Assembly (NCBI GenBank): GCA_023266895.1 | Contig: JAHFOI010000004.1 | Location: forward strand, 1 to 49,511 | DNA: 49,511 bases | Source: Candidatus Woesearchaeota archaeon | GTDB lineage: Archaea > Nanobdellota > Nanobdellia > Woesearchaeales > ARS49 | Direction of reading: 5' to 3' | Part shown: positions 1 through 49,511 of the stretch, one piece after another | Position numbering within the stretch: position 1 is the stretch's first letter | How the letters are laid out: each line of letters begins with the position of its first letter | The notes under the pieces: model-generated | Told to the model about the DNA's origin: nothing | What the model saw: the letters and a program-made list of their open reading frames with translations, nothing else | Database searches by the model: none | Made by a program: the position numbers and the translations under genes

Positions 1-6
1 CTGGCT

Positions 7-163
7 TTGTAGGAAAGTCTGCCACCGCCGCCTTGAAGGGCGCGCATCTAACTGCAGCAATAACGCGAGAGCGAGACTTCGTGACTGTAGCAACTCAACA
101 CCATTCAATGAGGCTGCGCGACCGGCGCGGTGGCGGCGAGACCTCAGTTGAGTTTTCTACAAA
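7..163. repeat. Imperfect terminal-inverted-repeat segment (possible MITE remnant)
   Basis: TTTGTAGGAAA (7-17) versus TTTTCTACAAA (153-163), 10/11 inverted match; GC-rich interior with CCACCGCCGCC / GGTGGCGGCG arms. Confidence 0.4.
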
Positions 164-200
164 TCTGCTCAAACAGAAACTCATCCAGTAGAAACAAACC

Positions 201-632
201 TTACTCACTGACCTTTATTGTACGCTGTAATTTTAGTATGAGTTCAGGAACTTCCTGACTAACCGCTATTGTTTCTGCAGCACTAATTGCTTCTCCATAA
301 TAATTCACACCATTTCTTAGTTTTCGTAAACGATCAAATTGTTCTGCAAGACGAGAGTCACCGAGTAATTCTTTAATAAAAGCAGTAAATGCTTCATGAG
401 AGAACACTTTATAGCCCTGAATCACACACACTGCCTCACACACCTGACGCAATGCTTCATAATACAGGACCATAAGCTGAGATGCATTATCTTCATTCAC
501 TGAATGAGTTTTTGCAAACAGCACACCTTTCTTGCTCATGATAAGTAATGACTTTGCCAGCGCAATATCAGGCTGCGTAGTTCTTACCTTGCCAGAACGC
601 ACGAAATCTGCAAACATTAGAAAATCTCCCAA
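201..632 (-). CDS. HEPN-domain-like protein (putative toxin of HEPN/MNT pair)
   Basis: All-helical 143 aa with degenerate HEPN-like motif RKLRNGVNYYG; overlaps the MNT gene. Confidence 0.6.
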   Translation of the reverse strand: MGDFLMFADFVRSGKVRTTQPDIALAKSLLIMSKKGVLFAKTHSVNEDNASQLMVLYYEALRQVCEAVCVIQGYKVFSHEAFTAFIKELLGDSRLAEQFDRLRKLRNGVNYYGEAISAAETIAVSQEVPELILKLQRTIKVSE

Positions 633-1147
633 AAACCATGCAAGCGAACCCCATTGACAACATTGTTGAGTAAATGAGGATTTTTTTTGCGAAGCTTGAC
701 AACTTCAGAAGGTGTGCATACAAACAAGTGAATTCTCGCACGCAGTTTTTTCTCAAAGCGTACCAGCTCAACTTGCCTTTGTGTGCGCGTCAGAACAAAC
801 ACATCAATGTCGCTTTCAGAAGTGTTTTCACCTTTGGCATATGACCCGAACAGCATAATCACAAGAGGCTCGCGCAGTTCATGCACAAGACCTTGCACAA
901 GACCTGACTCCTGAATCAGTTCTACATTCCAGTTTTTTTTAATCGTACGAAATGCCTCTGACTCAGCAGGTGCATAGAGCAATAGATTTCTTTCATGACG
1001 ACAAGAAAGAACACCTTGCTCACAAAACTCTCTCAGGTATTTTGATGAAGTTGCAGGAGTGCAGCGTTGTAAACGTGCATGCTCTCGCACATTTAGCTCA
1101 CGATTGCTTTCCAAAAACGGACGAAGCATGTTTACTTCTTTGAACAT
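617..1147 (-). CDS. HTH + MNT nucleotidyltransferase-domain protein (putative antitoxin)
   Basis: MLFGSYAKGENTSESDIDVFVLT is the GS-x10-DxD nucleotidyltransferase motif; N-terminal winged-HTH-like region. Confidence 0.75.
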   Translation of the reverse strand: MFKEVNMLRPFLESNRELNVREHARLQRCTPATSSKYLREFCEQGVLSCRHERNLLLYAPAESEAFRTIKKNWNVELIQESGLVQGLVHELREPLVIMLFGSYAKGENTSESDIDVFVLTRTQRQVELVRFEKKLRARIHLFVCTPSEVVKLRKKNPHLLNNVVNGVRLHGFWEIF

Positions 1148-1155
1148 ATGTTCAA
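1140..1155. promoter_or_regulatory. Perfect 16-bp palindrome over the MNT start codon (candidate operator)
   Basis: TTGAACATATGTTCAA; second imperfect copy TGAACActTGTTTA next to TATA-like TTTATAAAC (minus strand). Confidence 0.55.
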
Positions 1156-1250
1156 TAAAATGAACACTTGTTTATAAATGTATCTTTACAACGCACTACA
1201 ACACGCACTGTTGGTCGTGTTGTTCGCCAGACCACCCTCTTCATTTTTTT

Positions 1251-2330
1251 CTACTTTCCAATCGGCAGTGTGACAATCAATCCAGCTTCGAGTGCAGTTT
1301 GTGTTTCATTGTCGTGAATGCTTGTTTTGATGATGTGTGTTGGCAGTCCTATGAATCCGTAGACACTAAAGTTTGGTGTGGCTCTAAGTTCTGCCCGTGC
1401 TTTCCAGATAGTATAGTTTGTGCCAGGGCTGCCAGTTAATGTTCGTTCAGCGCGCAACCCATCTTTCTCAGTCCAGTCGTATTCTATGGTGAGTTTTCCT
1501 GACCAAGGTTCTTTTGCCTCACCGATTTGCACTCCAGCAGTCCATGTTTTGTTATTTTCAGTCATTGCAAGATTTTGTGTTGCTCCGCCATACACTTTCA
1601 CAAGTCCAATTTGTGTTGTCAGACTTGCACTCAACCCTTCATTGATTATTCTGAAGCGCGCATCTTTACTGTTTGTTCTATTCTCGCTTGAGTCTAGGTT
1701 AAGGAATTCTTCAATTCCAAGGTTGCCTTTCAGAGTTGTATTTCCTAATTTGTGCGTGTAGCTTGCTTGCCCACCAAGAGAGGTTGTGTCTGAAATGTTT
1801 TGCACACTCACTCCAGTACCTGTGCTGTACCAAACTTCTGCTTTTACGCCATTGTTTTCATATTCTGCTCTACCTTCCAAGCTTGCGCGGTCAGAGTCAA
1901 TGAGTGCTATTGTTCCTGCATTAGGCTGCTTGAGCAATCCACCAGAAACTGAGAGTGGAGGACTTAGTTTGATTTTCACGCTTGCTCTGTCAAAAAGTAA
2001 GTCAGTGTCAAGATTTTGTGAGCCATTGCCCTGAAATTCTGGACCAAGAAGATTAGGCACAGTTGTTGTGTAGATACCTGCCCGTGCGCCTAGTTCAACA
2101 GGCCCTGTGGCATAACTTCCGGTAAGTCGAAGTCGTGCTTGTTCATCTTGAATATCTGGCTTGTCATTGAATCTGTTGCGCGTGACTTGAATTCTGCTAA
2201 GCAGGTCTGCATTTGCTCGAATGCCATCATCAGCTCTTGCCATGCTGAACATTCCTGCTAAAAGTGTTCCTGCTACTGCATAGCCCAGCTGTTTTATGAT
2301 TTTCGTTTTTTGTTTTATCTGGTTCATCAT
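1251..2330 (-). CDS. Secreted porin-like beta-barrel protein
   Basis: Signal peptide (LGYAVAGTLLAGMFSMARA-DD) then alternating hydrophobic/polar beta-strand pattern resembling bacterial putative porins. Confidence 0.55.
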   Translation of the reverse strand: MMNQIKQKTKIIKQLGYAVAGTLLAGMFSMARADDGIRANADLLSRIQVTRNRFNDKPDIQDEQARLRLTGSYATGPVELGARAGIYTTTVPNLLGPEFQGNGSQNLDTDLLFDRASVKIKLSPPLSVSGGLLKQPNAGTIALIDSDRASLEGRAEYENNGVKAEVWYSTGTGVSVQNISDTTSLGGQASYTHKLGNTTLKGNLGIEEFLNLDSSENRTNSKDARFRIINEGLSASLTTQIGLVKVYGGATQNLAMTENNKTWTAGVQIGEAKEPWSGKLTIEYDWTEKDGLRAERTLTGSPGTNYTIWKARAELRATPNFSVYGFIGLPTHIIKTSIHDNETQTALEAGLIVTLPIGK

Positions 2331-2396
2331 GTTTGTTACCTCTTCGGTTATTACAGGGTTCTGCTGTTATTACTTTATCATAGTTATCAATTTGTG

Positions 2397-2408
2397 AATA
2401 TAAATATT
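2397..2408. promoter_or_regulatory. Shared TATA-like element between divergent genes
   Basis: AATATAAATATT in the intergenic region of the porin-like and TrmB genes. Confidence 0.4.
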
Positions 2409-2442
2409 GCCTCACCCTTATGGGGGAGAAAAAGAAAGCTTT

Positions 2443-3609
2443 ATGAATCACACAACACTTTCACAAACCATGGACACACAGATACTTGAAGAAATAGGCC
2501 TAACAAAATCAGAAATACGCGTGTATCTTGCACTTTCAGAAATTGGCAGTTCAAGCACAGGTAAAATCATAGAGAAATCACGCGCAGCATCATCAAAAAT
2601 TTATGAAGTACTCGACAAACTCCAACAAAAAGGACTTGTCACTGTTGTCATACAATCAGGCGTCAAATACTTTGAAGCAGCACCACCCTCACGCATTCTT
2701 GACTACGTACGTGAACGCGAAGAACAGTTCAGCCAACAAAAAGAACAACTTCAAAAAATCATTCCTGACCTAGAACTAAGTCAAAAACTTTCCAAGCACC
2801 AATCTGAAGCAGCAATCTTCAAAGGAATCAAAGGAGTGAAAACAGCATATGACGACATTCTTCGCACCCTCAAAAAAGGTGACGAGTATCGCGTGATGGG
2901 CGCAACAACTCCTTCAGAACCATTTTTTAGTTTCATCCGCCACTTTCACCAACGCCGAGCAACACAAGGCATCAAAGTCAAAGTGTTATACACTCCATCA
3001 ATGCAGCAGCTTGCAGACGCAATCAAAGAACTCCCCCACACAAGCATAAAGTTCTCACCACAAGAATTACTCAGCACAGCATTTGTCATCATGTACGCAA
3101 ACAAGACTCTTATCAGCGTAGCAACAAAGAATGACATTACTCTTTTCAGAATTGAAAGTCAAGACGTAAGCGACTCACTCAAAGCACATTTTGAGCTTTT
3201 GTGGAATCAAAAAAGCAGAGTGCTGCATGGCTTTTCTGGCATCCAGGTATGTTGCCAAGAAGTGTTACAAACACGCAAAGACCTTTATCTGATTGGCGCC
3301 AACGGATTATTGTTTGATCGCTATCAAAAGTTTTTCAAACAGTTTGATGCAGAACGAGTGAAACGTAAAATTAAACGACATCATCTTGCCCTTGAACGCA
3401 CGCGCAACCAACCAATCAACACTCAACCAAACATGCAGGTTCGTTATTTGCCAAAACAATTTGGTAGTCCCTTAGTCATTTGGATTTTTGGCAATAAGGT
3501 GGCAAACATACTCTGGGATACAGAAGATATTTACCTCATTGAAAATGCAAAAATTGCTGAGGACTACAGAAAGTATTTCAACCTGCTCTGGAAAGGAGCC
3601 AAGGAGTAA
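2443..3609 (+). CDS. TrmB-family transcriptional regulator
   Basis: N-terminal wHTH EEIGLTKSEIRVYLALSEIGSSSTGKIIEKSRAASSKIYEVLDKLQQKGLV; TrmB-like C-terminal region. Confidence 0.8.
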   Translation: MNHTTLSQTMDTQILEEIGLTKSEIRVYLALSEIGSSSTGKIIEKSRAASSKIYEVLDKLQQKGLVTVVIQSGVKYFEAAPPSRILDYVREREEQFSQQKEQLQKIIPDLELSQKLSKHQSEAAIFKGIKGVKTAYDDILRTLKKGDEYRVMGATTPSEPFFSFIRHFHQRRATQGIKVKVLYTPSMQQLADAIKELPHTSIKFSPQELLSTAFVIMYANKTLISVATKNDITLFRIESQDVSDSLKAHFELLWNQKSRVLHGFSGIQVCCQEVLQTRKDLYLIGANGLLFDRYQKFFKQFDAERVKRKIKRHHLALERTRNQPINTQPNMQVRYLPKQFGSPLVIWIFGNKVANILWDTEDIYLIENAKIAEDYRKYFNLLWKGAKE

Positions 3610-3689
3610 ATAAACTTCCAAGACTCATAAATGTCACGGTGCTTTTATGAGGTATAAAACTTCAAGAAATTTATCAGAGAATAACTTCT

Positions 3690-4025
3690 AAAGGCGGGCA
3701 CTTTATGAAGCAACCCCAAAATCAACTCTTGAGGTTTTTGCAAGACACGGAAGTTCCACTGAATTGACTCCTGGAAAAGCATACATTGTTTGTCCAGCAG
3801 TTAAAGACCCCAAAAAATACTGAACACCTAAGAAAAGCCTTTGATCACATGAAAAAGTTCAGCACATACCCTCTTATTCATCATGGCGGAAGAGCAATTG
3901 CACTTGCCTATTTTAGCGTAGGAATTAATGAATTCACTATGCACTCAGTGCAGACTGAAACATTCAGCATTGATGATTTTTGTGCTGCCTTAGAGAACCT
4001 TTCTGCGTTTGCGCCACAGAATTAA
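3690..4025 (+). pseudogene. Frameshifted remnant ORF, function unknown
   Basis: YEATPKSTLEVFARHGSSTELTPGKAYIVCPAVKDPKKY* continues in another frame as NTEHLRKAFDHMKK...FAPQN across an A-rich tract (ccccaaaaaatac); no start codon upstream. Confidence 0.4.
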
Positions 4026-4066
4026 GCAAAAGATTTATATACATAAAATACATAACCTACATAAAT

Positions 4067-4336
4067 ATGGCACATATCACCTTAGCAGTTCCTAATGAAG
4101 TATATAGTGAGATGAAAAATCATCCTGATATTAAGTGGAGCGAAGTGGCACGAAGAAGTATAGTAAGTAAATTGCAGAATCTTCGCACTTCAGTTTCAGG
4201 GGAAAAACTTCTTGAGACTTTTTCAAAAGAATTCCAGCAAGACCTCAAGAAAGTTTCAAAAATGGATTGGAAAGCATTTCACACGAAGACACAGGAAAAA
4301 GCATGGAAACGATTATCCTTGACACGAACCGATTAA
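4067..4336 (+). CDS. VapB-like antitoxin
   Basis: MAHITLAVPNEVYSEMKNHPDIKWSEVARRSI ribbon-helix-helix-like; overlaps the PIN gene. Confidence 0.6.
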   Translation: MAHITLAVPNEVYSEMKNHPDIKWSEVARRSIVSKLQNLRTSVSGEKLLETFSKEFQQDLKKVSKMDWKAFHTKTQEKAWKRLSLTRTD

Positions 4337-4605
4337 TTGATGGGGAACGCGGAACTGTAACAATGTTTTCTCTTATTGAGTATCCTCCTGCGCTTCCTGA
4401 ATGTGAGATACTTTTTCCTGTTGATGATGACTTCAGGTTAGCGTTGCACCTTAGTGTTAAACTCAGAACCATAGGAACCCCAATTCCTGCAGTAGACATT
4501 CTCATTGCAAGCATGGCAATCAACAGAAATTACCCTTTGAAAACAACAGACAAAGACTTTTTTGCAATACAACGCGTTGATCAACGATTGCGACTCCTAA
4601 TCTGA
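4303..4605 (+). CDS. PIN-domain protein (VapC-like toxin)
   Basis: IILDTNRLIDGERG... PAVDILIASMAINRNYPLKTTDKDF PIN motifs. Confidence 0.7.
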   Translation: METIILDTNRLIDGERGTVTMFSLIEYPPALPECEILFPVDDDFRLALHLSVKLRTIGTPIPAVDILIASMAINRNYPLKTTDKDFFAIQRVDQRLRLLI

Positions 4606-4618
4606 AAAAACGCAAAAC

Positions 4619-5254
4619 CTACTTCTTCAGTATGACTTCATCTGCACCAAACCTCACTTTTGCATAGCCTGCTGACGCATCCTCCCCGCGATAGCCCAAT
4701 GTCATGAGTGCCAAGGCATGCAGGTTTTGCTTTTTCAGGTCAAGAATTTCATCACACTGCACTGCATCAAAACCTTCCATAGGGCATGCATCAATTTTTT
4801 TGAGTGCAGCAGTCTCAAGCATGAAGCCTAATGCAAGATATGCTTGACGACTCGACCAATCAACAACTTGAGGTACAGTCATTCTTGTAATCGTGCCAAG
4901 CATCATGTCTTCAAAACCCTTTAGGGCATCAACAGACATCTTACGCACTGCAGCAATTTTTTCAACATATGTACGCACGTATTTTGCATCAACATCAGTG
5001 CGCACTGTTAGCACAACAAGATGTGATGCATCAGTAACCTGGGCTTGACCATAGGCTGCTGACTTGAGAGTTTCACGGAGTACTGGATCAGTAATGACCA
5101 CAAACTTCCATGGCTGAAGACCAAAAGAACTTGGCGCAAGCCTGCCAGCCTCAAGAATTTCATTAAAGTCTTCATCAGAAACTTTTTTTGCAGAATCAAA
5201 CTTCTTAGTCGCATAACGCCATTCCAGGCTTTCAATAATTGCTGATTTTTTCAT
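4619..5254 (-). CDS. Nitroreductase-family NAD(P)H-dependent oxidoreductase
   Basis: LEWRYATKKFD...LEAGRLAPSSFGLQPWKFVVI. Confidence 0.88.
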   Translation of the reverse strand: MKKSAIIESLEWRYATKKFDSAKKVSDEDFNEILEAGRLAPSSFGLQPWKFVVITDPVLRETLKSAAYGQAQVTDASHLVVLTVRTDVDAKYVRTYVEKIAAVRKMSVDALKGFEDMMLGTITRMTVPQVVDWSSRQAYLALGFMLETAALKKIDACPMEGFDAVQCDEILDLKKQNLHALALMTLGYRGEDASAGYAKVRFGADEVILKK

Positions 5255-5433
5255 ACAAACACCTCAAAACGCACACACAGAGTCGCCTCGGCACGTAAAC
5301 ATCTAAGTACATCACGCGTAGCATTATAAAAAGCTTATGAAGGAAGATTTCTTCAGTTAGCATTCAACAAAGTCATTCAAATGAGCTGTTAATAAATAGT
5401 AACACCTGTTTGTTCTTCTTAACAAAAAGATAA

Positions 5434-5545
5434 CGCCGGCGCGGGGAGTTTCAACCCATCAGGGATCGATAGATTTTTGAACCCCGGAGCTCTTCCGAGC
5501 ACTGGAGTTTCAATCCAGCGACCTACCGGCTTAGCCGACGCCGGC
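5434..5545 (-). tRNA. Type II tRNA with Ser-like features; predicted anticodon reads GAA; 28-nt BHB intron in T-loop
   Basis: Acceptor GCCGGCG/CGCCGGC, G73, D-arm with GG, anticodon stem CTGGA/TCCAG with loop TTGAAAC, variable arm GCTC-GGAA-GAGC, T-stem CGGGG/CCCCG; no encoded CCA; T-run after the 3' end. Confidence 0.8.
5448..5475 (-). other. Archaeal tRNA intron (bulge-helix-bulge) between positions 59 and 60
   Basis: GGGG-TTCA-[AAA]-ATCTATC-GATCCCT-GATGGGT-TGAA-[ACT]-CCCC: 4-bp central helix with two 3-nt bulges; splicing gives T-loop TTCAAAT. Confidence 0.8.
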
Positions 5546-5719
5546 GTCGTTGATTTAACTAATTCTTCATTTAAGTGTTTTACTGAGAAAAATCAGTAAA
5601 CCTTCCGAGAAATTCGCAAGAATTACGAAAGAGTTGCAAAGTCTGCGAAAAAAAGAGGTATTTCCATCATTTTTGCAAAAGCAACAAGATGAAACAAGCT
5701 GAGGCTGTTGCACACACCT

Positions 5720-6169
5720 TCATTTGCTGTTCAACCGTTTTGTAGCGTTTTCAAGTGCACTATTGACTTCTTGGATAAACACTCCCTCTTTTGCTGCTTG
5801 ATCTTTAGAAACAAAACCATCTGCACCTGCATCTGTGGCTCTTTTTTGATAATTCCTGAACCGTTCATGACGCGCTCCAGTCCAACCCAATACTGCACCT
5901 TGATAGCCTTTTTTTCTTGCAGGAACCAACACATCAGTAACTCCATCATAGCCCCCACTACCATCATCAAGTTCCATGTCAAGAACAACAAGATGAATTT
6001 CATCAGTAATCATACCAAGCACTTGTTCAGGAAGTTTTTCAATCTGAACTGCATAGTCATCAAATCCATTGCTTCCGCCTTTTTGTTTCCACAACTCTAG
6101 CTGGGCTCTTGCTAAACGAGAATAATTTGGAGCATCCTCAACCACGAGCACATTCAGAGTTTTTGCCAT
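5720..6169 (-). CDS. Stand-alone response-regulator receiver domain protein
   Basis: LVVEDAPNYSR ... LVVLDMELDDG ... FVSKDQ receiver-domain residues. Confidence 0.75.
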   Translation of the reverse strand: MAKTLNVLVVEDAPNYSRLARAQLELWKQKGGSNGFDDYAVQIEKLPEQVLGMITDEIHLVVLDMELDDGSGGYDGVTDVLVPARKKGYQGAVLGWTGARHERFRNYQKRATDAGADGFVSKDQAAKEGVFIQEVNSALENATKRLNSK

Positions 6170-9169
6170 TTACACCTTCATAATGCCAATCAATACTTTG
6201 TTACCTTTCACGTCCACTTCTGCAGTGTGAGTTCCTGCACGAATGCTAAACAACAGTTCTTTTACCCCACACTTTTGCAACAAAAGCTCTTGCCATGCTG
6301 ACAACATTTTTTTTGCAACTTCACTTGTTTCAAGCGTGAGCTCAATCCTGTCAGCTTTTTGCAGGCCAGCTTCTTTACGCAAGGATTGCACTTTGCGCAT
6401 GACTTCGCGAGCTACTGCTTCTGCTTCAAGTTCAGGAGTTTGCACAATCAACAACTGTACTTTGCCTCCTGCAAGGGTTGTTGTCTTCACAGTCACTCCC
6501 TTAAATTCCTCAGTAATCAAACCATCACCTGTTGCAGCAACACTTTGCACAACAGCCTCTTTCACATTTGCTTGTTGCTTAATGATTTCCTGCACTCCAA
6601 CAACCAGCTTCTGCAAACTCTTTTCTACAACAACATGCACTCTTTGTAAGGGCCAGCGCACAGGAAGCTTTGCTTGCTCACGACAATGCAGTGCAGACTC
6701 AATAATGTTTTGCGCATACATCACTTGTTCCTCAAGCTGAGGCTGCAAACACTTTTTCACCACTTTAGGCCAAGAAAGCAAGTGCACTGATTCTGCAGCA
6801 CAACCAAATGCGGTCTTGAAATTTTGATACATTTGCTCAGCAATAAAAGGCATAACCGGCGCAGACAATCGTAGTAATGCTTCAAATACAGTAAACAATG
6901 TACTAAGCACAAGCTGCTGGTCTTTTTTCGTACCAGTACTTGCCTTATCACGAATCAACTGAATATACGTGCGAGACACATCCAAGTATAATGACTCCAC
7001 AAGCCATGGAATTTCATTCAAGTGATACTGCGCAAACGCATTCGTGACTTCTTGCACCACAGAATTCATCCTGCTCAAGATATACTGTTCAGCAACACCA
7101 GGCTTTTTAGGTTTGCCAGGCACAAGGCCAGTGTTTTTTGACAAGTCAAGAATAAACTGGTGTGTGTTCCACAAAATCAACAAGTTCTTGAACTTTAGCT
7201 TAACATCTTCTTGATTATACATTTGGTCAACACCAGGCACTGCAGCACCAAGCTGATAATAACGCAAAGTATCAGCACCATACTGACTCGTGACTTCATC
7301 AGGCTCAATCTGATTACCCAAACTCTTACTCATCTTACGACCAGATGCATCATCAATAAAGCCGTGCATGAACACTGCCTTAAAGGAATTCTTGCCAAAC
7401 GCAATCATGCTCGCGACCATAAGCAGATTATACCACCCGCGAATCTGATCTTTACCCTCAAGAATAAAATCAGCAGGAAACAATTTGTCAAACAAGTCTT
7501 TACGCTGCGGATAATCCAAACAATTCCATGACGCAGTGCCCGCATCAACCCAGACATCAAGAACATCAGTGAGGCGACGAAGAGAACCCGCACACTTGTG
7601 GTTCTGATTTTCTGACGCGCTGCATGGATAGGCTATTTCATCAATCCACGGACGATGATACTGACTCACTTTTTTCCCACTCACTGCTTCAAGCTCATCA
7701 ACAGAGCCAAACACCTCATAACGCTTGCACGAGTCACAACGCCAAATCGGCACTGGAGTGCCCCAAAAGTTTTGCTTGGTAATACTGTTGTCACGCAAGT
7801 TTGTCAGCCATGCCTCAAATGCATTAAAACCAGCCTGCGGCACCCACAACACTTTTTTGTTTGCGCGAATCATGCGTTTTTTTAAGTCTTCAATACGGAA
7901 AAACCATTGAGTTGTTGTACGGAAAATAACAGGTGCATGACAACGCTGACAGTGCGCGTACTCATGCTCAACAGGAGTTGTGGCAATCACTACGCCACGC
8001 TGTTCAAGTAACTCAATGAATTTTGCATCATGCTTTCGTGCAATACATCCTGCAAAACTTGGCCATTTGGGAGGAAACTGGCCTTGTTCATTTACCAAAT
8101 TCCACGCAGGAAGTCCATTGTCATGACCCACTTCATAATCTTCAGGACCACATCCTGGAGCACAATGCACAAGCCCAGAACCCGCAGAGGTATCAACATA
8201 TTCCTGGCTTAACACAACTGTGTGCAGTTTTTGGTGCAACGTTTTTAATTCAGCATATTCAGGAATCACATCAGCAAACGGGTGCTCATACGCAACACCC
8301 TTTAATGATTCACCCTTAAATTCTTCGAGTAAAGTCATTGTTTTGCCAGCAACAGCTCCCACAAGCGGGCCTGCAAGTGCCTTGGCCATAATCCACGTCT
8401 CATCAGTCTCATTAATCTTTGCACGAACATAGTCAAGATCAGGATTTACCATAACTGCAAGATTAAACGGAATAGTCCATGGGGTTGTGGTCCAGATAAT
8501 AAGAAATTCACTTTTGCTCAACGCAACACCAGATGCACTGTCTTTTTTTGGCTTGACTTTTAATTTCAAAAATACACTGGTGTCAGTCACAGTCTTGTAC
8601 TCGAGCTCGTGCTTTGCAAGATTTGTCTGGCAACCCCCACACCATGGCATGGTACGCAAGCCTTCATACAAACGCTTTTGTTCATGCGCACGCTTAATCA
8701 AAAACCATTCTGCAGAAATAAACTCTCTTGTGATAGGCATGTATGCATTATTAAAATCCATCCATACACCTAGTTTTGCAAACGTGTCATTCATGATGTT
8801 CATCATCTCAACAGAAAATTTTTCACACTCAGCATTATACTTCGCAAGACCAAATTCCTCAATATCTTTTTTGAAATGCAACTTCAGTTTTTGACGAACC
8901 TTATTTTCAGTAGGCAAGCCATGCATGTCATAACCAGCGCGATCCCAGACATCCATGCCAATCATGCGCTTGTGACGCAACACCATGTCTTTCATGCACT
9001 TATTCCACGCAGTACCTAAGTGTACCTTACCGCTTGTGTATGGTGGTCCATCAAGAAAGTAATACTTTTTCTTACCTGCGCCCTGTGCCTTTGCTTTTGC
9101 ATAAATATCATTCTTTAGCCAAAAGTCAAGCACTGCAGGCTCAATTGTTTTTGGAGTGTAGGATTGCAT
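6170..9169 (-). CDS. ileS: Isoleucyl-tRNA synthetase
   Basis: HIGH-like GKVHLGTAWNK, GYDMHGLPTE, KMSKSLGNQIEP. Confidence 0.95.
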   Translation of the reverse strand: MQSYTPKTIEPAVLDFWLKNDIYAKAKAQGAGKKKYYFLDGPPYTSGKVHLGTAWNKCMKDMVLRHKRMIGMDVWDRAGYDMHGLPTENKVRQKLKLHFKKDIEEFGLAKYNAECEKFSVEMMNIMNDTFAKLGVWMDFNNAYMPITREFISAEWFLIKRAHEQKRLYEGLRTMPWCGGCQTNLAKHELEYKTVTDTSVFLKLKVKPKKDSASGVALSKSEFLIIWTTTPWTIPFNLAVMVNPDLDYVRAKINETDETWIMAKALAGPLVGAVAGKTMTLLEEFKGESLKGVAYEHPFADVIPEYAELKTLHQKLHTVVLSQEYVDTSAGSGLVHCAPGCGPEDYEVGHDNGLPAWNLVNEQGQFPPKWPSFAGCIARKHDAKFIELLEQRGVVIATTPVEHEYAHCQRCHAPVIFRTTTQWFFRIEDLKKRMIRANKKVLWVPQAGFNAFEAWLTNLRDNSITKQNFWGTPVPIWRCDSCKRYEVFGSVDELEAVSGKKVSQYHRPWIDEIAYPCSASENQNHKCAGSLRRLTDVLDVWVDAGTASWNCLDYPQRKDLFDKLFPADFILEGKDQIRGWYNLLMVASMIAFGKNSFKAVFMHGFIDDASGRKMSKSLGNQIEPDEVTSQYGADTLRYYQLGAAVPGVDQMYNQEDVKLKFKNLLILWNTHQFILDLSKNTGLVPGKPKKPGVAEQYILSRMNSVVQEVTNAFAQYHLNEIPWLVESLYLDVSRTYIQLIRDKASTGTKKDQQLVLSTLFTVFEALLRLSAPVMPFIAEQMYQNFKTAFGCAAESVHLLSWPKVVKKCLQPQLEEQVMYAQNIIESALHCREQAKLPVRWPLQRVHVVVEKSLQKLVVGVQEIIKQQANVKEAVVQSVAATGDGLITEEFKGVTVKTTTLAGGKVQLLIVQTPELEAEAVAREVMRKVQSLRKEAGLQKADRIELTLETSEVAKKMLSAWQELLLQKCGVKELLFSIRAGTHTAEVDVKGNKVLIGIMKV

Positions 9170-9232
9170 ACTAGTACAGAGAGAATGATTGGTTTTTAAA
9201 GATTGACCTTTTGATGGAACGACCGGTTCAAA

Positions 9233-9490
9233 TTAGTAGGCTCTCGGCCGTTTGTCTACATCAGAAATAAATACCAGCGTCTTTTCATAAAAAAAACTAT
9301 ACTGAATCCGATAGTCTCCAACTCGCACTCTAAAGATTTTCTCAGCCCTGTTAACAATTCTTTTAACATCAGTGGGAAAAGGGTCTTCTGAAAGTGTTTC
9401 TATGCGTTCAATGAGTCGCTTTGTTAGAGTAAGATCACACTTTTTGAGAAACTTTGTTGCTTGCGAAGAAAATTCTACCTGAAACTTCAT
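9233..9490 (-). CDS. RelE/ParE-family toxin
   Basis: FSSQATKFLKKCDLTLTKRLIERIETL...KRIVNRAEKIFRVRVGDYRIQYSFF...VFISDVDKRPRAY. Confidence 0.85.
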   Translation of the reverse strand: MKFQVEFSSQATKFLKKCDLTLTKRLIERIETLSEDPFPTDVKRIVNRAEKIFRVRVGDYRIQYSFFYEKTLVFISDVDKRPRAY

Positions 9491-9690
9491 AACCCCAATT
9501 CCTTTTTCAAGTCAGAAAGAGAGGTTGTCTTACCGTCTCTTAATTCTTTGAGGCTTTGCTCAAACCTTTTCATCTCTTCATTGCTCAAGATAGTATCAAA
9601 GTCAAACATGTGTTCTTTGATGAATTCCACTTCTTTCTTTATATCTTTAATTTCATCAAATACTTGCTGAATTGTTGCTGTTTCGCTCAT
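9487..9690 (-). CDS. RelB-like antitoxin
   Basis: Small acidic/helical protein overlapping the RelE start by 4 nt. Confidence 0.7.
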   Translation of the reverse strand: MSETATIQQVFDEIKDIKKEVEFIKEHMFDFDTILSNEEMKRFEQSLKELRDGKTTSLSDLKKELGL

Positions 9691-9822
9691 GCATTTGATA
9701 CTTGTTCAGACTTATTTAAAGCTTTTGGCAAGGGAAAAAAATATTCACACCCTGAATAAGTCTGCTAACTCATTCTTGATAAATTTCAATAAAATTATAA
9801 GACGTGAAGAACACCAAGCAAT

Positions 9823-10105
9823 GATTTTTAAAGAAGTAGGTGCTTATTCATACATGTCGCTTGATGATAAGCTTAATCCTCATGATGGCGGAATAATTGA
9901 CACTATTGATTCATTCTATTGCAAAACAGCAAAACTCATAGGCAGTGCAGTTGAAGAATGGACAGGCATCTCAAAAGTAACGCATACCACTCACAAAACG
10001 CATGAAAGAATTCTTGCAAAAACTTGTGTCAAAACCAGTGTATGCACCAGGCATAGCGTACAAGAACAATCCCTTCACAGGTAATCACCTCGCGAGAACA
10101 ACAAG
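9823..10105 (+). pseudogene. Probable frameshifted ORF, function unknown
   Basis: MIFKEVGAYSYMSLDDKLNPHDGGIIDTIDSFYCKTAKLIGSAVEEW... continues in the next frame as MKEFLQKLVSKPVYAPGIAYKNNPFTGNHLARTTSL*. Confidence 0.4.
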
Positions 10106-10145
10106 CTTATAAATCACTTCTTGCTTAAAACAACAAGGTGAAGAC

Positions 10146-10565
10146 ATGAATAAGACACTCACAGTACTTCTTGCAGACGATAACGAAATAATACGAACTT
10201 TTGGTGAAAACGCAATCAGCAGTCTTGTCACACCAGCACTCAAAGAAAAAGGTATTGTTCTACAATTAGATATTGCTCAAAATGGTGCTGAAGCACGAGA
10301 TATGATCAACAAAAGACAATATGATGTTTGTATTCTTGATAATCAAATGGGAAAACCAACAGGAGTTGAGCTTGCTAAAGAAATAGAAGGAAAGCAGCAC
10401 CCCAGACTTGTTCTCTGGAGCGGAGAAATAAAAGAAACAGGAAGAATAGCCATGACACAAGACCCTTCAATAACTGCTGCAGCACACTTATTTGCATACT
10501 TTCTCTCAAAACCTTGTAACATGAAGTATTTTGTAGAATTTAGGAAAGAAATATTTGGGCAGTAA
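10146..10565 (+). CDS. Stand-alone receiver domain protein
   Basis: VLLADDNEIIR ... VCILDNQMGKPTG ... FLSKPCN. Confidence 0.75.
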   Translation: MNKTLTVLLADDNEIIRTFGENAISSLVTPALKEKGIVLQLDIAQNGAEARDMINKRQYDVCILDNQMGKPTGVELAKEIEGKQHPRLVLWSGEIKETGRIAMTQDPSITAAAHLFAYFLSKPCNMKYFVEFRKEIFGQ

Positions 10566-10568
10566 AAA

Positions 10569-11060
10569 ATGACCACTCCACTTTCAATACTCGTCATTGA
10601 CCAGCCAATAAACAAAGCACTCTTGCTCAAAAACTATCTTTGGGACGAACAAGAAACATATCATGGACGACGCATTATTTTAGAAACTGCCGCACCCTAT
10701 GGTGCGATTAATATATTGAGAAAAAATCCTCATCACCTTGTTGTTATGACGTATGACCCTGATAAAGAAGACCCGGATGAGCCATCAAAATTTGACCTTT
10801 TTTTCAATACCCTCAGAGTGCTTTATCCTTCTCAAAAAATTTTGATACTAACACCTACTGAGCGTACGCCAACACACAAAATTGGTGCAGGAACACGATG
10901 CATTCCAGAATTATTCAGCAAAAAACAAGTAAAGTGTGCAGTGGAAAAACTGCTTAATGGCTCTCTCGATGATGCACTCACACCAACACAAAGAGATTTG
11001 CCTGAAGAAGCAGAACAGTTGCGCACAACAAGTTTTGCAGCATGGCATAATACATTCTAA
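10569..11060 (+). CDS. Receiver-like protein, degenerate phosphoacceptor site
   Basis: ILVIDQPINKALLLKNYL ... LVVMTYDPDKEDPDE ... KILILTPTE; adjacent to a canonical receiver. Confidence 0.5.
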   Translation: MTTPLSILVIDQPINKALLLKNYLWDEQETYHGRRIILETAAPYGAINILRKNPHHLVVMTYDPDKEDPDEPSKFDLFFNTLRVLYPSQKILILTPTERTPTHKIGAGTRCIPELFSKKQVKCAVEKLLNGSLDDALTPTQRDLPEEAEQLRTTSFAAWHNTF

Positions 11061-11077
11061 TTTAATATAACTAAAAA

Positions 11078-11653
11078 TTAAAACTTCACATCAACATCAC
11101 TTGTTTCTTCACCAGAGGCTTTAAACACTTGGAATTCCTGATTTAATCCCATGTTTTTGGCAACAATATTTGCAGGAAACTGCTTGATACGCACATTAAA
11201 AGTGGTCACGCTATCATTGTAAAACTCACGACGATCAGCAAGCTCATTTTCCAAGCCAGAAATGCGCTGTTGTAATTGCTGAAAGTTTTCAGACGCGCGT
11301 AATTGAGGATAATTCTCAGCCACTGCAAAAATAGTCTTGAGTGCACCGCTAATTTGGTTGTCCAGCTTTGCTTTTTGTTCCAAAGTTTTTGCACGCATCC
11401 ATGCAGTACGTGCTTTGGTTAGTTCTTCAAGCGTGCTCTTTTCGTGTTTCAGGTAGCCTTTCACTGATGCAATAAGTTTAGGAAGTTCATCATGACGTTG
11501 CTTGAGCAACACCTCAATATTGCTCAATGACTTAGGAATGTCAGCTTTCAACTGCACAAACGCATTATACGTGCCAACATACCATGCAACAAGAATGACA
11601 ATAACCAAAACAAGAACAACTAACAGCGCAATAAGTACAAGTACAAGAGCCAT
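11078..11653 (-). CDS. LemA-family protein
   Basis: N-terminal TM then YNAFVQLKADIPKSLSNIEVLLKQRHDELPKLIASVKGYLKHEKSTLEELTKAR...YNDSVTTFNVRIKQFPANIVA. Confidence 0.92.
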   Translation of the reverse strand: MALVLVLIALLVVLVLVIVILVAWYVGTYNAFVQLKADIPKSLSNIEVLLKQRHDELPKLIASVKGYLKHEKSTLEELTKARTAWMRAKTLEQKAKLDNQISGALKTIFAVAENYPQLRASENFQQLQQRISGLENELADRREFYNDSVTTFNVRIKQFPANIVAKNMGLNQEFQVFKASGEETSDVDVKF

Positions 11654-11788
11654 CCTAATAGGTGAGTTGAAGAAGTATATTAAGGTTGCTTTTGACAAAG
11701 ACGGAGAAGTGCTTGGACTACGTCATTCAGTTACAACAAGGAAAAGCTGTGAAGATTGGGTAGCCAAATCATCCTAACCACGACGTGC

Positions 11789-11835
11789 TGGGTGGCTACA
11801 TCTTAGAAAGATTTATGTGCAGGTGTAGCCACCCA
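11789..11835. repeat. 12-bp perfect inverted repeat / hairpin
   Basis: TGGGTGGCTACA (11789-11800) and TGTAGCCACCCA (11824-11835). Confidence 0.6.
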
Positions 11836-11877
11836 CAGTCCTGGTCAACACCGCTTTAAAAAGCTGCACCTGAGAAT

Positions 11878-12196
11878 GGCTCTGGTGAAAATCTCGCCTC
11901 TGAGCTCAACGTCACGTTGTTCCGAGCTTTCGGAATTCCTCAAGCGTCGCTGCTGCCGAACTCGCGTACTTCTTGCTTCACCAGCCATGCCTCACCTGCT
12001 CTCAATCATCATCACTGTTCGCAGTTCTGAGATTACAAGTCGTGCACGACTCGTAATCAACGACGGCAACTCGTCATATGCCAACACGCTCGCTCACCTT
12101 GGCAGACTCACTACGGTTCGTAGCCTAAAACCTCAGTTATTGACCGCAGTCATAAACATCGGTTGATAGGCAGCAGCACACATTTTCACCAGAGCT
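11878..12196. mobile_element. MITE-like TIR element, family 1, copy 1
   Basis: GGCTCTGGTGAAAAT at left, ATTTTCACCAGAGCt at right; CTGAGAAT direct repeat at 11870-11877 and 12198-12205; homologous to 37758-38075. Confidence 0.8.
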
Positions 12197-12217
12197 GCTG
12201 AGAATTTTAAAAACTCA

Positions 12218-14611
12218 TTACTGTCTTTCAGCTTTTGCAATACTTTTTCTTGTACGCAACACAGTATCAGGATTTAGGCTAATACTATCAATGCCCTGCT
12301 TCACTAACCATGCTGCAAATTCAGGAAAATCACTTGGTGCCTGACCACAAATGCCAACATGACGCTTGAATGTGTGGCCAACACGAATCGTTTCAGAAAT
12401 CAGTTTTTTAACAGCAAGATTTTGTTCATCATACACATTCGCGAGCAATTCACTATCTCTATCCACACCAAGCGTGAGCTGAGTCAAGTCATTAGAACCA
12501 ATACTAAACCCATCAAACAGTTTGCAAAACTCTTCCGCAAGCAAGACATTAGAAGGAATCTCACACATGACATACACCTCAAGACCATCACGACCACGCA
12601 CAAGCCCGTGTTTTGCCATTTCTGCAAGCACTTTTTCCCCTTCAGCAACAGTCCTGCAAAAAGGAATCATGACTTTCAAGTTCTTCAAGCTCATAGATTC
12701 ACGTACTCGCTTTACTGCAGCACACTCAAGCGCAAACCCTTTTTTGTATGACGAATAATAACGTGAAGCACCACGCCAGCCAATCATAGGATTATCCTCA
12801 ACTGGCTCAAACATCCTGCCACCAAGCAAGCCCGCATACTCATTTGTTTTGAAATCAGAAAAACGTAAAATAACAGGTTTTGGATAAAATGCAGCAGCAA
12901 TTGTAGCAACACCCTCAGTAAGCTTATCAACAAAAAAATCTGCCTTGCGAGTTGCAGAATACTCAGGAGTAATTTTGTTAATTTTTTGCTTGAGTTGTCG
13001 AGGCAAACTCGCGTAGTTCAATAATGCAAGCGGATGAACCCTGATGTGCTCAGTTACCACAAACTCCATGCGACACAGCCCCACACCATCATTAGGTAAT
13101 TGAGACAATTCAAACGCCTGCTCAGGATTTGCAAGATTTATCATAATCTCAGTCTTTGTTTTTGGTAACTTGCTTAATTCATGTTGTACAACAAAAAAAG
13201 GCAGCACACCCTCAAACACCACACCTTCCGCACCTTGCGCGCAACTCACTGTCACAGGAATTCCTTGCGTGATAACACGCGTGCCCTTACCTGTACCAAC
13301 AACACAAGGAATGCCTAGTTCGCGAGAAACTATTGCTGCATGACATGTGCGTCCTCCGCGATTTGTCACAATTGCAGCAGCCTTTTTCATAACAGGAACC
13401 CAATCAGGATCAGTCATCTCAGTCACAAGCACTTCGCCAGGCTTGAACTTTTCAATATGTTTCACGTTCAACAACACACGCGCCTTGCCTGCACCAATTT
13501 TGTTGCCAACACTGCGCCCTTTCACAAGTACTTTGCCAGTTTTTTTAAGCACAAATTCCTCAACAACATCATGACGTTTTTGGCTTTGCACAGTTTCAGG
13601 ACGTGATTGCACAATAAACAACTTGCCTGTCATGCCATCCTTAGCCCATTCAATATCCATGGGAGTTGGTTTTTTGTGCAACAGAGAATAATACTGCTCT
13701 ATCACAAGACCATACTGTGCGAGCTCACAAGCTTCTGCATCAGTAATACAAAAACAAGAACGATCACGCTTTGAAACAGGAACATTATACGTTGGTTTTT
13801 TTTCAGAGCCATACACCATACGTTCTTGTTTCAGCCCAAGACGTTTTGAGAGCAATGCATTTTTACCTTGCACAAGTGTTGGCTTAAAAAAAACAAATTC
13901 ATCAGGATTCACCCTTCCTTGCACAATATTTTCTCCAAGACCATAACTGGCATTAATTATTACTGCATTTCGAAAGCCAGACTCTGTATCAAGCGTAAAC
14001 ATTACACCACTGCAGGCCTTGTCAGAACGCACCATTTTTTGCACACCAATAGACAATGCCACCTGCTCATGCCTAAACCCTTGCTCAAGCCTGTAGGCAA
14101 TGGCACGTGCAGTAAACAATGAGGCAAAACATTTTTTGCATGCTTCAAGCAATGCTTTTTCTCCATGAATATTCAAAAACGTTTCTTGCTGTCCCGCAAA
14201 ACTCGCTCCAGGAAGATCTTCAGCAGTGGCACTCGAACGCACTGCAACATCAGAAGCAATTTTTCCATACTTTTTTGAAAGCAGACTATATGCTTCACAA
14301 ATATCCTTCTCAAGTTCAGGAGGAAGTGATGAATTCAGAAACAACTCGCGTACTTGCGTTGCACGCGCATTCAGCATAGTCACGTCTTTGGCATCAACAC
14401 CCTTGAGCAAAGAACTGATTTGTTTCCAAATGCCTGCTTGTTTCACGAAAAACCAGTAGGCCTTACTTGTTATGGCAAAACCATCAGGCACAGGAACATC
14501 CTTCAAGCCACGAATCATCTCACCCAAGGATGCAGTCTTACCCCCAACCAGTGCAATATCTTTGAGAGAAACATCCTTAAACCATCGCACGAATTTAGCA
14601 GCCTTTGCCAT
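12218..14611 (-). CDS. ppsA: Phosphoenolpyruvate synthase
   Basis: LVGGKTASLGEMI; GGRTCHAAIVSRELGIPCVVGTG; GFSIGSNDLTQLTLGVDRDS. Confidence 0.95.
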   Translation of the reverse strand: MAKAAKFVRWFKDVSLKDIALVGGKTASLGEMIRGLKDVPVPDGFAITSKAYWFFVKQAGIWKQISSLLKGVDAKDVTMLNARATQVRELFLNSSLPPELEKDICEAYSLLSKKYGKIASDVAVRSSATAEDLPGASFAGQQETFLNIHGEKALLEACKKCFASLFTARAIAYRLEQGFRHEQVALSIGVQKMVRSDKACSGVMFTLDTESGFRNAVIINASYGLGENIVQGRVNPDEFVFFKPTLVQGKNALLSKRLGLKQERMVYGSEKKPTYNVPVSKRDRSCFCITDAEACELAQYGLVIEQYYSLLHKKPTPMDIEWAKDGMTGKLFIVQSRPETVQSQKRHDVVEEFVLKKTGKVLVKGRSVGNKIGAGKARVLLNVKHIEKFKPGEVLVTEMTDPDWVPVMKKAAAIVTNRGGRTCHAAIVSRELGIPCVVGTGKGTRVITQGIPVTVSCAQGAEGVVFEGVLPFFVVQHELSKLPKTKTEIMINLANPEQAFELSQLPNDGVGLCRMEFVVTEHIRVHPLALLNYASLPRQLKQKINKITPEYSATRKADFFVDKLTEGVATIAAAFYPKPVILRFSDFKTNEYAGLLGGRMFEPVEDNPMIGWRGASRYYSSYKKGFALECAAVKRVRESMSLKNLKVMIPFCRTVAEGEKVLAEMAKHGLVRGRDGLEVYVMCEIPSNVLLAEEFCKLFDGFSIGSNDLTQLTLGVDRDSELLANVYDEQNLAVKKLISETIRVGHTFKRHVGICGQAPSDFPEFAAWLVKQGIDSISLNPDTVLRTRKSIAKAERQ

Positions 14612-14872
14612 ATAAACCTCTTTTTGAGACAAAACACAAATTCAAGTATATAATAGTTATGAGGTGTTGGGCGCTGTAGAAAGTCTCGCTTCGCTTGCTG
14701 TCACACGTACGTACTACTTTTTCTAGGGATGCTGCATTTCCTGTTCAGAGAAACGCCCGGCATCTTTGTTCAGGCATTTAGAAGTCCTCGCTCAAACAAG
14801 CAGCAGCAATCCGCGTTCTATAACAAGCATCTTCAGCCAATCTTTAAATACCCTGCCAGCCCCATTCAGCGT

Positions 14873-16210
14873 ATGGTTCTGGAAAAGCTTGGTGAAAGCC
14901 TCAAAGCAACTCTTGCAAAGATAGCAAGTGCTGTGTTTGTGGATGACACGCTTGTGCTTGAGCTTGTGAAGGACATTCAGCGTGCACTTCTTGGTGCAGA
15001 TGTTAATGTAAAACTCGTGCTTCAACTTACTGAAACTATTAAGAAACGTGCCAAGCAAGAAGAACTACCTCCAGGACTCACTAAGCGTGAGCAACTCATT
15101 CACATCATGTATGAAGAGCTCACTCAGTTTTTGGGTGGTGAACGCAAAGAACTTCAGCAGCGTGCGCAAACCAAAATCATGCTTGTGGGCTTGTATGGAA
15201 GTGGTAAAACAACTACTGCAGGCAAGCTTGCAAAATATTTTATGAAACGAGGCAAAAAAGTTGCCTTGCTTGGTCTTGATGTGCACAGACCTGCTGCAAT
15301 GGCTCAGCTCGAGCAGGTTGGCAAGACAATTAATGTAACAGTATTTACTGAAAAAAGCAAAGATCCAGTGGCGATTTGGAAAAAATATGAATTGCAGTGC
15401 GCAGCATATGATGTTCTTATTATAGACACTGCAGGAAGAGATGCAATCAGTCAAGACTTGCTTGCAGAACTACGTAGCGTAAGTGAAGCAGTCAATGCTG
15501 ATGAACGAATTCTCGTTATTAGTGCAGATATTGGCCAAGCAGCCCAAGCACAAGCAACAGCATTCCATGACACAGCAGCAATTACTGGAGTGATCATCAC
15601 AAAAATGGATGGCACTGCGAAAGGCGGGGGTGCATTAAGCGCATGCGCCATAAGCAAAGCACCTATACTTTTTATTGGCGTTGGTGAAAAAGCTGATGAT
15701 TTAGAACCTTTTAATCCAAAAGGATTTGTTGGCAGACTATTAGGCATGGGTGATATTGAGGCATTACTTGAAAAAGCCAATGAAGCAATTACTCAGGAAG
15801 ATGCGCAAGATCTTGAGAAAAAACTTATGAAAGGCGAGTTTAATCTTATTGATTTATACCAGCAAATGAAGGCCATGCAAAACATGGGAAGCCTTGGCAA
15901 AATTATGGAAATGATTCCGGGCATGGGGCAGCTCAAGATGCCCAAAGAAGCTCTTGCAGTGCAAGAAGGAAAGCTAGAGTTGTGGAAACATGCTATGAAC
16001 AGCATGACAAAAGCAGAACTTGAAGACCCTGATGTGATTGATGTCAAGCGCATGGAACGCATAAGCAAAGGTAGTGGAGTGAGTGTGGGTGATGTGCGTG
16101 ACTTGCTTAAGCAGTATCGTCAAGGTAAGAAGCTCATGAAAATGTTCAAAGGCACAGACCCAGAAAAGCTTATGGAAAAAATCCAAAAAGGACAGATAGG
16201 AAGACGGTAA
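14873..16210 (+). CDS. srp54: Signal recognition particle 54 kDa protein
   Basis: VGLYGSGKTTTAGKLAKYF, DTAGRDA, TKMDGTAKGGGALSA, M-domain; TATA-like TTTAAATA ~30 nt upstream of ATG. Confidence 0.95.
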   Translation: MVLEKLGESLKATLAKIASAVFVDDTLVLELVKDIQRALLGADVNVKLVLQLTETIKKRAKQEELPPGLTKREQLIHIMYEELTQFLGGERKELQQRAQTKIMLVGLYGSGKTTTAGKLAKYFMKRGKKVALLGLDVHRPAAMAQLEQVGKTINVTVFTEKSKDPVAIWKKYELQCAAYDVLIIDTAGRDAISQDLLAELRSVSEAVNADERILVISADIGQAAQAQATAFHDTAAITGVIITKMDGTAKGGGALSACAISKAPILFIGVGEKADDLEPFNPKGFVGRLLGMGDIEALLEKANEAITQEDAQDLEKKLMKGEFNLIDLYQQMKAMQNMGSLGKIMEMIPGMGQLKMPKEALAVQEGKLELWKHAMNSMTKAELEDPDVIDVKRMERISKGSGVSVGDVRDLLKQYRQGKKLMKMFKGTDPEKLMEKIQKGQIGRR

Positions 16211-16278
16211 GCAATAAATTAATGTACGAACTTTTGAGAAAAGAAACGTTTAAGTACAAGAACCACTAGTTCTTCATC

Positions 16279-16662
16279 ATGCCTCTCCTTGCGAGGGTGT
16301 ATTCATGTATTGGCGGCAGTGATTCTGATAGACATGGTGAACGAGTTCTTTCGCGAGGACGTATTTCGTATAAAATTTCTGATGAGGGTGAAGAATTAGT
16401 GTATGCTGGTGAAGTGCAGCTTGAGGCAAGATATTCAGGTAATTCTTTTGAACTGTTTTTTGATGGAAGAGAGGACATTCTACGCAAAATTTCATGTTTG
16501 TTAAGCAAGGCTGATAGAAATTTTCCTTCAATCACTGCACAGCTTCCCGCACAGTCAGACACTCGTACAGCTAACATTCCTGCACCATTTCAGATTGTTC
16601 GTGAAATTGCGGATTTGATTCGTAGAATAGATGCTGATAAAGAATTTGAATTGAGTGAGTGA
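16279..16662 (+). CDS. Hypothetical protein
   Basis: 127-aa ORF in a gene-sized gap with archaeal start context. Confidence 0.5.
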   Translation: MPLLARVYSCIGGSDSDRHGERVLSRGRISYKISDEGEELVYAGEVQLEARYSGNSFELFFDGREDILRKISCLLSKADRNFPSITAQLPAQSDTRTANIPAPFQIVREIADLIRRIDADKEFELSE

Positions 16663-16757
16663 ACGTAAAAATCATTTACAAAACTCATACAAGCGGTACT
16701 GCACGCAGTATTTTTCAAGAAGTGGTTCAAGTTTTTGTTTTTCTTGCACAGGACGTG

Positions 16758-16812
16758 TTAAGACACTTGTCGTTAAAAAGCGTTTGCTTCTTTTTTAAGA
16801 CAACTGTCTTAA
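16758..16812. promoter_or_regulatory. Two near-identical palindromes (candidate operator pair)
   Basis: TTAAGACActTGTCgTTAA (16758-16776) and TTAAGACAacTGTCTTAA (16795-16812). Confidence 0.5.
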
Positions 16813-16830
16813 TCTAAGAATTGCGCAGAA

Positions 16831-17538
16831 TTAGTTTTTTTGTGTCACAAGAACTTCTTTTGCAACAAGCGCCAGCTTGTCAACTACTAAATGACCTGAG
16901 CACGAGGTTTCCATAACAGGATGTGATGCAATGACCTGAACTTTGTTTTTGAACAAGGGTCCGTCAATAGTGAAGGTGTCATAGTATCCTCCTTCACCAC
17001 CTACGTGAAAGCCAAACTTGGCACTGCGACTAAAGAATTGTTGAATATTGTCTGGCGAAAGAACAAGTCCTAAATCTTTTTGCCCAAGACCATCACTTGC
17101 TATTTGCGTAATCATGAATCTGTAGCCTTGGTCAAGCATGGCAAGCATTACTTTATCATGCTCCTGACCTGCATGGGCTGCAAATACTTCGATGTGCAAT
17201 GGCTGAAGTGCTGTTTGAATACTTCGTAATTGAGTTTCTTGCAAGCCCACACCACCAAGCACAACTGCATCAACTTTTGGCAGGGTTTCAACTTCTTTTC
17301 TCACTAATTCTGCTTCTTGCTCAGGATCTGCGACTGAACAAGTAATCAAACGATGCTTGAAACCCATTTGTTCAGCAAGCACTGGTGTGTGCTCAACAGT
17401 TGCAAAATGAAATAAAAAACAATCAGTTCTATTAGGTTTGACTGACAAAAGCCACTCAATACTCCAACCTCTGGACACGCAGTAATCAATAGCAAACGTG
17501 CTATCCTTACCTCCAGAAAACATAATACCGACTTTCAT
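16831..17538 (-). CDS. Dph6-like diphthine-ammonia ligase / ATP-binding PP-loop protein
   Basis: MFSGGKDSTFAIDY; GGEGGYYDTFTIDGPLF. Confidence 0.88.
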   Translation of the reverse strand: MKVGIMFSGGKDSTFAIDYCVSRGWSIEWLLSVKPNRTDCFLFHFATVEHTPVLAEQMGFKHRLITCSVADPEQEAELVRKEVETLPKVDAVVLGGVGLQETQLRSIQTALQPLHIEVFAAHAGQEHDKVMLAMLDQGYRFMITQIASDGLGQKDLGLVLSPDNIQQFFSRSAKFGFHVGGEGGYYDTFTIDGPLFKNKVQVIASHPVMETSCSGHLVVDKLALVAKEVLVTQKN

Positions 17539-17681
17539 AACACTTCATTACAGTGCTTGATTTATAAAGATTACCTTTAGGAAAATAAAGAGGAAAATTG
17601 TTTCTTTGATTGCATGACTGCCTAAACTACTTTTGACAATGAATGGGAGCTTTTTAAATCTCTACCTTCTAGTTCTCACTT

Positions 17682-18986
17682 ATGAGTAACGCAAGGCAGA
17701 TAGATAACACTCTTGAAGAAAGAATAACTCTTTTGAAGGCTCTTGAGAGCGGAAATGCTCGCGTTAGAAAAAAAAGCATTAGAGCACTTACTTCAGGAGC
17801 ATACACTACTCAAGAAATTGAATTTGCGCAACATGCTTTGGATACAAGAACTTGTTGGGAAGGGCAACCTTTCTTATGTTCTCTTGATCAAGGACTTATA
17901 AAAGAATATGTGCAGTCTCAAGATGCTACGGCTTTTGAGCAAATTACTGAACCTTTAGCAAGAACAGCTTACACTGCAGAAGAAGTTCTTACAGGTATTA
18001 GTGGTTTTTTATCAAAACAAGAACATGCAGTGTTGCGCAGTATTGTTCGCGCTACAAAAGGCACTAGTTTATTTTTGCCAACAACAGGTCTTGATCTACA
18101 AAGTATTCGTGAAAATTTAGAAAAGTTATGCGTGTTTGCTGCTGTAAAAACACTTAAGAAACTGCTTCCTTCATTTGATTTGCGTGCATGGCCTAAAGTT
18201 CGCATTTACAAGACTGCTCTTGAAACTGTTTGCAAACTTGTTGAAGCAAACAAACAAAGACTTTCCATTCGTCAAGCAAGAGAATATGCAGGTGTTGGCA
18301 GTGATAACACAGTCATTACGTGGTGGAATCGTCTTGGACTTTCGCCGACTCATTTGCAGACTGGAAAGATTTCTGAAGAACAAGAAGATCTGCTTTGTGA
18401 TGCACACAAAAAAGGATTTTCTGTAGGTCAAGCGGCACGTTATGCGCGAGTGTGTAAGAAAACCACTCAGTTCTATTGGCGAGCCAAAGGTTTTTCTCCA
18501 AACTATGCTGTAGGCAAACCATCTATTGAAAGATTGCCCTGCATTCATGAACGTGCAATAGCTTGCTACGGGAGCGGGTTGAGCGATTCTGAAGCAGGAG
18601 TTCAACTTGACATCTCAAAGTACAGTGTTCAAAGGCTTTGGAAAAAAAAACTTCCAGAGTATAGCTCAAGACTTAGTGATAAGGTGCTATTGAGGCTGTA
18701 TTCTTCGCTCAAAATTCGTGAATCAAGAGCAAGCGTGAGTAAAAAAACAAAAATGTCAGGCCTCACAATTCAAAGAGCATGGATGCAAATGAGAAAACGC
18801 ATGATAAAACACCCCCAAAAAAGCTTTCAATCATGCACAGCTATACCTTTTTCAAAAAGACGTAAAGTTCAAGAAGGTTTTTATGCAGGATTAACAGATC
18901 AAGGCATAGCTACGTATGCAGGAGTGGGATACTGCACTGTTCGCAAAGAACTCGGGTTTAGTAATGAGAATTGGATAATTTACTAA
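17682..18986 (+). CDS. Multi-HTH repeat protein, function unknown
   Basis: Tandem HTH-like units: SIRQAREYAGVGSDNTVITWWNRLGLS; SVGQAARYARVCKKTTQFYWRAKGFS; SDSEAGVQLDISKYSVQRLWKKKL; TDQGIATYAGVGYCTVRKELGFS. Confidence 0.65.
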   Translation: MSNARQIDNTLEERITLLKALESGNARVRKKSIRALTSGAYTTQEIEFAQHALDTRTCWEGQPFLCSLDQGLIKEYVQSQDATAFEQITEPLARTAYTAEEVLTGISGFLSKQEHAVLRSIVRATKGTSLFLPTTGLDLQSIRENLEKLCVFAAVKTLKKLLPSFDLRAWPKVRIYKTALETVCKLVEANKQRLSIRQAREYAGVGSDNTVITWWNRLGLSPTHLQTGKISEEQEDLLCDAHKKGFSVGQAARYARVCKKTTQFYWRAKGFSPNYAVGKPSIERLPCIHERAIACYGSGLSDSEAGVQLDISKYSVQRLWKKKLPEYSSRLSDKVLLRLYSSLKIRESRASVSKKTKMSGLTIQRAWMQMRKRMIKHPQKSFQSCTAIPFSKRRKVQEGFYAGLTDQGIATYAGVGYCTVRKELGFSNENWIIY

Positions 18987-19279
18987 TATCGTGGTGCTTT
19001 TTTGGTGATATCTTTTGATGCAAAATTACGATAGTTTTCTGTTAGAGTGATTACTCCTGAATATTGTGCACCGTATATTAATCTGAGCGCAAGAGTCATG
19101 CCATTATTTTTATCAGTGAAACCCTCTCTATCTATTTGGTGTGTAAAATCACCCATGCAAACTATTTTACCTTTACGTTTTGCTTGTGGTAAAATACTTA
19201 TCAGCATGTCTGCTTTTGCAGTTTGTGTTTCATCTAAAAGTGCAATATCAAAATTAGCACCTCGTGCTTTTTGAGGCAT
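18983..19279 (-). pseudogene. PhoH-like ATPase fragment (Walker B to C-terminus only)
   Basis: FDIALLDETQTAKADMLISILPQAKRKGKIVCMGDFTHQIDREG...LTENYRN; no Walker A region. Confidence 0.55.
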
Positions 19280-19366
19280 TTTTTTGTGTATTCCACACCG
19301 CTATGTTCTTTTGTAACTCCTGAAGAATAGAAACTCTTATAAGCTGTGCGGGTGATCTAAAACAAA

Positions 19367-21169
19367 ATGGTGCCAGAGATCGAAGTTAAAGAAAAATGGA
19401 AAACTGTTTACGTTTTTGACACGAATGTTGTCATAAATCAAGCATTCGCTCCTCATATTCTTGCAGGTAATGGTGCAGTTGTTAATGAAAAAACAGGAAA
19501 TCCACTTGCAGATAGACTTACGCCACCACAGCCTCATGATGAGGGCCCTAATGTAGTGGTCTGTTCAAGCATAGTTCATGGAGAGCTTGATAGCTTAGCT
19601 CATTCTGAAAGAAATGATGGAGTAAGGATTTCTGCGAGAGAGGCAAGCAGAGTTATTGATGACATCACTACCAGTCAAAATAGATTTGTTGAAAGAGATA
19701 TGTTAGGAGTTACTCTTGATAATGGGGGAAAGTTTTTTTTTTATGAGCATGATGAAGAGCTTTTTTTGAGCAAACCAAAATACAATTCAGGTGCTGATGA
19801 TCGGCTGATTTTTGATATGATTCAGCTTATGACTAAAGACTTGAGTACACCGACCAGATATCAATTTGTGAGTGATGATACTAATGCACGCACACGTTGC
19901 CGAGTTAGGTGTGCACAATTGCTTAGCGATAAACCAAATAAAGAAATGTTGTTAGAATTTTGCACAGCGCCTTTTAGATATGAACGAATTCATGATCCCT
20001 ATGCTCGCTATCCGGGAAGAGTGGTGGTAGATTGCGATAGTGTATTTTTGAAAAATGCAATGAAAGGACCATTGGTATTATCTGCACCTGTTGTTCCAGA
20101 ACATGTGTACAGACTGAAATTAAAACCTAACCAGTTTCTTGAGCTACGTTGTCAAGATCTTGTGGCATATTCGCAGGTGGAACAAACTAATGATGGGCTG
20201 GTTATTCGGCCATTAAAGTATGAAGAAAGAATGCAAAAGTTGTTTGACCTAACAAAGTATGATGCCTTAGAAAAAATTCCGATACCTACAACTCTTACTA
20301 TGCAAGAAGTAAACCATTTGCTTAAGAGATTGTCAAGAGCAGATAGAAAAATAATTCTTGATTTAAAAAAAGAAGCTAAAGATGAAGAAACTCCTGAGAC
20401 TCTCGCTCTGCTCTATAGGCAAGCATATTGGCGGGCTGTTGAATGCGGATCAGGCCCTTTACAGGGAGGAGAATCTCCTTTGCGAGGGTATGCTTTTAAT
20501 GCAGGTTTACGACCCATGCAACAGCAAAAGCTGGCAGCAGAGCTTTTATTTGGACCCACGCCTTTGGTGTCCTTGTTGGGTCCAGGAGGTTGTGGCAAAA
20601 CACTTTGGGCAACTTATTGTGGTTTTGCTGAAGTTGCAGCTGGGAACTATCGCTCTCTCAAATACATTCGACCACTCATAGGACTTGATGAAGGAATTGG
20701 TTGGCTTCCCGGAGATCGAGGGAAAAAACTTGCACCGTGGATGGCACCAATTGGTAATGCAATCAGAAGAACATTTGGTGTTAATAGAGAGTTGTGGACG
20801 AAACCTGAGACTACACAAAAAATGGTTGCAATGGAAGCAGCAGGTATTCTTGAACTTGAAGTACCTACGTTTCAGGCTGGAGATCAATGGGATAATCAGT
20901 ATGTCATTATTGATGAAGCTCATTTACTTACAAGAAAACAATTGAAATTGCTTATTTCACGAGCAGGTGATAATTGCAAAGTTATCGTTCTTGGGGATCC
21001 TGAACAAACTGGTAGTGTAGAAAGACCGCACTTTCAGGTAAATCAGTGGAATAATGGTTTGGCACACCTGGTAGATAAGTTAGCAGGTGATCCCTTGTAT
21101 GGGCACGTGACTCTTCCAACTCAGTGCATATACCGAAGTCAGGTTGCAAAACTTGCGGAGAGACTATGA
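19367..21169 (+). CDS. PIN-PhoH fusion (PhoH2-type ATPase/ribonuclease)
   Basis: N-terminal PIN (VYVFDTNVVINQ ... SIVHGELDSL); C-terminal PhoH (LLGPGGCGKTLWATYCG; VIIDEAHLLTRKQLKLLISRAG; VIVLGDPEQT). Confidence 0.9.
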   Translation: MVPEIEVKEKWKTVYVFDTNVVINQAFAPHILAGNGAVVNEKTGNPLADRLTPPQPHDEGPNVVVCSSIVHGELDSLAHSERNDGVRISAREASRVIDDITTSQNRFVERDMLGVTLDNGGKFFFYEHDEELFLSKPKYNSGADDRLIFDMIQLMTKDLSTPTRYQFVSDDTNARTRCRVRCAQLLSDKPNKEMLLEFCTAPFRYERIHDPYARYPGRVVVDCDSVFLKNAMKGPLVLSAPVVPEHVYRLKLKPNQFLELRCQDLVAYSQVEQTNDGLVIRPLKYEERMQKLFDLTKYDALEKIPIPTTLTMQEVNHLLKRLSRADRKIILDLKKEAKDEETPETLALLYRQAYWRAVECGSGPLQGGESPLRGYAFNAGLRPMQQQKLAAELLFGPTPLVSLLGPGGCGKTLWATYCGFAEVAAGNYRSLKYIRPLIGLDEGIGWLPGDRGKKLAPWMAPIGNAIRRTFGVNRELWTKPETTQKMVAMEAAGILELEVPTFQAGDQWDNQYVIIDEAHLLTRKQLKLLISRAGDNCKVIVLGDPEQTGSVERPHFQVNQWNNGLAHLVDKLAGDPLYGHVTLPTQCIYRSQVAKLAERL

Positions 21170-21666
21170 ACTTCTATAGTTTGTGTAAAGCTTTGGATGA
21201 CCCTACCCAAGTTGGTTGTGCAGTTCTTGATGCAGTTTTCACATCGCGTGCGCTCCATCGTGAGGTTTATCATGATGCAAGAAGGTGCCAAGATTATAGA
21301 AACAGAGAATGTAATGCTATACTTGTCCGGCTTGAAAAAATTGTGGGTGGAGAAAGAATTTTGCCAAAAGATCTTCTTGAAAAGCATCATGACAGACTTG
21401 ATAAGTGGAGCAACATATATGACCTATTTTTCTTGTATCATGCATTCAAGTTTATTTGTCAAGCAGAACCCCGTACTGAAGAGTCCATTACAATTATTGC
21501 ACAAGAAGTTGGTGGTTTGGTATTGCAGTGTGCCCGCAAAAAACCAGCTGAAATTGAAGAATATCAGAAAGAAGCTGAGAAACCTCGCGTTGAATACCTG
21601 CGTATGCTTGAAGAGTCAGCAAATATGGTGCGAAGAAGAACAAAAGTTGTTCTTGAGGTAAAATAA
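21166..21666 (+). CDS. Hypothetical protein, ATGA-coupled to PIN-PhoH
   Basis: Start ATG overlaps PIN-PhoH stop TGA (21166-21169); helical, charged. Confidence 0.65.
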   Translation: MNFYSLCKALDDPTQVGCAVLDAVFTSRALHREVYHDARRCQDYRNRECNAILVRLEKIVGGERILPKDLLEKHHDRLDKWSNIYDLFFLYHAFKFICQAEPRTEESITIIAQEVGGLVLQCARKKPAEIEEYQKEAEKPRVEYLRMLEESANMVRRRTKVVLEVK

Positions 21667-21686
21667 TTTCTGTTGATCACAATTCT

Positions 21687-22277
21687 CTACTTTTTCTGCT
21701 TCATCACTTCTCTTTTTGCTTTGTCTGAGATGATTGCACTGTTGCCTGAGGGATCTTCTATGGTGAGGGTTATTTTTTCTTCGCCCCAGAAGACTTTTTG
21801 GAGTTTCTTGAGTAAATTCTTTGCTTTAGTTTTGTCCTCGTCATCTTCAGCGCTTTCTTTCAAACTTTCTACTTGGTCTTTGATGCGATTAAGCACGCCT
21901 TCAACAGTTGTAATAAATCCTTCACTTACTGGTCCGGGTTCAATGCTGCCCACATACGGTATTTTAATCAGTCCTTCACTTGAACGCACAACACGGCAAT
22001 TCAAATCCTCTTTTGAACTCACTTCTAAAGACCACTTGCATGCTTCTTTTTGTTCAGCAGCTTCAACATCTGACTTGTGATACTTGCAGTTTTCGCAATT
22101 CATGCCAAAAATAAGCAGTGTGCCAAAGTACGGCACCTCAACATCAGCTTCGCTCAGGGTGAGGCTTTTTTGGTTGCACATGGGACAATGCTGGTGTTTA
22201 AGCATTGCAAGAGGTGGTGTTTCCATGATTGAATCACACGAAGTTTTGTTTAAAAGCATTGTGGTTTGCTCCATCAT
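21687..22277 (-). CDS. ZPR1 zinc-finger domain protein
   Basis: CPMCNQKSLTLSEADVEVPYFGTLLIFGMNCENCKYHKSDV; C4 zinc finger; PYVGSIEPGPVSEGFITTVEGVL. Confidence 0.92.
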   Translation of the reverse strand: MMEQTTMLLNKTSCDSIMETPPLAMLKHQHCPMCNQKSLTLSEADVEVPYFGTLLIFGMNCENCKYHKSDVEAAEQKEACKWSLEVSSKEDLNCRVVRSSEGLIKIPYVGSIEPGPVSEGFITTVEGVLNRIKDQVESLKESAEDDEDKTKAKNLLKKLQKVFWGEEKITLTIEDPSGNSAIISDKAKREVMKQKK

Positions 22278-22594
22278 TTGTGGTCACCACCAATCTGAAT
22301 CTCTAATTGGTTTTCAGAAGGCTTTTTTCTTGGCGTGGAGTCTGTTTCTATGATCACTTTATCTGAGATGTCGGGTTTTATTGAAGAAGAGGGTGTTTGA
22401 TTTTTTTCTTTGCTAAGTTGATGGCTCAAATATGCTAATCCTGCAGTGGCGCATAATGCACCAAGCATGGCGAGCAAAACAACACGTTCAATTTTGTTTT
22501 TTGTGCCTTGACTTATTCCGTAGACACTATTTCTGGTGATTAAATTAGGGTTATAATCAGTTTTAGGATCAGACTCTTCATAATCATTTTTCAT
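22274..22594 (-). CDS. Small single-TM protein
   Basis: RVVLLAMLGALCATAGLAYLS TM; overlaps ZPR1 gene start by 4 nt. Confidence 0.5.
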   Translation of the reverse strand: MKNDYEESDPKTDYNPNLITRNSVYGISQGTKNKIERVVLLAMLGALCATAGLAYLSHQLSKEKNQTPSSSIKPDISDKVIIETDSTPRKKPSENQLEIQIGGDHK

Positions 22595-22709
22595 ACAAAC
22601 ACCAGTCTTTGGTGAGAGTTGCAAGTATATAAATGTTTCGTTACTGTTGTCACTTGCCAATGAGTAACTCAATAATGTTTAAAAACATCACGCTAGTTCT
22701 GTCTACACC

Positions 22710-23384
22710 ATGTCAAAACCTGTGTTAACACCTGCAGAATATGATCTTATAAACTGGGAAAAGCCAGGTGTGTTGTATAGAGGAACTTTTCATAATCCTT
22801 TTGAAACAAGGACACTTAAATCAGTTTGTTCTTCAAGAAGTCCAACTTATTTTGGAGCTTATTTTCGAGGAGTTGAATCAACTTGTTGTACTCCTTGGTT
22901 GGTGGAGGCTATTTGTTATGCAAATCAACGAAATTTGGATGTCTTCAGTCAAACAGGGGGTGGTTGGGAAGGATATCCCTTCACGCGTCACCCACTCATT
23001 CTTGCAATAAATGTTACACCTTACAAAAAAAATCTCAGACATTGCGAAGCAGAAGGATTTGAAATAACTGTGCCAATACACCTGGAACACCTTGCAGTAG
23101 TGTATTCTGCATTTGAAAATAACCTTGACAAGCATCTTAATCCTTTGATCGCAGAGTCAAAGAATTTAAAACAAGAAATAACTTACCTAAACAACAGAGC
23201 AAACCCCAAACACAACTTATTTGCAGCATCACCATCTAAGGAAGCACGTAATAAATTGCTTTTATTAGGTTTTGGTCCGAAAATGTCATCCTATACTCAA
23301 GAAGAACATAAAAAAATACAAGAATGGCTTGAAATCATGAGCGCATTTTTCAAGCCAGAAAATGCTGCTCCCAAACCTTTATGA
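22710..23384 (+). CDS. Hypothetical protein
   Basis: 224-aa ORF with own start; no clear family. Confidence 0.6.
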   Translation: MSKPVLTPAEYDLINWEKPGVLYRGTFHNPFETRTLKSVCSSRSPTYFGAYFRGVESTCCTPWLVEAICYANQRNLDVFSQTGGGWEGYPFTRHPLILAINVTPYKKNLRHCEAEGFEITVPIHLEHLAVVYSAFENNLDKHLNPLIAESKNLKQEITYLNNRANPKHNLFAASPSKEARNKLLLLGFGPKMSSYTQEEHKKIQEWLEIMSAFFKPENAAPKPL

Positions 23385-23405
23385 AAAAGTCCTTGTTTGA
23401 TTCGT

Positions 23406-23636
23406 TCATGCTTTTCCCACCAATTCTTGGCCTTCTTGAGTTACTCGCGTAGTTGCGAGCTCTTGAATCACTTCAATAGGCTCACTATCTTTTTTTGGCA
23501 GTACAAGAAAGTATGGCTCAAACAATGAATTTTGTACACAAATTTGTGCACCATCAGTTGTCCGACCATACACGTGAATAACTGCTTTATCATTCATTAT
23601 TTTGTACTAAACATCCAATGGATACAATAACAGCTT
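23406..23636 (-). pseudogene. Family B DNA polymerase N-terminal remnant
   Basis: KLLLYPLDV*YKIMNDKAVIHVYGRTTDGAQICVQNSLFEPYFLVLPKKDS...ELVGKA*: PolB N-terminal pattern with in-frame stop and truncation. Confidence 0.6.
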
Positions 23637-23647
23637 TACCACGACAA

Positions 23648-23902
23648 AAATGAAAACTCCCAACCACCCCAAGGGTTGCTCGCTTTGGCTCGCAATCCTC
23701 GCCTGCTGTCTCGGAGTGGGGTATCTCTATACACGCAAGAGGAGTTGTCAAAAGTTAGCTTTTGAGCACCTTCTCGCAAAAACTCAAAGGTTTCAATGTT
23801 TCATAACCCTCAAAAATTTTATTCACCCAGTCACCGCAACATCACTGCGGTTCTGAAGTTGCAAGCTACTCGCAACCAAGCGGTGGGGTATGAAACAAAT
23901 CA
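23648..23902. mobile_element. Repeat family 2, copy A (long form)
   Basis: Near-identical flanks to 41040-41200 plus two inserted palindromic modules; AAAT at both ends. Confidence 0.75.
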
Positions 23903-24051
23903 AGATGCAGGAGCACAGAAGTGTGGTGGTGAAATCAGCTCTGATGAAATGTGAGTTGATGCTACTGAGGTAAGTGTGTTGTTTTATGGATGAGTTGCAG
24001 TTCTTAATTAATTGTCGTATTCTTTAAATACTCCTTTTAGCTAGGTGTTGC

Positions 24052-24912
24052 ATGGAATATGGTTTTTCATTTAAAGGACCGCCTGTAGTTACGGCAGTGT
24101 TAGTTGCGCTTTGTTTTGTTCTTGCTGCAGGAGCTTTTTACGCAATCTCAATAGCAAATAATGTGCCTCTCTTCATTTCCTGCATATTGCTTATTGTTGG
24201 AGGAATATTTTTTTGCATAGGACTTTCTCAGTGGAAGCTCAAACGCATTATAGAAAACACCCCTACCTCAACTGTGAGAAGTCTTGCCATGGGACTTGTT
24301 GAAATCACTGGCACAGTAGCAAAGCCGTTTACGACATGGCTTACGAGCCCCTTTACTCGCAATCCTTGCACCTTTTACTATGCAGAAATCCAAGAGCTAC
24401 GACGTCAAGGCAAGCGTTCAGAATGGGTGACCTTGTTTAAAAAAAATGAGTGGGTTGCTTTTTACGCAAAAGACAAGACAGGCAGTGTATTAGTTGATCC
24501 TGCAGGCGCAACAATTGACAGCACAGCAGTCTATCAAACCCAAACCGGCTTGTTTAGTGGCGTGCCAATACCAATTGTTGAATTTTGCACAAAAAACAAC
24601 ATAGGCATTAGAAGCTGGCTTGGCATGAGCAAGACTCTGAAATTCACAGAAAAAATACTTCCTGCAAAAAGCAAAATATATGTTCTTGGCACTGCAAAAG
24701 ACAACCCTCATGTTAAAGATGGTACAGCACAGCAAAACAGTGATGACATCATGATACAGCAAGACAAGCGCAACCCTTACTACATTTCAGACAAGTCAGA
24801 AAAAGAAGTCCTCACCTCTTTTGCATGGAAAGTCACTGCCTGTCTTGCAGGTGGAGGTACAGGTATTGTTGCAGGAATCGTGCTTGCAGTCATAGGATTT
24901 GGAATGGGGTGA
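24052..24912 (+). CDS. GIDE-domain-like membrane protein
   Basis: Two N-terminal TMs; GLVEITGTVAKPFTTWLTSPFTRNPCTFYYAEIQE; C-terminal TM; typical LemA partner architecture. Confidence 0.7.
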   Translation: MEYGFSFKGPPVVTAVLVALCFVLAAGAFYAISIANNVPLFISCILLIVGGIFFCIGLSQWKLKRIIENTPTSTVRSLAMGLVEITGTVAKPFTTWLTSPFTRNPCTFYYAEIQELRRQGKRSEWVTLFKKNEWVAFYAKDKTGSVLVDPAGATIDSTAVYQTQTGLFSGVPIPIVEFCTKNNIGIRSWLGMSKTLKFTEKILPAKSKIYVLGTAKDNPHVKDGTAQQNSDDIMIQQDKRNPYYISDKSEKEVLTSFAWKVTACLAGGGTGIVAGIVLAVIGFGMG

Positions 24913-25058
24913 ATACTTTTTTTAGATTAACATTATTTAAAAAGATCACAACAGCAATGTTGTTTTATTTGCAAATGAAAAAGTATTCAAACTCATTAAA
25001 CGAAATTTTGATTCGGACTAATCCCTCTTAACAGGTTGTCATCATTAGGTGTTTCTTG

Positions 25059-25676
25059 CTATCTGCTCACAATCTTGCCAAACTCTTTTGCAGTCATTTT
25101 TTCCCAATGTTTATCAGTAAACACAATGCGTGCCATGCCGCAATCCCACAACAAAAAGTTCTGCAAGCAATGTTCAGCACCAGTTACAATAATCACTTCA
25201 GGAGGCATGAAATTACTTGTGAATAGGTTTTCTTTCACTATGCTTTCATTAATTGCACTGGCATCAATCTTGCCAGACTGTACTTGAGTTGCGAGAATCT
25301 TACAGCTATTCACAATTTCTTGCTGACCATCATAATTCACGCACAAGTTCAGAAAAAAACCATCATAATCCTTTGTTTTTTCAAAAGCTTGCTTAATCAA
25401 TTGCATTGCGTGATCAGAAACTGCATACCACCTGCCAAGCACACTTATCTTCACCTGATACTTAGTAATACCCTGCCATGAACTAAGCGCATGCACAAAT
25501 TTTCCTACAGCTTCATCAGTATCAGTAGGTACAAGAACAGTAAGCACTGGTATTTTTAGCTTGATCGCAGTTTCAACCCATTGCTCAACACGCTGTCCAA
25601 GATCTTCACGCAAGCCTTGAAGAACAATACCTACATGCTTTGGAGTTTGTGCGTGAGTTTTGGTAAATAATTGCAT
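25059..25676 (-). CDS. Divergent cis-prenyltransferase (UppS-like) lacking catalytic motifs
   Basis: FFLNLCVNYDGQQEIVNSCK and TGAEHCLQNFLLWDCGMARIVFTDKHWEKM align to UppS motifs; HVGIVLQGLRED in place of HVAxIMDGNRRWA. Confidence 0.65.
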   Translation of the reverse strand: MQLFTKTHAQTPKHVGIVLQGLREDLGQRVEQWVETAIKLKIPVLTVLVPTDTDEAVGKFVHALSSWQGITKYQVKISVLGRWYAVSDHAMQLIKQAFEKTKDYDGFFLNLCVNYDGQQEIVNSCKILATQVQSGKIDASAINESIVKENLFTSNFMPPEVIIVTGAEHCLQNFLLWDCGMARIVFTDKHWEKMTAKEFGKIVSR

Positions 25677-25691
25677 ACTATTTTCTCGGTT

Positions 25692-26261
25692 TCACTCTTG
25701 CTCATAATGTGGTGCTTGCTCTTTATAATCCTTATTTGCAAACCGCGCCATGATAAACAACAAGTCAGACAATCGATTCACGTACTGCAAGACTTCAGGA
25801 TGAATTGACTGAGTCTTGGAAAGGTAAACTAACATGCGTTCAGCACGACGACACACTGCACGCGCCACATGCAAAAAACTGCCTGCAGAAGAACCGCCTG
25901 GAAGAATAAAACTGGTTTGTTCAGGCAGTTGGGCTTCAAGACCATCGATCCATTGCTCAAGACGCTGCACGTGCGAAGGCAATACTTGAGGCACCGCAGG
26001 CGCGTCAGGACGTATGGTGGCAAGTTCTGCGCACACAGTAAACAAGTCATGCTGCACTTGTTCAACAGCCTGATGCAGAAAACCAGCACCAAGAACACCG
26101 CGCACAACGCCAAGCACGCAATTCAGTTCATCAAACGTGCCATACACGTCAACACGAAGATCGTCCTTGGAAACTCTGTCACCACCAAAAAAACCAGTCA
26201 TACCTGCATCACCCGCACGAGTGTAAATTCTGGCTTTCGGAGGGTTTGTTGATGGAGTCAT
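25692..26261 (-). CDS. Cob(I)alamin adenosyltransferase (PduO type)
   Basis: RIYTRAGDAGMTGFFGGDRVSKDDLRVDVYGTFDELNCVLG. Confidence 0.93.
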   Translation of the reverse strand: MTPSTNPPKARIYTRAGDAGMTGFFGGDRVSKDDLRVDVYGTFDELNCVLGVVRGVLGAGFLHQAVEQVQHDLFTVCAELATIRPDAPAVPQVLPSHVQRLEQWIDGLEAQLPEQTSFILPGGSSAGSFLHVARAVCRRAERMLVYLSKTQSIHPEVLQYVNRLSDLLFIMARFANKDYKEQAPHYEQE

Positions 26262-26285
26262 CTGCGTGGGTTTTAGTTCGGGATG

Positions 26286-28877
26286 CTAACTGCATTCTGA
26301 ATGACCGCACTCAAAACACGTTGGTCCAGAACAGCCTGACACGTACGCAATGTTTGGACTATAGCATTTTGGACAGTGCTCCTTACGGTCATTGCCTTGT
26401 TCTGAGTGTTCTGTTGCCGTGCTTGAGCTCACTGTTTCAGAAGTTGCAACATGAGTTGTCAAGATTTGTTGGCCTTTTAAATCACCGTGCTGCGCCAAAA
26501 ACTTTGTAAGTGCAACACTAATTGCATGAGGCATGCTTTCAACCCTGCTTGGTCCAAAACCAAAAGGCTTATCAGACTTAATGCTGTTTAGTTGTCGTCG
26601 GATCTCATTCACATCACCGCCAGCCTCAAGATATTTACTGATCATGATGCCCAATGCAGTTGTAAGTCCTGCAACTTCAGTGCCAACAGGCGTGGTTGAA
26701 GTGAACAGCTTAAACGGCTTGCCATCTTTATGATCAATGTGGATGTGCATAGGACCATAGCCTGTGCTGAGTCTGTAGTACACACTTGTCACGCCTTCAC
26801 GTAGTTCAGCATCACTAATTATCTTCATGGAAACTACCTGCTCTTGTGCCACCGCTTTTTTCTCTTTGTTCTTTGCTTCAAAATTCAGCACTTGCTGACT
26901 TTTACACCCATCACGATACACTGTAATACCTTTACACCCCATGTCCCACGCAGTAAGGTATGCTTTTCGCACATCTTCTACTGTCGCGCTATTTGGCAGA
27001 TTAATTGTTTTACTCACTGCATTATCAGTAAACTTTTGAAATGCTGCTTGCACGCGCAGATGATGTTCAATACCTAAATCATGTGCTGACGCAAACAATT
27101 TTTGCACAGGTGCTGGAATTTCAGGAATTCCGCGAACACTACAGTGATTATCCTGAATTTTCTTCCATAACAGTTTAGGCTCACAACCCCAACATTTATT
27201 CTGTTCAGCAACAGACTTAAACAAAGGATTGACTTCATAAAAAACATCTCCTTCAAAAGGTGTTTCACCTTTTTTCAAAGAGTCTAATCCTTTTGCATTA
27301 TACCGTACATAGGCAATGCCAAAAAAAGGCTCAATACCTGAACCTTGCAGTCCTGCTGCAATTGCAATAGTGCCTGTTGGTGCGATAGTTGTTCGTGCAC
27401 ACTGTCGTGGCCTGCCTCGTGCATAGGGTTTTGCATTTTTACCTTCTTTATCAAACGCTGAGTTTTTGAAAAACGGAAACACACCGCGTTCAAGCGCAAG
27501 CTCATCACTGGCTTCCAAGGCTTTCTCATTCACAAAACTCATCACTTCTTCTGCTTTGACAAATGCTTCAGCGCTATCAAATGCAATTCCGAGCAAGACA
27601 AGCATTTCAGCCCAGCCCATCACTCCCAAACCAATGCGGCGGTTTCCTTTTGCCATAAACTCAATCTGAGGCAAGGGATAATTATTGACATCAATAACTT
27701 CATCCATGAATTTTACTGCGACCTTTACGCATGCTTCAAGACGTGACCAGTCAAGCTCATTACGCACCACAAACTTACTCAAATTAATACTGCCAAGATT
27801 GCAGGGTTCATACGGCAACAGAGGCTGCTCACCACAAGGGTTTGTGCTCTCAATCTGACCAAGTTCTGGAGTGGTATTTGATGAAGAATTGTTAATTCTA
27901 TCCATCCACACCATACCCGGATCACCAGTCTTCCACGCGTACTGACAAATAGTGTCAAACACTTCGCGTGCATTCAACTGGCCCACAGGTTTTTTCGTGT
28001 GTGGATCAATAAGATCATAATTTTTCCCCTCGCGCGCAAGCTGCATAAACGTGCCATCACCCGCAACAGAAATGTTAAAGTTTTCCAGCTTGCCTTCTTC
28101 AGTTTTGTACTTGATAAACTCCAAAATATCAGGGTGCCAATACGGAAGAATGCCCATGTTTGCGCCACGACGCGTGCCACCCTGCTTTACTTGGGCTGTT
28201 GCTGCATCAATAAGCGTGAATGCAGAAAGTGCGCCTGATGCAATGCCTTTGGTACTTTTTACCATGCTGCCATGAGGGCGAATCCTGCACCCACTAAAAC
28301 CAGTACCGCCACCGCTTTTGTGAATAATCATGGTGTTTTTACAGGTCTCACCCCATCCTTCAATAGAATCCTCAATAGGAAGCACGTAACACGCGCTTAA
28401 CTGCTGCAATTCCCTGCCTGCATTCATGAGCGTGGGCGAGTTAGGCAAGAAATCCCAGTTTGACATCAAGTCATAAAACTGACGTGCAGTTCGTAGCACG
28501 GTTGAACGTGCTTTTTGGTTTTCACGACAAAGAGTGTTACAATTTTTCATAAACTGGCGATGATTCGCATCCCATTCCGCATACGACGTAAATCCAGCAT
28601 GAAACAACAAAAGCTCACTTGTCTGACCTTTGCCAACATCATACACTTCTTTACGATAATGCACTCCTTCAAGAACAGCTTGCTTAAACTCAGGAGCATA
28701 CAATAATTCTGCAAGCGCAATATTTCTTGCAATGCGCCACAACCATGTCTCAACATCAGGATCGTCCCGTAAGTATTTATCCTTAATGACTTTGCGTTGG
28801 TTTTCTGAAATTTCAACACGCGCTCCAGGCGGTGTTTCCCAATCATCAATTGATTGTATTGCTTGTGGTGCACTCAT
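26286..28877 (-). CDS. nrdJ: Class II adenosylcobalamin-dependent ribonucleotide reductase
   Basis: LPNSPTLMNAGRELQQLSACYVLP; ESTNPCGEQPLLPYEPCNLGSINL; C-terminal CPKC...CFECGHSEC. Confidence 0.95.
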   Translation of the reverse strand: MSAPQAIQSIDDWETPPGARVEISENQRKVIKDKYLRDDPDVETWLWRIARNIALAELLYAPEFKQAVLEGVHYRKEVYDVGKGQTSELLLFHAGFTSYAEWDANHRQFMKNCNTLCRENQKARSTVLRTARQFYDLMSNWDFLPNSPTLMNAGRELQQLSACYVLPIEDSIEGWGETCKNTMIIHKSGGGTGFSGCRIRPHGSMVKSTKGIASGALSAFTLIDAATAQVKQGGTRRGANMGILPYWHPDILEFIKYKTEEGKLENFNISVAGDGTFMQLAREGKNYDLIDPHTKKPVGQLNAREVFDTICQYAWKTGDPGMVWMDRINNSSSNTTPELGQIESTNPCGEQPLLPYEPCNLGSINLSKFVVRNELDWSRLEACVKVAVKFMDEVIDVNNYPLPQIEFMAKGNRRIGLGVMGWAEMLVLLGIAFDSAEAFVKAEEVMSFVNEKALEASDELALERGVFPFFKNSAFDKEGKNAKPYARGRPRQCARTTIAPTGTIAIAAGLQGSGIEPFFGIAYVRYNAKGLDSLKKGETPFEGDVFYEVNPLFKSVAEQNKCWGCEPKLLWKKIQDNHCSVRGIPEIPAPVQKLFASAHDLGIEHHLRVQAAFQKFTDNAVSKTINLPNSATVEDVRKAYLTAWDMGCKGITVYRDGCKSQQVLNFEAKNKEKKAVAQEQVVSMKIISDAELREGVTSVYYRLSTGYGPMHIHIDHKDGKPFKLFTSTTPVGTEVAGLTTALGIMISKYLEAGGDVNEIRRQLNSIKSDKPFGFGPSRVESMPHAISVALTKFLAQHGDLKGQQILTTHVATSETVSSSTATEHSEQGNDRKEHCPKCYSPNIAYVSGCSGPTCFECGHSECS

Positions 28878-28954
28878 GGTAGTTCCTCCTCTCTTCTGGT
28901 TCACTCAGTCTTTTTTGTGTTTCTTTTTGGGTTGTGTGACTCTTTTTCTTTTTT

Positions 28955-29416
28955 CTACTTTGTTTTCTTGGTCATCTTTAGCTTTGCAATCTCGCTTGCG
29001 AAATCACCCACGTCAGCAAACTTGCGATACACTGATGCAAAACGAATGTAGGCAACATCATCTAAACGCTTTAGTTCTTCCATGACCAATGAGCCAATCT
29101 TGCTTGCAGGAATCTCTGTCTTGTCCATGGTGCGCAAGGCGCTTTCAATTCTGTCCACAGCTTTTTGCAATTCTTCAGTACGTACAGGACGCTTCTCACA
29201 CGCACGCATCATGCCCTTCAACACTTTGTCTCGGGAAAAAAGCTCACGACGCTTGTCACGCTTGAGAATAGTAAGATCTAATAATTCCATGCGTTCATAG
29301 GTTGTGAAACGCTTGGTGCATTTTTCGCATTCTCTTCTACGGCGAATGGTTTGGCTATCACTTTCTCTACTATCAAGCACTTGAGTCTGAGACCAAAAAC
29401 AATACGGACAACGCAT
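28955..29416 (-). CDS. nrdR: NrdR-like transcriptional repressor
   Basis: MRCPYCFWSQTQVLDSRESDSQTIRRRRECEKCTKRFTTYER plus ATP-cone. Confidence 0.95.
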   Translation of the reverse strand: MRCPYCFWSQTQVLDSRESDSQTIRRRRECEKCTKRFTTYERMELLDLTILKRDKRRELFSRDKVLKGMMRACEKRPVRTEELQKAVDRIESALRTMDKTEIPASKIGSLVMEELKRLDDVAYIRFASVYRKFADVGDFASEIAKLKMTKKTK

Positions 29417-29459
29417 GATGACCTCTTTGTACGACGTGATCTCGCCGACAAAAATACCA

Positions 29460-29480
29460 CCTGTTGTGTTTTGCAACAGG
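29460..29480. promoter_or_regulatory. Inverted repeat in nrdR upstream region
   Basis: CCTGTTG tgttttg CAACAGG just downstream of TATA-like TTTATATA (about 29503-29513, minus strand). Confidence 0.4.
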
Positions 29481-29538
29481 AACAAACACGAGGCGTAGGG
29501 GCTGATATATAAACATTCTTGTTCTCTAATAGGTGGTA

Positions 29539-29573
29539 CAAAAAACACTAAACACAAGCAGTGGTGTTTTTTG
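29539..29573. terminator. Inverted repeat CAAAAAACAC / GTGTTTTTTG (terminator- or operator-like)
   Basis: 10-bp perfect arms, 15-nt loop, between the zinc-ribbon gene and nrdR. Confidence 0.4.
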
Positions 29574-29642
29574 AGAGAAAAAGAGAGGTTACTGGTGTTT
29601 TCTGAGTTGAATATTATGGGTTCTTTTTCTGAAGAGCATTAT

Positions 29643-29954
29643 TCACTGGCTTCTTCTGCTGCCACCAGTTTTGTAGGGCTCACGTGATTTTGTGCCAGAT
29701 TTTGTTCCAGAAGTTGAATCAAGTTCGATGCGCTCATCAAATCTACAATGCGCACAAACTACTGTGTGCACACCCCGATGTAAAAAAACACTTGCTTGCG
29801 AATTGCATTTTGGACAGGTTGTTGTGCTAATTTTTTTTGCAGTTTCTTTTGTGAAACCACAGTCCAAGCAAGAAATACCAAACTCATCTTCATCAACATC
29901 CCCACTGCCACACTTGCTACAAGTGGGTTTTCCTGGTTGCGCATCATGTACCAT
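29643..29954 (-). CDS. Double zinc-ribbon protein
   Basis: CSKCGSGDVDEDEFGISCLDCGF and CPKCNSQASVFLHRGVHTVVCAHC. Confidence 0.7.
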   Translation of the reverse strand: MVHDAQPGKPTCSKCGSGDVDEDEFGISCLDCGFTKETAKKISTTTCPKCNSQASVFLHRGVHTVVCAHCRFDERIELDSTSGTKSGTKSREPYKTGGSRRSQ

Positions 29955-29988
29955 AGACTTAAAAAAGCTGCACCGCTACATAAAGTTT

Positions 29989-30546
29989 ATGTCTGATGCA
30001 TATTATGACAGCATTGCAGCATGCTACAATGAATTGCATGGCGAAGAACAACTAAGAAAGCTACGACTCATTCATGAGTATCTATCTAAAAACAAACTTA
30101 TTCTTCCAACAGACACACTTCTTGATGTAGGCTGTGGCACTGGACTTAGTGCAAGCATATTCAAAAACAGGATTCAAGGAGTAGAACCTAGCAAAGCAAT
30201 GGCGCACCAAGCGCCCTTTCCAGTTACAATCTGTGCTGCAGAACAATTGCCTTTTCCTAACAACGCATTTGATGTCGTGCTCTGCATAACCGCGGTGCAT
30301 AACATGGTTGTTCCTGAACAAGCAATTAAAGAAATGCAACGCGTGAGTCGCAAGCTTATTATCATAAGTGTTCTTAAAAAAAGTATTAACGCAAAAAGGC
30401 TTTTTCAGCTCATTTTGGGCAGTGCAACATGCATAGCTACGTTTGATGATGTGCACGACAAAATATTTATACTCGCTGTTGTGCATACAGTGCATGCAAC
30501 CAATTCTTGTGACCACGCGTGCAAACGCAAAAGTGCTAGGCATTGA
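29989..30546 (+). CDS. Class I SAM-dependent methyltransferase
   Basis: LLDVGCGTGLSASIFKNRIQGVEPSKAM; LPFPNNAFDVVLCITAVHNM. Confidence 0.85.
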   Translation: MSDAYYDSIAACYNELHGEEQLRKLRLIHEYLSKNKLILPTDTLLDVGCGTGLSASIFKNRIQGVEPSKAMAHQAPFPVTICAAEQLPFPNNAFDVVLCITAVHNMVVPEQAIKEMQRVSRKLIIISVLKKSINAKRLFQLILGSATCIATFDDVHDKIFILAVVHTVHATNSCDHACKRKSARH

Positions 30547-30871
30547 GCGAGAAACTGACTTTGCGTTTTCTGTAATATGGCATGCTCCAGTGAGCAAGGA
30601 ACCACGACAGTATGCAATAAGTGTTCCAAAAAAACACGTTCATGCAGACATTCTTGCAAAAGCAGGGATTTTTTGCATTCAATTTTGCACACCAGAGCTC
30701 ATGCGAACAGCATTGCATAATGAACTTGCACAAAAACTTTTTGGCCAGTGCGAAACCATTGACTGCCCTAAACTCATCCATGAACCACATCTTGAATGCG
30801 AAACAGTCCACTCCCTAGACCTTGGCGACCATTATCTGGTTGTAGGAAAAGTGTTGATGGCAAAAGAGTGA
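30494..30871 (+). CDS. Flavin reductase-like domain protein
   Basis: FAFSVIWHAPVSKEPRQYAISVPKKHVHADILAKAGIFCIQF...HYLVVGKV. Confidence 0.6.
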   Translation: MQPILVTTRANAKVLGIERETDFAFSVIWHAPVSKEPRQYAISVPKKHVHADILAKAGIFCIQFCTPELMRTALHNELAQKLFGQCETIDCPKLIHEPHLECETVHSLDLGDHYLVVGKVLMAKE

Positions 30872-30978
30872 TTAAGGATATTGTCTGAAAGAGTTTGTGT
30901 TTCTGCGAGTTTTTTTTGGGGGGCAAACATGTTCTGTTGCTGAGCAAGGTGTTGAGCAGGGGCTAAAAAATACTACGC

Positions 30979-31431
30979 TTGTTTGGTATTTGGAACCTTC
31001 AAGTGCATTGCAGACTCAGAAGTCAGGAACAACTCCAAGAATTTCTCATCACTCTCAGAAGCAAACATGAGCTGATTGATGACTATGAACTCATTCCAGT
31101 ATTTGAAGACATTCAAATCAATCTCTTCCCAAGCATTATAAAGAACGAGAAAAAAAGTCTCTTCATGAACATCATCACTTCAGCACATCTTGCAAAATAT
31201 TTTATCATAACAGAAACTGCTCTCAAGTCAGCAAAACTCATCAGTCAAGCAGGAGAGGATGCCCTTGCGCTTGCAACACAATATGTTTCTGACGCACACC
31301 ACTTTGAACAACAAGGAGATCTTGTACGTGCGTTTGGCGCACTGAATTATGCTCATGGCATTCTTGACTGTCTTGCGGGAATAGGGCTTATTGAAGGCAC
31401 TGATTCTGATTTGGAGCGGTGGCAGAAGTAG
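30979..31431 (+). CDS. DUF357-like protein with Lrp-effector-like N-terminus
   Basis: LATQYVSDAHHFEQQGDLVRAFGALNYAHGILDCLAGIGLI; TTG start. Confidence 0.65.
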   Translation: MFGIWNLQVHCRLRSQEQLQEFLITLRSKHELIDDYELIPVFEDIQINLFPSIIKNEKKSLFMNIITSAHLAKYFIITETALKSAKLISQAGEDALALATQYVSDAHHFEQQGDLVRAFGALNYAHGILDCLAGIGLIEGTDSDLERWQK

Positions 31432-32062
31432 AATAGGCGGCTACTATGTAATTAGAAGTATTCCAACAATATTTTCCTATGACGCGCAACCTCTTACCAT
31501 TTTGCTCTACAGAAAGATTCAAGAACTTACCTTTGACGAGCGCCATTTTTATTTTTGCCTTTAATGCAGATTCTCCAGTTGGATCTTTTTTCGTGCTGAA
31601 AAAAACAGTACACCACGAACTATAATTCTTGTGTTGTGCAATATCAGATAAACACTCATACTCTTCCCGGGCATCATTTGATCGCTTAGTTTGCTGAAGG
31701 TATGCTCGTAAAAATTCAACAGCTGCAGGATAAAAATCGGTTCCGGGTTTGACTAAATGCGAAGCAACAAAATCCTCAAGAGAAGGTGGTTCGTACATCC
31801 ACAATTTTGCTTTTACTTGAACCAGGCATTCAGGATCAAATCCTTCATGCGTATCGAAAAGAAGTGCATTAATAAACTCTTTTTCTTCAGCCATGCCACA
31901 AAATGCAGCATATGAGGGCCTAATTCTTTCTAATGCTTTGCGATGTTCTTCTATTGGACTTGACGTATCAGCAGGCACAGGACGTATTGTGCACACCGTA
32001 ATAAGTTCATCAACTAATTCATCTTTGCAATGAGGGGTGAGCGCACGTTTTTTTAGTAGCAT
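31388..32062 (-). CDS. Hypothetical protein
   Basis: 224-aa ORF; no clear family. Confidence 0.55.
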   Translation of the reverse strand: MLLKKRALTPHCKDELVDELITVCTIRPVPADTSSPIEEHRKALERIRPSYAAFCGMAEEKEFINALLFDTHEGFDPECLVQVKAKLWMYEPPSLEDFVASHLVKPGTDFYPAAVEFLRAYLQQTKRSNDAREEYECLSDIAQHKNYSSWCTVFFSTKKDPTGESALKAKIKMALVKGKFLNLSVEQNGKRLRVIGKYCWNTSNYIVAAYSTSATAPNQNQCLQ

Positions 32063-32153
32063 GTTGTTTTTTCATTTCAGACATTCTTAAACTTGTGGGA
32101 CCTGTATTCGTCCCTTTCGTACGACGACAAAAGAGTTGTTCAGTGACAAAACC

Positions 32154-32162
32154 TTTATATAT
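32154..32162 (+). promoter_or_regulatory. TATA box for small Cys-rich ORF
   Basis: TTTATATAT 30 nt upstream of ATG 32184. Confidence 0.5.
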
Positions 32163-32183
32163 CTGCCAACAACCTATCAGTCT

Positions 32184-32309
32184 ATGCAACCAAAGGTTCT
32201 CAAGTTCAAACAAGATCCGTGCTTTGGAGTCAAACACGAACAAATTGAACACTGCGCAACATGCTGGATAAAGAATTCTTGTCTTGTGGCTTTTAGAAAC
32301 AGAAAGTGA
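32184..32309 (+). CDS. 41-aa Cys-rich small protein (not in ORF track)
   Basis: MQPKVLKFKQDPCFGVKHEQIEHCATCWIKNSCLVAFRNRK*; four Cys including CxxC; TATA box upstream. Confidence 0.55.
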   Translation: MQPKVLKFKQDPCFGVKHEQIEHCATCWIKNSCLVAFRNRK

Positions 32310-32430
32310 GCAGATAGTGCGTTTCGTATGAGTAATTCTTTTAGGCGATTGGAATTGCCAAAAAACTTAAAAACAAATCAAAAACAAACCCACATCAGGT
32401 CAGTGAAAACTCATCAGAATTCTTTCAAAT

Positions 32431-33663
32431 TTATTTTTTCTCACGCACTGCTTCAGCCTCAAGCACGCGCTGAATACCAAGCACACTTGCCGCAGTTCTG
32501 TAATCACAATCATGTTTTTCTTTGACTGCAGACACAGCACGTATTGCTTGCGTGATCAAAGTTTGAAGCTCACGAGACACGCGCTCCTGAGTCCAGACCT
32601 GACGATGCATATTCTGATACCATTCCAGATATGAAACAATACAGCCTCCTGCTGAAGCAAGAATGTCAGGCAGAACCACAATACCCCGTTCAGATAATGC
32701 CTGATCAGCTTCAAAACTGAGAACACACTGTGCAAGCTCAAGCACGACTTGCGCATTAATAAGCAATACATTTTGTGAAGTCACCTGCGGGTCAGCTCCT
32801 GTAAATACCAAAAGCCCAATAGGTAATGCAAGAAGTTCCTGAGAACCCATGTTTCTTGCACCAAGAAAATCATGCACTGAACCAGTTTTTTTTGCGTGCT
32901 CAACAACCAAGCCAACATCCAAACCTTCAGGATTATAAATCGCACCCTGACCATCACTTAGTGCAACAATTTTGTAGTGCAATTTATCCAGCAATTCAGC
33001 AACCACACGCCCAACATTGCCAAAACCCTGTATCGCAACCGTGCTTTCTTTTTTAATCAAAAGAACTGGCGCAAGCTCTTGAAGCAAAAACACCCCGCCC
33101 TGCGCAAGCGCACTCTCACTCAACTGACTGCCTACTTTTTCCAGAGGCTTGCCAACCACTGCACCAGGTTCTTTTCGTTTGTGCTGTTGCTCAAACTCAT
33201 CAAGAAGCCAGGACATTATTTTAGGAGTTGTATTAACCCCAGGACACAACACATCAGTGCTTGCACCAACTGCATCACCAAGAGTTTGCATAAACGCACG
33301 AGAAACTTTTTCAACATCAGTTTGAGAATAAAGTGCAAGATCAATCTGCACCCCACCAGATGCACCACCAAAAGGAATATTTGCAACTGCGCAAGAGAGC
33401 GTATTCCAAAATGCCATGGCTCTCATATCAGAAATGTCAAGTAAGGGATGAAAAAGAACTCCGCCACTAAACGGACCACACGCATTATTTGCCTGCACAC
33501 GACATCCTTGCAGCACTGTCAATCCTTTACTAAGAGAAACATCAAAGGAAAAATCAAGCACGTTTTGCGCATTCAAAAGTAATTCTTTCTGGCCATTAGA
33601 AAGACTAAGAATTTTTCCAACCCTTGCAATCATTGCCACCATACTAGAAAATGCATCATCCAT
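32431..33663 (-). CDS. Glu/Leu/Phe/Val dehydrogenase-family protein with active-site lysines replaced by Ser
   Basis: RVQANNACGPFSGGVLFHP, TLSCAVANIPFGGASGGVQID, CPGVNTTPKIMSWLLDEFE, intact Rossmann TVAIQGFGNVGRVVA. Confidence 0.88.
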   Translation of the reverse strand: MDDAFSSMVAMIARVGKILSLSNGQKELLLNAQNVLDFSFDVSLSKGLTVLQGCRVQANNACGPFSGGVLFHPLLDISDMRAMAFWNTLSCAVANIPFGGASGGVQIDLALYSQTDVEKVSRAFMQTLGDAVGASTDVLCPGVNTTPKIMSWLLDEFEQQHKRKEPGAVVGKPLEKVGSQLSESALAQGGVFLLQELAPVLLIKKESTVAIQGFGNVGRVVAELLDKLHYKIVALSDGQGAIYNPEGLDVGLVVEHAKKTGSVHDFLGARNMGSQELLALPIGLLVFTGADPQVTSQNVLLINAQVVLELAQCVLSFEADQALSERGIVVLPDILASAGGCIVSYLEWYQNMHRQVWTQERVSRELQTLITQAIRAVSAVKEKHDCDYRTAASVLGIQRVLEAEAVREKK

Positions 33664-33731
33664 ACAAAAAGGAATAAAGAAGCTGTATAAAAAGATGATG
33701 AATTAGGCAAGCATACTTTTTCTTCTCATTC

Positions 33732-34274
33732 TCAAAATTGATTCAACACACCTTTCATAATTCGACGATCATACTCCTTTTTGAGTTCACCAAACCATGT
33801 ACTTAAGTCATCAGCAAATACATTTTTCTCAGGTTCATCAATAACAAACTCTAAACCACCATCCTGCTTACCATAATAAAGACGGACAGACTTATCCTGA
33901 GAAACAAGACCAAATTGCGCAACCCAATACCTACCATTCACTGTTTTGAACCACTTTAAGAATGAATCGTACGAACTAGGAATAGTAACCTCTACAAGAT
34001 GAGGCTGAGACATTACTTCACTTAATTTAGGACTTTGATGTTGCATAACAATAATTCCTTGCCGCACAATCCATTCTTGTTTAGAATATGGCAAAACTTC
34101 TGCACGAACGCATGCGCGTTCATATCGCTCTTGATCAACACAAGGAGGCAGGGCAACAAAAAGATTTTTTGCACACAACACAACAAAACCCGTTGGAACA
34201 TAGGGCACTGACTCAAGAACCTGACGCACAAGCCAATGAGATGCATTAGTAACAGTCGAAACACATTGTTCCAT
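33732..34274 (-). CDS. Hypothetical protein
   Basis: 180-aa ORF; no clear family. Confidence 0.55.
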   Translation of the reverse strand: MEQCVSTVTNASHWLVRQVLESVPYVPTGFVVLCAKNLFVALPPCVDQERYERACVRAEVLPYSKQEWIVRQGIIVMQHQSPKLSEVMSQPHLVEVTIPSSYDSFLKWFKTVNGRYWVAQFGLVSQDKSVRLYYGKQDGGLEFVIDEPEKNVFADDLSTWFGELKKEYDRRIMKGVLNQF

Positions 34275-34453
34275 GAAGACACAATTTCTTGTTTCTTAAT
34301 AAAAATTACTTTGTTCCGAGATTTTGTTTCACCACACCATTGTTGCCAAGTTCGCGTACTTTTTTACCTGCAAGATGCATCTCCTTGACGCAGTTATGAT
34401 CAATAACCTACACACTCCTGAAAAAAAAAGTCATTTTGTAATAAAGCTCCCAA

Positions 34454-34963
34454 TCGGGGCAGAGCCCCGGGGTATCCGACTAGAATAGACTTAGCTTTAA
34501 TTGATTCTCGTCTCGTCCTTGATTCTTGATGTATTGTTTCATGGCTTCCTCACCATACCCATCACCCACGGTATCAATGTGACCTCCTTCTGTCCAGAAG
34601 TGTCCGCCCCATAATTCTTCACGTGAGTCAGGAAACTTCTTGAACACCTCTTTTGCAGTTATACTTTTGCAAATCATCATCACTTGCGAAGGTGAGTATC
34701 GAGGCGCTGCCTCTACAAGAATATGTAAATGATCCTCATCAGTACCGATAGCATGAAACCAAAGATAATATCGTGACGCAATACCCAACAACACTTCTTT
34801 CAAAAAAGCACTCACCTCATCCGATAACAAATCCTTTCGGTATTTCACCACAAAAACCATATGATACCGAATCCGATAACTACAATGCGATGCATACCTA
34901 ACATTCATACAACCAAGAAAACAAACCCACTTCAAAAACTTTCGGGGCAGAGCCCCGGGGTAT
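34454..34963 (-). mobile_element. IS200/IS605-type insertion sequence (TnpA only)
   Basis: TnpA flanked by direct copies of TCGGGGCAGAGCCCCGGGGTAT (34454-34475, 34942-34963), each a hairpin plus GGGGTAT. Confidence 0.85.
34480..34935 (-). CDS. tnpA: IS200-like Y1 transposase TnpA
   Basis: YRIRYHMVFVVKYRKDLL; DHLHILVEAAPRYSPSQVM; LWGGHFWTEGGHIDTVGDGYGEEAMKQYIKNQG. Confidence 0.95.
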   Translation of the reverse strand: MKWVCFLGCMNVRYASHCSYRIRYHMVFVVKYRKDLLSDEVSAFLKEVLLGIASRYYLWFHAIGTDEDHLHILVEAAPRYSPSQVMMICKSITAKEVFKKFPDSREELWGGHFWTEGGHIDTVGDGYGEEAMKQYIKNQGRDENQLKLSLF

Positions 34964-35045
34964 TAAACCCAGAAAGGAATAAAAATTTTTCACCAGATTC
35001 AAAAACAGCGCAAAGTTTAAAAGTTATCATCAGAATTTATTCATT

Positions 35046-36026
35046 ATGAAAGTTCTTGTGATAGGTGCACCACCACTCACCATGTCAAAACAATGTGCCA
35101 TTGCCTTTCAAAGAGAAGAGTGTGAAACAAAACATGTTAATTATCGGTTTCTTCAAGGACATAGGTTTGCGTGGACAAACAAACTCATAAACAAACACAT
35201 TATCAGTGTTGCTGAACACTTCAGGCCAGAACTCGTGCTGGTTGTCAAAGGAGAAAAATTATTGCCAGGAACAATACTTGCAATCAAAAAAACTGGCGCA
35301 TTCACCATTAATTGGGTAATTGACGAGCCCACAGGCAAGTATCACCCAGAAGGAAAACTCTCAAACCTCCACGAATATGATCACGTGGTGTGCTTTGACA
35401 ACAGCTATCTTCCTCTACTTCTGCAACTTGGCGCGCCTGCTGCAGAATTCCTTCCCATAGGCGTTGATGAAACAGTATACACTGAAAAAATTCCCCTTGC
35501 TGAAAGAACCTATTCAACAGACATTTGCTTTCTTGGAACCTACACTCCAGAACGAGAAAAAATGTTTACTGCGATTGCTGAAAAAAACCTTGTGATTTAC
35601 GGTCCTAATTGGAAGAAAAAAATTGCACAACACAGCCCTCTTGCTTCAAAACTTTCTTCAACAACAATTAAAGGACCAAATGCATGCGCGTACTTTAATC
35701 AGACAAAAATCAACATCAACCAAACACACAGTCAAGCTCAAGATGGAGGTATTAATCTACGCATTCCAGAAATACTTGCCACCAAAAGCTTTCTTTTGAC
35801 TAATAACTTCAAAGGACTCTCAGCACTCTTTGAGCTAGGCAAAGAACTCGCCACGTATGACTCACCCGAAGACTTCAAACAAAAAATAGAATACTACCTT
35901 GCACACCCTGAAGAACGGGATGCCATAGCAACCGCAGGCTATGAACGAATCCTCAAAGAACACACGTTCAGGCATAGGATAAGAAAACTCATCAACATAT
36001 TTCTAACTGCAACCCAGAAAAAGTAA
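35046..36026 (+). CDS. CgeB-like glycosyltransferase
   Basis: FTINWVIDEPTGKYH; LPIGVDETVY; CFLGTYTPEREKMF; KININQTHSQAQDGGINLRIPEILATKSFLLTNN. Confidence 0.8.
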   Translation: MKVLVIGAPPLTMSKQCAIAFQREECETKHVNYRFLQGHRFAWTNKLINKHIISVAEHFRPELVLVVKGEKLLPGTILAIKKTGAFTINWVIDEPTGKYHPEGKLSNLHEYDHVVCFDNSYLPLLLQLGAPAAEFLPIGVDETVYTEKIPLAERTYSTDICFLGTYTPEREKMFTAIAEKNLVIYGPNWKKKIAQHSPLASKLSSTTIKGPNACAYFNQTKININQTHSQAQDGGINLRIPEILATKSFLLTNNFKGLSALFELGKELATYDSPEDFKQKIEYYLAHPEERDAIATAGYERILKEHTFRHRIRKLINIFLTATQKK

Positions 36027-36044
36027 TTGAGTGTTATATTTTTT

Positions 36045-37667
36045 TCATTTGGCAAATAAGTACGCAGGTGGGGCGCCCATGCTTTGATCAATACCAGAAG
36101 GTCGTACAAGTTTTGCTATGCCGAGTCTTTCACGCGCAGTATTATCAATATGTTCTCGAAGCTGAACAATTTTTTCAGGAGATAAGTCATCAGTCCATAC
36201 CAAACTTTTGTATTCTCCTGGAACACCTTTATAAAACGCTTGAACTTGCGAGTAATCAGGTTTTCTAAAGTAAAGTCTTACTGCGCGTTCCTTTCCAGTT
36301 ATAGGGTCTTTTTTTCTTTCTTTAGTTTTTTTATCAATGCTATCATCATAAACAAATAAGTCGTCCTTAATTTTCGTTGCTCGATCATAAATCGGGGCTC
36401 CAGGATAGGGAGTGCAAACAGTTACATCAAAATCATCAGGTTTTGCCTCTAAAATCCATTCAAGAGTTTGCATGGCGTCAGCTTCTGTTTCACCCGCATG
36501 ACCAACCATGGTAAATGCCTTATATCGCAAGCCTGCATCACGCGCAATTTTTCTTGCAGCAAGATTAATCGCAGGTGAAGTATTCTTGTGAATAACGTGT
36601 TTAAGAATAAAAGGAGAACCTGATTCAACACCAGTACAGACCTCAACACAACCTGCACGTTTCATGTACTCAGCAATTTCTGGCTTTTTTACTAAAAGCT
36701 CAGACTTAATAAACGCTCGCCAAGAATATCCAATACCCTCAGTTTCTCTTAACTGAATCATTGCGTTACACAACTCAATAGTACGCTCAGTATTAAGATT
36801 AAATTCATCATCAAAAAACATAAATGCATCAGCACCATGAATTTTTCTCATGTGACGAAGTTCACGAATAATTTGATCAGAAGTTTTTGAACGAACAATT
36901 TTATACATATCACCTAAACGACCAGAACAAAATTCACAACCAAAAGGACAGCCTCGTTGGCTCATAACATTCATACACCGCAAACTTGTTCCTGCAACAT
37001 CCCTAATAGAATAATTATATGTTTCAATATTAAATAAGTGGCGTGCAGGAATACCTAACTTAGGCATATCTTCTTTTAAAACAATTCCCCCAGAAAACCA
37101 TTTTGAACCACTAAGCACTCTCGACGCAGACATAGGATCCATAACGTCATGCACTCGATTTTCACCTTCTCCTTCAAAAATAACGCTAAACTTTTCCAAA
37201 GGCTTAAAATTAAGGTCAAACTCATACAGCATCTGATTTAGGCGAGCAGGATCCGCACTCAAAGAAGAATCTGCACTGGTAAATTCAGCAATCTTATACC
37301 TTCTCAATTGCGTCATCAAACTCGGGTGTGCACCGCCAATAACCACATGACTATCTGACTTTACATCTCTAATGAGCTTCAAAATTTCACATGCGTCTGG
37401 AAACTGAGGAGATGTTGCAGTAATGCCAAATCCAACATAATTTTTACGCGCTGCTCTTAAAACCTCAGCTCTCCAGTCTTTAGGGTGTTCTGAGTCCACT
37501 GCAAGATCATATAAATCAATAGAAAAACCATGCGCCTCAAGAACACCGCCAATGTCTGCAAGACAGAGTGGTGGAAAAACACGCTCATCAAGAAGAAAAG
37601 GAGAAGGCGGATTAAACAATGCTATTGCGCCACGTTTTTGTCTCTCAAAAAGCCCCTCTAAGCCCAT
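36045..37667 (-). CDS. B12-binding-domain radical SAM protein
   Basis: SQRGCPFGCEFCSG (CxxxCxxC); N-terminal LFNPPSPFLLDERVFPPLCLADIGGVLEAHG. Confidence 0.92.
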   Translation of the reverse strand: MGLEGLFERQKRGAIALFNPPSPFLLDERVFPPLCLADIGGVLEAHGFSIDLYDLAVDSEHPKDWRAEVLRAARKNYVGFGITATSPQFPDACEILKLIRDVKSDSHVVIGGAHPSLMTQLRRYKIAEFTSADSSLSADPARLNQMLYEFDLNFKPLEKFSVIFEGEGENRVHDVMDPMSASRVLSGSKWFSGGIVLKEDMPKLGIPARHLFNIETYNYSIRDVAGTSLRCMNVMSQRGCPFGCEFCSGRLGDMYKIVRSKTSDQIIRELRHMRKIHGADAFMFFDDEFNLNTERTIELCNAMIQLRETEGIGYSWRAFIKSELLVKKPEIAEYMKRAGCVEVCTGVESGSPFILKHVIHKNTSPAINLAARKIARDAGLRYKAFTMVGHAGETEADAMQTLEWILEAKPDDFDVTVCTPYPGAPIYDRATKIKDDLFVYDDSIDKKTKERKKDPITGKERAVRLYFRKPDYSQVQAFYKGVPGEYKSLVWTDDLSPEKIVQLREHIDNTARERLGIAKLVRPSGIDQSMGAPPAYLFAK

Positions 37668-37757
37668 TTTTTTGGTGAAGAGAGCTTGATTTATAAAACT
37701 ACGTTTTTAAGCTGAGCATTACCTTTTTTTATGTGCGTAAAATCTTGCTTTTCAATA

Positions 37758-38075
37758 GGCTCTGGTGAAAATCTCGCCTTTGAGCTCGACAACGTCACTA
37801 CGTTCCGAGGTTCGGTTTCACCTCACCGCTGATGTCGGATTCGCGTTCTGATGTAACAAACAACATGCCTTTCCTGCTCCTAGCCATCATCACTGTTCGC
37901 AGTTCTGAGATTACAAGTCGTGAGCGACTCGTAATTAACGACGGCATCCACTTCAAAAACCAATACGCTCAGCCTATAAGACATACTTACTAAGGTTCAT
38001 AGCCTACAACCTCAGTTATTAAAATCAGTCATAAACATCGGTTGATAGGCATCAGCGTACATTTTCACCAGAGCC
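37758..38075. mobile_element. MITE-like TIR element, family 1, copy 2
   Basis: Perfect 15-bp TIR GGCTCTGGTGAAAAT/ATTTTCACCAGAGCC; 9-bp direct repeat TTTTCAATA at 37749-37757 and 38076-38084. Confidence 0.9.
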
Positions 38076-38131
38076 TTTTCAATAGAGAGGTTTAACTAAC
38101 CTATTTTTTATGTTGGATTCAAACCTCTTCT

Positions 38132-38175
38132 TTGAGGAGTTTGAATAATCCTTCAAAACTAGCCAAACTCCTCAA
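38132..38175. terminator. 12-bp perfect inverted repeat 3' of the Nudix-like gene
   Basis: TTGAGGAGTTTG / CAAACTCCTCAA immediately after the stop of the minus-strand gene. Confidence 0.5.
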
Positions 38176-38179
38176 TAGT

Positions 38180-39184
38180 CTAATTGGGTAGCATGCGTTT
38201 TAGAAATGCCTGATTTAGCGCACCATCTGCAAGCGCGCCTATGTCAACACCACTCACTATTTTATCTAAAACAAGATCCTCACACAACTCCTTTGCAACC
38301 TTTCGTCCATGCTTATGAGCTATGTATAGAAGTAGTGCGCCAACACCATTTTCAATAGGTTCATATTCCTTATTTTTTTCTGTTTCAGGACCTGAAACCA
38401 TTTTTGCACCTTCAAAAATAATTGGCGGTTCTGAGTAAGTGTTTAAAACCTGATTTCCTTTGTGAAATAAATAGTCCATCAAAGGCTTCAACCGATTTGA
38501 TACTAATAACAAGTGTTTGTGCTTCTTTTTTTCTGAGGGCATTTTCTCCCATGCTTTGTAAAGATCTGATGCAGATAAAGGAACTTTCTGGGTAAATACC
38601 TGAACAAACAAAAAAGAATCCCTATCATCATGTGAACAACCAAGATAGTGCACAGGACTAAATGATCTTATGCCAAGACTTTCACTAACCCTTTCAAACA
38701 CGGTTTCTCTGAAAAACTCATGTCCTGGTGCACTTGTATGAGTGTAAAAACCTGCTGGAGAAAGATACTTGTTCGCAAGATGATCTCCAGAACGATGACC
38801 AAATACCAGATAGTTATCAGAGGTTTCAAGGAGCGTAATCATGCTGAGACCTGCAAGTGCACCAAGCAGTTTTGGATTAACAGGAGTTCCTGTTTGAACA
38901 CAGCCAGACGCAAAATTTCGTAGCGCAAAATACTCCTCAAATTGAAATCTGCGAGCGCTAAACACAAGACCCTTTTCAGACTCTCTCACCTCAGCAAGAG
39001 ACAGTATGTTTCCATCATGTACCTTTCCTTCAGCAATCAATGCACTAAACGCTTCCTTACCTCTCAAAAGATCTCTACGGTATGCACCCACTAATTCTGG
39101 AGGAAGTTTAAAAGGAGTTTCATTATAGTCTAAAAAAATACTCTCAATAGGTCGTGTCTTGGCATCAACAATAGTGAGGGTCAT
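38180..39184 (-). CDS. Divergent Nudix-like protein
   Basis: NYLVFGHRSGDHLANKYLSPAGFYTHTSAPGHEFFRETVFERVSESLGI resembles a degenerate Nudix box. Confidence 0.45.
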   Translation of the reverse strand: MTLTIVDAKTRPIESIFLDYNETPFKLPPELVGAYRRDLLRGKEAFSALIAEGKVHDGNILSLAEVRESEKGLVFSARRFQFEEYFALRNFASGCVQTGTPVNPKLLGALAGLSMITLLETSDNYLVFGHRSGDHLANKYLSPAGFYTHTSAPGHEFFRETVFERVSESLGIRSFSPVHYLGCSHDDRDSFLFVQVFTQKVPLSASDLYKAWEKMPSEKKKHKHLLLVSNRLKPLMDYLFHKGNQVLNTYSEPPIIFEGAKMVSGPETEKNKEYEPIENGVGALLLYIAHKHGRKVAKELCEDLVLDKIVSGVDIGALADGALNQAFLKRMLPN

Positions 39185-39365
39185 GTAACTGGCTTTTTGA
39201 AGATGTTTAAAAGTCTTTGGAAGAAAAAAAGCTGTTATCCCCTCACCTGACTTGTTTGTTTAACCCAGCCTTTTCAAGCATGAAGAACGCAGCGCTTAAA
39301 AATTATTTATGCAACACCACACCTCGCTCACAAAGTTTATTAATAGACCTTATTGAAATGCATTT

Positions 39366-39788
39366 ATGAAAGTCCTTGTGCTATTTGCAGTCTTGCTTCT
39401 GGTTTCATGCAGTGCTCAACCAGTTCAAGAAAATCTGAATACACAGCAAACCACAGTTTCAGTTATTGAACCTGAACCAAACGCAAGACCTCAAGAACCA
39501 ACATCTGTAGGTCAACTACGGGAATTTAGTATGACCGCCACTGACTTTCAATTTACTCCAGCAACAATTAATGTAAACAAAGGCGATATGGTGCGCCTTA
39601 AAATCACCTCAGGAGATGTAAGACATGGCATTGCCATACAAGGCTACAAAATACGAAAAGAATTACCAGTCAATCAAGAAGTTGTGATTGAATTTGTAGC
39701 AGATAACGAAGGAGAATTCCCCTTTTATTGCAGTGTATTTTGTGGCAGTGGTCATGGCGCAATGCACGGACTGCTTGTGGTGTCATGA
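39366..39788 (+). CDS. Cupredoxin-domain lipoprotein with CuA-like metal site
   Basis: Lipobox LLLVSC; DVRHG ... CSVFCGSGHGAMHG. Confidence 0.85.
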   Translation: MKVLVLFAVLLLVSCSAQPVQENLNTQQTTVSVIEPEPNARPQEPTSVGQLREFSMTATDFQFTPATINVNKGDMVRLKITSGDVRHGIAIQGYKIRKELPVNQEVVIEFVADNEGEFPFYCSVFCGSGHGAMHGLLVVS

Positions 39789-39850
39789 AAAAAATATTGG
39801 CGCTCACGAGTTTTCTTATAATCCTAAGTGCGTGCAAGGAGGAACTATGA
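39785..39850 (+). CDS. 21-aa micro-lipoprotein / leader peptide (not in ORF track)
   Basis: MKKILALTSFLIILSACKEEL*; lipobox LSAC; ATGA overlaps at both ends. Confidence 0.55.
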   Translation: MKKILALTSFLIILSACKEEL

Positions 39851-40458
39851 AACAATTTCTAACAGGAGCTGACGGTGTGAAGCTTAGCTATGACTTCTGG
39901 CAAGGAACGCAAACTCTACCTGGCGTTCTGCTCGTCCACCAATTGCCCGCAAACAAGTCAAGCTGGCAACCCTTAATTCCTGACCTGATTGCAAAAAGGT
40001 ATACTGTGCTCGCAATTGATTACCGAGGCAGAGGCAATAGTGAGGGGGTATTACAGACTGCGCAAGACTTTCAAAACATAGGTCTTGATGTAAAAGCAGG
40101 ACTTGATTTTTTACGCTCAAAAGGAATTACTACTATAATCATTATTGGCGCTTCAATAGGCGCGAATCACGCATTGATAGCAGCAGTTGAACGAGAGGAG
40201 GTACGTGGCGTTGTGCTTCTGAGCCCAGGACTAGATTATAGAGGTGTCAAAACAGAACCTGCAGCCACAACACTACAAAAACCAGTACTCATCGTCGCAT
40301 CAGAAGATGATGCCTACTCTGCAATGTCAAGCAAGAAGCTGTATGACTTGCTTCCTGGAAAAAAAGAGCTAAAACTATTTAGCACCGCAGGCCATGGTAC
40401 ATACATGTTTTCAGAAGAAAGTTTGAAACCTTTGATACTGAATTTTTTGAAAAAATAG
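39847..40458 (+). CDS. Alpha/beta hydrolase
   Basis: LLVHQLPANKSSWQPLI; IDYRGRGNSEG; IGASIGANHA; AGHGTYMF; SD-like AAGGAGG before ATG. Confidence 0.85.
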   Translation: MKQFLTGADGVKLSYDFWQGTQTLPGVLLVHQLPANKSSWQPLIPDLIAKRYTVLAIDYRGRGNSEGVLQTAQDFQNIGLDVKAGLDFLRSKGITTIIIIGASIGANHALIAAVEREEVRGVVLLSPGLDYRGVKTEPAATTLQKPVLIVASEDDAYSAMSSKKLYDLLPGKKELKLFSTAGHGTYMFSEESLKPLILNFLKK

Positions 40459-40504
40459 TTTTGCGCTGGCGTGTGCTGTCCCTTCTTTAGGCATAACGGG
40501 AAAA

Positions 40505-40885
40505 ATGACGCAGGAATATTTTCGTGCCACAAGTCTTAAAAAGAACAATTTATTTTCAGAATTCATGAGTGAAGACTGGTATTACCTATTTGTACGACCT
40601 AAAGGAAGTTCTGAAGAGTATAGGCTAGTTCTTGATAAGGGAATGCTAATTCATCCTGAAGAGGAAGATAAAATTCCTTTTCACACCAGTAGAGTTGGTG
40701 CAGCAATTGCAGAGTGTTCTGCTAGAGGGTATGCAGTTGTGAAATATGCACCACACGAGCTTCCTTCTGATCTTGCAACCAAAATACGAAAACTATGTGG
40801 AGTCCCAGAACCAGTACCAGAAAGTATTCCTACTGAAGAACCTTCTCAGGCCATTTCTTTAGAGGAATTGTTCAAGAAAAAATAG
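40505..40885 (+). CDS. Hypothetical protein
   Basis: 126-aa ORF. Confidence 0.5.
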   Translation: MTQEYFRATSLKKNNLFSEFMSEDWYYLFVRPKGSSEEYRLVLDKGMLIHPEEEDKIPFHTSRVGAAIAECSARGYAVVKYAPHELPSDLATKIRKLCGVPEPVPESIPTEEPSQAISLEELFKKK

Positions 40886-40899
40886 TCTGCTTTTCCACT

Positions 40900-40974
40900 G
40901 TAGAACAAGAACACGCTTTATTTCTCCTTATCAATAATGACTTTCAGGGATTGTCAACTGTCAAAGTCTTTTAA
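40900..40974 (+). pseudogene. VapC C-terminal remnant
   Basis: VEQEHALFLLINNDFQGLSTVKVF* versus intact AEQERAILLTMDHDFQGTPNTKVV*. Confidence 0.65.
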
Positions 40975-40979
40975 GGTAA

Positions 40980-41290
40980 TTACACCTTTTTCTTTTTAAT
41001 CACAACAAGCCCATCGCGTTCCAATCCAGAAATGAAAACTCCCAACCACCCAAAGGGTTGCTCGCTTTGGCTCGCAATCCTCGCCTGCTGTCTCGGAGTG
41101 GGGTATCTCTATACAAGCAAGAGGAGTTTTCAATGTTTCATACCCCTCAAAAATTTTACTCACCCAGTCACCGCAAGCGGTGGGGTATGAAACAAATCAA
41201 TTCTTGAAAATTCTTACGTCTGATTACTTTTTCAAGGTTATTGAGCGCGTGAGGTTTTACTCGTAAAATAAGCAACCGCAGCAGAAGCGA
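40980..41290 (-). pseudogene. MutY C-terminal remnant interrupted by repeat family 2 copy B
   Basis: LILRVKPHALNNLEKVIRRKNFQELI|SGLERDGLVVIKKKKV* versus intact LLREKSQTVTQLKKSIPRKDVQELLSGLEHDGLIVVENKLVRLP*. Confidence 0.7.
41040..41200. mobile_element. Repeat family 2, copy B (short form)
   Basis: AAAT-GAAAACTCCC...GGGGTATGAAAC-AAAT; internal IR GTTTCATACCCC/GGGGTATGAAAC; near-identical to copy A. Confidence 0.8.
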
Positions 41291-41443
41291 AAAAGGAGCA
41301 TGAATCCTTGAAAAACTCCTACACAGTACAGAGACGATCGGACTTCAAGAAACAAATCTCCTTGAAGAAATTTCTCGAATACTCACTTCACGAGCCTAAC
41401 CAATTACAAAGATTTAAATAAAACTATAGCTATAACTATTGCT

Positions 41444-41641
41444 ATGGCAACAACTATTCAGGTTTCAGAAACAACCAAACAATTGCTTCAAATGGCTAAA
41501 GAAGAAGAAGGAGCACAAAGCTATGATGCGTTGATACGAGAGGTCTTTATGCAAAAATCAGGCATTCCAAAATCACTGTTTGGCAAAGGAAAAGGAGCTG
41601 GTTGGAAAAAAGTAGACCGCATGAAATTTAGAGGAGAATAG
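41444..41641 (+). CDS. VapB-family antitoxin
   Basis: TTIQVSETTKQLLQMAKEEEGAQSYDALIREV. Confidence 0.8.
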   Translation: MATTIQVSETTKQLLQMAKEEEGAQSYDALIREVFMQKSGIPKSLFGKGKGAGWKKVDRMKFRGE

Positions 41642-41642
41642 A

Positions 41643-42023
41643 ATGACCTTATACGCAATCGATAGTTCTGTGTGGATTGAGTACTTTGATGGCACCTCAA
41701 AAGGCCAACTGATCAGTCAATTAATAGAGAAAGAAAGCCTGCGAACATCTATTCTTGCTATGGCTGAAATTGCAGATTCATTTGCACGAGACAATAGAGA
41801 TTGCACTGAACTGGTTGAGTTCGTAAAATCCCGATCAACCATTGTACAACTTAGTATTCCACTTTCGTTGCGTGCAGCAATCCTAAAAAAAAGCATTCGA
41901 AAACAAAAGCCTAAATTCGGCCTTGCAGATGCAATCCATCTTGCAACAGCAGAACAAGAACGTGCAATACTCCTTACAATGGATCATGATTTTCAAGGAA
42001 CACCAAACACCAAAGTTGTTTAA
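41643..42023 (+). CDS. VapC-family PIN-domain toxin
   Basis: YAIDSSVWIEYFDGTSKG ... FGLADAIHLATAEQERAILLTMDHDF. Confidence 0.9.
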   Translation: MTLYAIDSSVWIEYFDGTSKGQLISQLIEKESLRTSILAMAEIADSFARDNRDCTELVEFVKSRSTIVQLSIPLSLRAAILKKSIRKQKPKFGLADAIHLATAEQERAILLTMDHDFQGTPNTKVV

Positions 42024-42850
42024 GGCAATCTCACTAGTTTATTCTCAACAACAATGAGTCCATCATGTTCCAATCCAGAAAGCAGTTCCTGCACATCTTT
42101 ACGAGGTATGCTCTTTTTTAGTTGAGTTACAGTCTGAGATTTTTCTCGTAACAAACTCAAGATCTTCCCACGCGCCTGTCGTCGCGAACCTTCAAAGGTA
42201 GTTTGTGTCTTCTTCTTAATACCTTGCGGAAATCCCTTTAGAAGTGCAGGACAGTGTTTTGCAAAAGGACAGCTTGTGCATTGAGGGGTTTTATTGCAGA
42301 TAAGAGCGCCAAATTCCATGACTGCATTATTCCACTCGCGACTATTATGTTGCGGAAGAAATTCTTTCGCGAGATTAGTGACTTTTTTCAGGTCAGCGTT
42401 TTCCACACCACAAAACAAACGCGAAAACACACGCCGCACATTTGTGTCCACAACTACTGCAGGATAATTACGTGAAAAACTCGCGACTGCTGCAGCAGTA
42501 TACGGCCCAATCGCAGGAAGTTGTTCTAATTCAAAAGGACTCTTAGGAAAGCTACCTCTTGCAACAACTGCTTGCGCGCACTTTTGCAACAGAACAGCAC
42601 GACGATTATAACCCAAACCAGCCCACGCTTGAATTATTTCAGAAGTAAGGGCTTTTGCCAGGGCTTCAACAGTGGGAAATAATTCCAAAAACCTTTTGTA
42701 ATACTCAACAACACGGCTCACTTGAGTCTGCTGAAGCATGACTTCAGAAACAAGAATTTTGTAAGGCTCAGTCGTGTGACGCCAAGGAAGATCACGTTTG
42801 TGCGTAGCATACCATAACAAAAGAGTTGATTCAAACTGCTGCTGTTTCAC
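42020..42850 (-). CDS. mutY: A/G-specific adenine glycosylase
   Basis: LPWRHTTEPYKILVSEVMLQQTQV; LPAIGPYTAAAVASF; VVDTNVRRVFSR; Fe-S cysteines CNKTPQCTSCPFAKHCP. Confidence 0.92.
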   Translation of the reverse strand: MKQQQFESTLLLWYATHKRDLPWRHTTEPYKILVSEVMLQQTQVSRVVEYYKRFLELFPTVEALAKALTSEIIQAWAGLGYNRRAVLLQKCAQAVVARGSFPKSPFELEQLPAIGPYTAAAVASFSRNYPAVVVDTNVRRVFSRLFCGVENADLKKVTNLAKEFLPQHNSREWNNAVMEFGALICNKTPQCTSCPFAKHCPALLKGFPQGIKKKTQTTFEGSRRQARGKILSLLREKSQTVTQLKKSIPRKDVQELLSGLEHDGLIVVENKLVRLP

Positions 42851-43374
42851 TTCTTACATTCCTCAGCAAGTTTTGCGAAATACGCAGCCTGTTCCTTTTT
42901 GGCATGTAACAAAACTATTTTGCAGGCATACTTTTTTTTTATTTTTTCAAAATAAATTCCTTTTTTACCTTCAGGTCTAAAATCATGCCACATAAACTTG
43001 AGAAGATTCCACAGACCAAAAAGACTCTCCTTTTCGGGTGCTTGGGAGTGCTTTCTTTTGAAGTATCGAGTAATAATGCGATACGCTAAGATAATGCGGT
43101 TTTCTGTGAGAATAATTATTTTTTGAGAAGATTGCGCAAGTGAACTATTCCATGCTGAAGGAAATGCGCCACAAATCCACCTTCTTTTTTTTGCAAGCGT
43201 ACGTGCAAGTCTAGATCTCTGTGGTTTAGAACGTATAATTGTGAACTTTTCTTTAAAAATAATGTCATCAATATCATAAAAAGGAATACGTATTGCTTTG
43301 GAAAGTCGTTCTCCACGATAATTCTTTCCAGTGCCCGCATTGCCCAGAATGAGAATTCTGCTAAGCTTTTTCAT
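42847..43374 (-). CDS. P-loop kinase-like (FlaR/adenylate-kinase-like) protein
   Basis: ILILGNAGTGKNYRGERLSKAIRIPFYDIDDIIF. Confidence 0.75.
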   Translation of the reverse strand: MKKLSRILILGNAGTGKNYRGERLSKAIRIPFYDIDDIIFKEKFTIIRSKPQRSRLARTLAKKRRWICGAFPSAWNSSLAQSSQKIIILTENRIILAYRIITRYFKRKHSQAPEKESLFGLWNLLKFMWHDFRPEGKKGIYFEKIKKKYACKIVLLHAKKEQAAYFAKLAEECKK

Positions 43375-43404
43375 GAAACAGTACTTGCAGAGATAGTTAT
43401 TAAA

Positions 43405-43929
43405 TTATTCCCTACAATGCTCGCAAAAGAGCTCGCCTTGTTGTTCATGAAGATCATCAGCATAATTACCGCAGGCACTACACATGCCTTTGCTAATCTT
43501 GCGGTCTTGCTCACGAAGCTCAATCTTATTCGCAAGAACATCAAATAAGTCAGGCTGCACTTTAAGAATGTCTTTACCAGTAATTAAGCCAGCAAGCTTT
43601 CCATTATGTACGACGGGCAAGTGCCTGATGTTATGGTCACGCAGCAACTGCATTGCATCGCCCAAGTCCTGTTCTGGACTAATCGTGATGAGTGTTGTTT
43701 CCATAATTTCCTTTGCAGTCATGGAAGAAGAAGGCTTGTCTGCAATCATCGCTTTGCGCACCATGTCCTGCTCAGTGAACAATCCAATCACTTGCTCGTT
43801 TTCAACAACTAACAAGGAACCAACATGCTCTTTGGCCATTATTTTTGCGCATGCAAGAAGTGTTGCATTTAACCCAACAGTAATGGGTTTGATAGTCATT
43901 GTATCGCCCACTTGCATTCCAGTGTCCAT
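43405..43929 (-). CDS. CBS-domain pair protein with C-terminal zinc ribbon
   Basis: Two CBS repeats (VGSLLVVENEQVIGLFTEQDMVRKA; IRHLPVVHNGKLAGLITGKDILK); CSACGNYADDLHEQQGELFCEHC. Confidence 0.9.
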   Translation of the reverse strand: MDTGMQVGDTMTIKPITVGLNATLLACAKIMAKEHVGSLLVVENEQVIGLFTEQDMVRKAMIADKPSSSMTAKEIMETTLITISPEQDLGDAMQLLRDHNIRHLPVVHNGKLAGLITGKDILKVQPDLFDVLANKIELREQDRKISKGMCSACGNYADDLHEQQGELFCEHCRE

Positions 43930-43975
43930 AAAAATAAAACAGCAGTACACGCTATTTAAGATTATCGCTAGTAGA

Positions 43976-44068
43976 GACTCTGGTGAAAAACTTCCTTTTC
44001 TATGCGTTCGTAGGTTCAGTTTCACCTCACCGCTGCTTCCGAGCTCGCGCACTTTTTTCACCAGAGCC
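43976..44068. mobile_element. MITE family 1, short internally deleted copy
   Basis: gaCTCTGGTGAAAAa ... tTTTTTCACCAGAGCC; shared interior GGTTCrGTTTCACCTCACCGCTG. Confidence 0.65.
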
Positions 44069-44124
44069 GTTTCAACCCACACCTTTTTAAATCACAAACA
44101 CCTTGTACCCTAAATGGGGAGTTT

Positions 44125-45300
44125 ATGGATATAAGCAAATTATTAGAACAAGAAGGCTGGGGCGTAGATTATCAAGATAGTTCTGAAGATCCAGATGATG
44201 CACTTATTGGCGCCACTTGGAACCACGCGATTACGCCTGCAAAAAAGTCTGTTGCACCGCCTGCAAAACAAACTACTTCAACACGCAAATCCTTAGATCA
44301 AACAATTCAGTCAGGCATTTGGAACAACAGCAGAGTGGGCGCGGGCGCAGATGCTCTTCAGTCAGCACTGCTTTCAGAATATGGCAAAGATTCTATGCGC
44401 ATTGTTTCATTAGTGAATGGCGCACGAAAGAAAGAAAAAACATACACCATCCAACGCTTGTGCACAGACTATCTGCGAGGCAATAGTGAACTTAATCAAA
44501 AAGATTTCACACTACTCGCAAGCGTGTACTGCACTGCAGCAGAAGTGATGCAACAAACAGGCACGCGAACACTTACTCCAGAACAAGAACTGCTTGCAAG
44601 AGCACTTGCACCAGCACAACAAGTGTACAAGCACGCACACAAAAAGCCAAAAGACATCAGAGCACACCTCCTCAACACAAAATATGCTGCAAACGCTTTT
44701 GGTAATCAGATTAGCCTCAAGAAAACAAAAACAGGCTACACAGGAGAAGCAGTTATAGGTGACAAACAATATTCTTACAAACTCTCAAGCACTGACCAAC
44801 GCAAGATAGACAGTGTTGTTGCAGCAGTTTATACAGGAATTTCCGCAACACAATACCAAAAAGTTCAGCAACAAGAATATGCTCGCCTGATCACAACAAA
44901 CATCACCAAACAAGTAGCACAGTATTTAACAAAAGAAACCGCAAAATGCCTTGCAAAAAAAGACTATGAAAGCATCACACAGGCAATAGCACATCTTGAC
45001 ATACTCAAACAAGATAAAAAAACATACTCTGAATTTGTGACTAATGAAAAGAAAAAAATCGCAACAGCACTTGAGTACTGCATTGCAAAACAACAACAGC
45101 TCAGCGACAAAGGAAGCATTTTCAGAAGAAAAAGCAAGAAAAAGTACACCGCAGACTTACACACAGCACGTGCATACCTTGATGCAGCAGACGCGCTTAA
45201 ACAACACACGCCAATGAAAAGCGTGAGCTATGCTTACCTTCGACAAAGTATTGATGCAAAAATCAACGCGAACACATCCTGCACAAAGTATGCTGCGTAA
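44125..45300 (+). CDS. Hypothetical protein, helical
   Basis: 391-aa ORF; no clear family. Confidence 0.65.
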   Translation: MDISKLLEQEGWGVDYQDSSEDPDDALIGATWNHAITPAKKSVAPPAKQTTSTRKSLDQTIQSGIWNNSRVGAGADALQSALLSEYGKDSMRIVSLVNGARKKEKTYTIQRLCTDYLRGNSELNQKDFTLLASVYCTAAEVMQQTGTRTLTPEQELLARALAPAQQVYKHAHKKPKDIRAHLLNTKYAANAFGNQISLKKTKTGYTGEAVIGDKQYSYKLSSTDQRKIDSVVAAVYTGISATQYQKVQQQEYARLITTNITKQVAQYLTKETAKCLAKKDYESITQAIAHLDILKQDKKTYSEFVTNEKKKIATALEYCIAKQQQLSDKGSIFRRKSKKKYTADLHTARAYLDAADALKQHTPMKSVSYAYLRQSIDAKINANTSCTKYAA

Positions 45301-45316
45301 AAAATACTTTTTTCTA

Positions 45317-45477
45317 TCAACATCACTGCCTAACCAGACTCACTGCGGTTCGTAGGTCTGCAACAAGTTGCAACCAGACTCACTGCGGTTCGAAGTACTC
45401 AAAAATGATTCGTATTTTTGGCACCTGCTCAGCATCTTCGCAGTCTTGCAAGTTACTTGCAACCAAGCGGCAGGGTA
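45317..45477. repeat. Mosaic repeat related to family 2
   Basis: CAACATCACTGC...GCAACCAAGCGGcaGGGTAT shared with copy A; direct repeat AACCAGACTCACTGCGGTTCG at 45332 and 45372. Confidence 0.55.
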
Positions 45478-45518
45478 TTCTCAACAAATAAAAAAATAAA
45501 AGAAAAACGAGTTAAAAA

Positions 45519-45863
45519 CTAATTCTTTGCACAAGCATAAACCGCTTTGAATGCCACTAACAATGCTGCTGGTGCAACAAGGCTAAGAATGTTGTCAAGC
45601 ACTGCCGATATAATACCTGTTCCAAGCACAGGAACTATAGTTGCATTACCTGCTGCAAGAAGTGCAATGCTTGCAACAAGGAATTCTGTTGTTTCTTTAA
45701 CAGTAATATTAAGTAATCCAACAATGAGTCCAAGCAACACCAACACCCATGAAATCCATGCTTGTGATTGTAAACTAGGAATTATCCCTGCAATCAGCGC
45801 AAGCGCAATAGACACTAAAAACAAATAATTTCCTATTTTTGGTTCTGTTGATTTTTTTGCCAT
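45519..45863 (-). CDS. Small multi-TM protein
   Basis: Three to four hydrophobic segments, 114 aa. Confidence 0.65.
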   Translation of the reverse strand: MAKKSTEPKIGNYLFLVSIALALIAGIIPSLQSQAWISWVLVLLGLIVGLLNITVKETTEFLVASIALLAAGNATIVPVLGTGIISAVLDNILSLVAPAALLVAFKAVYACAKN

Positions 45864-45995
45864 GATTCACACTCCGAAATGATGATAAAGACTTTTTACA
45901 AGAGGTATATAAAAAGGTTTATCACTACTTTTGAGAAATAACTCATACCATTGTCGAGCTCAAAAGCTACAACCTGATACTAACTGATAAAAAAG

Positions 45996-46931
45996 CTAGA
46001 AAAAATTATGCGCGTTTTGACTTGCGATGGCTGGAGAAAGAACTTTTTCTGCATGCCCAAGGATGTGCTGAGTATGTTGGTTTGATTCTGCACGCTGAAT
46101 ACATGCAAGTTGGTCCACTGCAATAAGACCATAGGGATACCCAGGCAGTTGTGCATCATTTGCCTGACTTGCAAGGCTGTTTGCCGCAATCAGAAGTTGT
46201 TCTGGTGCTGCAACATCAAGTTTGAACACGTGCTGGCTTCGAGAGTGTAATTTAACAAAACCAGTAGTTGTGGCGTTATGCGCCCTAAATAACCATGCCT
46301 GGCGAGGCCCTTGAACAAGCAACTGGGCAGGAATGCTTTTCCCTGCTACATCAACAAAAGCAGTAGTTTTTGATAGTGCTGAAAGAATAGTATGTTGTCC
46401 GTCAGCTATTGCACGTATTTGTGCAAGGGCAGGTTGTTCAGCAACTGTTTGTGCACTAAGTTCACCATCAAGAACAAGCAAGTTTGCAGTATTGTCACGC
46501 GAAAGATACTGTTGTGCCATGCTAAGTTCTGCAAGTCTACGCACAATTCCTGCAACTGCAGCAACGCTTGCAGCATGGAGGCCTTGGCGCAGGTCATCTC
46601 CAAGTAAGTCAAATGGACCGCAACAAAAGCGTGTGCCAAAGTTTTCCACATCACACATTCGTTCAGTGGTAAGTTTTGCCAAACTAAAAAACTCTTGAGT
46701 TTCACGTTTCCATTCCTGCGCAGGTTGGGCATTAAAAGAAATTCCTGCAATTCGTATAAGCTGAGCGCAAAAACTTGGCGTGTTCACAAGTACTGCATTG
46801 CTTCCATCAACAAATGTGCATGAAGAAACAGCAGGCTCCAGCAAGGTGTACTCACCAAGAATATCAGTACACGTATTGATTTTACTTGACGCTTCTAACG
46901 CTTTAATCAGTGTTTGGGTTGGAGTTTGCAT
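45996..46931 (-). CDS. NurA-domain nuclease-like protein
   Basis: TFVDGSNAVLV; LLVLDGELS; LPGYPYGLIAVDQLACIQRAES. Confidence 0.7.
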   Translation of the reverse strand: MQTPTQTLIKALEASSKINTCTDILGEYTLLEPAVSSCTFVDGSNAVLVNTPSFCAQLIRIAGISFNAQPAQEWKRETQEFFSLAKLTTERMCDVENFGTRFCCGPFDLLGDDLRQGLHAASVAAVAGIVRRLAELSMAQQYLSRDNTANLLVLDGELSAQTVAEQPALAQIRAIADGQHTILSALSKTTAFVDVAGKSIPAQLLVQGPRQAWLFRAHNATTTGFVKLHSRSQHVFKLDVAAPEQLLIAANSLASQANDAQLPGYPYGLIAVDQLACIQRAESNQHTQHILGHAEKVLSPAIASQNAHNFF

Positions 46932-48181
46932 AATTTGCAGGAGAGTACACGATTACAAATATATGCTTCTTTGATAATCAGCTGAACTCTTTTCTCTGGT
47001 GTTGTGACAGCACGTTTAACACGCGCCCACACTACTTGTTCGCCTTTTATTTTTTTAATAAAGTTATCAGGATGCGCTTTTTTAAATTTTACAACATGCT
47101 CAGACAGGCGTAGTGGCGGCCCTTGAATTTCTTGCGTGACAGGCAACTGATTTTTTCTGAGAACATACCACCACAATGCCTTTTCTTTGCCATTCCATTC
47201 CCAGCCTGAGTCTCGCACACCAAATTCTTCTAGCTGCTGTCCGAGATATTCAAACGCTTTAAGCATTTTTGTTCCTGCAATATCTTGTGGATCTTTGAGT
47301 GGTGTGCAAGAAACAACCATAAGTTCTCCTTTTTTCGCAAGTGCATCAAGATTCAGAATTTTTTCTTCAAAAAAGCTTTTTGCGGGTTTTTGAATGAATT
47401 TTTTTGCAGCGATTACTAATGCGTCAAATGTTTCTTTACTTACTGCGGCAGCAGCATTACGTTCTGGCTGAACCGGATCAATAACAACCAGAGGCCCTTG
47501 CGTTTTGTTCGTGTTGAGAACCAATAACGGATTTATGGCATGGGTTTTATTGATGTCAATAATAACTTTTGGCTTCCATTGCGCAATAGCAGAGAGTGCT
47601 TTCCAAAACCCTTTATACTTGATGATCAGCAGATCTGCAACGTGTCCTGAAATTCCTTTAATGTAACTTTCTGCACCATAGACGCGGTTTGCTTTGCAGA
47701 ATTTTTTGAAAAGACGTATGTCATCAGTGAGGTTTGCAGCGTGCTGTTGCACCCATGCAACATGTTTGCTGCTAAAGTCAGTCGTGTTCTCAGCATCTTG
47801 ACTTTTTTTTATTGCAAGTGCTGGAATTATTTCATACAACACCTCATTTTTGAGATGAAAGTAATCCCTGCTACCACGAATTCGTATAGGATGCCATGCC
47901 TCAAGAGCAGTGTGAAGCATGTTGCTTAAATCTTGGTTCTTGTGTCGCAAATCAAATAATACAAAAATATCAACATCATAATCTCCTTCAAGCCAGGTGT
48001 CTTTTGCATAACTTCCTCCCAATACTGCTTTGGCATGAAGTTTTTGTTTTTTGAGTTGTGCATTAAGCTGTGACAAAAATTCTTTTACCAGAGGAAGGAC
48101 TTTTTTTCTCGTATCCTCTTGCGGACTAATATCCTGAAGCACCTGAACAAAGAGTGCCTTGGTTTTTGCGGATGGTTTCAT
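46907..48181 (-). CDS. cca: Archaeal (class I) CCA-adding enzyme
   Basis: AVLGGSYAKDTWLEGDYDVDIFVLFD; RVYGAESYIKGISGHVADLLIIKYKGF. Confidence 0.95.
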   Translation of the reverse strand: MKPSAKTKALFVQVLQDISPQEDTRKKVLPLVKEFLSQLNAQLKKQKLHAKAVLGGSYAKDTWLEGDYDVDIFVLFDLRHKNQDLSNMLHTALEAWHPIRIRGSRDYFHLKNEVLYEIIPALAIKKSQDAENTTDFSSKHVAWVQQHAANLTDDIRLFKKFCKANRVYGAESYIKGISGHVADLLIIKYKGFWKALSAIAQWKPKVIIDINKTHAINPLLVLNTNKTQGPLVVIDPVQPERNAAAAVSKETFDALVIAAKKFIQKPAKSFFEEKILNLDALAKKGELMVVSCTPLKDPQDIAGTKMLKAFEYLGQQLEEFGVRDSGWEWNGKEKALWWYVLRKNQLPVTQEIQGPPLRLSEHVVKFKKAHPDNFIKKIKGEQVVWARVKRAVTTPEKRVQLIIKEAYICNRVLSCKLCKLQPKH

Positions 48182-48303
48182 GCAGAGGATTCAATTCAGT
48201 CAGTATAAAAGGCTTTGTGAATTAACACCCGTAGCAATACTCCGAAGAAAGCCGCCACAACATTAATATACTTATTATCTGGCTAGTCTAAAAAAGAGGT
48301 TGT

Positions 48304-49392
48304 ATGCCATTGAACAGTTTTGTTGTAATTTTTCTTTTAATACTAATTGGGATTCTAGGGAGTATTATTGCACGAATGGTGCGTTTGCCACGAGCACTCT
48401 TGTTTATCACACTGGGTATGATTATTCAATTCTGGCAGTTTAAGTTTGGTGAATTAGTGAATTCTTCAGAACCCTTGTTTCACAGCATTGCCCTTGGCGT
48501 ACTTGTGTTTTGTGTTCTTGATCATGCACTGCAGTTAAACCTACACGAATGGACTTCATTCACACATGGCTTTTTTAGGTTCACGGTGATTCGAATGTTG
48601 CTTACCATTATTGGTATTGGAATTATCGCACACCTAACTCAGGCACTTGTGCTTCCCGCAATACTTGTAGGTTTGCTTGTGTGCGCTGGAGCTCCTGAAT
48701 TGCTTCGCAAAAAGCACTCTCAAGAAGCCCTATTATTTAACGTAGATGCAACAATAAGTTCTTCATTGAGCATTACAGGAGTTTTTTTGTTGATTGTTGC
48801 TTCTCGAGGAGCATCAGTTCTTGATGCCGTACGAAACTCAGTAGTGGGTTTTTTTATCACCATTGCAACAGGTTTTTTTATTGGATTATTATTTTACCGT
48901 TTGATCAGGCTGTCCGGACAACCTTTTGCTCGTCTTTCAGTATTTCTTCTTGGCGTAGTAACATTTGTGCTTGGCGAGAGGTTTGCGCCAGGTCTTGGCG
49001 TTCTTGCCACACTGAGTTTTGGATTGATGCTGGCAAATGCAAAGCTACCTCAGGAGCTCCTCCATGGTTCATGGATTACTGGCATTGCAGAAAGTGCGGC
49101 ATTTGTCCTGTTGGGCATTAGCATTCCTTTTTCTCAGACCGCATGGCTTGCAGGAATTCTTCTTCTCACACTGATAATTGTCGCACGCTATCTTGCAATT
49201 ATATTCACCCAGCCTCGAATGCATAAAGCAATGGTATGCTTAAGCAATCCATTAGGCATGCCTGTTGCGGCAACAAGTGTATATCTGGCAACTACACTGC
49301 CATACCTGCAACATTTCTTTTTGGCATTGCCAGTAGTTATTTTTTTGTCATTAGTACTTCATTGTGCAGTCAATTATCCACTCGCAGACTAA
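48304..49392 (+). CDS. Cation:proton antiporter (CPA family)
   Basis: Multi-TM protein; NVDATISSSLSITGVFLLIV; FARLSVFLLGVVTFVLGERFAPGLGVLATLSFGLMLAN. Confidence 0.85.
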   Translation: MPLNSFVVIFLLILIGILGSIIARMVRLPRALLFITLGMIIQFWQFKFGELVNSSEPLFHSIALGVLVFCVLDHALQLNLHEWTSFTHGFFRFTVIRMLLTIIGIGIIAHLTQALVLPAILVGLLVCAGAPELLRKKHSQEALLFNVDATISSSLSITGVFLLIVASRGASVLDAVRNSVVGFFITIATGFFIGLLFYRLIRLSGQPFARLSVFLLGVVTFVLGERFAPGLGVLATLSFGLMLANAKLPQELLHGSWITGIAESAAFVLLGISIPFSQTAWLAGILLLTLIIVARYLAIIFTQPRMHKAMVCLSNPLGMPVAATSVYLATTLPYLQHFFLALPVVIFLSLVLHCAVNYPLAD

Positions 49393-49432
49393 TCGCCAAA
49401 ACCTTTTAAAGCAAAGAATAGCTCCTGAACGC

Positions 49433-49511
49433 ATGGCAAGTATAAACAGGGTTTTTCTTGATACTGATTTTCTTGTGTTTTGTGCACAGCACAATATAGA
49501 TTACGTGCATG
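49433..49511 (+). CDS. PIN-domain protein, 5' partial
   Basis: MASINRVFLDTDFLVFCAQHNIDYVH... runs off the window. Confidence 0.6.
   Translation, partial: MASINRVFLDTDFLVFCAQHNIDYVH

What the first reader, a model, noticed from the sequence alone, without database searches (positions are those of the whole stretch)
5502..5518. Ser-type type II tRNA whose anticodon loop reads GAA (a Phe anticodon)
The tRNA has a long variable arm (GCTC-GGAA-GAGC) and G73, which are Ser identity features in archaea. The perfect CTGGA/TCCAG stem leaves a 7-nt loop TTGAAAC, placing GAA at 34-36. SerRS largely ignores the anticodon, so this would be a serine-inserting tRNA on Phe codons, a non-translational tRNA, a decayed gene, or an assembly error (for example G35A from a GGA isoacceptor). 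A TATA-like element and a 3' T-run suggest the gene is transcribed.
Basis: partly seen in the sequence, partly recalled or inferred. Interest (0 to 1): 0.7.

Follow-up and report, generated by a model that had tools for sequence, protein, structure and literature searches.

The report
Multi-copy archaeal serine-tRNA-like RNA family
The odd 'serine tRNA with a phenylalanine anticodon' is one of six copies, in this woesearchaeal genome, of a widespread and apparently uncatalogued tRNA-like RNA that carries a predicted intron in its T loop, has its own promoter type and probably does not decode codons.

Summary
In detail: on the minus strand (5545-5434) lies a class II, Ser-type tRNA-like gene with G73, a CTGGA/TCCAG stem and the loop TTGAAAC. 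Cutting AA|A and AC|T restores TTCAAAT. Tools miss the gene because of it.

It is not unique. A covariance model finds 6 copies in this genome and about a dozen in some others of the order (Woesearchaeota). Covariation is strong. The 'anticodon' is not conserved: over 78 members it is mostly GAA, GAG, GAT, CAG or AAG. A35 is nearly fixed (75/78), C33 occurs in 12, and with G36 the usual G37 is replaced by A37 in 29 of 32.

The genome already has canonical Phe-GAA and all four Ser tRNAs. The six copies share a promoter box that none of 30 ordinary tRNA genes examined has.

Best reading: a Ser-tRNA-derived, spliced, co-regulated, mostly non-decoding RNA family; splicing and function are inferred. 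Rivals: regulated Ser mistranslation at hydrophobic (NUN) codons; relics. In sister lineages many of the genes are preceded by a half-copy carrying the same loop.

The parts
5434..5545 (-). Whole tRNA-like gene, 112 nt; 84 nt after predicted splicing; 7-bp acceptor stem GCCGGCG/CGCCGGC, G73 at 5434, no encoded CCA
   Evidence: sequence; CM R1 hit 114.4 bits over 5434-5545; ARAGORN on the spliced form
5502..5518 (-). Anticodon-like arm CTGGA-TTGAAAC-TCCAG; loop 5513-5507, GAA at 5511-5509
   Evidence: helix 3 of the family: all 5 pairs show compensatory changes
5489..5500 (-). Long variable arm GCTC-GGAA-GAGC (class II feature)
   Evidence: helix 4 with compensatory changes in all 4 pairs
5448..5475 (-). 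28-nt T-loop insert, predicted BHB intron between positions 59 and 60; removal restores T loop TTCAAAT
   Evidence: RNAalifold on 15 homologues gives T stem, 3-nt bulge, TTCA/TGAA, 3-nt bulge, inner helix; pair counts; same site interrupted in tRNA-Ala(TGC) of this genome; EndA gene present
5442..5486 (-). T arm with insert: T stem CGGGG (5486-5482) / CCCCG (5446-5442)
   Evidence: helix 5 100% paired
5570..5578 (-). Family promoter box ACACTTAAA; ACTTAAA is in 6 of 6 copies and 0 of 30 ordinary tRNA genes examined in this genome
5586..5592 (-). T-rich element TTTTTCT upstream of the TATA box, shared by the copies (degenerate)
5600..5650 (-). Array of TTTCG/GCGAA/CGGAA-type words, possible operator
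   Evidence: statistics only
5424..5433 (-). 3' flank TTATCTTTTT, possible terminator
   Evidence: sequence; not consistent in the other copies

Best explanation
This is one copy of a tRNA-Ser-derived, multi-copy structured RNA family of Woesearchaeota. Shown by sequence comparison: a class II tRNA fold with conserved helices, a BHB insert in the T loop, a shared promoter type, and an anticodon-like loop YYNANAC that is not kept as a reader of one codon. Inferred: each copy is transcribed from a dedicated, co-regulated promoter; EndA removes the T-loop intron at 59/60, as it must in tRNA-Ala(TGC) of the same genome; the 84-nt product folds like a tRNA, receives CCA and may be charged by the single SerRS, which as a rule ignores the anticodon. 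It then acts mainly outside decoding, with the loop as recognition element. The target is not known.
For: Six copies in G000: C31 (the window), C21:65268, C46:11594, C46:22796, C37:4926, C13 near 21220. Many CM hits in the order, with multi-copy genomes. Covariation. Over 78 distinct members: 34-36 variable, A35 in 75, C33 in 12; with G36, A37 in 29 of 32 and G37 in 1, while ordinary Leu-GAG, Leu-CAG and Leu-TAG of this genome have G37 (sequences). Canonical Phe-GAA and Ser GCT/GGA/CGA and Ser-TGA at C48:10805-10902 make it unnecessary for decoding. Promoter box ACTTAAA 6/6 against 0/30; a genome-wide search for the extended pattern finds five of the six copies and two weak others. Intron: RNAalifold BHB; EndA at C50; one clear SerRS.
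Against: No expression data; splicing, CCA addition and charging are predictions. Many loops still look usable for decoding (U33 in 66/78, Y32, A37 in 67/78), and A35 is nearly invariant, which a pure scaffold would not obviously need. No conserved neighbour gene points to a function. Two of the six copies (C37, C13) carry a further repeat of about 91 nt and may be impaired.
Confidence: 0.6

Rival explanations
1. Regulated mistranslation: the RNAs are serylated and decode NUN codons (Phe, Leu, Ile, Val), inserting Ser at hydrophobic positions, as a stress response or a toxin, in the manner of bacterial allo-tRNAs.
For: Ser identity features (G73, GCC/GGC, V arm); A35 in 75/78 restricts the triplets to NAN; U33 in 66/78; after splicing T loop and D-loop GG are normal. 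Allo-tRNAs with non-Ser anticodons insert Ser at Leu codons in E. coli (PMC7609411).
Against: Anticodons are not conserved between copies or genomes; C33 in 12/78; A34 in 9; A37 instead of G37 with G36 in 29 of 32.
Confidence: 0.2
2. Ordinary decaying duplicates of tRNA-Ser genes, or selfish tRNA-derived repeats, without function.
For: Multi-copy and dispersed, no conserved neighbours; two copies interrupted by a further repeat; T-loop introns also sit in canonical Ser tRNAs of relatives.
Against: 79 double-sided changes against 24.5 in shuffles; a distinct promoter kept in 6/6 copies; A35 fixed in 75/78.
Confidence: 0.1
3. The T-loop insert is not removed: an unspliced, extended T arm is the functional form of the RNA.
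For: In the window's subfamily the 5' strand of the insert (CTTTCGG) is conserved beyond what an intron needs.
Against: Conserved BHB with 3-nt bulges; the 3' bulge ends in T in nearly all of 78 members; the insert sequence is unrelated in other subfamilies; canonical tRNA-Ala(TGC) has an insert at the same site.
Confidence: 0.15
4. It is the missing tRNA-Ser(TGA), read with a shifted anticodon loop.
For: TGA lies at 33-35, and the tRNA model search missed Ser-TGA.
Against: True tRNA-Ser(TGA) with an anticodon-loop intron is at C48:10805-10902; the 33-35 triplet also varies (TGA, CGA, CCA, TAA, TCA).
Confidence: 0.02

Closest known systems
Allo-tRNA (bacterial Ser-type tRNAs with diverse non-Ser anticodons; PMC7609411)
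   Same: Ser identity elements with non-Ser anticodons; decoding role uncertain for some irregular members
   Different: Allo-tRNAs are bacterial with 8/4 or 9/3 acceptor/T stems; here 7/5, archaeal, with a T-loop BHB intron, A35 nearly fixed, and a shared promoter
Nematode nev-tRNAs (class II tRNAs with class I anticodons; PMC4033280)
   Same: Long V arm with a mismatched anticodon, multi-copy
   Different: Eukaryotic; nev-tRNA-Gly reads Gly codons as Leu, with set anticodons (CCC, UAU); no T-loop intron described there
Archaeal tRNAs with non-canonical BHB introns, best known in Thermoproteales (PMC4033280)
   Same: BHB intron outside the anticodon loop
   Different: Those are decoding tRNAs; here the intron site is shared by a family that is no isoacceptor set
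Canonical tRNA-Ser of Woesearchaeota, several with 59/60 T-loop introns (L080, L082, L088)
   Same: Same fold, acceptor start GCC, G73, V arm, same intron site; likely ancestor
   Different: Loop YYNANAC instead of a Ser anticodon; separate promoter type in G000; many copies

Membership tests
tRNA-Ser isoacceptor (decoding) | class II fold, long V arm, G73, 7/5 stems | tested here: met
   (G73 in 72/78)
tRNA-Ser isoacceptor (decoding) | Ser anticodon at 34-36 | tested here: not met
   GAA here; GAA/GAG/GAT/CAG/AAG in the family
tRNA-Phe isoacceptor | conserved GAA and class I fold with short variable loop | tested here: not met
   long V arm; GAA in only 23/78; canonical Phe-GAA is a separate gene
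Decoding elongator tRNA | U33, and G37 when position 36 is G | tested here: not met
   U33 in 66/78; G36 with A37 in 29/32; the window's own copy has T33 and A36
BHB intron-containing archaeal tRNA gene | bulge-helix-bulge at the exon-intron junctions | tested here: met
   canonical T loop restored
BHB intron-containing archaeal tRNA gene | actual cleavage and ligation | not testable with these tools
   no RNA data; EndA gene present
Allo-tRNA | 8/4 or 9/3 acceptor/T-stem arrangement | tested here: not met
   7-bp acceptor and 5-bp T stem in the family
Allo-tRNA | Ser identity with non-Ser anticodon | tested here: met
   by sequence features only; charging not tested
tRNA pseudogene | loss of pairing and of promoter | tested here: not met
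Known Rfam family | match at gathering score | tested here: not met

The most novel reading that the evidence does not exclude
A new class of regulated, non-decoding, Ser-tRNA-derived RNAs whose anticodon-like arm is a variable address (nearly fixed A35 and A37, variable 34 and 36). In sister lineages many genes are paired with a linked half-copy that carries the same loop, so that the two parts form one system, for example effector and decoy or regulator.
Probability: 0.3. Interest if true: 0.88.

Novelty: new variant of a known kind. Interest (0 to 1): 0.7.

Why it matters
Standard tRNA finders and Rfam miss these genes, although they are numerous structured RNAs in many genomes of this archaeal order. 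If non-decoding, they are a large archaeal family of tRNA-derived RNAs with their own regulation. If decoding, they would be a programmed Ser-for-hydrophobic mistranslation system. Either way the prediction can be tested by RNA-seq and proteomics. The case also points to 59/60 as a common intron site in tRNAs of this DPANN group.

Tried and rejected
Missing Ser-TGA idea: rejected, the true gene was found. Assembly error or single-gene oddity: rejected. CRISPR-handle resemblance (GGATTGAAAC, Rfam CRISPR-DR9 17 bits): treated as chance, since most other loops of the family do not match. A 9-26 pair as hallmark of the family: dropped, because canonical Ser-CGA of this genome also has C9-G26 (sequence). 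Conserved gene neighbours: none seen. Spread by viruses: no hit of the exact pattern in viral contigs. Literature: the searches made found no paper on such a family, but the library is partial.

Full report
Observation. ARAGORN and Rfam at gathering score find no gene.

The missed feature. Between TTCAAA and TCCCCG lie 28 extra bases. RNAalifold on 15 homologues, without being given a structure, returns T stem, TTCA/TGAA helix, a 3-nt bulge on each side and an inner helix, the archaeal bulge-helix-bulge. The usual cuts (AA|A and AN|T) restore the T loop TTCAAAT. After that splice ARAGORN recognises all six copies of this genome as tRNAs, with triplets GAA, GAG, GAA, GAT, GAA, GAA; for the two copies with long inserts (C37, C13) I joined the exons by position, and their BHB is not clean. 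tRNA-Ala(TGC) of the same genome (C34) is interrupted at the same site by a foldable insert, and one EndA gene is present. Splicing itself is inferred.

The family. blastn found relatives in 13 of 98 genomes. A covariance model R1 from 15 sequences found matches in 238 of 244 genomes of the order, but weak matches of 84 nt are ordinary Ser tRNAs; the strong ones of about 100-130 nt are mostly the family, with some canonical Ser tRNAs that carry a T-loop intron among them. It is multi-copy: 6 in G000, about a dozen in G014, G024 and G108; 8 of 27 genomes of the window's family have no match at E <= 1e-10. An exact pattern over 85,462 GTDB species hit 19 stretches, nearly all titled Woesearchaeota, which places the window in that group; no viral contig matched. 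Covariation is strong: 93.7% of cells paired, 79 cells changed on both sides against 24.5 in shuffles, covariation score 0.461 against at most 0.115 when slid. The inner intron helix is the weakest (78% paired).

Not a codon reader by conservation. Among 78 distinct members with a 7-nt loop and no Ser anticodon, 34-36 is GAA 23, GAG 14, GAT 14, CAG 9, AAG 8, others 10; A35 in 75; C33 in 12. With G36, position 37 is A in 29 of 32, although G37 is the general rule for such tRNAs (established knowledge) and the Leu tRNAs of this genome obey it (sequences). The 78 were drawn by a model built on the family, so the numbers describe the hits, not a random sample, and a handful of the weakest may be other tRNAs. 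The canonical set is complete for the purpose: Phe-GAA, Ser-GCT, Ser-GGA, Ser-CGA and Ser-TGA.

Promoter. All six copies of G000 share ACTTAAA with a T-rich element and an A-rich leader; none of 30 ordinary tRNA genes examined has ACTTAAA. A genome search for the extended pattern with two mismatches gives five of the six copies and two weak others (control: one) (the window's copy has more mismatches). In subfamily A of other genomes purine-rich leaders and CG-box words upstream are enriched over G000 tRNAs (p = 2e-5 and 5e-7); the word list was chosen after seeing the sequences, and tRNAs of the other genomes were not used as control, so these p values are indicative only.

A second layer, outside the window. 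In subfamily B (for example L073, L074, L076, L079, L085) a degenerate copy of the gene's own 5' half lies about 45-60 nt upstream, and its loop equals the loop of the gene: 14 of 54 own-loop matches in -60..-39 against a shuffled mean of 0.95 and maximum 7 of 2000 shuffles; details. In L085 43 nt of the 5' half are identical. The window's own copy lacks this. I do not know what it does; tandem duplication with later truncation is the simplest origin, but the loops agree although the rest has diverged.

Verdict. A real, conserved, apparently co-regulated tRNA-like RNA family derived from tRNA-Ser; most likely not used for decoding. The role is inferred only. The closest known things are bacterial allo-tRNAs (PMC7609411) and nematode nev-tRNAs (PMC4033280); it fails the defining 8/4 or 9/3 stem arrangement of the former and is not a member.

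Noticed in passing
L073, L074, L076, L077, L079, L085, L086, L087, L098 (upstream 45-60 nt of the RNA): Degenerate copy of the RNA's own 5' half with the identical 7-nt loop, ahead of its TATA box, with what looks like a TATA box of its own
   Followed up: partly
window 45375-45463 (minus strand): A 91-nt repeat, 90% identical to the extra sequence inserted in the T loops of the family copies on C37 and C13 (those two are 98% alike); three places in the genome
   Followed up: partly
L062 (G000:C34, near 35716, minus strand): tRNA-Ala(TGC) that seems to have introns in both the anticodon loop and the T loop (59/60); the Rfam tRNA model scores it only 22.5 bits
   Followed up: partly
L080, L082, L088, L089, L090, L091: Canonical Ser tRNAs of relatives also carry T-loop inserts at 59/60, so such introns seem common in this order
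   Followed up: no
L042 (G000:C19:2456-2545) and L044 (G000:C12:19635-19717): Two further odd tRNA-like hits in the own genome: one with a CTATA loop and a TTTAAT T loop, one a second His-like gene; not analysed
   Followed up: no
G000 tRNA set: Lys-TTT and Arg-CCG were not found by the tRNA model; perhaps hidden by unusual introns
   Followed up: no
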